Shown: positions 1 to 38,117 of the stretch, in pieces | How the letters are laid out: each line of letters begins with the position of its first letter | Numbering within the stretch: the stretch's first letter is position 1 | Origin: a virus | Direction: 5' to 3' (one strand) | IMG/VR virus record: IMGVR_UViG_3300030099_006785 | Span: 1-38,117 of that record | Length of the DNA stretch: 38,117 bases | Translations under genes and position numbers: made by a program | The notes under the pieces: generated by a model | The model's database searches: none | Seen by the model: only the letters and a program-made list of their open reading frames with translations | Told to the model about the DNA's origin: nothing

Positions 1-55
1 ACTTTCCTTTATATGACATACATATATTAACAGGATCAATTTAAAAACTATTTAG

Positions 56-1513
56 ATGGCAATAAAATCGGAAGACTTACACTTAAGTATACCTAATGCG
101 AGTCCGATATTTTCGAAACTAGCAATATCAACTCAGTTTAAAGTTGCTCTAAATCTTGTCCGTAGAAGTCAAGTTGGAGACAATGTAGGACTGTTTGAAT
201 ACTTAACTAATTGTGGTTTGTTTATTGATACTAATTCTTCAGATCAAAAATATGATTTCTTATGTTCCGAAGCATCTTTGCCTGGTTCTAACTTTAATAT
301 TTCTGAAGAACTTGGAAGTCGTCAAGGAATGACAGAAAGATTCGCATCGAGAAGAATATATAACGAATTTGATTTAACTTTTTATATTGATGATGACTAT
401 AATACTTTGAGAATGTTTGAAGAGTGGATGAATTTTATCAATCCAGTTTACAATGAATCAAATGGAAGATATGATGGATCTGAGGCAAGTCAATTAGGTG
501 CATATCAAGAGAGAAATACATATTCAAGATTTAGATATCCAGATGATTATCGTAGAAAAGTATCAATAACTAAATTTGAAAGAGATTTTTTACAGAATCC
601 AAATGATAGAAACAATAAGTTTAAAAATATGCCATTGTTGACATATCATTTTATTGATACATTCCCAGTGAATATCAATGCTGTTCCTCTATCATATGCA
701 GGTAGCACCGTATTGCAAGTAACTGTTGTTTTCACTTATTTGAGACATACAATAGAGAAACATAGTAACTTACAAACGACTGTAAGGGAAAATATTACTA
801 ATGGACAACAAACACAAGTGAACCCACTTAGACCAAAAACAGTTGGTAATGAAATCTCACCAAGTACAAATGATCCAAATCCGACTAAACCAGTAGGATT
901 CGTACGTGGTGAACCATATTATGGGCCTTTCCATCTTCATGAGGAAAGGGATGATAATGGTGATATAATTAGAATTATTAAGATGGTTGGTGCAGTTCAT
1001 CTTCCTTATCCCCATTCTATAATATATGATACAGTTGGGGAAAGTTTATCTTCTGATAGTGTCATTGTTGGTGATCCAGTGACAGAGGTTAATCCTCCTG
1101 CACAAGAGCAAGAGCAAGAGCAAGAGCAAGAACAGGGAGGACAACAAGGAGGACAAGAACAGGGAGAACAACAAGGAGGACAAGAACAACAACAGGATAC
1201 CACAGCACCATCAGCACCATCTAATCTATCAATAGTCACTGGTGCATCTGATAATACACCAACAGTGACAGGTAATGCAGAGGCAAATAGCACTGTTAAA
1301 TTATTCAATGGATCTGCATTACTTGCTAGTACAACGACAAATTCAAGTGGATCATTCTCTGTTACAGTTTCTAGTGCATTATCAAATGGCACATATACAT
1401 TTACATTAACAGCAACTGATGCTGCAAATAATGTTTCAAATTCCACTAGTATTTCACATACAATTAATTATACTCCTCCTAGTGGTGGTGGTGGCGGTGG
1501 ATACGGTTACTAA
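56..1513 (+). CDS. 48: Tail-tube cap/initiator-like baseplate protein with Ig-like C-terminal extension
   Basis: Residues 1-260 look like the tail-tube fold of T4 gp19/gp54/gp48: a SEASLPGSNF stretch, an RRIYNEFDLTFYID strand pair and FEEWMNFINPVYN. In T4 such proteins cap the baseplate hub and start tube polymerisation. About residues 280-335 form a His-rich module (YYGPFHLH, KMVGAVH, PHSIIYDT) shared with the gp5-like protein at 7302. A Q/E/G-rich linker (about 350-382) follows, then a bacterial Ig-like domain (about 385-472), then a PPSGGGGGGYGY tail. At 485 aa it is much longer than T4 gp48 (364 aa) or gp54 (320 aa), because of these additions. The start is fixed by an in-frame TAG directly before the ATG. 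The gp48 versus gp54 choice is uncertain; the tube-like fold and the position before gp26 are the main support. Confidence 0.7.
   Translation: MAIKSEDLHLSIPNASPIFSKLAISTQFKVALNLVRRSQVGDNVGLFEYLTNCGLFIDTNSSDQKYDFLCSEASLPGSNFNISEELGSRQGMTERFASRRIYNEFDLTFYIDDDYNTLRMFEEWMNFINPVYNESNGRYDGSEASQLGAYQERNTYSRFRYPDDYRRKVSITKFERDFLQNPNDRNNKFKNMPLLTYHFIDTFPVNINAVPLSYAGSTVLQVTVVFTYLRHTIEKHSNLQTTVRENITNGQQTQVNPLRPKTVGNEISPSTNDPNPTKPVGFVRGEPYYGPFHLHEERDDNGDIIRIIKMVGAVHLPYPHSIIYDTVGESLSSDSVIVGDPVTEVNPPAQEQEQEQEQEQGGQQGGQEQGEQQGGQEQQQDTTAPSAPSNLSIVTGASDNTPTVTGNAEANSTVKLFNGSALLASTTTNSSGSFSVTVSSALSNGTYTFTLTATDAANNVSNSTSISHTINYTPPSGGGGGGYGY
1105..1194 (+). repeat. Low-complexity Gln/Glu/Gly linker repeat
   Basis: Short units of the type CAAGAG and GGAGGACAA are repeated head to tail. 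They encode EQEQEQ followed by GGQQGGQEQGEQ. The stretch lies between the His-rich module and the Ig-like domain of the first gene and probably acts as a flexible linker. Slippage could change its length. On the opposite strand it gives a spurious Cys/Pro-rich ORF. Confidence 0.75.
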
Positions 1514-1546
1514 AACCTTGCTATATACAATACTGAATAGAATATC

Positions 1547-2269
1547 ATGCCTTTACCAAAGATAGCGACCCCGACTTATGAATTGGTTTTACCATCAACG
1601 GGAAAGAAAATTAAATACAGACCATTCCTTGTGAAGGAGGAAAAAATATTAATTCTTGCACTAGAGAGTGAAAATCAAAAGCAAATTACTGATGCAATTA
1701 AATCTACTTTAAGAGCTTGTATTGAAACGAAAGGAATAAAAGTAGATGATCTTCCTACATTTGATATTGAATATGTTTTCTTAAATATAAGAGGAAAATC
1801 TGTAGGTGAATCATTAGATGTTTTAATAACTTGTCCTGATGATGGTAAGACTACAATTGAATCTAAAATTTATATTGATGAGATAAAAGTTGAAAAACAA
1901 AAAGATCATAGTCGTGATGTTAAATTAGATGAAAATTTAACTCTTAGAATGAAGTACCCATCGTTGAATCAATTTATACAAAATAATTTTGATTTCTCAA
2001 CTAAAGAGATGTCATTTCAGGATTCTATGGATATAATCGCATCATGTATTGATGTTGTATTTAACGCAGATGAATCTTGGGCAGCATCTGATTGCACTAA
2101 AAAGGAATTGAATAGTTGGTTGGAAACTTTAAATTCAAGTCAATTTAAAGAAGTTGAAAAATTCTTTGAGACTATGCCTAGATTAAAGCATACAGTCAAA
2201 GTGGTTAATCCAAATACAGAAGTTGAAAGTGAAGTGACGTTGGAGGGATTAACAAGTTTTTTCGGGTAG
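1547..2269 (+). CDS. 26: gp26-like baseplate hub assembly chaperone
   Basis: The 240-aa protein has the T4 gp26 (T4_baseplate) family look: an N-terminal PTYELVLPSTGKKIKYRPFLVKEEK region, then a helical segment (LALESENQKQITDAIKSTLRACI), FDIEYVFLNIRGKSVGE and a CPDDG strand pair. In T4 gp26 is needed for hub assembly. By position and size it matches the tail-assembly chaperones that bind the tape measure. It is directly followed by the gp51-like ORF. Its last codons sit on a T TTT TTC slippery heptamer just before the TAG stop, so a fraction of product is probably extended by -1 frameshifting to about 300 aa. The 33-nt gap upstream shows no clear promoter or strong ribosome site. Confidence 0.85.
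   Translation: MPLPKIATPTYELVLPSTGKKIKYRPFLVKEEKILILALESENQKQITDAIKSTLRACIETKGIKVDDLPTFDIEYVFLNIRGKSVGESLDVLITCPDDGKTTIESKIYIDEIKVEKQKDHSRDVKLDENLTLRMKYPSLNQFIQNNFDFSTKEMSFQDSMDIIASCIDVVFNADESWAASDCTKKELNSWLETLNSSQFKEVEKFFETMPRLKHTVKVVNPNTEVESEVTLEGLTSFFG
2242..2263 (+). promoter_or_regulatory. Predicted programmed -1 ribosomal frameshift site joining gp26 and gp51
   Basis: The heptamer T TTT TTC lies at 2257-2263 in exactly the X XXY YYZ register of the gp26 frame, two codons before its TAG (2267-2269). A GGAGGG Shine-Dalgarno-like element sits at 2242-2247, nine bases upstream, the spacing known to stimulate -1 shifting in E. coli dnaX. After slippage the ribosome reads R-V-V and then the ATG at 2272 in frame, giving a 300-aa gp26-gp51 fusion. 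A weak hairpin (GCTCA/TGAGT, about 2275-2295) follows. This copies the lambda G/GT logic just before a tape measure gene. The site and frames are seen; the shifting itself is inferred. Confidence 0.75.
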
Positions 2270-2271
2270 TC

Positions 2272-2448
2272 ATGGCTCATATAAGTCTTGAGTCATATTT
2301 CAAACTTAACTTCTCCATGATGCAGCATCATAAATATAGTTTGACTGAAATTGAAAACATGATGCCTTGGGAGAGAGACATATATGTTGGACTATTAAAT
2401 CAATACATTGAAGAGCAAAATTTAAAAGCACAACAATCGAATATGTAA
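2272..2448 (+). CDS. 51: gp51-like small chaperone ORF (58 aa), probably the frameshift extension of gp26
   Basis: The 58-aa reading frame has the motif MMQHHKYSLTEIENMMPWER followed by DIYVGLLNQYIEEQ. This resembles the short proteins called gp51 or hub assembly catalyst in cyanomyoviruses and, more loosely, the T-part of two-frame tail chaperones. It is in the -1 frame relative to gp26 and stays open back to the slippery site. The ATG at 2272 has no ribosome site at good distance (GGAGGG is 24 bases away), so frameshift expression is more likely than independent initiation, though both may occur. Its TAA (2446-2448) directly abuts the ATG of the next gene, suggesting translational coupling to the tape measure. 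Confidence 0.75.
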   Translation: MAHISLESYFKLNFSMMQHHKYSLTEIENMMPWERDIYVGLLNQYIEEQNLKAQQSNM

Positions 2449-3906
2449 ATGATAACACCTAATATTTCACCAAGAAGAGTTACAAGTAATGCAGCTGCAG
2501 GATTATTTTCTGCTGCAAGAACTTCCATTAGGGGTACACAAACAAATACACAATCGATTATAAGGTCATCACCAGATCTAACAAAAGAACAAACATTTGG
2601 AATCAACTATGTTGATTTTTTTGGATCAAAGAAAAATTCTAAGATCTTAAAGAAAAGTATGAAGACAGTTAGAGATTCTATGGTAGATACTTTTGGAATA
2701 GCTAAAGTTTTGAAAGACTCTATAAAAGGAAAGGATGGTGTTTTTGGTATAATAGGAAAAATTTTTGGTGGTATAAAAGGATTAGCTGGTGGTCTTGCTT
2801 TACTAGCACTTCCCTTTATAAAAGGTTTCTTAGGGTTACTTGCAGTTGGTGGAATAGGAGGATTATTATTTGCATTTAAGGATAAGATCATTGAATTTTT
2901 CAGTGATAGGGCATCAGGAATTACTAAATTTTTATCTAATCTGATTGAAGATGTTGTTTTTGATAAATTAGCAACAGGAGAAGATAGGGAACTTAGAATT
3001 GAGAGTCAGGAAAGAGTTAGATTAAGAACCAAAGAATTAACTCAAGAAGGAAAAACAGAATTTCAAGCAAGAGAGGCAGCTGTTAATGAAGAAATATCAA
3101 CTTTAGAAGATCAAAGACAAAAATTATTAACTGGAAAACAAGATGTACAGACCAAAAGAAAGATAGATTCACTAGATCGTAGAATTAAATTTTTACAAAC
3201 TGGTAAAACTCAACTACCTATGAATCAGGTGGGCCCTATAAAGTTTATCCAAAACCCCTTCGATACTATCGGAAAACTTATAAAAAATTTTGGTAGGGAA
3301 AGGTTAGGTAGTTTTATAAGTCCTGATGCACTTTTTCCTGTAGATGTTGGAGAGTTGACAGGAAAGGATAGATTAGAAGCAATCAAACAATCTCTCACTC
3401 AATTTGGTGAGATAGGAGATATTGGATTAGTAAGAAATCTTCTTAGTCAGGTTAAAGAGGATGATGTTAGTCCCGATCAATTTCAATTCGTGCAAGATGT
3501 TCTCAAATTTCTTGAGATGGGTGGAGATCCAGTAGAAGGTTTTGGTAGTGATGAAGATAAAAGAAAACAATTCATAGATGCAATTAGCGGTGGAGATCCA
3601 GTAGAAGGTTTTGGTAGTGATGAAGATAAAAGAAAACAATTCGTAGATGCAATTAGCGGTGGATCAAATATTATAAAAGGTTTACCAAATATAAGTAAAA
3701 CAAAGACTGATAATTCTGCAAACCTTGGTAGAGGTGGTAATAAAGTTGCAATGCTCCCTATGAATACTGGTTCAAGTGGAGGATTAACTAGAGATGATCG
3801 TAGAGTGTCTGATGGTAGTTCACCTACACATCAAATTCATGATCCATTTGACAGAGACAATATGTTTAATATTATTAACAGAAATTCTTTGGGAATCATA
3901 GGATAA
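2449..3906 (+). CDS. Probable tape-measure / tail-length protein (gp29 position)
   Basis: The 485-aa protein directly follows the predicted frameshifted chaperone pair, the classic place for a tape measure. Residues about 100-150 are strongly hydrophobic and Gly-rich (GGLALLALPFIKGFLGLLAVGG), as in many tape measures. Residues about 180-260 are charged and helical, with coiled-coil character (EEISTLEDQRQKLL). Residues about 358-403 are two nearly identical 23-residue units starting GGDPVEGFGSDEDK. The C-terminus is Gly/Ser-rich with DPFDRDNMFNIINRNSLGIIG. No Shine-Dalgarno precedes the ATG, so it probably depends on reinitiation from the upstream stop. I do not see direct gp29 sequence similarity; the role is inferred from context and composition. 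Confidence 0.6.
   Translation: MITPNISPRRVTSNAAAGLFSAARTSIRGTQTNTQSIIRSSPDLTKEQTFGINYVDFFGSKKNSKILKKSMKTVRDSMVDTFGIAKVLKDSIKGKDGVFGIIGKIFGGIKGLAGGLALLALPFIKGFLGLLAVGGIGGLLFAFKDKIIEFFSDRASGITKFLSNLIEDVVFDKLATGEDRELRIESQERVRLRTKELTQEGKTEFQAREAAVNEEISTLEDQRQKLLTGKQDVQTKRKIDSLDRRIKFLQTGKTQLPMNQVGPIKFIQNPFDTIGKLIKNFGRERLGSFISPDALFPVDVGELTGKDRLEAIKQSLTQFGEIGDIGLVRNLLSQVKEDDVSPDQFQFVQDVLKFLEMGGDPVEGFGSDEDKRKQFIDAISGGDPVEGFGSDEDKRKQFVDAISGGSNIIKGLPNISKTKTDNSANLGRGGNKVAMLPMNTGSSGGLTRDDRRVSDGSSPTHQIHDPFDRDNMFNIINRNSLGIIG
3520..3657 (+). repeat. Two near-perfect 69-bp tandem repeats inside the tape-measure-like gene
   Basis: Units 3520-3588 and 3589-3657 differ at one base that I can see (ATA versus GTA, Ile to Val). 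A few bases of a third unit (GGTGGA) follow. Each unit encodes 23 residues, so the frame is kept. The near identity suggests a recent duplication. Confidence 0.95.
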
Positions 3907-3910
3907 TTAT

Positions 3911-5503
3911 ATGGAAAAATTAAATCCATTAATCGGAAAACCCGCCATAGGATCTTTACGATTCAATAAGCGAAGTGAATTTGATAAATTTTTAAAATTT
4001 ATTAAATTCGAAACAAAAGAATTAAAAGGAAAAGAATCAGGAATAGGACAGAGTATTAAAAAATTTGTACCAGCTGCTGCTGGCGGTTTTGCTGCTTTTG
4101 GTATTGGTGCTTTATTGGCATTAAGAAAAAGAAAGGACGATCCTAAATTTTTTGAATCAGGAATCATACCAGGTAAACGACCAATCCAGTCTACTACACC
4201 TGGCAACGTGCGTAAAACAGCTAGTAAAACAGATATACGTGCAGTCCAAAGGAAAAATACAAAAAGAAGACTTGATCGTACTAGGTCTGATAAAGGTTTT
4301 TTTAATAAGTATAGACCAGGATATACAAAAGATATTGGAACAAGAATTGAAGAGGCAAAAGCAGATCCAAAGAAAGCAGAGGCATTAAAAAAATCAAAAA
4401 TTAATCCTACGAGAAGTAGGATTACATTCTCTCAAGAGGTTACTAGTGACGTTATTAGGAAAGAAAAAGAAATAGTTAAAAAGTTTTTTACGAATCAAGA
4501 TAGTCTTGTTAAAAAGAATGCAAAATTGGGAGATGATTTTTTAAAAAAATTAAATGAGGCAATAGGAAAGGACAATCCACTTTTTAAAGGAGATACAATA
4601 GATGACACTCTTAAAAAACTAGGTCTTCCTCTGGATGATGTATCTAAATTTGAGAAGAAACTTCAAGGAGGAAAATTTAATATCAAAGATTTTTTTGATA
4701 TAGGTAAAACAGTTGATAAAAAAGTAACAACATCTACAAGAGGATTAACTGGTTCTGATATAGGGATGGATTTTCTTAATCAAAGAGTGTTCGGAGGTGC
4801 AACTGCAGATCAAATTGATGATGCAATCTTAAACTTCAGATCTGGTAAAAATCAATTAAACGTTGATTCATTTAGAAGATTCACTGAGGGTGAAACAATA
4901 TCAGATCCAATGAAAAGGGTTGGACAGAGAAGAACTAGTACGATATCTACTAATCCAGTTAGATCTGGTGCTTTAGCTAAATTTTTTAAAAGAATGAGGC
5001 CTGGTGGAGTTAAATTCACAACTTCTAGACTTAGAGATTTTCTTCCTAGAGGAACAACATCACTTATTGGTAAAACTATAAATAATCCTTTTGTCAAAAT
5101 ACCATTGTTTCTTTACGAACTTTTTGGTGCGTTTAGTGAGGGTACACAAATAGTTAATTTAAAGAATAATATTGTCACTAGTCTTATTGATCTAGGAATT
5201 GCTGTCAACAATATTATAAATGCAGATGATCCTTCTAAGATGAGACTCTTTATAAGTGAACCTAGTGCTCCAAAATTTAAATCATTTCAAAAGGAAAGGA
5301 ATCGAAAGATAATGAGATTGAAAGAGGCACAAAATAATCAAGCAAATAACATTATTGTTCCGATGAATTTAGATAATGAGCAACAAGGAGGCCCACTTAA
5401 CATTCCAAATGTTTCATCGAGTTCCTCTTCTAGTGTTGCTTTTAATACTGATCAGTTAAATATAGGTGACATGGTATTCTTATCTAAACTTAGTGCAGGT
5501 TAA
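3911..5503 (+). CDS. Tail internal / tape-measure-like structural protein
   Basis: The 530-aa, basic protein has an N-terminal region with a short hydrophobic segment (FVPAAAGGFAAFGIGALLAL, about residues 51-70) followed by a positive KRK cluster. A long Lys/Arg-rich helical middle follows. A second hydrophobic region (NPFVKIPLFLYELFGAFSEG, about 393-412) comes before a Ser-rich C-terminus. The architecture parallels the preceding 485-aa protein, and both lie between the chaperones and the gp27-like hub. Possible roles are a second tape-measure component, a gp28/gp29 counterpart or an ejected internal protein. An AGGA lies about 10 bases before the ATG, and the 3' end overlaps the next start (TAATG). 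I do not recognise a named family. Confidence 0.5.
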   Translation: MEKLNPLIGKPAIGSLRFNKRSEFDKFLKFIKFETKELKGKESGIGQSIKKFVPAAAGGFAAFGIGALLALRKRKDDPKFFESGIIPGKRPIQSTTPGNVRKTASKTDIRAVQRKNTKRRLDRTRSDKGFFNKYRPGYTKDIGTRIEEAKADPKKAEALKKSKINPTRSRITFSQEVTSDVIRKEKEIVKKFFTNQDSLVKKNAKLGDDFLKKLNEAIGKDNPLFKGDTIDDTLKKLGLPLDDVSKFEKKLQGGKFNIKDFFDIGKTVDKKVTTSTRGLTGSDIGMDFLNQRVFGGATADQIDDAILNFRSGKNQLNVDSFRRFTEGETISDPMKRVGQRRTSTISTNPVRSGALAKFFKRMRPGGVKFTTSRLRDFLPRGTTSLIGKTINNPFVKIPLFLYELFGAFSEGTQIVNLKNNIVTSLIDLGIAVNNIINADDPSKMRLFISEPSAPKFKSFQKERNRKIMRLKEAQNNQANNIIVPMNLDNEQQGGPLNIPNVSSSSSSSVAFNTDQLNIGDMVFLSKLSAG

Positions 5504-7020
5504 TGGCTCTATCAAATCAAGTTCTTAAATATAATCACGTTTTAATACAACGTTCAGGTATAAGTGATGATGGTACAAAATCAAAACCATTTGATCTCAC
5601 GAGTGGACTTCAATTTACAAAGTACTATGAAAGTTTAACTAGTCCTGTCATAACGATGACAATGACTTGTAGATTTGATGTTGATATGGTAAATGGTTTA
5701 CCGATTCGTGGTGGTGAGATGATTGCGATAGATATGGATACTCTTGCTGGTAACTTTAAATTTGGTAAAGTTGATTCTGATGGTAAGATAACGCCAGGTT
5801 CTGGAGAACTTTATGTTTATAAGGTTGCAGATGTAAAACAACCTGCGACAGCACAGGAATTTACTTTACACATAACATCTTTAGAACATTTTTCAAATGA
5901 AACTTCAAGGTGTATGAAAAGATATAAGAGTTCTACAATAGATGAGCATGTTAGAGATATTTTAAAAAATACATTACGTGTGGGAGATGAAAAAATTGCT
6001 GTGATTGAAAAGGTAAACAACTCATATGAGTTCATTGGTAATACAAAAAAACCTTTTCATGTTATTCAATGGTTGTGTCCAAAATCAGTTGATAGTTCTA
6101 AATCAAATGTAAGTGGTAGTGGTAAGCAAGGGAAAGCAGTGGGAACTGTTGGATTTTTATTCTATGAAAATCAGAATGGATTTAATTTTAGAAGTTTAAA
6201 CTCTTTAGTTTCAAGAACAAAAATAGGTGCATCTAATGCCAATGCAAAAATTCAAGGAAGTGAAATACATGGCCCTTACATTTACAGAGGGAATAATGCA
6301 TCTAGGAATTTATACAACCTTGATGAAAATTATGTAATCAGTGAGTTTTATGTAAATAAAAATATTGATATGAGAAAAGCACTGAGTGTGGGGCAGTTTG
6401 CAAGTAGTACAATCTTTTTCAATCCAATAAATCAATTATTTTCTGTTTACAATTATAAACTATCAGATAACTTAGAAGAAAGATTAGGTAATAAAGAAGA
6501 GAAAACTAAAACAGAAGAGGTTGTAAAATTAAGAGATCACGTAAGTAGATTATTTGCAAGGGTTTCCGATCACGGTGTTATGGGAATAGGAGAATTAGGA
6601 CTTGAGTATTCAGGTAGAGATTTTGCAGATCAGGCAAAGGCAGCTGCGAGGTACAACAATTTATTTGCACAATCATTGAATATTCAGGTTCCATTAAACA
6701 CAAACCTCAAAGTAGGTGATATAATAAATTGTGAGTTTCCTAAATTAAGAGGTCGGACAACAAAGGAAATGGACAGAAGTAATGAGAGTGCAAGTGGAAA
6801 TTATCTAATCTCTGCATTGCAACATAACTTAAAACCAAATGCTTGTGAAACTACCTTACATTTAATCCGTGATTCTTATGGGTATTTCCCAGTCAAATCA
6901 TCTGAGAATGAACCAGTAAGTAGTGGTAATGATAAGATTCAACCTTTCCCTGTTAGAAGAGAAGATGGAAAGTATACCACCACAGGAACTAACTCTATAC
7001 TTCCACTTGGAGGAGTTTAA
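5503..7020 (+). CDS. 27: gp27-like baseplate central hub protein
   Basis: The 505-aa protein has the layout of gp27/gp44-type hub proteins. An N-terminal beta domain (KYYESLTSPVITMTMTCRFD, then a NGLPIRGGEMIAIDMDT segment) is followed by a helical part (SSTIDEHVRDILKNTL), a hub core (KPFHVIQWLCPKSV, GFLFYENQNGFNFRSLNSLV) and a second beta domain (LNIQVPLNTNLKVGDIINCEFP). It ends with the typical SGNYLISALQHNL-LHLIRDSYG region. In T4 gp27 trimers bridge the hexameric baseplate and the gp5 spike. The longer size (T4 gp27 is 391 aa) is usual for divergent T4-like hubs. It overlaps the preceding gene by one base and is followed by a late promoter that separates it from the CP12-like gene. Confidence 0.8.
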   Translation: MALSNQVLKYNHVLIQRSGISDDGTKSKPFDLTSGLQFTKYYESLTSPVITMTMTCRFDVDMVNGLPIRGGEMIAIDMDTLAGNFKFGKVDSDGKITPGSGELYVYKVADVKQPATAQEFTLHITSLEHFSNETSRCMKRYKSSTIDEHVRDILKNTLRVGDEKIAVIEKVNNSYEFIGNTKKPFHVIQWLCPKSVDSSKSNVSGSGKQGKAVGTVGFLFYENQNGFNFRSLNSLVSRTKIGASNANAKIQGSEIHGPYIYRGNNASRNLYNLDENYVISEFYVNKNIDMRKALSVGQFASSTIFFNPINQLFSVYNYKLSDNLEERLGNKEEKTKTEEVVKLRDHVSRLFARVSDHGVMGIGELGLEYSGRDFADQAKAAARYNNLFAQSLNIQVPLNTNLKVGDIINCEFPKLRGRTTKEMDRSNESASGNYLISALQHNLKPNACETTLHLIRDSYGYFPVKSSENEPVSSGNDKIQPFPVRREDGKYTTTGTNSILPLGGV

Positions 7021-7034
7021 CATTTAAATTAGCA

Positions 7035-7042
7035 CATAAATA
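7035..7042 (+). promoter_or_regulatory. T4-type late promoter (CATAAATA) for the cp12-gp5 block
   Basis: CATAAATA matches the T4 late -10 TATAAATA and the NATAAATA form described for cyanophages. It lies in the 54-base gap after the hub gene, 33 bases before the cp12 ATG, the same spacing as the late promoter before the gene at 11908. Transcription would start near 7049. Confidence 0.7.
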
Positions 7043-7046
7043 CTAA

Positions 7047-7061
7047 TGTACATACTGTACA
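7047..7061 (+). promoter_or_regulatory. Inverted repeat TGTACA-TAC-TGTACA in the cp12 leader
   Basis: Two copies of the self-complementary TGTACA flank TAC, between the late promoter and the GGAGG ribosome site (7063-7067). In RNA this could be a 6-bp hairpin near the predicted 5' end. In DNA it could be a binding site. The role is unknown. Confidence 0.6.
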
Positions 7062-7074
7062 CGGAGGCAAAATT

Positions 7075-7302
7075 ATGAAAACCATAGAAGACCACATTCA
7101 ACACGACAAGGAACTTCTTGCCGATCCAAATACATCTGAGCCAATGAAAAGGCACACAATAGAAGAGTTACACGAACTTGAAGTTTATGCTGATCATCAC
7201 CACGATGAGATTGAAGCAGGTGATCATCACGATCCAAATGCTTTAGAATTATTCTGTGAAATGCACCCTGACGAACCAGAGTGTTTAGTATATGACGATT
7301 AA
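7075..7302 (+). CDS. cp12: CP12-like Calvin-cycle inhibitor
   Basis: The 75-aa acidic protein ends LELFCEMHPDEPECLVYDD. This is the CP12 C-terminal module: two cysteines eight residues apart (C61, C70), P in the loop, and a final VYDD. In cyanobacteria CP12 binds GAPDH through this module and then phosphoribulokinase, shutting off the Calvin cycle. Cyanophages carry cp12 and are thought to push carbon to the pentose phosphate pathway. The N-terminal half (MKTIEDHIQHDKELL, HTIEELHELE) is helical and lacks an N-terminal Cys pair. Four pairs or runs of His and acidic residues lie at 41-52. It has its own late promoter and a strong GGAGG site seven bases before ATG, and overlaps the next gene by one base. 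It is a metabolic gene embedded in a baseplate cluster. Confidence 0.82.
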   Translation: MKTIEDHIQHDKELLADPNTSEPMKRHTIEELHELEVYADHHHDEIEAGDHHDPNALELFCEMHPDEPECLVYDD

Positions 7303-10169
7303 TGGATTCACTCACTACTTTAGGAAAAACTAATTATATCGGGAAGGATGGATTCCATTGGTGGATAGGCCAAGTTGCTCCTCCAAAATCATGGAAGGGC
7401 ATAAATGCTTATGTTTCAAGAAAAGGATACGCACAAAATCGTTGTAAAGTTCGTATCATTGGGTATCATCCTTTTGATGAGGAGGGAAATGTCCTTCCTG
7501 ATGATGATTTACCTTGGGCAGAATTAATGTTAGATCCCAGAGTAGGATCTGGACAGGCACAACTCAATGAAACTTCTGTTCTTGCTGGTGGAGAGATATG
7601 TATTGGTTTTTTCCTAGATGGTGATGATGCACAGCAACCAGTGATTATGGGACTTCTTCCAAAATTTGATCAGATTCCAGATGAAATTAGTAATCAAGAA
7701 ATTGATAGCGTAAAGAGTAGTGGATTCAGGGCCTTTAGTGCTGATCTTCAATCTTCAGACAGAAATCCTGGTAATCATATGTTAGGCCCACTAAACCCAG
7801 TACAACCATTGGGTAATGAAATTGCGAGGAGGAATAATCTTGAAAGTGGAAATGAACTTCAATTAAGAGATAGGGAATATGAGTTCCAATACCAAGAGGA
7901 TTTAGCACTTTCCTTATCTGAGACAGAATCTAGTGAGGAAGAATTTAGAGCAAATGAGGGTGAGAGATTCAATCAATTCCAAAAAGTAAAATTAAATAAA
8001 TCGAATAAGAAATGCAGAAAGGGCCCTGCCCATGATGGAAAAGGTGGACTACTTAAGGGTGGAGCAACTGCATCATGTAAGTTTGAAGAAGACAATACAA
8101 AAACCACAACTCATTTTAATCCTTGTGATGACTCTGCTATCGGAAAGATAAACAATTTACTTGGTGATTTTCTAAAAGCTGCCAGAACTTATGAGAGAAT
8201 TGAAGATAGTTTTATAGATCCTCTCACAAATATGATTGTTGATATGGATGCAGAACTTGAATACTTACAACAACAAACTTCTGGATTTGTGAAGGGAATG
8301 ATTAATGAATTAAAGTCTTCATTTTTGAAGGGTTTAAATAAGAAGTTTAAAAAATTTCTTTCAAAGCAAAAGAAAAATGCATCAAAATCATTCTTTAACG
8401 ACAAATCAGTGAAGAAAGGTTTTAGTAGCATTATGAACATAATTAACTGTGCTTTTGGTGCTGCACTTGCAGGACTTGGGGGTTTCCTCAAGAATATGTT
8501 TAAGAATCTTCTTAATAAAACATTCAATGCAGCAGTTTGTGCTATAGAACAGTTGACTGCAGGAATCTTTGCAAAGATTTTTGATACTCTGGAGGGTGCT
8601 TTGGGTACAGTAATGAGTGGATTAAACTGGTTAGTGGGTGGATTGGGATCAGTTTCAAAAGCATTGAGAGGAGCAAGTAGTTTAGCAAAAAAAATTCTTG
8701 ATTTTATCGGATGTGTTTTGCCTGAGTGTGAAAAACCAACTACTTACAGAACTGGAACAGGTACAAAGACACAAGCAGAGACAAACTTTGAAGAACTCAC
8801 TAAAAAAGCAAATGTCATATCGGGATTAGGAGATTCATTAGCAGAACAAAGATCTAAAACAAAGAGAAGGATACAAGATGCAGTTGATAGAGTTCTTGGT
8901 AATCCAACTCAGACAGATATAGAAGGAGTAGCAGCTGATGCTAATGTATCTTTGGAAAGAGCAGAGGCTATTCTTAGAGGAGAATCGGAAATTGTAATTG
9001 GTGGAGACACAGATTTATCAACACTTGATGATGGTTTAGGAATAGATGCAGCAATAGACAAGTTATCAATCTTTGGAGATGAGGATCTTCTCTTTGCAGA
9101 CTGCACTGAGAAAAGTAATAATCCAAATACTCAAGATGATCTCACTCCAGTAAGGCCAGGATTCATTTACTCTAAATGTATACCACCAGATTATCAGGTT
9201 AATGGATCAGGTTCAGGTGCAGAGTTATTAATTGTTGTTGGTAATGATCGTAGAATATTCTCTGTCGAAGTTATAAATGGTGGAAGAGGATATGATAATG
9301 ATACGACTATCACGATCATTGATAATACTGGAAACGGAACAGGTGCAAATGTGATACCAATCGTAAAAAATGGAGTCATTGTTGAAACTGTGATATTATC
9401 TACTGGATTTGGATACTGCCTTAATACAACTGGAATTGGATCAGATCCTATTGGAGCAGACGTTACAGGAACATTAAAAGATGTTCACATCTCAAGACCA
9501 GGATATGGTTATGATCCGAATGATACAGTTACTTTTGATGATATAACTAATATTCCTATCATTACAACTCCTAGTGGAGGAATTGTAGGAGTAAACTTCC
9601 CATCAGATTTAACCACAGAGTTTAGTGCACGACCAGTTTTAAAAGTAAATACTACGACTGGATTTGGATCTAAATTAATTCCTATAATGTCATTCAAGGG
9701 TCAGTTGAAAACTGATGTTGGTGCAGAGGATAGGAAGAAACTCATTGGAATTGAACAAGTCGTTGATTGTATTGGTGATAAAACTGAATTAGTTGGATAT
9801 GTAAATGGTGTTCCTTATTATGGCCCATTCCACCTTCATCCAAGTCGAGGTGTTAAGATGGTTGGAGCTCAACACGTAGACTACCCACATGAGATAATTT
9901 ATGATACAATGGAAGAAAGTCTCGGACAACCTCCAGTTGTTTCTCGATCTTCTAGTGTGACAAGCACAGAGACAACAGAAACTTCAGAGACTACAACACC
10001 TGTAGATACCACACCAACTATTGTGACTGAGCAAACAACTTCAACTCCAACTACTCCTACAACTACAACTACAACTGATACAAGTTCATCAAGCAGTAGT
10101 TCAACCCCACCAAGCACACCACCAAGTAGTCCACCTTCAGGCGGTGGTGGTGGTTACGGAGGATACTAA
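7302..10169 (+). CDS. 5: gp5-like baseplate hub/spike protein with OB-fold, no visible lysozyme domain
   Basis: Residues 1-130 match the gp5 N-terminal OB-fold (FHWWIGQVAP, RCKVRIIGYHPFDEEG, LPWAELMLDP, GGEICIGFFLDGDDAQQPVIMGLLP), which sits on the gp27 hub. The remaining 825 residues differ from T4 gp5 (575 aa). There is no recognisable gp5 lysozyme domain. A long amphipathic or hydrophobic stretch lies at about 378-475 (INCAFGAALAGLGGFL, LNWLVGGLGSVSKAL). Gly-rich beta modules with GGRGYDNDTTITI and RPGYGYDPNDTVTF lie at about 620-770. The His-rich YYGPFHLH-KMVGAQH-PHEIIYDT module is at about 830-875, then a Thr/Ser-rich linker and PPSGGGGGYGGY. The beta-helical needle of T4 gp5 seems to be supplied by the next gene. 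Confidence 0.8.
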   Translation: MDSLTTLGKTNYIGKDGFHWWIGQVAPPKSWKGINAYVSRKGYAQNRCKVRIIGYHPFDEEGNVLPDDDLPWAELMLDPRVGSGQAQLNETSVLAGGEICIGFFLDGDDAQQPVIMGLLPKFDQIPDEISNQEIDSVKSSGFRAFSADLQSSDRNPGNHMLGPLNPVQPLGNEIARRNNLESGNELQLRDREYEFQYQEDLALSLSETESSEEEFRANEGERFNQFQKVKLNKSNKKCRKGPAHDGKGGLLKGGATASCKFEEDNTKTTTHFNPCDDSAIGKINNLLGDFLKAARTYERIEDSFIDPLTNMIVDMDAELEYLQQQTSGFVKGMINELKSSFLKGLNKKFKKFLSKQKKNASKSFFNDKSVKKGFSSIMNIINCAFGAALAGLGGFLKNMFKNLLNKTFNAAVCAIEQLTAGIFAKIFDTLEGALGTVMSGLNWLVGGLGSVSKALRGASSLAKKILDFIGCVLPECEKPTTYRTGTGTKTQAETNFEELTKKANVISGLGDSLAEQRSKTKRRIQDAVDRVLGNPTQTDIEGVAADANVSLERAEAILRGESEIVIGGDTDLSTLDDGLGIDAAIDKLSIFGDEDLLFADCTEKSNNPNTQDDLTPVRPGFIYSKCIPPDYQVNGSGSGAELLIVVGNDRRIFSVEVINGGRGYDNDTTITIIDNTGNGTGANVIPIVKNGVIVETVILSTGFGYCLNTTGIGSDPIGADVTGTLKDVHISRPGYGYDPNDTVTFDDITNIPIITTPSGGIVGVNFPSDLTTEFSARPVLKVNTTTGFGSKLIPIMSFKGQLKTDVGAEDRKKLIGIEQVVDCIGDKTELVGYVNGVPYYGPFHLHPSRGVKMVGAQHVDYPHEIIYDTMEESLGQPPVVSRSSSVTSTETTETSETTTPVDTTPTIVTEQTTSTPTTPTTTTTTDTSSSSSSSTPPSTPPSSPPSGGGGGYGGY

Positions 10170-10810
10170 TGACAGAAGAAGAAATTAGAAAAATTATTAG
10201 AGATGAGATGGAAAAATATGATAAGTATTATCGTAGAACTTATCCCTCATTTGAAGTAACTGGTGGAGGCCCAACACTTGAGCACGAAGAAGCGGAATAT
10301 TGTTTGACAACAGAGTCATCTCAAGGTTTACATTTTTATCAGGGTGGCATAGGAAAATTAGGTGCAAATAAAACAATTGAGATTCAAGCAGGACATATAT
10401 CACCTAGTGATGGGAAGGGATTAGGTGGAGGTGGTAATGCAATAAAACTTCAATGTAAACACGGAAGAATACTTATTTTTGCAGAGTCAAGTGATCTCGA
10501 ACTCAACGCAAGAAATATTGCTATTACAGCAACAAATGATATAATTTTGGATGCTGGTGGAAATATTAAAGGCAAATCTGGTGCTAATACTGAATTCATT
10601 GCATTTAATGATCTAAGTTTAGATGCGACTAAACAATTGTTTATTAATGGTGGGGATGCAGTAGGCATACATTGTGAAGGTGATATGATACACACCACCT
10701 CTGGAATAGATGAAACTTTCGCACCTGATTTTCATGACGGATTCAGTGCGTTTCACGATGCAACTCCTCCACTTCAATCTAAAATTACTTTTTACAATCA
10801 AAACAAATGA
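10169..10810 (+). CDS. Beta-helix spike-tip-like protein
   Basis: The 213-aa protein starts with a short charged helix (MTEEEIRKIIRDEMEKYDKY). It then becomes a regular beta-strand repeat with alternating hydrophobic residues: AIKLQCKHGRILIFAES, LELNARNIAITATNDIILDAG and LSLDATKQLFINGGDAVGIHC. This pattern resembles the C-terminal needle of gp5 and the DUF2345 region of VgrG, trimeric beta-prisms that pierce the outer membrane. The upstream gp5-like protein shows no such needle, and the two genes overlap (TAATG), so this may be the needle as a separate polypeptide. The Cys and His residues could bind metal, but I cannot place a tip motif. Its 3' end overlaps the next start by ATGA. Confidence 0.6.
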   Translation: MTEEEIRKIIRDEMEKYDKYYRRTYPSFEVTGGGPTLEHEEAEYCLTTESSQGLHFYQGGIGKLGANKTIEIQAGHISPSDGKGLGGGGNAIKLQCKHGRILIFAESSDLELNARNIAITATNDIILDAGGNIKGKSGANTEFIAFNDLSLDATKQLFINGGDAVGIHCEGDMIHTTSGIDETFAPDFHDGFSAFHDATPPLQSKITFYNQNK

Positions 10811-11616
10811 GTATTAAGAATATAATCACAGAAACTATGTCTCTCCATGTAGGAGATCCTGTTTGGTCAAGACCTGATCAGTCAACTTTGACTAAGGCAG
10901 GTGTCTTGACTTGTGGTGGCATATCTATCTTTGGTGATTGTAGTGATATCGGTGGTATTGCAACAGTTACAATTGGAACAGCAGATGGGGACTCATTGCA
11001 AAAAAATAAAAAGTTATCTCTTCACGTAAAAGGAAATACAGTTATTAAGGGGGATACACAAACTCCTCACGCTTTGAGAGTGTCTGGTGGTGAGGATCAT
11101 AAACTTTATGTTGATGGTAATGCACTTTTTAATCATCCTAACATTGGTGATTTAGCTGTTAGATTTGGTTTAGCAGATGAGAGAGGCAAAACTTTTGACA
11201 TAAAACACCCAAGTCGAGATGGATTCCGATTAAGATATGCTTGTATTGAGGGCCCAGAGATAGCAGTTTATTGTAGGGGAAGACTCAACACAGGCACCGA
11301 GATTCAATTACCATCTTATTGGAAAAATTTAGTCTATGAAAATAGTATCACAGTTCAGATTACACCCATAGGAACACAGCAAGATATCATAGTCAAAGAG
11401 TATGATAATGAAAAAGTTATTTTAGAATCTAGTTCTACCATAGATTGTTTCTATACAATATGTGCTGAAAGGAAAGATGTAAATCCACTCATAACTGAAT
11501 ACGAAGGAAAACAAGGAGATTATCCAGATCCAAATTGGAATCTTGGTATATTTGATGAGAATAGGAATTTAAAAGATCCAAAGTATGCGACTTCTCAAAA
11601 TGTTATTACTAAATAA
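10807..11616 (+). CDS. Fibre-type structural protein with conserved IKHPSRDGFRLRY-CIEGPE domain
   Basis: Residues 1-115 are beta-rich and fibre-like (LHVKGNTVIKGDTQTPHALRVSG, DHKLYVDGNALF). Residues about 130-235 carry a block I recognise from many marine T4-like phage and some algal-virus proteins: FDIKHPSRDGFRLRYACIEG, PEIAVYCRGRL, LPSYWKNLVYENSITVQITPIG. It resembles a conserved C-terminal domain of fibre proteins, but I cannot assign a biochemical function. The C-terminus (EYEGKQGDYPDPNWNLG) is also of that type. It overlaps the spike-like gene by four bases and ends the late transcript that starts at the cp12 promoter, apart from the small ORF that follows. Confidence 0.6.
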   Translation: MSIKNIITETMSLHVGDPVWSRPDQSTLTKAGVLTCGGISIFGDCSDIGGIATVTIGTADGDSLQKNKKLSLHVKGNTVIKGDTQTPHALRVSGGEDHKLYVDGNALFNHPNIGDLAVRFGLADERGKTFDIKHPSRDGFRLRYACIEGPEIAVYCRGRLNTGTEIQLPSYWKNLVYENSITVQITPIGTQQDIIVKEYDNEKVILESSSTIDCFYTICAERKDVNPLITEYEGKQGDYPDPNWNLGIFDENRNLKDPKYATSQNVITK

Positions 11617-11635
11617 AAACATCTGCAACTAAATT

Positions 11636-11812
11636 ATGCATATTCAAAGACATCAGTTAAGAGAGTTACAGTATCTGCAAGAGGACATTGCAGAATACTT
11701 TACTGATGACAATATAATAAGTGGTGAAACCTACTGGACTTGTGTTGAATCAATAGCAATTGCAAAACTTGCTGAGTTGAGAGGAGATATCCAAACCAAA
11801 ATTGACTTTTGA
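11636..11812 (+). CDS. Small conserved-type phage protein (58 aa)
   Basis: An ATG at 11636 opens a 58-codon frame ending TGA at 11810-11812. The product is MHIQRHQLRELQYLQEDIAE, then YFTDDNIISGETYWTCVESI, then AIAKLAELRGDIQTKIDF. It is strongly helical, acidic and cytosolic, with balanced codon use like its neighbours. It fills the gap between the fibre-type gene and the terminator-like hairpin, with only 19 bases before it and no strong ribosome site. I recall similar small ORFs in cyanomyovirus structural clusters but know no function. The alternative is chance, which is unlikely given its length in a gap and its protein-like composition. Confidence 0.65.
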   Translation: MHIQRHQLRELQYLQEDIAEYFTDDNIISGETYWTCVESIAIAKLAELRGDIQTKIDF

Positions 11813-11818
11813 TTTCAA

Positions 11819-11865
11819 AAAAGGTGAGAAAAAAATTTTGGGCCAAAATTAGTCCCAAACCTTTT
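11819..11865 (+). terminator. Nested AT-rich hairpin, probable terminator (copy A)
   Basis: Outer arms AAAAGGT (11819-11825) and ACCTTTT (11859-11865) enclose a perfect inner repeat AATTTTGG-G-CCAAAATT (11834-11850). The 3' side ends in a T-run, and the reverse strand also ends in T6. It follows the last gene of the block and precedes a late promoter. A similar element lies at 31179-31229. Confidence 0.65.
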
Positions 11866-11867
11866 CT

Positions 11868-11875
11868 GATAAATA
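11868..11875 (+). promoter_or_regulatory. T4-type late promoter (GATAAATA) for the large adhesin block
   Basis: GATAAATA matches the NATAAATA late consensus and directly follows the terminator-like hairpin, 33 bases before the ATG at 11908. It probably drives the long 11908-31161 block, since no further late motif was seen between those genes. Confidence 0.72.
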
Positions 11876-11907
11876 AGACAGAAGAAAAAATTTAGTGTGC
11901 TAATACG

Positions 11908-14900
11908 ATGCCCCTTTCAAGGTTAGAAAATTTTCTAGTTAATACTGATGGTAATATCTTATATGTAAACCCGTCTGATCTGGATGCTACAGATAGTTTT
12001 GATAATAAAGGAAACTCTTTAACTAGACCCTTCGTTACCATACAGAGAGCACTCATTGAATCGGCTAGATTTGCATATCAATCAGGACAGAATAACGATA
12101 AATTTGATAGAACAACAATATTATTATATCCTGGCGAACACGTAATTGATAATAGACCAGGATTATATATTCGACAAAATCCAAATAATACTGCAATTCC
12201 ACAATATTTTTCAGAAAACTCAGACACATCTGATGTCACATCAACAACTGACATTGAACTTGATAATGGATCAATATTTGATTTGAATAATGTTAATAAC
12301 GTTTTATATAAACTTAATTCAGTTCATGGTGGTGCGATTGTTCCAAAAGGAACTTCAATAGTTGGTCTTGATTTAAGAAAAACAAAAGTAAGACCATTAT
12401 ATGTGCCTAATCCTGATGTTGGTGATGATGTTATACCAAGATCTGCACTCTTTCGTGTAACAGGTGGTTGCTATTTTTGGCAATTTAGTATGTTTGATGC
12501 AAATCAATCAGTATACTTTAGTAAAAACTTTACCGAAAAAAGAAATCCAAACATATCACACCATAAGTTAACTTGTTTTGAGTATGCTGATGGTATTAAT
12601 AGTGAATCATTAACAGGAACAACAGACTTACAGCAGTATTATTTTAAATTGATGAATGCCTATGGAACTGATACTGGTAATAGAAATATTAAAGATTTCC
12701 CAAGTCTAGCAGATGATTTCGAACCAAACACACCAGAGACTAAGATCGTTGGTGACCTTACTGCTAATGATAATAAAATAGAAGAGTTGACTTCTAGTAG
12801 TCTAAATGCTTCTGTTACAACAGAGAATCCACACGGATTAACTGTTGACGATCAAATTTTAATTGCAGGAGTTGGATCAACTGATCTTTATAATGGAACA
12901 TATCGAGTTACTGGTATCACAAGCGATAGGAAGTTCTCATACAATTTAAATTCAGACGCAAATGATGATGTTGTGAATCTCGCATTAAATCCTGATGCAA
13001 AAGTAACGATTGAAGCAGATACAGTTACTGGTGCTTCACCATATATCTTTAACTGCTCACTTAGATCTGTATTTGGTATGTGTGGATTACATGCTGATGG
13101 ATCAAAGGCAACTGGATTTAAATCTATGGTTGTTGCTCAGTTCACAGGTATTGGACTACAGAAAGATGACAAAGCATTTGTAATTTATAAACCATCAACT
13201 GGTGACTATTTGAATAGTGTTGATGCGGCTGCAGATCCTGATATTAACACTCCATTATATCTGAATCCAGAGTCTCAATACAGAAAGAGATATGATAATT
13301 TTCATATTAAAGTATCAAATGACTCATTTATTCAGGCAGTTTCTGTTTTTGCGATTGGTTTCTCAAATCATTTCCTTGCAGAGTCTGGTGGTGAACAGTC
13401 AATCACAAACTCCAACTCTAACTTTGGTAACAAAGCATTAGTATCAAAAGGATTCAAGGCAAATGCATTTAATCGTGATGACACAGGTTATGTAACTCAT
13501 ATAGTTCCACCAAAAGATTTACAAAAAGAGGAAACAAATATAATTTGGAGAATTTTAGATCCAATTAAAACAAAAGCTGCTGCTACTACTAGTCGTCTTT
13601 ATATAAAAGATGAAAAGGACGTAACAAATCCACCAACTAACGTTGTGAATGGATTCAGAATTGGTGCAAAGAAAGATGATAAGTTATTTTTAAATGTAAA
13701 TGTTGGTGGACAAAATGTAACTTACAGTTCACCGATTCTGATGCCAGTTGCATCAGGAGATGGCCCAGTTGCTGAGAAAAAGTTTACTGTTGATCGTACA
13801 GCATCTGGTAATAATATTGCATCTAAAGAAATTACTTTGACTGAAAATCATAACTTCCTTAATGGTGAGTCAGTTCGAGTTTTTGCTGATAATGGTAGAA
13901 CTCCAGATGGTATTGAAATCGGTAGAAAATATTTTGTAATTACTGTTGCTGGCACTGGAAATGAAAAGAAAATTAAACTTGCAAATACACAAAGTGATGC
14001 TCTCGCAGGAACTGTAGTCCCAGACGAAATTAATACGAAAGGTGGAATTTTAACAGTTCAAAGCACAGTTACAGATAAAATACCAGGTGAAATTGGACAT
14101 CCAATACAATTTGATTCTAGTAATGTAACATATACAAGAGATGGAGCATCAGTAACAGAAGTTGGTGGGTGGTATATTCTTGGATCTTCTGATGCCACTA
14201 ATCTAATCTTTAGTGGATTTAATACTGGAACCAATGCTGTTACAATTGATCAAAAAAATTCATCAACTTATGTTCAAAGAAGATCAGAAAGTCGTGCTCT
14301 AGATGATCGTATTTACAGATTACGTTACGTAATACCAAAAGATTTTATTGGTGCAAATATTGCAAAGAAACCAGAGAAGAACTATGTATTGCAAGAATCC
14401 AAAACAGTTGGAGAGGATGCAACAATTACTAGCGTAATTAGTAATCGTAATCCACGAGTTATTGCTGGTATCGCTACTGATGGTACGACTTCAACCATTA
14501 ACATTGTAACCACAGAGATACCACATAAATTAAGTGTTAATGATAAAGTTAAAATCAGAAATGTAAGAAGTTCGGCAAATACAACTGGTGAGTTTAACTC
14601 TGGATACAATGGATTATTCACAGTGACAGGAACTCCTTCATCAAAAACATTTACATATACGAATCAGAGTACACCAGGAACCTACACGGATATTACAGCT
14701 GATGCTCGTGCAGGTACAAATGATCGCAAACTTGCAGATCTACCAGTTTTGGAAAGAGTTGAGTATGATACATCTTACACAATACAAGAGGTAGAAACGA
14801 TACAGGAATATATTTCTGGTCAACAAGATGGTGTATTTTATCTAACTTGTTTAATTGGAAACGTATCACCAACCGTTTCTGAGTTTTCTGATTCAAGATA

Positions 14901-17900
14901 TAAGCAAAACTTCCTTAACTTATATCCAACAGTTGATAAAGATAATCCAAATAACGATCCAGTTCAATCTGTATCTGCAGCCTCAAATGAGACATTAGGT
15001 AAAGTAGATGTTAATAACCCACTCAATAGTATTACAAAAGAATCAACGATTAATTATCTAAGAGATAATCGTATTGGATTTGCAGTTACTTTTGCTGAGA
15101 GTGATATCGCAGGTATCACAACTCTAACATCAGATGTGGAGCATAATTTAAATTCAATTACATCTTTAAGTGTTACAACTGCTGGTAGTAACTATCCTGC
15201 AGACAAAACAATTCACAATGTAGAATTAGTAAACAATTCTGATCCATCTGCTGATGGTGCAACTGTTACAATTACAACAAATGGTAGTGGAGCAATAGTT
15301 CCTAGTAGTGTAAAAATTATAGATGGAGGTTCTGGTTATGATGTAAATGATTTATTGACTGTTGGTACAGGAGATGGTGTGGTTTCAGTATCAGCAATTA
15401 ATGATGCTGTAGGAAATGTAATTCAAGTTGTTGGTGTTGGTAGTACTACTAATAGAACTAATAGTGGATATAATGGATTATATAAAATTACAGCAGTTCC
15501 AAGTCCAAAATCAGTTCAGTACACGCACGTTGCTCAAGGTGAAAATGCAGGATCAAGTGTAGGTGTTTATACAGGCCCAGTCAGCACAACAAGTGGCGTG
15601 TTTACATTACTTGATGAGAAGATTGGAATTAGTCAAATAGATGGTGTTGCAGGCACAAATCTTCCAGGAACTGTAACAGTTACAACGAGTGTGAATCATA
15701 ACTTAGCAGTTGGAAATAAGATAAAAGTTGCAGGTCTAGTTGGAACAGCAAGAACAGTTTATAATGGATTTGATTTTGTTGTTAAGGAAAAGGTATCAAA
15801 TACAGTCTTCACAATGAACTCTACACTTGCAATACCAGTAACTGGTGAGGCAGGTGCAGAACTTTATAAGTATGGTTTAAATTCATTTGGTCAGGATAAT
15901 TCACTTGCCTCTGAAAAAATTGCTGGTAGTCTTTCTCCATTATTAACTGGTGTTGATTCTAAATTACTTTCAGACACTAGTGCTGCTGGTACTGGAAATC
16001 CTGCAACATCCACTATTTCTATTACTAGCACAATAGGATTTAATGTTGGAGACTTTGTACAAATCGGAAATGAAATTATAAGAATTGTCAGTAAGAACGC
16101 TGATGGTCTAAGATTTGATGGATATAGAGGTGTATTAGGAACTCAATCTGTTGTTCATGTGGCAGACGAACTTGTGAGAAAGATAAATGTCATACCATCT
16201 GAACTTCATAGATTCTCTGCGATACGTGCTTCTGGTCACACATTTGAATATATTGGATACGGGCCAGGTAACTACTCAACATCTCTACCACAAAAAATTA
16301 AGAAGCAAATTGAATTAGAGCAAGAACTTCTTGCAATCTCTAGAGAAGAGGATGGTGGAGTTGTATTCTTCTCTGGTATGAATGATCGTGGTGATTTCTT
16401 TAGTGGAGATAGAGCAGAACCGAGAGAATTATTCTTAGGTGAGATTGGTGATTCTAATTCTGCGATCTTCGATGATTTATTCGTACGTAATACATTGCGT
16501 GTTGGTGGTGGGCCAAATCAAAACTTACCATCAGAGTTTAATGGGCCAGTTAACTTCTCAAATAAAGTAACGTCCACATCACTTGATGGTATTGAAGCAA
16601 TTAAATTATTAATCAAGGGTAATGCACTCAATAATCCATCATTCCAAGTTGGTGATGATTCAAATCCATCCCTCTTAGTCGATAAAGCAACACAAAATGT
16701 TGGTATTCGAAATGCATCTCCTCAACATGAACTTGATGTTAACGGAACAATCCGTGCAAATGTTTATGAGAACTTTAAGTTATCTGATTTACCTGATGCT
16801 ACTGAGGAAACAACCTTTGCAAGAAATCGTATTATTAAAGTTAAAGAAGATGGTAGTGGTTATGAAATGATTGATCCTCATGAATTATCCGCATATGAGT
16901 TAAGAAGTCTTGGAGTAAGTAATGATGGATCCGTTTATTCGGGTCTTGGAGAAATTGAAAACGGTAAGTTAAAAATAACTGGTATATCAACTGATAAATT
17001 CTTCCTTGATGAAAGAGTTAAATTATTTGGTGTAACAGAATCATCAGATTCTGTAGAAATTCCTGATCCAATAACTGATAATACAGTAAAAGTTGAAACA
17101 ATTCCAGTCACTGGTTTTTCCACTGCAGCAACTTATTACTACTGGCAAGCAGAATACCATTTAAAAAATGGTAAAGTTGGTGTTTCATCACAAATATCTC
17201 CAACTGGTGATTATTCTACAGATGATGCAAGAAAAGGTGTTGTAAATACAGACATAGCAAGTTTTAATGATCTTAATCATAATGCTCTATCATTAAAAAG
17301 ATCAAATCAAGATCATGGTATTCTAATTTATCGTCAGAATTTTGTTCATCCTAGCGGTAATAATGCAACATTAGATCAAAAAACTTCTAAAAATAATGCA
17401 GATCTTGGTCAGGCAAAATTAATTGCTGTTTTAGGTCAAAGAGAATTGGGGTCAACTCAAACAAGTGGAATTACTTGGAAAGATTTTGGAGTTTACGAAC
17501 AAACTGCTTGGAGTCCGAAGGGAACAGTTAATGAGTTTCTTGGTTCTGATACTAGCACAACAGAAACTGATCAGATTCATTTTCCAACAATCGGTACGGA
17601 GGGTCAAAGAAGAGGTTGGGATATTGATAAGATTGTTTCTATTGGGCAGAATAGTATTACTGTTGACGGTAATTATAAGGTAAACAACATAGATGGAGTT
17701 GTTGGTTTTGGAACAACCACAGTGGTTAAGGTAGTTCACGATAATACTAAAGCATTATCTGATGCTATTGCAAGAATTAGTTCTGCTGGTGGTAATTATC
17801 TAGATTTACCAAGTGGAACATATCTTACAAATAAACTTATCATTCCAACTAAATTTAGTTTGAGAGGTAATGGAAAGAACAGTATTATTAAACAACAATA

Positions 17901-19281
17901 CTATGCAACAGATGTAACTAACGAAGGTGTAAGTGGTGGAACTGCCCTTGCATTTAATGGTAATTTAGTTGGTACAGCAGTTGCAAATCCAACTGATATC
18001 ACAATTGCAGATATTACGTTTGATGGAAATAGTTCAAACAACATTATGTTTGAATTAGATGATGATAATAATTTAATGACATTTGAAGGTGGAACTTCTA
18101 TGTTGTTCAAGGACATGGAAATTCGAAATAGTTCTGGTGGAGGTTTCTATGCTCGTAACTCAAAACGTATTTCTATAGAAAATAGTACGATTGTTGATGG
18201 TGGATTGACAGACAGATATAATATACGTCCACTTGATGTTCAAAATTCAGAAACAGTTAGAATCAACGATTGTTTATTTGAAAACTTTGCTGGTGCTATT
18301 GATGTCTCTGTGACAACAGTTACTGCCACTGGTGGAAATATCATTCGAAATTGTGGTAGTGGTATTGATGCCTATGCAACTGGTAAGATTACCACACAAA
18401 ATAATATCATCCTTGGGCCCGCAGATGAATTTATTGCATCTCCTGACATTTATGATTCAGACTTTGATTCAATCAATATAACAATTGACTCTGTAAATGA
18501 TGATCCTTTCCTAGGCCCAGCTTTACTTTATATTGAGGATGGTGAGGGTTATGATCTCAGTGGTAGTAACGTTGAAATTGTTGCAGGTATTGGAACAATG
18601 GTTGGATTATTCAGTACCACTCGCACTGCTACTCTTGGGCCCAAATTTGCTACGTTTGATATTCTTACTCAAAATAGCACTCCTGAAGGTGTCGGAAGAG
18701 AAAATGGTTACATTCAACTTAAGATGACTAAGGCAGAAATTGATTCTGCACAAACTAGCACAGGTGAAACATTATCAGATTTTGCTGCTGGTTCTAACGT
18801 AAATGTGGGTCTTGGTTATGAAATAATTGGAACTGACTACCTAGAAAAACCAGTTGGATTCTCCACAGTTGTTGGTATTACATCTGGATACTGGGCAAAT
18901 GGTGCTGGTTATGGTGCAGCAGGTGGTGGATATGTAAACACTGGTATCGCAGTTACACAATACGTAGTGAGAATTGAAGATATAAATCAAATGAGTGGTA
19001 TATCAACTGGAGATTTCGTGAAATTACCAGGTCACTCAATGGGGCCAAACTTAACAGATGGTGTGGTTCCTACCAGTATTTCAGGATATAAAGATGAAAA
19101 TGGTAATGACATCACTGTTAAAAACGGTCTAAGAGTTGACAAGTTTGTTGGTTCTGATCGTATTGCATTGACAGGATTTACGGTAACAGCACAATCTCAT
19201 TCACCAATACCTATTGTCGGTGACTATATATCTATAAGGAGAATATTTACTATCGCTAAAGGAAGAGTCGGAGTTACTTAA
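11908..19281 (+). CDS. Giant tail-associated protein with beta-helix domains (2457 aa)
   Basis: Residues 1-250 form a pectin-lyase-type start (GNSLTRPFVTIQRALIESAR, TTILLYPGEHVI, GAIVPKGTSIVGLDLRKTKV) typical of large cyanophage structural proteins. At least five 45-55-residue beta modules follow, of the type TT-PHGL-VDDQILIAGV-YNGTYRVTGI-FSYNL (about 305, 640, 865, 1165, 1255). A VGDFVQIGNEIIRIV-YRGVLGTQSVVHV module lies near 1370. A fibre-like NVGIRNASPQHELDVNGTIR block is near 1595, and a pectate-lyase-3 type beta-helix (ALSDAIARISSAGGNYLDLP) spans about 1945-2150. The role is probably a baseplate-peripheral fibre or depolymerase-like adhesin. No catalytic residues can be assigned. It is the first gene after a late promoter. 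Confidence 0.75.
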   Translation: MPLSRLENFLVNTDGNILYVNPSDLDATDSFDNKGNSLTRPFVTIQRALIESARFAYQSGQNNDKFDRTTILLYPGEHVIDNRPGLYIRQNPNNTAIPQYFSENSDTSDVTSTTDIELDNGSIFDLNNVNNVLYKLNSVHGGAIVPKGTSIVGLDLRKTKVRPLYVPNPDVGDDVIPRSALFRVTGGCYFWQFSMFDANQSVYFSKNFTEKRNPNISHHKLTCFEYADGINSESLTGTTDLQQYYFKLMNAYGTDTGNRNIKDFPSLADDFEPNTPETKIVGDLTANDNKIEELTSSSLNASVTTENPHGLTVDDQILIAGVGSTDLYNGTYRVTGITSDRKFSYNLNSDANDDVVNLALNPDAKVTIEADTVTGASPYIFNCSLRSVFGMCGLHADGSKATGFKSMVVAQFTGIGLQKDDKAFVIYKPSTGDYLNSVDAAADPDINTPLYLNPESQYRKRYDNFHIKVSNDSFIQAVSVFAIGFSNHFLAESGGEQSITNSNSNFGNKALVSKGFKANAFNRDDTGYVTHIVPPKDLQKEETNIIWRILDPIKTKAAATTSRLYIKDEKDVTNPPTNVVNGFRIGAKKDDKLFLNVNVGGQNVTYSSPILMPVASGDGPVAEKKFTVDRTASGNNIASKEITLTENHNFLNGESVRVFADNGRTPDGIEIGRKYFVITVAGTGNEKKIKLANTQSDALAGTVVPDEINTKGGILTVQSTVTDKIPGEIGHPIQFDSSNVTYTRDGASVTEVGGWYILGSSDATNLIFSGFNTGTNAVTIDQKNSSTYVQRRSESRALDDRIYRLRYVIPKDFIGANIAKKPEKNYVLQESKTVGEDATITSVISNRNPRVIAGIATDGTTSTINIVTTEIPHKLSVNDKVKIRNVRSSANTTGEFNSGYNGLFTVTGTPSSKTFTYTNQSTPGTYTDITADARAGTNDRKLADLPVLERVEYDTSYTIQEVETIQEYISGQQDGVFYLTCLIGNVSPTVSEFSDSRYKQNFLNLYPTVDKDNPNNDPVQSVSAASNETLGKVDVNNPLNSITKESTINYLRDNRIGFAVTFAESDIAGITTLTSDVEHNLNSITSLSVTTAGSNYPADKTIHNVELVNNSDPSADGATVTITTNGSGAIVPSSVKIIDGGSGYDVNDLLTVGTGDGVVSVSAINDAVGNVIQVVGVGSTTNRTNSGYNGLYKITAVPSPKSVQYTHVAQGENAGSSVGVYTGPVSTTSGVFTLLDEKIGISQIDGVAGTNLPGTVTVTTSVNHNLAVGNKIKVAGLVGTARTVYNGFDFVVKEKVSNTVFTMNSTLAIPVTGEAGAELYKYGLNSFGQDNSLASEKIAGSLSPLLTGVDSKLLSDTSAAGTGNPATSTISITSTIGFNVGDFVQIGNEIIRIVSKNADGLRFDGYRGVLGTQSVVHVADELVRKINVIPSELHRFSAIRASGHTFEYIGYGPGNYSTSLPQKIKKQIELEQELLAISREEDGGVVFFSGMNDRGDFFSGDRAEPRELFLGEIGDSNSAIFDDLFVRNTLRVGGGPNQNLPSEFNGPVNFSNKVTSTSLDGIEAIKLLIKGNALNNPSFQVGDDSNPSLLVDKATQNVGIRNASPQHELDVNGTIRANVYENFKLSDLPDATEETTFARNRIIKVKEDGSGYEMIDPHELSAYELRSLGVSNDGSVYSGLGEIENGKLKITGISTDKFFLDERVKLFGVTESSDSVEIPDPITDNTVKVETIPVTGFSTAATYYYWQAEYHLKNGKVGVSSQISPTGDYSTDDARKGVVNTDIASFNDLNHNALSLKRSNQDHGILIYRQNFVHPSGNNATLDQKTSKNNADLGQAKLIAVLGQRELGSTQTSGITWKDFGVYEQTAWSPKGTVNEFLGSDTSTTETDQIHFPTIGTEGQRRGWDIDKIVSIGQNSITVDGNYKVNNIDGVVGFGTTTVVKVVHDNTKALSDAIARISSAGGNYLDLPSGTYLTNKLIIPTKFSLRGNGKNSIIKQQYYATDVTNEGVSGGTALAFNGNLVGTAVANPTDITIADITFDGNSSNNIMFELDDDNNLMTFEGGTSMLFKDMEIRNSSGGGFYARNSKRISIENSTIVDGGLTDRYNIRPLDVQNSETVRINDCLFENFAGAIDVSVTTVTATGGNIIRNCGSGIDAYATGKITTQNNIILGPADEFIASPDIYDSDFDSINITIDSVNDDPFLGPALLYIEDGEGYDLSGSNVEIVAGIGTMVGLFSTTRTATLGPKFATFDILTQNSTPEGVGRENGYIQLKMTKAEIDSAQTSTGETLSDFAAGSNVNVGLGYEIIGTDYLEKPVGFSTVVGITSGYWANGAGYGAAGGGYVNTGIAVTQYVVRIEDINQMSGISTGDFVKLPGHSMGPNLTDGVVPTSISGYKDENGNDITVKNGLRVDKFVGSDRIALTGFTVTAQSHSPIPIVGDYISIRRIFTIAKGRVGVT

Positions 19282-19283
19282 AA

Positions 19284-22200
19284 ATGCCTGATAACACTAA
19301 TGTTAATAATAATGCGTCTGTGGTCGTCGTAGGAAGGACTGCTCCAGTCCCTCCTGGTCAACAAAAATCTGATAAATCTGTTCCAGTTGTTATTGCAAGT
19401 GATCAATCAACAATTCCTGTTGCGGAACAAAACAAAGTACAGTCGGAAGTTGCACTTTCTCTTTTAGGGATACCGAGATCGGAAGTTGCACTTGGTATAT
19501 TTGCAGACGTTAATACTTATGATGTAAACCCAACAGAGTGGGCAGCAGAACCAGATCAATTCTCTACTGTATCAGTAGGTAGTGGAACTCCATACGGTAG
19601 TGTAACTCAGGCAATGAATTGGGGATTGAGTCACGTTCCCGAAGAATCTGGTGCATTAGTTGAGGCACCTGCAGATAAATTTGCTATTCTAACATCAAAG
19701 AGATTCTTTAGATATCAACCAGGTCGTGTTTCTGCTGCTACGTTTGGTGTTAAAACCACGGTGATGGATCCTACAACCAAAGATAATTCTAGTGAGACTC
19801 TCAATGCATTACAGCAAGAAGATATTGGACAGGCAGTTTATAATCCAGCAGTTCGTAAGTATGGAATATTTGATAACTTTGATGGATATTATTGGGAAAC
19901 AAGAAATAATGGACAAGGAGATAATTTCTGTGTAGTAAGAAGAACACAATCATTACTATTTAATAATCCAGTTGATTTTGATAATACTTCTGGTCAGACA
20001 GCAGACTTTGGTGCAACAAATCCTCTAGATGTTTTAGCACCAAGACCAAATGAAAGTGATGATGATAAAAGTGGTCAACCTACTGGATTTGGTTATGATG
20101 GTGGTGGTACATATCAAAATCCACATGATTCAACTCCTAATCAAGAAAAAAATGTAAAACTTGGAGATCTCATCATCTATCGTGACAATTTGATGATGAC
20201 ACATGCTGGTGTATATGATCCATCACTACTTCAAGATGAACAGCAGTACCTTGTTGAATCTGTAGACAATAGTAATAACACTCTTAAGTTTGATGTATCT
20301 AAGGATTCTGGTGTCACTGCAATCGGAAAAAGTATAACAAATGCAGTATATGATATTGATACAGGTTTAATGACAGTTGTATGTGCAGGCCAGCATGGAT
20401 TTACAGAAGGAAAATTTGTTTTTCTAAGTGGAATTGGAATGACTTGTCGTTACAGTTTTGCAAATGGTGATGGCACAGGAGATCCACAGGATGGCACAAA
20501 TGGTACTAACGATTTAAGAAAAGTATATCCAGATAGAACACATGGATATAATATTCTTCAAGTTGGTACTTCTGGTACAACATTCGTAGTTAATGTTGGT
20601 GTTTCTACTGTTCCAACTTTCTTTAATGAAGATAAATCAAGAGAGGTTGGTGCTGTTGTTCTTGGACTATCCACAAGTCAATATGTTTCTTATAGTAAGG
20701 GTGTAAATACAGATCCAATTGGTGGTGGTTTGGTAGATGAAAAAATTTATAGGGTAAATGGTATATCATACGATAAAGCAAATGAAAAAGCGATTGTCAA
20801 ACTAAGAGAATTAACTCATCCGATGGGTAATGGTTATGATACTGGTGCAGTTGATGATAGTAAAAACATTACTCTGAACGCTACTTCAACATCTGGACAT
20901 AAATTAATAACTCCTGTTCCATTTGTGCAACCAATTGCTGATGGTATCATACCTAATAGAAATAAGTATGGAACACATTTAATTAAAAAATCTGGTATGT
21001 TCCCATACATGTATAAAAATACTGAAGAAAATACAAGTGAAGGGTATGTTGATACAACTTTAGGATCACTCAACACTAGTGATGTTAGAACACAGATAGA
21101 AAATGTTAATAAGTATTATGAAAATTGGATAAATCAAAATGTTAAAAAAGATTTTTGGAATGTATATGAATATCGTGTTCCAAGATCTAGATTCAGTGGT
21201 GATCGTTTAGATAATGCAACTGATAATTTACTATACAGTGATGTTACTGCGTTAAATCGTGCAGGTTCAAATGTATTAGATGAAACAACAGGTGAAATTA
21301 CTCAAGATACAAGTATTTGGGATCTTGAGTTTGATAAAGTTACCATGTACAAGATTGAGTTCTCATGGTATGGTGCTGTTGGTGCACTATTCTTGGCGTA
21401 TGTTCCAGTCGGTGCTGGTGAAGCCAGATGGGTACGTGTTCATCATTTAAGAGCATCTAACCAGTTAAAGGGTTCATCTCTTGGAAATGCAACTCTTCCA
21501 ATCACATATCTGGTTTACGGTGGAGGTGGATCAAATCGTTTTGGATATAATGACGTAAAGAGAACTCCAACATCATTTGGATACGGTTCATCATCAGAAC
21601 ATATTATCAAGTATGGTGCTTCTTACTATATTGACGGTGGTGACAGAGGAACTGTTAAACTATTCAGTCACGGAACACCGACAGGAGTAGAGGTATTCGG
21701 ATCAAAAAGAACGTTTACTGTGGGTGCTTCTGATGGTATTTTAGTAGATAGCACAGATGCAAGACATCCAACAAATCCATTTATTCAAGGAGGTGCTACT
21801 ACTCAATCAGCGTTATTCACTACGTCATATTTTGTTGGTGCAAAAGTAATTACAGGAGATCCATTAGATCAAAACGTAGAGGTTGTATATGTTGACTCAT
21901 CTAGGAGATTATATCTAAATGTTCCTCTTGCAAACGCAACAATTCCTAACAATACTATTGATATAATTGTCAATCGTCCAACACCATTAATTGGATTAAA
22001 GTGTAGAGATTTCATTATAAGTAGTCAAGGTAAAGCAGTTAGAAACCGCACTCAAGTTTACCCAACAAGATTGGCAACTGGTTCAAGTGCATTGATTAAA
22101 GTTGATTTATTAAAGACTCCTATATTCCAAACCGATTCCACTAAAACTGGATCATTTTCACTTCCAACAAATCCAGATCCTACTGATTTGACTAAGACTG

Positions 22201-22769
22201 TTTTGAACATAGGTAAGAGAGGGAAATCATTTAAAATTCATACATCAACTCAATTCACTTACTTTGATGAAAATAACAGTGGTGCCTATGGATATTTCAG
22301 AGGACAATTTGAAAATGACGCATCTAATAAAAAGATATCAGTATTTGGATATCTTGAGAGAAGAGAATCTGCCAGTGAATATTACTTCAGAGCTGAAGAA
22401 GCAACTACAGATAATATTGTTTTAGATGGTGGAGGAGTCTTCTTATATGAAAGTCAAACTACACCTACAGGAGCAACTACCACTCCTGCAAATAATGACT
22501 TCACACTAGATTCATTATCGTCTATTAAAGTCAGTCCAGAATTAAGAGCACCGATTCCAAAGACAGGAACTGTTGTTGCAAGTTTATTCATATCCGCAGG
22601 TGGTTCAGAATTTGATCTATCAACATACTTTGATTTTAACAAAGAATATCTATCATTCCCACTTACGAATGTGGTCGAGAGTTTATATGTTGTTGGTTCT
22701 TCAGAGGGAACATTCTCAGGTTCTGCAATTTCAACGACAAACGCAAGTGTCACTTGGGAGGAGCAGTGA
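19284..22769 (+). CDS. Large virion structural protein, paralogue 1 (1161 aa)
   Basis: The N-terminus is short and disordered, then LPVV-type motif VPVVIASDQSTIPV (about 32-45), widespread in phage tail proteins. EVALSLLGIPRSEVALGIFA (about 57) and FRYQPGR (about 143) follow. A central block carries KVTMYKIEFSWYGAVGALFL (about 687) and IKYGASYYIDGGDRGTVKLF (about 775). The same ordered motifs recur in the next protein, so the two are paralogues by duplication. The protein is beta-rich, without transmembrane segments. A role in the baseplate periphery or a fibre is inferred from the neighbours. It begins two bases after the preceding stop, with a GGAG-type site upstream, and is probably cotranscribed from the late promoter at 11868. 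Confidence 0.7.
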   Translation: MPDNTNVNNNASVVVVGRTAPVPPGQQKSDKSVPVVIASDQSTIPVAEQNKVQSEVALSLLGIPRSEVALGIFADVNTYDVNPTEWAAEPDQFSTVSVGSGTPYGSVTQAMNWGLSHVPEESGALVEAPADKFAILTSKRFFRYQPGRVSAATFGVKTTVMDPTTKDNSSETLNALQQEDIGQAVYNPAVRKYGIFDNFDGYYWETRNNGQGDNFCVVRRTQSLLFNNPVDFDNTSGQTADFGATNPLDVLAPRPNESDDDKSGQPTGFGYDGGGTYQNPHDSTPNQEKNVKLGDLIIYRDNLMMTHAGVYDPSLLQDEQQYLVESVDNSNNTLKFDVSKDSGVTAIGKSITNAVYDIDTGLMTVVCAGQHGFTEGKFVFLSGIGMTCRYSFANGDGTGDPQDGTNGTNDLRKVYPDRTHGYNILQVGTSGTTFVVNVGVSTVPTFFNEDKSREVGAVVLGLSTSQYVSYSKGVNTDPIGGGLVDEKIYRVNGISYDKANEKAIVKLRELTHPMGNGYDTGAVDDSKNITLNATSTSGHKLITPVPFVQPIADGIIPNRNKYGTHLIKKSGMFPYMYKNTEENTSEGYVDTTLGSLNTSDVRTQIENVNKYYENWINQNVKKDFWNVYEYRVPRSRFSGDRLDNATDNLLYSDVTALNRAGSNVLDETTGEITQDTSIWDLEFDKVTMYKIEFSWYGAVGALFLAYVPVGAGEARWVRVHHLRASNQLKGSSLGNATLPITYLVYGGGGSNRFGYNDVKRTPTSFGYGSSSEHIIKYGASYYIDGGDRGTVKLFSHGTPTGVEVFGSKRTFTVGASDGILVDSTDARHPTNPFIQGGATTQSALFTTSYFVGAKVITGDPLDQNVEVVYVDSSRRLYLNVPLANATIPNNTIDIIVNRPTPLIGLKCRDFIISSQGKAVRNRTQVYPTRLATGSSALIKVDLLKTPIFQTDSTKTGSFSLPTNPDPTDLTKTVLNIGKRGKSFKIHTSTQFTYFDENNSGAYGYFRGQFENDASNKKISVFGYLERRESASEYYFRAEEATTDNIVLDGGGVFLYESQTTPTGATTTPANNDFTLDSLSSIKVSPELRAPIPKTGTVVASLFISAGGSEFDLSTYFDFNKEYLSFPLTNVVESLYVVGSSEGTFSGSAISTTNASVTWEEQ

Positions 22770-22772
22770 TCT

Positions 22773-25700
22773 ATGAATGGGGGAAAGGATGTTAAAATTG
22801 GGCACGATAAACGCCCAGTATCCGTAATACCATCAGACGAACAGTTATTATATAATATTGCAAACGGTGAAATATTAACTGATGAATTTGGTAATCCACT
22901 TGTAACAAAAGTTGACCAGTTTTTTCTTGCAGACGCATCTAAAGATCGGTCAACATCTGTTGTATTTCCAGAAAATCCTAAAGATATATACCCAATAAAA
23001 AAAGTTACTCAAGTTGGAATAGTAACTGCAACTTACGGTGTGGATTTTGATGTAGATGTACGAATTAACAATAACCAAAAAATAACAGTTCTTAAAAGAA
23101 CAGGTCAAACAGTACCAGTTGGAGTTTCTACTGTAAAAGAACGTCCTATACCTCCACAAACTGTTGCTATTGGAATTACCTTTACAGATTTTAATCAATG
23201 TGAAATTCGCACAAGAGAACCTAATGTTGGATCATTTAATGATAAAAATAATTTATATTTTTCAAACCCATCAGATATTGCAAATGTAGATCTTCGTGTT
23301 CCATTTAATGTATCTGGACATAATATTCCAGCTGGAAGTCATGTAGTTAAAAAAGATTTTGATAGGATTAAAATTTCACAACCTGTGACTGCAGGTGTGA
23401 CAACTGATAAAGTTGTCATAACTCGCACGGATTCTCTTTTTTATGAGGCAGATAATGTATTAAAAGTTGCAGAGGAATTTGTTGAAACAAGTGAAGTTAG
23501 CACGACCTTATTGGGTGTTAATCGTGCAGAAACACAATTAAGTTTATTTTCAAATGTTTCTTCTTATGGATTGAATGATGATGAGTGGGAAAGTTTTTCA
23601 TACAACACAGGTGTAAGTAAAGCATCATGGGACACTAGACCAAATAAAACATATGGTAACCGTTACTTAGCAAGAATCGAAGAGGAGACACAAGAATCTG
23701 CAATTAAATTATCTGGATTTCCACCATCACATTCATATCCTTTTGGGCCAGAATGGGAAAAAATTGGATTATATAATAAAACTTTGTTTGACCAGTATAT
23801 AAACTTTATTCGTTTGGGTAATCTTGCATATGATCTTTTTTCTATTCCTGCTCTAGGATATCCTGCAAGTTGGATAAGTAAATTTTTAAATCCTGCAGAT
23901 GTTGATTTCAATGAAGATACTGGAGAAATTGTTTATGCAAAAATACCAGGTAGAGAGAGTGATTTTTCATCTGCATTTCAAAAGATAGATGAATGGACTG
24001 AAACTTGGAGGGCAATTGGAGAAGGTAAAAGTTTACTAGATCCAGTTACGGGAAACTACTTATCATTTGGAAGTCTAAAAACACTTCTTGCAAATAATGA
24101 TTTAACTTCAATTTACGATGGATCAAATACTAGACCAGGATATTCAACTGGATATCGTAGATATAGCACTATTCAATCAAGAAGAGTTTTCAGATATCAA
24201 CCAGGCAGAATTAGTGGATTTACATTCGGATTAAGATCATCTACAGAACCAGTTTCTGGTATTGCATTAGAATGGGGAATCAAAAATGAAACAGATGAAT
24301 ATGTCTTTAAAATATATGCAGGTCAATTATCAATTGTGCGTAGAAGTACAGTGCCCTTAGAAAGGAGTGTATTAATAAGAAATGGGTTAGATCCAACAGA
24401 AAATCCAACTGTTCAGATAAATGGAACCTCATATAATACAGTTCAACCAGAAATACCAAGTGGTGATCCATTTGATGTAAATGATGATCAAGGCCCATTA
24501 GATGGTGGTGATGAAGATCGTAGAGCAAGAAAATTTCATACAATTGAAATACCAAGAGATAAATTTAATGGTGATCCTTTAAATGGAAATGGGCCATCTG
24601 GTTACACTATTAGACCTGAAAAGGTTACGATGTGGAAGATTGAATTTGGTTGGTATGGTGCGATTGGTGCGAGATTCTATGCATATATTCCTACTGGTAA
24701 TGGTGATGCAAGGTGGGTCGTAATACACACTCTTGTAATTGAAAACTCATTGACTGGGCCTTGTTTACGAGATTCATATTTTAGGTTCAAATATTCCTTA
24801 GACATATTCAATACTGCTAACTTAAAAACACCACAGTTCTTGTACAAGTATGGTGCTTCATATTATATTGATGGTGGTGATGAAGGAACCTCTGAAATTT
24901 ATTCGGTGAGCACTGGTTTAACTCCAAAACAAATATCCACTGCAAATGAAACATCTTTATTTGGAGTTCGTCCAAAGGATGTCATAACAAATAGTTCAGG
25001 AGTTAATATTGCAAATAGAAAACTCATACTTCCAACTAAATTTAGTATGTCAACAAATACTTTAACAGAAGTTAAAGTTAAAACTTGTAGGGCATGTGCT
25101 GGATTTGGTCAAGTATTTACTCCTGGTGTTAAAACTGGTGATAGTGGGAGAAGTATGACAATTAAATTTGAAGGTACAAATTTAATCACTGCTGTGGGAG
25201 TTGGTGCAAGTTTTAGTGACGCTGATATAGGTGCAAAATTAATTGCCCCATCTATTTTTGGTGCATACATTGTAGAGATGGATCAAGAAACAGCAACCAC
25301 ATACACAAATGGTTTTAAAACTTATGAATCCGCAAAAATATATGGTTGGGGGCCAGGATTGGATAATTATCCAAACTATAATAAGTTAGGAGGAGTGTCA
25401 GGAAGACCCATAGCTGGAGTAGATGTCAAAGACTATGCTCAAGGAGGAATCACAACCAAGATAGCGATTGACACATATCCACATGCAGTTAGACTCAGTA
25501 ATTACGATGTTCATTTTGCATCCGATTATGAAATAAATGGAGCAGAGATTGACATTCAATTCATGAATCCAATAAACAAAGATCAAAGTTCGTTGGGTGG
25601 ATCAAACACACACTTTGCAGATTTTATGATTGGTGTGACAGATAAAAGACCGTCAGTAAATATAGGTAATCCAAATCTTTTAGATGGGTGGTTGATTCCT

Positions 25701-26810
25701 TGGAATGATTATACTAATCTTGATTCAATTGATAGTACAACAGTTTCAGGCGTGACAACTTCCGTTCTACCAGAAAGAGAAATCTTATTTGGTGAGCATA
25801 CACATTCTTTTGTGAATATGGATGAGAATCAAGTTGAAGTAGCAGAAGCATGGTCTAATGGAACTTTTAAATGTAGAATGGGTCAAGATGTCAGAATTCC
25901 AACAGTAACATCAACGAGTGGTGGTGCTTGTTCAATAATAAAAATTAGAGTTAGTGATCCAATTGATTTAGCTACAGGAGTAAGTCAGATCTATTCTACT
26001 CAAACTCCAGATGGACAACCAACTGGAGACGGATTCAAATATTTTTTAATTTCTGAAAATAGTTTTGGTGGAGATATAACTGATTGGGAAGGAGGTCAGG
26101 TTGTATATCGAGATGATGATGGATCAGTAAATCAAGATTCACAAGCAAAATATGCTCAAAATCAACCAGTGACATATACTAGTGGTGGTCAAACATATCA
26201 ATATATTCAAATTAGTGATTCAGTAAAACTATCAAAAGCATTTGACGCAACTGATGAAACAAAAGACGGGAGTGATTCAAATATAAATCTCTTAGGAAGA
26301 CCAGTTCAATTAAGAGCATCAAGATTGGGTGTAATCTCAAAGAATAAACTATTTAAATATGATGTCTATCCTTTATTTCTTGTTGGTAAATTAATGGATA
26401 AGGCACAAATAAATAATATATCGATAAAAGAAACGACAGGAATTTTCCAAAAAACTACTGCTCCAGTGTTATCTGTGACCAATGGATCAAATGGTACTAT
26501 TGATTTAGCGAATAACAATACTTTTAATGACGCAACACCACCAACTAATTTTGTGTCAGTAGATAGATTATCATCATCAAGTATTGATACTCAAAATGAA
26601 CAAGTTATAAGACCATCAACAACAAAAGATATTTTTTACGTTGGTGAAAATGAAACAAAAGAAGTCGATATGACAAAAGTTTTTGGAGTTGATCGTAATG
26701 TTATTACACCAGATAATAATAATATTGAAGTAACATTCATTACCGCAAAACAACTTGGAACTGGTGGTTCTAAATTTGTACAGGGAAGTTTAAATTACAA
26801 GGAACAATAA
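22773..26810 (+). CDS. Large virion structural protein, paralogue 2 (1345 aa)
   Basis: It shares ordered motifs with the protein before it: EVSTTLLGVNRAETQLSLFS (about 240), RRVFRYQPGRISGFTFGL (about 470), KVTMWKIEFGWYGAIGARFY (about 617) and YKYGASYYIDGGDEGTSEIY (about 690). An N-terminal extension (about 1-230) and an insertion (about 270-450, with WEKIGLYNKTLFDQYINFIR) are extra. A CRACAGFGQVFTPG segment near 770 and a beta-rich C-terminal half follow. It probably occupies an equivalent position on the baseplate or fibre. A GGAGGAG ribosome site lies inside the end of the preceding gene, and the stop overlaps the next start (TAATG). Confidence 0.7.
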   Translation: MNGGKDVKIGHDKRPVSVIPSDEQLLYNIANGEILTDEFGNPLVTKVDQFFLADASKDRSTSVVFPENPKDIYPIKKVTQVGIVTATYGVDFDVDVRINNNQKITVLKRTGQTVPVGVSTVKERPIPPQTVAIGITFTDFNQCEIRTREPNVGSFNDKNNLYFSNPSDIANVDLRVPFNVSGHNIPAGSHVVKKDFDRIKISQPVTAGVTTDKVVITRTDSLFYEADNVLKVAEEFVETSEVSTTLLGVNRAETQLSLFSNVSSYGLNDDEWESFSYNTGVSKASWDTRPNKTYGNRYLARIEEETQESAIKLSGFPPSHSYPFGPEWEKIGLYNKTLFDQYINFIRLGNLAYDLFSIPALGYPASWISKFLNPADVDFNEDTGEIVYAKIPGRESDFSSAFQKIDEWTETWRAIGEGKSLLDPVTGNYLSFGSLKTLLANNDLTSIYDGSNTRPGYSTGYRRYSTIQSRRVFRYQPGRISGFTFGLRSSTEPVSGIALEWGIKNETDEYVFKIYAGQLSIVRRSTVPLERSVLIRNGLDPTENPTVQINGTSYNTVQPEIPSGDPFDVNDDQGPLDGGDEDRRARKFHTIEIPRDKFNGDPLNGNGPSGYTIRPEKVTMWKIEFGWYGAIGARFYAYIPTGNGDARWVVIHTLVIENSLTGPCLRDSYFRFKYSLDIFNTANLKTPQFLYKYGASYYIDGGDEGTSEIYSVSTGLTPKQISTANETSLFGVRPKDVITNSSGVNIANRKLILPTKFSMSTNTLTEVKVKTCRACAGFGQVFTPGVKTGDSGRSMTIKFEGTNLITAVGVGASFSDADIGAKLIAPSIFGAYIVEMDQETATTYTNGFKTYESAKIYGWGPGLDNYPNYNKLGGVSGRPIAGVDVKDYAQGGITTKIAIDTYPHAVRLSNYDVHFASDYEINGAEIDIQFMNPINKDQSSLGGSNTHFADFMIGVTDKRPSVNIGNPNLLDGWLIPWNDYTNLDSIDSTTVSGVTTSVLPEREILFGEHTHSFVNMDENQVEVAEAWSNGTFKCRMGQDVRIPTVTSTSGGACSIIKIRVSDPIDLATGVSQIYSTQTPDGQPTGDGFKYFLISENSFGGDITDWEGGQVVYRDDDGSVNQDSQAKYAQNQPVTYTSGGQTYQYIQISDSVKLSKAFDATDETKDGSDSNINLLGRPVQLRASRLGVISKNKLFKYDVYPLFLVGKLMDKAQINNISIKETTGIFQKTTAPVLSVTNGSNGTIDLANNNTFNDATPPTNFVSVDRLSSSSIDTQNEQVIRPSTTKDIFYVGENETKEVDMTKVFGVDRNVITPDNNNIEVTFITAKQLGTGGSKFVQGSLNYKEQ

Positions 26811-29800
26811 TGGCACTTAAGAATCCTAAAATATTTGGTTTGAATGTAAGAACTCTACTTGCTGATGTGGAGAATAAAAATACTGCAATTCAAAATCTTG
26901 GAATAAATCCTCTAGATCTAGAAATAATTAAAGGATCAACTAATGCAGGTATGTCTCGTTTTGATTGGATTAGTTTTTCTCGATTAAAAAATCCCCTTTT
27001 TAGAACCCTTGATCGTTTTAGTAATGAATCAACAACTTTCAATGGAATTTTACTTAACCGTGCTGGAACAGATCAAACATTATTTGGTAATCTAGATATT
27101 AGCGGTTCATTAAGTGGCACTGCAATTCGATATCGTTATCGTGATTTTGATGTTGGTGTTACTGTTGGTAATTTTAGCAATCCATCTTATAAAATTGCAG
27201 ACATATCAACATCAAGAGTAAGTGCATGGAGTTCCTCTGATTCAAGAGCTAATAATCCTAATTCTGATACTCAAAAGTTAGCAAGAATTTCTTATGGTGC
27301 AAGAGTTGGTATTGTTAAAGATGGTAAATTGGAATTTGGCCCACAGTCAACTGCGACTCAAGCATTAGGAAATGAAAGTGATGCTACTACACCTCAAAGA
27401 GACTCTGCGGGAAATATTATTCCTGGCCCTGCAGGTCAACCAAGATTACAAACAAGTATTGTACCAGAAGTAAAAGAGTTTCCATCTGAAGTTCCAACCT
27501 CAATAATCAAGTGTAAAATTGGAAATGAAATAGTAAAACTGTATGCAATGAAAGGAATTCCATTAGTATTCAAAGGATTTTTTAGAAGTTTAAATGCAAC
27601 AGCAACTGTTGATGTTTCTGGCACTAAAAAGAGAGCAAGTTGGAAGATAGTTGAAACTGCAAACGAAAATTCATTTACTAATTATCCTAATCATCAAGCA
27701 GGAACATCAACAATATCATATCGATCACCAATATCAAGAGAGAGATTTATAAAACTTTATAAGAACCCAAATGAAATTTTTAGTGTAGATATAAGATCAG
27801 CAAACCTTAGAGAACTTCCAGCCACACAATTACCAGAGTGTACTAGGTTAGAGTTTTCTTATAATCAACTTAAAATATTTCCAAATTTTAATTTTATTGC
27901 TCCAAATTTAAACACTCTTTTAATTAGAAGAAATCCATTTTATCTAAGTGACATTGAAACTGAGAGAACATTTAATAGTTCTGTTCTGGCAAAAATTCCA
28001 GCAAATTTAAACAATTTGCATATGGAAGGAACTTTTTATGGATCAATTGAAAGAAACATTATTTCTGCAAGACTTCCAGATCTAGTTACTTTTGATTGTG
28101 GTAGAGGTGGTGGAGCATACTTCCATCAAGATACAAGAAACAATTCAGGAACAGTTCCCACTGAAGTTATGATAAATGGTGGTTCCCCAACGCCAGGAAG
28201 TGATAAGGGTAATGCTTCATTCTGCCCTGATGTTCCTAAAGATGTAACAACTTATACTATCACTTCTAATGACTTTAGATCTGTTGATGATAATGCAATA
28301 CCAGCAACCACTCCACCTACTACTGCAAAAGATTCAAATGGAGATCTTATACCATATCCAAATGGTTCATTTAGTTATAAAAAACTTCCAAATCTTGTGA
28401 ATTTAAATGTTAATAGTAATTATTATTTGTCAGATGGTAATCATTCGTTAGCAAGTGCTGATAGTGGCACAATTTCAACAATTAATTATTCATCAACAGC
28501 AGTAGCGATTCCCAACAACTTGGGAGGAAAATCAAGTCTTACTAAGTTTGTTTCTACTTATAATAGAGGATCTAAAAATCCAAAATTAGTAGATGAAACA
28601 AGTGCAAATTATCTTTTTGGTGGATGTGGATCTCTTACAACAATTAATCTTTATGCAACAAATTTGGGAGCAATAAATTTTCCTTTAACGTTTAGTAATC
28701 CCTCATTAACATACCTTGATTTAAGATATACAAGGATTAGAGGTGGTAAACCACAAACTGCACCTGCGGATCAAGAACATGTAATTTATGCTGAAACATT
28801 TAAAGATGCAACCGAATTAGAATATATTTTGATTGATTCAGGAAATCTTGGAGCTGGATTCTCAAGTGAAAAAAACACAATAGATCCAGACGCATTTTTG
28901 TATAACTCAAAACTTTATTACTTTTGGTATCGTTCTAATACTACAACAGGTACAACAGGGGATATTTCTCAATTATTTAATGCGAATCCTAGACTTACAT
29001 ATATTTGGATGCAACAAAATAGATTTACTGGAACTGTTCCTAATTTTGTAAGTAATCCATCAATTTATTACGTGAATTTACAGAACAATCAATTATCAGG
29101 ATCAATACCAGGATTCAAAAGTTTAAATAATTTACGTTTCCTATATCTTCAAAATAATAATCTCACAGGAATGTTAGAGCCAGATTTACTACCTAATTTA
29201 CGTACTTATCAGGCACCTAATAATCAAATTGCGGGACAAATACCAGATTTTACTGGATGTCCTCGATTAAGAAGTTTAACTCTACGTAATAATCAAATAG
29301 AATCATATAAAGTTGGTGCATTTGCTAAATTGTATCAAATTAATTTTATTGACTTAAAATTTAATAAGTTAACTCAATCTGATCTAGATCAGATATTAAT
29401 TGATTTGCACTCAAATTGGAAAGATATTAAACGTGGAGGAGTTTCAATTAATTTAAAAAATCAAACAAATGATAATAATGCTGTAGGAACGTTTACATCT
29501 AATGGTAGTGCTGATAGTTCAAGAACACCTGGAACATATAATATAACTGATGCTGCGGGCAACTTATCTGGAACAGATGCCAAATTTAAAGTTGTGGTTG
29601 CTAGTGATGGAACACCTACAATTACACACGTATCTGGAAGTGGCATAGGTTATGCAGTGAATGAAACAATCACGATTAATGATTCATCACTTGGTGGTGG
29701 TGGCGGTGCTAATATTATTCTCACGGTCACCACTGTTGCAAGTGGTCTAACATTTCCAACTGAGGCAGGATATGAAAAAGCAAGAATTTTAGATGCAAAT

Positions 29801-29848
29801 GGTTGGAGTATAGGTCTTTCTGGTGGAATACCTGACGAACAAGTTTAA
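26810..29848 (+). CDS. Virion structural protein with leucine-rich repeats (1012 aa)
   Basis: Residues 1-330 look like a conserved cyanophage virion N-terminus (NPKIFGLNVRTLLADVENKN, NINPLDLEI-type segment, GTDQTLFGNLDISGSLSGTA). Leucine-rich repeats then run from about 330 to 405 and from about 540 to 875, with units such as LTYIWMQQNRFTGTVPNF, IYYVNLQNNQLSGSIPGF and LRFLYLQNNNLTGML. The LxxLxLxxNxLxGxIP pattern is that of plant-type or bacterial surface repeats and would form a curved binding face. A Gly-rich beta module (SGIGYAVNETITINDSSLGG) and FPTEAGYEKARILDANGWSI close the protein. The likely role is a fibre or adhesin whose variable region recognises the host surface. Function is inferred from the fold. 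Confidence 0.75.
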   Translation: MALKNPKIFGLNVRTLLADVENKNTAIQNLGINPLDLEIIKGSTNAGMSRFDWISFSRLKNPLFRTLDRFSNESTTFNGILLNRAGTDQTLFGNLDISGSLSGTAIRYRYRDFDVGVTVGNFSNPSYKIADISTSRVSAWSSSDSRANNPNSDTQKLARISYGARVGIVKDGKLEFGPQSTATQALGNESDATTPQRDSAGNIIPGPAGQPRLQTSIVPEVKEFPSEVPTSIIKCKIGNEIVKLYAMKGIPLVFKGFFRSLNATATVDVSGTKKRASWKIVETANENSFTNYPNHQAGTSTISYRSPISRERFIKLYKNPNEIFSVDIRSANLRELPATQLPECTRLEFSYNQLKIFPNFNFIAPNLNTLLIRRNPFYLSDIETERTFNSSVLAKIPANLNNLHMEGTFYGSIERNIISARLPDLVTFDCGRGGGAYFHQDTRNNSGTVPTEVMINGGSPTPGSDKGNASFCPDVPKDVTTYTITSNDFRSVDDNAIPATTPPTTAKDSNGDLIPYPNGSFSYKKLPNLVNLNVNSNYYLSDGNHSLASADSGTISTINYSSTAVAIPNNLGGKSSLTKFVSTYNRGSKNPKLVDETSANYLFGGCGSLTTINLYATNLGAINFPLTFSNPSLTYLDLRYTRIRGGKPQTAPADQEHVIYAETFKDATELEYILIDSGNLGAGFSSEKNTIDPDAFLYNSKLYYFWYRSNTTTGTTGDISQLFNANPRLTYIWMQQNRFTGTVPNFVSNPSIYYVNLQNNQLSGSIPGFKSLNNLRFLYLQNNNLTGMLEPDLLPNLRTYQAPNNQIAGQIPDFTGCPRLRSLTLRNNQIESYKVGAFAKLYQINFIDLKFNKLTQSDLDQILIDLHSNWKDIKRGGVSINLKNQTNDNNAVGTFTSNGSADSSRTPGTYNITDAAGNLSGTDAKFKVVVASDGTPTITHVSGSGIGYAVNETITINDSSLGGGGGANIILTVTTVASGLTFPTEAGYEKARILDANGWSIGLSGGIPDEQV

Positions 29849-29859
29849 GGAGTAAAAAA

Positions 29860-31161
29860 ATGGCAATCGCTAACCAAGGATATCGAAGAGATTTAAATCT
29901 TGATGAAACTACCAATGATACAATCGCATTAGACAACTTAGCTGGTGCAGGAACTGCTGATGATTTAAGTTACCTTCAAAACAATTTAAGAAATTCATCT
30001 AGTGTTTCTTTCAATTCCGTTAACAGCGATGGTTCTTTTTCCTTTTTAAATGATAGAGAGATTGATATTGATTCAATAGAATCTAAAGGAAATTTTGATG
30101 ATAATGATGATCCTATTGATATCACATCAATAACAATTAACTTAACCAATCCCTATATTATAAAATTTGGTGATTTGATTGAAATATCTGGTATATCAGG
30201 AGATGCAACAGCTGAGCAATTTAATGGACAACACAGTGTAACTGCCGTCTCTGCTAATTTAAAGAGAGTTACATTTACTAAATCTGGATTGCATTATTCA
30301 AATACAGATATACCAGGCAGTAATAAATCCTTCAAATTAAAAGCACAAAATGTATTTGCTTTTACAAATGGAGATGTTATTAATATAGACAAAGATGCGA
30401 CATTTAATCTTGCGGTAGGAGGGCCCACCATTACTTTAGATTCAAATAAAAATTATTATGTGATTGAATCAAATGGAATTAATAAATTTAAATTATCAAC
30501 TACTGAAAATGGAACTTCTGTGCTTCCTTCGGTTGGGGTTAGTGGTGGAACTCCAAATAATTTCATATTTAAACGTCAAGATCCTGTTCATCAAGAACAG
30601 ATAATTAATTTTATTAAACCAGAAATACAAGATACGGGAGACTTTAGTTATTCGGATGATATCAATGGAGTATTTGAAGCAACTCAATCAAATATTGAAA
30701 GTGCAGAGTTCTTTTCTCTTAAAAAATATCGTGCTGATCAAAGTGTAACTACTTCAGATCCAATCAAATTTGAAGGTAGTATTACTCTACATGATCCAGA
30801 TAATTTTAATAGTAGTTCAAATAATGTTCTAGGAAGTTCTGAAGCACCAGGCATTTATATCGGAGACACTCGTGCATTCTCAAGTGATAATAATCCTTGG
30901 GAGGAATCCACTAATATAGGAAGTGTGAATGGTAAATTAACAACTGAAAGTGAAGAGGTGTCAATCGGTGAATTGGCTTTTCTTGATGGAACTCCTTTAG
31001 ATAATAGTCAAGATGGATCGATGATTATAACTGGAATTGATAATGACGTATCAACTGTATCTGATGTTGTTGCATCTTCGTTCACTCATAAACTTCCTGT
31101 TCAAATACAAGATAGTTCTGGAAACAAAGAAACATATTATTTACTCTTAACTGAAAACTAA
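29860..31161 (+). CDS. Virion structural protein (433 aa), baseplate or fibre-associated
   Basis: It has a good AAGGAG ribosome site eight bases before ATG, overlapping the stop of the preceding gene. The N-terminus (MAIANQGYRRDLNLDETTND) is followed by a helical linker and a beta module of the kind seen in the 2457-aa protein (ITINLTNPYIIKFGDLIEIS, FNGQHSVTAVSANLKRVTFT, about residues 90-145). A second copy lies at about 160-235. The C-terminal third has SAEFFSLKKYRADQ and APGIYIGDTRAFSSDNNPWE. It is the last gene of the rightward block, ending just before the bidirectional hairpin. I recognise the type as a marine T4-like structural protein but no specific function. Confidence 0.6.
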   Translation: MAIANQGYRRDLNLDETTNDTIALDNLAGAGTADDLSYLQNNLRNSSSVSFNSVNSDGSFSFLNDREIDIDSIESKGNFDDNDDPIDITSITINLTNPYIIKFGDLIEISGISGDATAEQFNGQHSVTAVSANLKRVTFTKSGLHYSNTDIPGSNKSFKLKAQNVFAFTNGDVINIDKDATFNLAVGGPTITLDSNKNYYVIESNGINKFKLSTTENGTSVLPSVGVSGGTPNNFIFKRQDPVHQEQIINFIKPEIQDTGDFSYSDDINGVFEATQSNIESAEFFSLKKYRADQSVTTSDPIKFEGSITLHDPDNFNSSSNNVLGSSEAPGIYIGDTRAFSSDNNPWEESTNIGSVNGKLTTESEEVSIGELAFLDGTPLDNSQDGSMIITGIDNDVSTVSDVVASSFTHKLPVQIQDSSGNKETYYLLLTEN

Positions 31162-31178
31162 AATTAACTTTTAATTCC

Positions 31179-31229
31179 AAAAAAGTCGGAAAAAAAATTT
31201 CGGCAAAAATTTGACCAAAAACCTTTTTT
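31179..31229. terminator. Bidirectional terminator-like hairpin between convergent blocks (copy B)
   Basis: AAAAAAGTC (31179-31187) can pair with GAC (31213-31215) and CTTTTTT (31223-31229) around an inner AAATTT/AAATTT pair (31195-31200, 31207-31212). T-runs end both strands. It occupies the 67-base gap between converging genes, and its right T-run overlaps the stop of the leftward gene. Sequence and layout resemble the element at 11819-11865. Confidence 0.7.
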
Positions 31230-33751
31230 TAATCTACGTGCCCTAATATTTTAAATGGTTGTGTAGATAAAGGTGTTTTGATACTAATTTTACGATTTAC
31301 TGGGCCTGAAGAATAATCTTGATCAACTATATTTTGCCCATCATTTTGGATAGTGAGTTGATCAAAAACTAAATTACCACTTTCAAATCTGAGGTTTGGT
31401 CTTTCAGGATTTCCTGAACTATCCAGAGTGGTGTTTAAACCCTCCTCAGTCGCAATAAAAGGTGGAGAGGTGTCAGTGGGTGGACAGCATAATTCTCGAT
31501 CATCACCGAGCGTTGTGGCAGTGAATTGAGTGCCACTTACAATGGGTTTTGTTATGGGTTTATTTAAAGTTATTTTATTTGCACTAATTAATTGAATTTC
31601 AGTTCCAGAAGCAAAATTAAATCCTTGTATCTTCCAATTACCGTTTCCAATATTATTACTATTAATGTTACCCGCAAAGAATATAGGAGGTGTACCACCA
31701 TCGCTAGTGGTTTCAACTGGAATTTCATCTCCACTTGATACTGGCTCAGTCGCAATCAAACACTGCACTTTTTCAAATGTTGATGTTGTATCAGAAAATT
31801 TACCACAGAAAGTAAGTAAAGAATTATCTTTGAGACCTCGTGATTGGTAGATGTATATTGCCTTACCTGAAGATATACTTACACTTGAGGCAAGAGTTAA
31901 TATTCCACCATTAGAGCCACTTGGAGCAGTAACATCAGTTATTTGAATTGCATCAATACCTGGCCCAATTGCAACCATGTCTTTTCTAACATCAGTGAAA
32001 GTTGTTTCACGATTTGAGGGTGAATCTAAAAGTGGTGTACTAGCATTTACAGTTATTTGTTTATTATTAACACTAACAACGGTAACTTTTTTGACAAAAC
32101 CACGATGATTTATAAAGTCAATGGTTTTTGACCCACTCACAGTTGCTTCTTTATCAATAATTACAAATTGGTTAATTGTTAAATCAATTACTCTTGCCTT
32201 ATCAGGAATGCCATCTCCAAAAACATAGTTACCAATTTCAATATCTGTTGTTAAATCTAATGAAACAACTGGACTACCACTCTCTAATGTACAGGATGTG
32301 CTCCTTCTTGTGATACCTGTAATTTTACTTCCAGTGTCACTTCCTAATACTTGTTTTACTTTATATGTAACATCTACCTTATTTCTCGATTTAACTTTGA
32401 TATATTTTGAATTATCAGTTGTGTTTCCAAGTCCGACTGGAGAACTGTATATATTTGTCCCACCAAAAAGAACAGAGTTATCGGAATATCTATTAAAATC
32501 ACCTTTAGCAGAATCCGAAAAATCATAATCAAGACTAAACAAATGATTATATCGTAAATGAGTCGATACATTCATATTAGATTGACGATAATTCATATCG
32601 ATATTTCTTTCAATATTTTTTGCTTCAAAATTTTTATGATTAAAATATCGATATCGAATACGGTATTTTTGATATGCAATTAATACTTGAGTATTAAAAC
32701 TATGACTGATTAAATCTCCTAATTCTCTACTAAATGTCATACTTACATTTGATATCGGTGCGATAACTGCGTCTGTAGATTCAGCTGGAGGTTCTAAGTT
32801 TATAACTCCTGTTTCTTTATCAAATCCTCTCTCATTTGAAATGATAGTTCCAACTGCGATACTTGGATGAGTAACTGTCATTCTAGTACCAATAGTATTC
32901 ATTTTTTCAAGTTGTGCAGATTGTGTAGGATCAACTACAATTTCATTTGAACTAACTGAACTTATACCTGCAATTGATGTACTAAGACCAATTCTTACAT
33001 GTTCTTTATATGTGCCTATGCCTGATATATTTGTACCATTACTATCTTCTTTATATCCTACTTGCTCAAAATCTACTGTAAAATAACTTGTAGATAATGT
33101 AGTAAAAGTAACTTTACCCGTAATTGTGGGTATAAAATATCCCTCCCACTTAACACCAGTGTTTACCTTTGCTGATTGTGGATGTACATTTTCAGTGTAT
33201 GAGAAATTACCTGCCTCCCAAAATGTATCATCTTCAATTAAACCTTCATTTGTGGTATCTGTAAAAACTTCAGGGTAGGAACTACTATTGATATTCGTTG
33301 AAGAAGTAGGGTTTGGATCTACATTATATTTAAAATCTGAGTGTTCATTAAAATTTATTTGATCGTTTTGATAATATTTTGCTGTTAAACCATTTCCACC
33401 TGCTAATCTTGGTATTCCCGAAAATACTTGAATTTTATCTAAACGGTTTTGATATGTAATTCGAGGATTAAACTCTGAAGTAACTCCGTCTGGAGTTGTA
33501 AATTTGACCGCACTTCCTGCAATTCTTAAATAATTATCATTTGTTAAACCTCTTGCAAATATATTCTTAATTGCCCCTAAATCAGTAGAAAGAAAATTAA
33601 ATGACGAATCATCAACTAAAGTATCCAATAAATTTTCTAAACCTGCAGTGGGATTTGAAAGATCAGAAAAATTACGATCTCTTCGGATACCTATTCTTTT
33701 ATATATTTTTTGAATAGATTTTCCAGCTGAGTTTTGAGGATATAACGCCAT
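31229..33751 (-). CDS. PA14-domain virion structural protein (840 aa)
   Basis: The N-terminus (GIRRDRNFSDLSNPTAGLEN, LLDTLVDDSSFNFLSTDLGA) and the segment PRITYQNRLDKIQVFSGIPR are typical of a cyanomyovirus structural family. Residues about 121-255 form a PA14-like domain (NGLTAKYYQNDQINFN, DDTFWEAGNFSYTENVHP, VKWEGYFIPTITGKVTF, FTVDFEQVGYKED). PA14 is a beta-barrel often involved in carbohydrate binding. A beta-rich middle and C-terminal half follow. The protein is probably a fibre or baseplate adhesin component. The gene faces the rightward block. Its late promoter overlaps the stop of the 103-aa gene, leaving a leader of only about ten bases with no Shine-Dalgarno. Confidence 0.7.
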   Translation of the reverse strand: MALYPQNSAGKSIQKIYKRIGIRRDRNFSDLSNPTAGLENLLDTLVDDSSFNFLSTDLGAIKNIFARGLTNDNYLRIAGSAVKFTTPDGVTSEFNPRITYQNRLDKIQVFSGIPRLAGGNGLTAKYYQNDQINFNEHSDFKYNVDPNPTSSTNINSSSYPEVFTDTTNEGLIEDDTFWEAGNFSYTENVHPQSAKVNTGVKWEGYFIPTITGKVTFTTLSTSYFTVDFEQVGYKEDSNGTNISGIGTYKEHVRIGLSTSIAGISSVSSNEIVVDPTQSAQLEKMNTIGTRMTVTHPSIAVGTIISNERGFDKETGVINLEPPAESTDAVIAPISNVSMTFSRELGDLISHSFNTQVLIAYQKYRIRYRYFNHKNFEAKNIERNIDMNYRQSNMNVSTHLRYNHLFSLDYDFSDSAKGDFNRYSDNSVLFGGTNIYSSPVGLGNTTDNSKYIKVKSRNKVDVTYKVKQVLGSDTGSKITGITRRSTSCTLESGSPVVSLDLTTDIEIGNYVFGDGIPDKARVIDLTINQFVIIDKEATVSGSKTIDFINHRGFVKKVTVVSVNNKQITVNASTPLLDSPSNRETTFTDVRKDMVAIGPGIDAIQITDVTAPSGSNGGILTLASSVSISSGKAIYIYQSRGLKDNSLLTFCGKFSDTTSTFEKVQCLIATEPVSSGDEIPVETTSDGGTPPIFFAGNINSNNIGNGNWKIQGFNFASGTEIQLISANKITLNKPITKPIVSGTQFTATTLGDDRELCCPPTDTSPPFIATEEGLNTTLDSSGNPERPNLRFESGNLVFDQLTIQNDGQNIVDQDYSSGPVNRKISIKTPLSTQPFKILGHVD

Positions 33752-33767
33752 TTATATTTTTTTTAGT

Positions 33768-33775
33768 TATTTATG
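33768..33775 (-). promoter_or_regulatory. T4-type late promoter (CATAAATA) for the PA14 protein gene
   Basis: On the minus strand CATAAATA lies 16 bases before the ATG at 33751. The TAA inside the motif is the stop codon of the preceding 103-aa gene (33771-33773). The predicted start near 33761 leaves a very short leader. Confidence 0.62.
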
Positions 33776-34082
33776 GTGATATTGACTTATCTGCAATCAA
33801 TTTTGCTTTCCACGCTGCCTTTACGCTATCTGTCCATACAACGTTGCATATCGCTTTGACTTCATCTGCAATATCTGTTACTCCATCTGGTTCTTTTGTT
33901 AAAGAATTATCTACAAGATTATCTGATCCATCAAGTGTGCCTGGATTTAATACAAATCTCTCAAAAGTTCTTGTAAGTTCTACACCATTTTTCTTAATAA
34001 CTGTAGCTTTTCTGACCTGCACTGCTTTGTACTGACCAACGACTTCTATTTTGTCGTATTCAATTGATTCTAAAAGTGCCAT
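33771..34082 (-). CDS. Small conserved-type structural-cluster protein (103 aa)
   Basis: The 103-aa protein has an antiparallel beta-type N-terminal half (YDKIEVVGQYKAVQVRKATV, GVELTRTFERFVLNPG) and a helical C-terminal half (VKAICNVVWTDSVKAAWKAK). It resembles small proteins next to fibre genes in marine T4-like phages. No function is known to me; a fibre chaperone or minor structural protein is possible. It has a strong GGAGGA ribosome site eight bases before ATG and its own late promoter. There is a hairpin in the leader, so it is expressed as a late gene separately from the long fibre gene upstream. Confidence 0.6.
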   Translation of the reverse strand: MALLESIEYDKIEVVGQYKAVQVRKATVIKKNGVELTRTFERFVLNPGTLDGSDNLVDNSLTKEPDGVTDIADEVKAICNVVWTDSVKAAWKAKLIADKSISP

Positions 34083-34099
34083 TAGGGAAGTCCTCCGAA

Positions 34100-34113
34100 C
34101 TAAACTGGTTTAG
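34100..34113 (-). promoter_or_regulatory. Inverted repeat CTAAAC-CA-GTTTAG in the leader of the 103-aa gene
   Basis: Six-base perfect arms with a two-base centre lie between the late promoter (34129-34122) and the GGAGGA site (34096-34091). The repeat begins close to the predicted transcript 5' end, as in the cp12 leader, and could be an RNA hairpin that protects the 5' end or a protein site. Confidence 0.55.
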
Positions 34114-34121
34114 GCATTTTT

Positions 34122-34129
34122 TATTTATA
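34122..34129 (-). promoter_or_regulatory. T4-type late promoter (TATAAATA, perfect consensus)
   Basis: On the minus strand TATAAATA is a perfect match to the T4 late -10. It contains the TAA stop (34127-34125) of the long fibre gene and lies 39 bases before the ATG at 34082. Confidence 0.75.
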
Positions 34130-37100
34130 CGTAGTTTGTGAAGTAAGTTGCATTACCATAAAAAGTTGTACTAACATCAAACATTGTTTCATTAACGTCA
34201 CCATGATCTGTAGGAGTATCATATAATATTCTAAATTCTGTTTGGCCAGACTGAATGTATGGCATAGTGCTACCAGCAGTTGAAGGTAAATTTTTGTTAC
34301 TATTTCCCTGTACGATTCCGTGAGAATAAGTAGGACTTTGTGAAGGTGTGAATGGTAAACCAGTACAAAGAATAATTCCAGAACCGCTATTTAAATTATT
34401 AATTGTTACTTGATATGTTATGTGAACTAAATTACCTATTTTTGTGTATTTACCACCAGATGTGACGGTAGCTGCAGTACCACCAAATTTAGCACCAGGA
34501 GACCATTGACCCTCTTCATAATCATCCAAAAGCTCATTATGACTTGATCCAGAAGAAGTATTAGCAGTTGCACTAAAGTCAATACCGTGACCGCTTGCTA
34601 ATTTTAAATTTCCATCAACAATACTCATATCACCATCACGGAACATATAAGTATGAACATTGTTTCCCTGATCTTTATAAAAAGCCCAATCTCCACCACC
34701 AGTGCCAAGGTTTCCTTTTGTTATTCCTAATCTCTTTTTATGAATGCCATTTTGAAAAAAGTCTATTCCTGTTGCAAAACTAGAGTTTGCACTACCGTTT
34801 GTAGTTGTTTCAATCTGTAGTGCTGGATGAACGCCTGACGTACTAGTTACACTTCTTTCAATAAGCGTTTTACCATCTGATTCAATGCGAAGTCTCTCTG
34901 TTGGTGTATTACTATTAGTTCCATGTCCTATAATAAAATTACCATTACCATCATTGTATATACGAGAGTCTAATCCACCAGAGGGAACAGCCATCACTAT
35001 ATTCGGAGTTCCAGAAGTAACTGTGAGAGTATTATTCTGTACTTCAAGTGCTCCACCACAAATAATATTTTTAGCAACACCGATACCACCAGAAACTTTT
35101 AAAGCACCTGTTGTAGTAGTTGTTGATTGAGTTGTTTGTGGTATTTGAACTTGACCATCATCTTGGATAATCAGTCTATCTTGCCAACCACCAACATAAG
35201 TTTGGAATTTGTGTCCATTTTCATCTGCCTGATATATAATTCCTGCTGCGTTTGTAGAGTAAATATAATTATCTTGTCCACTAGTGCTTCCTAATTCAAG
35301 TACTCCAGTTTTAATCTTAACAGTGCCATTTGTTGTGATGCGAAGTTTTTCACTGATTGTGTTCAGTAAATCTGTTCCAACAGCCTTTTCAGATGTTGCT
35401 GCTGCATTTAAAAATCTAATATCACCATTACTCTCAGTTACTACTGCACCATATGCTTTATTATTTGATCCATCCGCATTTGCCTCCCATACGATTGGAA
35501 CTCCACCGTGTGCTGAACCAGTGTAATTATTTCTAATTTTAATATATCTGTTCTTGAATCTATTTCCGTTTGCAACTCCTGCTTTAAATACCGTCAGATA
35601 TTCAGTTGTCTCTGGAAAACTGGTGCTATTAATTTGTAACCTACTATTTGTGTATGAATAATTTCCACCAATATTAACGGTTCCGCTTGATGTAATGCGA
35701 AGTCTTTCATCATTATTAGAAGCACCCCAATCTCCATCAGTTCCAGCATTACCTGTATAGAAAAGAACAGCACCATTATTACTTCTTGCACCAATAACTA
35801 AATCTTGTCCAGTTCCGCTACTTGACCATTGAGTAATTGCTGGTAATGCATTTTCACTTGCAGAAGTTAATTCTCTAAAAGTAATACCACCTTTAACATG
35901 AAGTTTAGTGTCTGGATGCACATTTCCATCAGCAGTAGTGTCATTTATAACAAGATCACCATCAGATGTGATGCGAACTCTTGTGTCAAACGTACTACCA
36001 TTAAAAGTATTAAATTTAATGGTTGAACCACCAATAACTGGATTTTGATAATAAGCTCCACCAGCAATTATATAAGCATCATGACTTCCTTGACCAGTTT
36101 CTCCAGAATTATTAATACGAAAAAGATTAGTGCTATTGGTCTTGAGTTCGAGTTGATATATTAAATTATTAAACAATCCAATTCCAACTTTACCATCAGA
36201 TTTGATGCGAAGTTTTTCTGCTGGTGTTTCATTTAAACAAGTAAAGAATGCTAAATATCCATCTTGGTTAGATGCACCACCAACCCACTCTCTTTCTTTA
36301 CCAGCAACAATTCTTGCTGCTGACACGTCTATACCACCACCAGTTCTATTAAAATTAAAATGTTGTTCAACTGTCATTGCACTACTACCAGCAGTTGCAG
36401 CAGTATTTTTAAATGAATGCACTATCGAACCATTATTTGATGCAGTTGAGGTTAATGTTCCATTTTCTGAGATGCGAAGTTTTTCTTGTGAATTATTTGT
36501 CATAAAGACAATATCATCTCCCGTTATGTTACGAATGACAGTTCCACCATATGCTGTATGATGACCAAATATTGAACCATAACTATTACCTTTGTTTGCA
36601 CCAAAGTAACACATAGACTCTGTTGACTCTGCAATTTGTACGGGAACATTATTATCAGCAACAGGAGTTGTTTGAGATCCATTCGTTTTAAATAAACTTC
36701 TACCGCCTGAGTCGATGCGAAGTTTTTCAGTTCTATTACCACCATCATCAGTATGGAATACAAGGGAAGATGCTTTACTATTGCTTGCCTGAGTAATCAT
36801 TCCAATAGAGCAAATTCTATTCTGAGAATCACCACTTATATTAAATTGAAGACCTGTATATGTTCCACCACTTACATGTCCAGAAGTATTAAGAAAACGA
36901 GCAACATTAAAGGCTGCACTTTGTGCGTTACCATCATAAGCAACTCCGTTATTTTGTTTTACATCTAACCTAGTAATTGGAGATGTTTGATTGATACCAA
37001 CGTAACCATTTGATGCGATGCGAAGTTTTTCATTACTTCCACCAACACCAAATAGAAGATTTGCTTCACTCCTTAAAACAATGTCATGCTGACTGGCTGT

Positions 37101-38117
37101 AGTAACGAAATGTGAAGAGGCACCTGCTATGCCTAATTGTCCACCTGCTGTGCCAGAAGCATCTCGATCTAATTTAATAGCACCATAATTACCTGCTGTA
37201 GCTTTTCTTATTCTTATTTGAGTATTTGAACTTGTATCACCATTTATATCTAATTGTACATCTGGTGAGTCAGTTCCAATACCAATATTGGCAGATGAAT
37301 TTATTGCTAATGCATTTTTAGCATCAATTTTAAATTTAATTGCATTACCTGTTTGAAATCTGAAGTAATCATTCGCACTGTCAGTTGATGGAGAATACAA
37401 CTCCATAAATCTCTGACCAGCAGTTGATCCTTGATTACCACCCCACTGCTGTAATATTTTATTAAGTCCATCTCTATGGATTCTAACTTGAGCACTACCT
37501 GGATTATCTGTTCCAATACCAACATTACCACCATCTGTAACTGTAAGAACTTCGGTATTACCATCAAACAAATTAATTATATCTGCTGTTCCACTCTGTG
37601 TGACTGCTACACCCACTATACTATTACTGTTCGCAGCAACTTCGACTCGATCAACACCAATCAAATCAGTATCTAAAGTTGTTGTAGTTCCTTCAACTGT
37701 TAAATTATTAATTACCCTTACATCATAAAATGTAGATATACCACTTGGGTTGCTGATTGGCCCACTATAACTTCCTGCTGTTAATATACCACTTATCTTT
37801 GCATTTCCATTTACATCTAATGCAACTGTTGGACTTGAACTATTAATACCTACTCTATTATTTGTATCATTCAAATAAAAGAAACCATCATAACTAAATG
37901 GTTTTGCCATCTGTGTGCCATTTACAGTTCCATTACCAGGCACACCAATACCAAGAGAAACTCCCAAAGCAATACAGAAAAAACTATCCTGTGCTGTGGG
38001 AGCATTCGCAAATGTTATTTCGCTATTATTAACTTGATATGCAGACTCTGGTTCTTGTATAACACCACCAACAGAGACTAAAATTGCAAAGGCAGATCCT
38101 GGTAAAAATGCAGAACC
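34125..38117 (-). CDS. Long tail fibre with E-K-L-R-I repeats, 5' end beyond the window
   Basis: The frame stays open to the right edge, so the TTG at 37967 is not the true start. Fifty more codons are visible, beginning GSAFLPGSAFAILVSVGGVI and including ITFANAPTAQDSFFCIALGV, a typical cyanophage fibre N-terminal region. At least 1330 residues are present. A fibre shaft follows: at least ten units of 80-150 residues, each carrying a (E/D)(K/R)LRI-x-SDGxVGIG strand pair (for example AEKLRIKSDGKVGIG, NERLRITSSGTVNIG). The C-terminal about 120 residues differ (HNELLDDYEEGQWSPGAKFG, TSGGKYTKIGNLVHITYQV) and resemble a tip domain found in other phage fibres. It probably contacts the host surface. 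No S74 chaperone domain is visible. Confidence 0.75.
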   Translation of the reverse strand, partial: GSAFLPGSAFAILVSVGGVIQEPESAYQVNNSEITFANAPTAQDSFFCIALGVSLGIGVPGNGTVNGTQMAKPFSYDGFFYLNDTNNRVGINSSSPTVALDVNGNAKISGILTAGSYSGPISNPSGISTFYDVRVINNLTVEGTTTTLDTDLIGVDRVEVAANSNSIVGVAVTQSGTADIINLFDGNTEVLTVTDGGNVGIGTDNPGSAQVRIHRDGLNKILQQWGGNQGSTAGQRFMELYSPSTDSANDYFRFQTGNAIKFKIDAKNALAINSSANIGIGTDSPDVQLDINGDTSSNTQIRIRKATAGNYGAIKLDRDASGTAGGQLGIAGASSHFVTTASQHDIVLRSEANLLFGVGGSNEKLRIASNGYVGINQTSPITRLDVKQNNGVAYDGNAQSAAFNVARFLNTSGHVSGGTYTGLQFNISGDSQNRICSIGMITQASNSKASSLVFHTDDGGNRTEKLRIDSGGRSLFKTNGSQTTPVADNNVPVQIAESTESMCYFGANKGNSYGSIFGHHTAYGGTVIRNITGDDIVFMTNNSQEKLRISENGTLTSTASNNGSIVHSFKNTAATAGSSAMTVEQHFNFNRTGGGIDVSAARIVAGKEREWVGGASNQDGYLAFFTCLNETPAEKLRIKSDGKVGIGLFNNLIYQLELKTNSTNLFRINNSGETGQGSHDAYIIAGGAYYQNPVIGGSTIKFNTFNGSTFDTRVRITSDGDLVINDTTADGNVHPDTKLHVKGGITFRELTSASENALPAITQWSSSGTGQDLVIGARSNNGAVLFYTGNAGTDGDWGASNNDERLRITSSGTVNIGGNYSYTNSRLQINSTSFPETTEYLTVFKAGVANGNRFKNRYIKIRNNYTGSAHGGVPIVWEANADGSNNKAYGAVVTESNGDIRFLNAAATSEKAVGTDLLNTISEKLRITTNGTVKIKTGVLELGSTSGQDNYIYSTNAAGIIYQADENGHKFQTYVGGWQDRLIIQDDGQVQIPQTTQSTTTTTGALKVSGGIGVAKNIICGGALEVQNNTLTVTSGTPNIVMAVPSGGLDSRIYNDGNGNFIIGHGTNSNTPTERLRIESDGKTLIERSVTSTSGVHPALQIETTTNGSANSSFATGIDFFQNGIHKKRLGITKGNLGTGGGDWAFYKDQGNNVHTYMFRDGDMSIVDGNLKLASGHGIDFSATANTSSGSSHNELLDDYEEGQWSPGAKFGGTAATVTSGGKYTKIGNLVHITYQVTINNLNSGSGIILCTGLPFTPSQSPTYSHGIVQGNSNKNLPSTAGSTMPYIQSGQTEFRILYDTPTDHGDVNETMFDVSTTFYGNATYFTNYV
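34885..37031 (-). repeat. Dispersed 15-bp repeat encoding E-K-L-R-I in the tail fibre gene
   Basis: On the + strand the 15-mer GATGCGAAGTTTTTC occurs exactly at 35337, 36204, 36471, 36714 and 37017. Close variants lie at 34885, 35693 and 35970. All are in the same reading frame. The codons of E-K-L-R-I, including CGC for Arg, are conserved. Confidence 0.85.

Follow-up and report, generated by a model that had tools for sequence, protein, structure and literature searches.

A probable two-frame tail chaperone gene, gp26 with gp51, in T4-like marine phages

Two-frame tail chaperones in phages

The tail chaperone of phage lambda is found in two forms, which are products of a single gene placed just before the tape-measure module: the short gpG and gpGT, with a -1 extension. 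The slip takes place a few codons before the stop, on the heptamer G_GGA_AAG, and a low share of the long form is expected. A -1 frameshift is also present in a myophage, P2, in genes E and E+E'; the P2 heptamer is reportedly T_TTT_TTG, as described by Christie et al. in 2002. In the dnaX gene of E. coli the signals follow a defined order: an upstream Shine-Dalgarno-like (SD-like) element, the heptamer and a downstream stem-loop. A review from 2016 describes frameshifting of the G-T type as widely conserved "except T4" and reports a higher efficiency for P2 (PMC5009743). A chaperone frameshift has also been described in Vandenendeviridae, where a poly-T site goes together with a -1 extension ahead of the tape measure (PMC12846349).

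The tail assembly chaperones of T4-like phages are the subject of Vladimirov, Gautam and Davidson (Virology 2022;566:9–15), a paper which by its title deals with the same genes that we discuss here. The title is found in the reference lists of PMC10885494, PMC12846349, PMC9603447, PMC12859696, PMC11131426 and PMC12671138; in PMC12846349 it is the source given for slippery poly-T signals in T4-like TAC-N genes. We have high confidence that gp26 and gp51 form a single gene, in which a programmed -1 ribosomal frameshift gives a short and a long tail chaperone; very probably it is the T4-like form of lambda G/GT. This main conclusion was already known, given the paper of 2022. The original prediction had called gp26/gp51 the "long-sought" equivalent of two-frame chaperones, a wording which has to be dropped, since the T4-like tail assembly chaperones were identified in that paper. 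On gp26/gp51 frameshifting in cyanophages we found nothing in the open-access papers searched. The anatomy of the stimulators may be new, and also the buried start codon and the losses of start codons, which are independent additions.

Our locus would share with lambda a short and a -1 extended form from one gene, a slip a few codons before the stop, a low share of the long form and, judged by synteny, the place before the tape-measure module. It differs in the heptamer, which is T_TTT_TTC, and in the presence of SD-like and stem-loop stimulators. With P2 it would share a -1 frameshift in a myophage, and the P2-type heptamer T_TTT_TTG occurs in phage phiM9. With dnaX the locus has in common the order of the three signals; the heptamer and the function are different, so that the likeness is in signal layout only. 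Vandenendeviridae differ by their GTTTTT motif and belong to another phage group.

The gp26-gp51 junction and its neighbours

The window which we have analysed is a stretch of 38,117 nt, part of the genome of a T4-like marine phage; the junction with its signals, the tail-tube-like gene and the 485-aa ORF described below are on its plus strand. The gp26-like gene (1547–2269) codes for a short product of 240 aa, which would have the role of lambda gpG (TAC-N). It matches PF12322 (T4_baseplate, 3.1e-71) with 240 bits, the gathering cut-off being 24.5, and phrog_150 (3.9e-77). Its last codons are GAG GGA TTA ACA AGT TTT TTC GGG TAG. The slippery heptamer T_TTT_TTC lies there in the zero-frame register (2257–2263, with XXY at 2258–2260 and YYZ at 2261–2263) and is separated by one sense codon, GGG, from the stop TAG (2267–2269). 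Nine bases upstream of the heptamer we find GGAGGG (2242–2247), a Shine-Dalgarno-like candidate for an upstream stimulator. A stem-loop, the likely downstream stimulator, begins 8 nt past the heptamer: positions 2272–2279 pair with 2289–2296 and leave a loop at 2280–2288.

After a slip the reading would be TTT CGG GTA GTC ATG GCT CAT..., with no stop until TAA at 2446–2448. The -1 extension (2264–2448, in frame from 2263) carries the gp51-like domain, with a putative role like that of lambda T (TAC-C). It includes the gp51-like ORF (2272–2448), 58 codons in the -1 frame with an ATG at 2272, two bases past the gp26 stop; this ORF matches phrog_634, "baseplate hub assembly catalyst" (3.2e-27). 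With 61 codons after the slip, the fusion has 239 + 3 + 58 = 300 aa. This is the arrangement of a two-frame chaperone, in which a second ORF overlaps or adjoins the short one, in a shifted frame that is free of stops from the slip site on. The register of the heptamer before the stop, the GGAGGG at nine bases and the 300-aa fusion through the 58-codon ORF agree to the base with what had been predicted. For the window the predicted peptides which span the slip are ...GLTSFFR and VVMAHISLESYFK, with the junction ...SFFRVVM...; the exact sites are now available for a direct test of the frameshift.

We infer that slippage takes place, how often it does so, and also what each form does and to what it binds. 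Most ribosomes would read gp26 to its TAG and give the 240-aa short chaperone. A minority would pause at T_TTT_TTC, with pairing of GGAGGG to the anti-Shine-Dalgarno behind and the stem-loop ahead, and would slip one base back, with both Phe-tRNAs pairing anew to TTT TTT. The slipped ribosomes would then continue into the 58-codon ORF and produce the 300-aa long chaperone. Homology and gene position suggest that both forms may act on the tape measure protein in tail assembly, like gpG and gpGT of lambda.

The gene upstream of gp26 (56–1513) codes for a tail-tube-like protein (PF23849 2.1e-19, phrog_45 7.3e-34); a tail-tube gene next to gp26 is also annotated in S-SRM01, phiM7, KVP40, phiAS5 and HTVC008M. 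This protein has an Ig-like domain (Big_6) and shares with the gp5-like protein (7302–10169) a motif of 57 columns, VG.V.G.PYYGPFHLH...MVGA.H..YPH.IIYDT..ESL (blastp 5e-16); both proteins have Gly-rich C-terminal tails of the GGGGYG type. A gene with a CP12 domain (7075–7302, PF02672, 1.8e-12) has the gp27-like structural gene on one side and the gp5-like one on the other; CP12 is a regulator of photosynthetic metabolism typical of cyanophages. On the other side, downstream of the gp51-like ORF, there are two ORFs of about 500 aa (the second at 3911–5503), and neither of them matched the tape-measure profiles. The first one (2449–3906, 485 aa) has a hydrophobic segment, and synteny makes it a likely component of the tape-measure module: the corresponding gene matches tape-measure profiles in HTVC008M (1.9e-13) and weakly in phiM7 (1.8e-5). 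Of the predicted gene order, the tape measure is placed in the window by synteny only.

Conservation of the slip site, the phase and the stimulators

In the window itself TTTTTTY is not enriched, with 38 occurrences found and 63 expected. In 14 plus-strand genes of the window there are 85 in-register sites X_XXY_YYZ, two of which open into the -1 frame for more than 30 codons: the gp26 heptamer and a site at an overlapping gene start. The latter (26789–26810) is T_TTA_AAT, in register, seven codons before the stop of a gene of 1345 aa, and its -1 frame enters the next gene (26810–29848); it is probably an ordinary overlapping gene start. The case against chance comes from the conservation across relatives and not from the statistics of the window. 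We collected 165 gp26 loci from viral contigs and named phages, of which 69 were left after dropping those at least 80% identical. Searches seeded with gp26 of KVP40 and of phiAS5 gave only 2 and 4 loci.

A Phe-Phe pair near the end of gp26 is present in all 165 loci. The non-redundant set has T_TTT_TTY in 69/69 cases: the base before the pair is always T (mean expectation 0.60), with a variable residue (S, N, A, D, H, T), and the first Phe codon is always TTT (background 0.67). The codon before the pair is AGT in 31 loci, AAT in 12, TCT in 11, GCT in 7, GAT in 6, and CAT and ACT in one each; the second Phe is TTC in 64 and TTT in 5. The loci are not fully independent; treated as if they were, they give a probability of about 10^-16 for the T alone and about 10^-12 for TTT. 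A chance origin is ruled out by the conservation across the 69 loci. A pure protein constraint on Phe-Phe is also ruled out, by the third base before the pair, which is always T, and by the other Phe-Phe pairs within gp26, which have the form T_TTT_TTY in only 5 of 68 cases. The zero-frame stop comes 0–3 codons past the heptamer in 67 loci, with the one-codon spacing of the window in 60, and 8 codons past it in the remaining 2.

The -1 phase of gp51 holds without exception across the loci, KVP40, phiAS5, phiM7, phiM9, Atu_ph04, Marzo and HTVC008M among them. In one locus (L014) an indel has displaced the zero-frame stop and the phase from heptamer to gp51 has been kept. The extension is a conserved domain of 55–70 aa, under constraint. 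Nearly all cyanophage-type loci have the gp51 ATG, and 19 of the 69 loci have no ATG, GTG or TTG within the first ten -1 codons. An example is L127, which reads TTT CGC GTA GCT CTC TCA CAC GAT AGT where cyanophages show ... ATG GCT CAT. The Met of cyanophage gp51 is Leu in these start-less relatives, as expected for an internal residue. Pairwise comparison of 13 start-less loci over the N-terminal stretch of gp51 gave 334 synonymous and 139 non-synonymous changes in the -1 frame, 41:449 and 14:453 in the other two; since the synonymous excess is found in one frame only, the stretch evolves as a -1-frame protein.

GGAGGG is found exactly nine bases before the heptamer in 33 of the 69 loci, and a further 26 have a weaker SD-like sequence at 8–10 bases; GGAGG occurs in 0.23% of background slots of equal size. 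For the Glu of the conserved Leu-Glu-Gly, GAG is used in 48 of 57 cases, as compared with 30% elsewhere. The proposal that heptamer, GGAGGG and -1 phase should be shared by related phages is borne out for heptamer and phase, and the GGAGG is conserved in cyanophages. Neither loss of the site nor a change of phase was found in the 69 loci and the named isolates, with two exceptions: Ackermannviridae keep the phase without the exact heptamer, and in T4 and 44RR the long form is a separate gene.

In most of the 43 cyanophage-type loci a stem, about 8–12 bp long, begins 4–8 nt past the heptamer, with the gp51 AUG within its 5' arm, as in the window. Compared with synonymous recodings which preserve the protein, the stems have a mean z of -3.1 and 34 of the 43 loci fall in the lowest 5%; control stretches gave -0.15 and -0.06 in the same test. 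For the cyanophage group this recoding rules out that the stem merely follows from the M-A-H...L-E-S-Y codons; when the window is taken by itself, 7% of the recodings are equally stable. In the alignment of stems 81% of the cells are paired, versus 26–43% when the partners are slid, and there are 21 changes on both sides versus 6.9 ± 2.2 in shuffled data. The divergent group of loci has no such stem, and RNAalifold over all 77 sequences found no consensus structure; the stem-loop is thus a feature of one lineage. We lean slightly towards the following history: the cyanophage signal would be a compact module of two stimulators with the layout of dnaX, in which the stem, gained in the cyanophage group over an older and simpler T_TTT_TTY, has two effects: it favours the slip, and it hides the former gp51 start, which would leave the fusion as nearly the only source of the second domain. 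T4 would have answered the same need for two products by gene duplication. A free gp51 of 58 aa may be made in cyanophage-type loci, given the ATG there, and would count against the fusion as sole product.

Alternatives, T4 and function

Could gp51 be a small gene in its own right, with ribosomes that terminate at the gp26 stop and reinitiate at the gp51 ATG (2272), the heptamer being merely a conserved Phe-Phe? The ATG is indeed at coupling distance past the stop in most cyanophage-type loci, and the public records annotate two genes. Such a gene would not explain the invariant T before a varying residue and a first Phe codon which is always TTT, nor the 19 start-less loci with coding constraint and a position which alternates between M and L. 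Coupling permits any phase, while the phase found is always -1; the ATG is buried in a selected stem, and T4 and 44RR carry both parts as one fused gp51 ORF. We consider a separate gp51 very unlikely.

It is even less likely that the frameshift is real and serves only for regulation or as a read-out of termination, the long form having no role as chaperone. The extension is a conserved and constrained domain, which has been kept fused in gp51 of T4 and 44RR, and both gp26 and gp51 of T4 are listed as hub assembly chaperones (PMC3004832). The least probable of the alternatives is transcriptional slippage on the T6 run, which would give mixed mRNAs, some of them in the -1 frame. All 69 loci do have six or more T in a row; however the run is kept short, since a second Phe codon TTC, found in 64 of them, stops it at six. 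Nor does slippage of this kind give a role to the codon register, or to the SD-like and stem-loop elements with their distances relevant for the ribosome.

In T4 gp26 also ends in Phe-Phe, as GAG TTC TTT GAG, with no slippery site, and it is followed by gene 25. T4 gp51 (249 aa) has PF12322 (3.9e-52) and then a gp51-like C-terminal domain; 44RR is the same. T4 thus shares PF12322 with our locus and differs by having two genes. There are two PF12322 genes in T4 and two in 44RR, a short gp26 and a long gp51, and one each in KVP40, phiAS5, P-SSM2, S-SRM01, phiM7, SH19, Marzo, phiM9, HTVC008M, Atu_ph04, Kuja and D479. A T4-type split, with two PF12322 genes and the long one fused in frame, was not found in the window, a partial genome with one gene in two frames. 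Judged from the sequences, what other phages have as a single two-frame gene is a pair of paralogues in T4 and 44RR; these two lineages would obtain the same short and long products from genes 26 (short) and 51 (long, one frame). In an unrooted protein tree the two T4-type genes group on the same side of a branch (96/79); their branches are long, and the tree fits a loss of the frameshift in T4 as well as a gain elsewhere. In their abstract Vladimirov et al. 2022 reportedly describe frameshifting as a conserved trait of several T4-like groups, with T4 relying on 26 and 51 as separate genes. A tail chaperone produced in two forms by frameshifting appears to be present in cyanophages, in SAR11 myophages and in many relatives of T4. 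T4 is no longer an apparent exception among long-tailed phages (cf. PMC5009743), since it has kept both products, as genes 26 and 51.

The conserved site and phase and the start-less gp51 frames support the prediction that gp26/gp51 are two-frame tail chaperones. T4 gp51 is required and yet absent from the particle (PMC3004832). An AF2 model (pLDDT 86.5) gave no significant match in a PDB fold search, where the folds sought were HK97 gp13 and YqbN; the highest Foldseek probability among the PDB matches listed was that of 2ob9_B, the HK97 tail assembly chaperone (0.57, TMt 0.43, a weak E of 1.4), with 3fgx at 0.23. In a viral fold search the matches were mostly gp26-like baseplate hub proteins, together with unnamed phage proteins, and no independent chaperone. 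The gene order, the two forms and the weak HK97 fold match fit a role like that of lambda G/GT.

The Ackermannviridae SH19, Menlow, Kuja and BX-1, as well as the similar Vibrio phage K445, have the gp51-like frame in -1 with NTT TTY in place of T_TTT_TTY; perhaps they shift by slippage of a single tRNA. In this group (L173, L174, L176, L177 and L179) the gp51-like ORF often has no start codon. The records of the annotated relatives consulted here enter the pair as two genes, or gp26 alone, and none records a frameshift. In those of phiAS5 (L085, 3768–3890) and HTVC008M (L181, 3055–3192) the gp51 start is annotated internally, so that part of the conserved domain is cut off. The record of Stenotrophomonas phage Marzo has a ribosome-binding site annotated inside gp26 (L172, 2215–2232), beside T_TTT_TTC, for the small ORF downstream.
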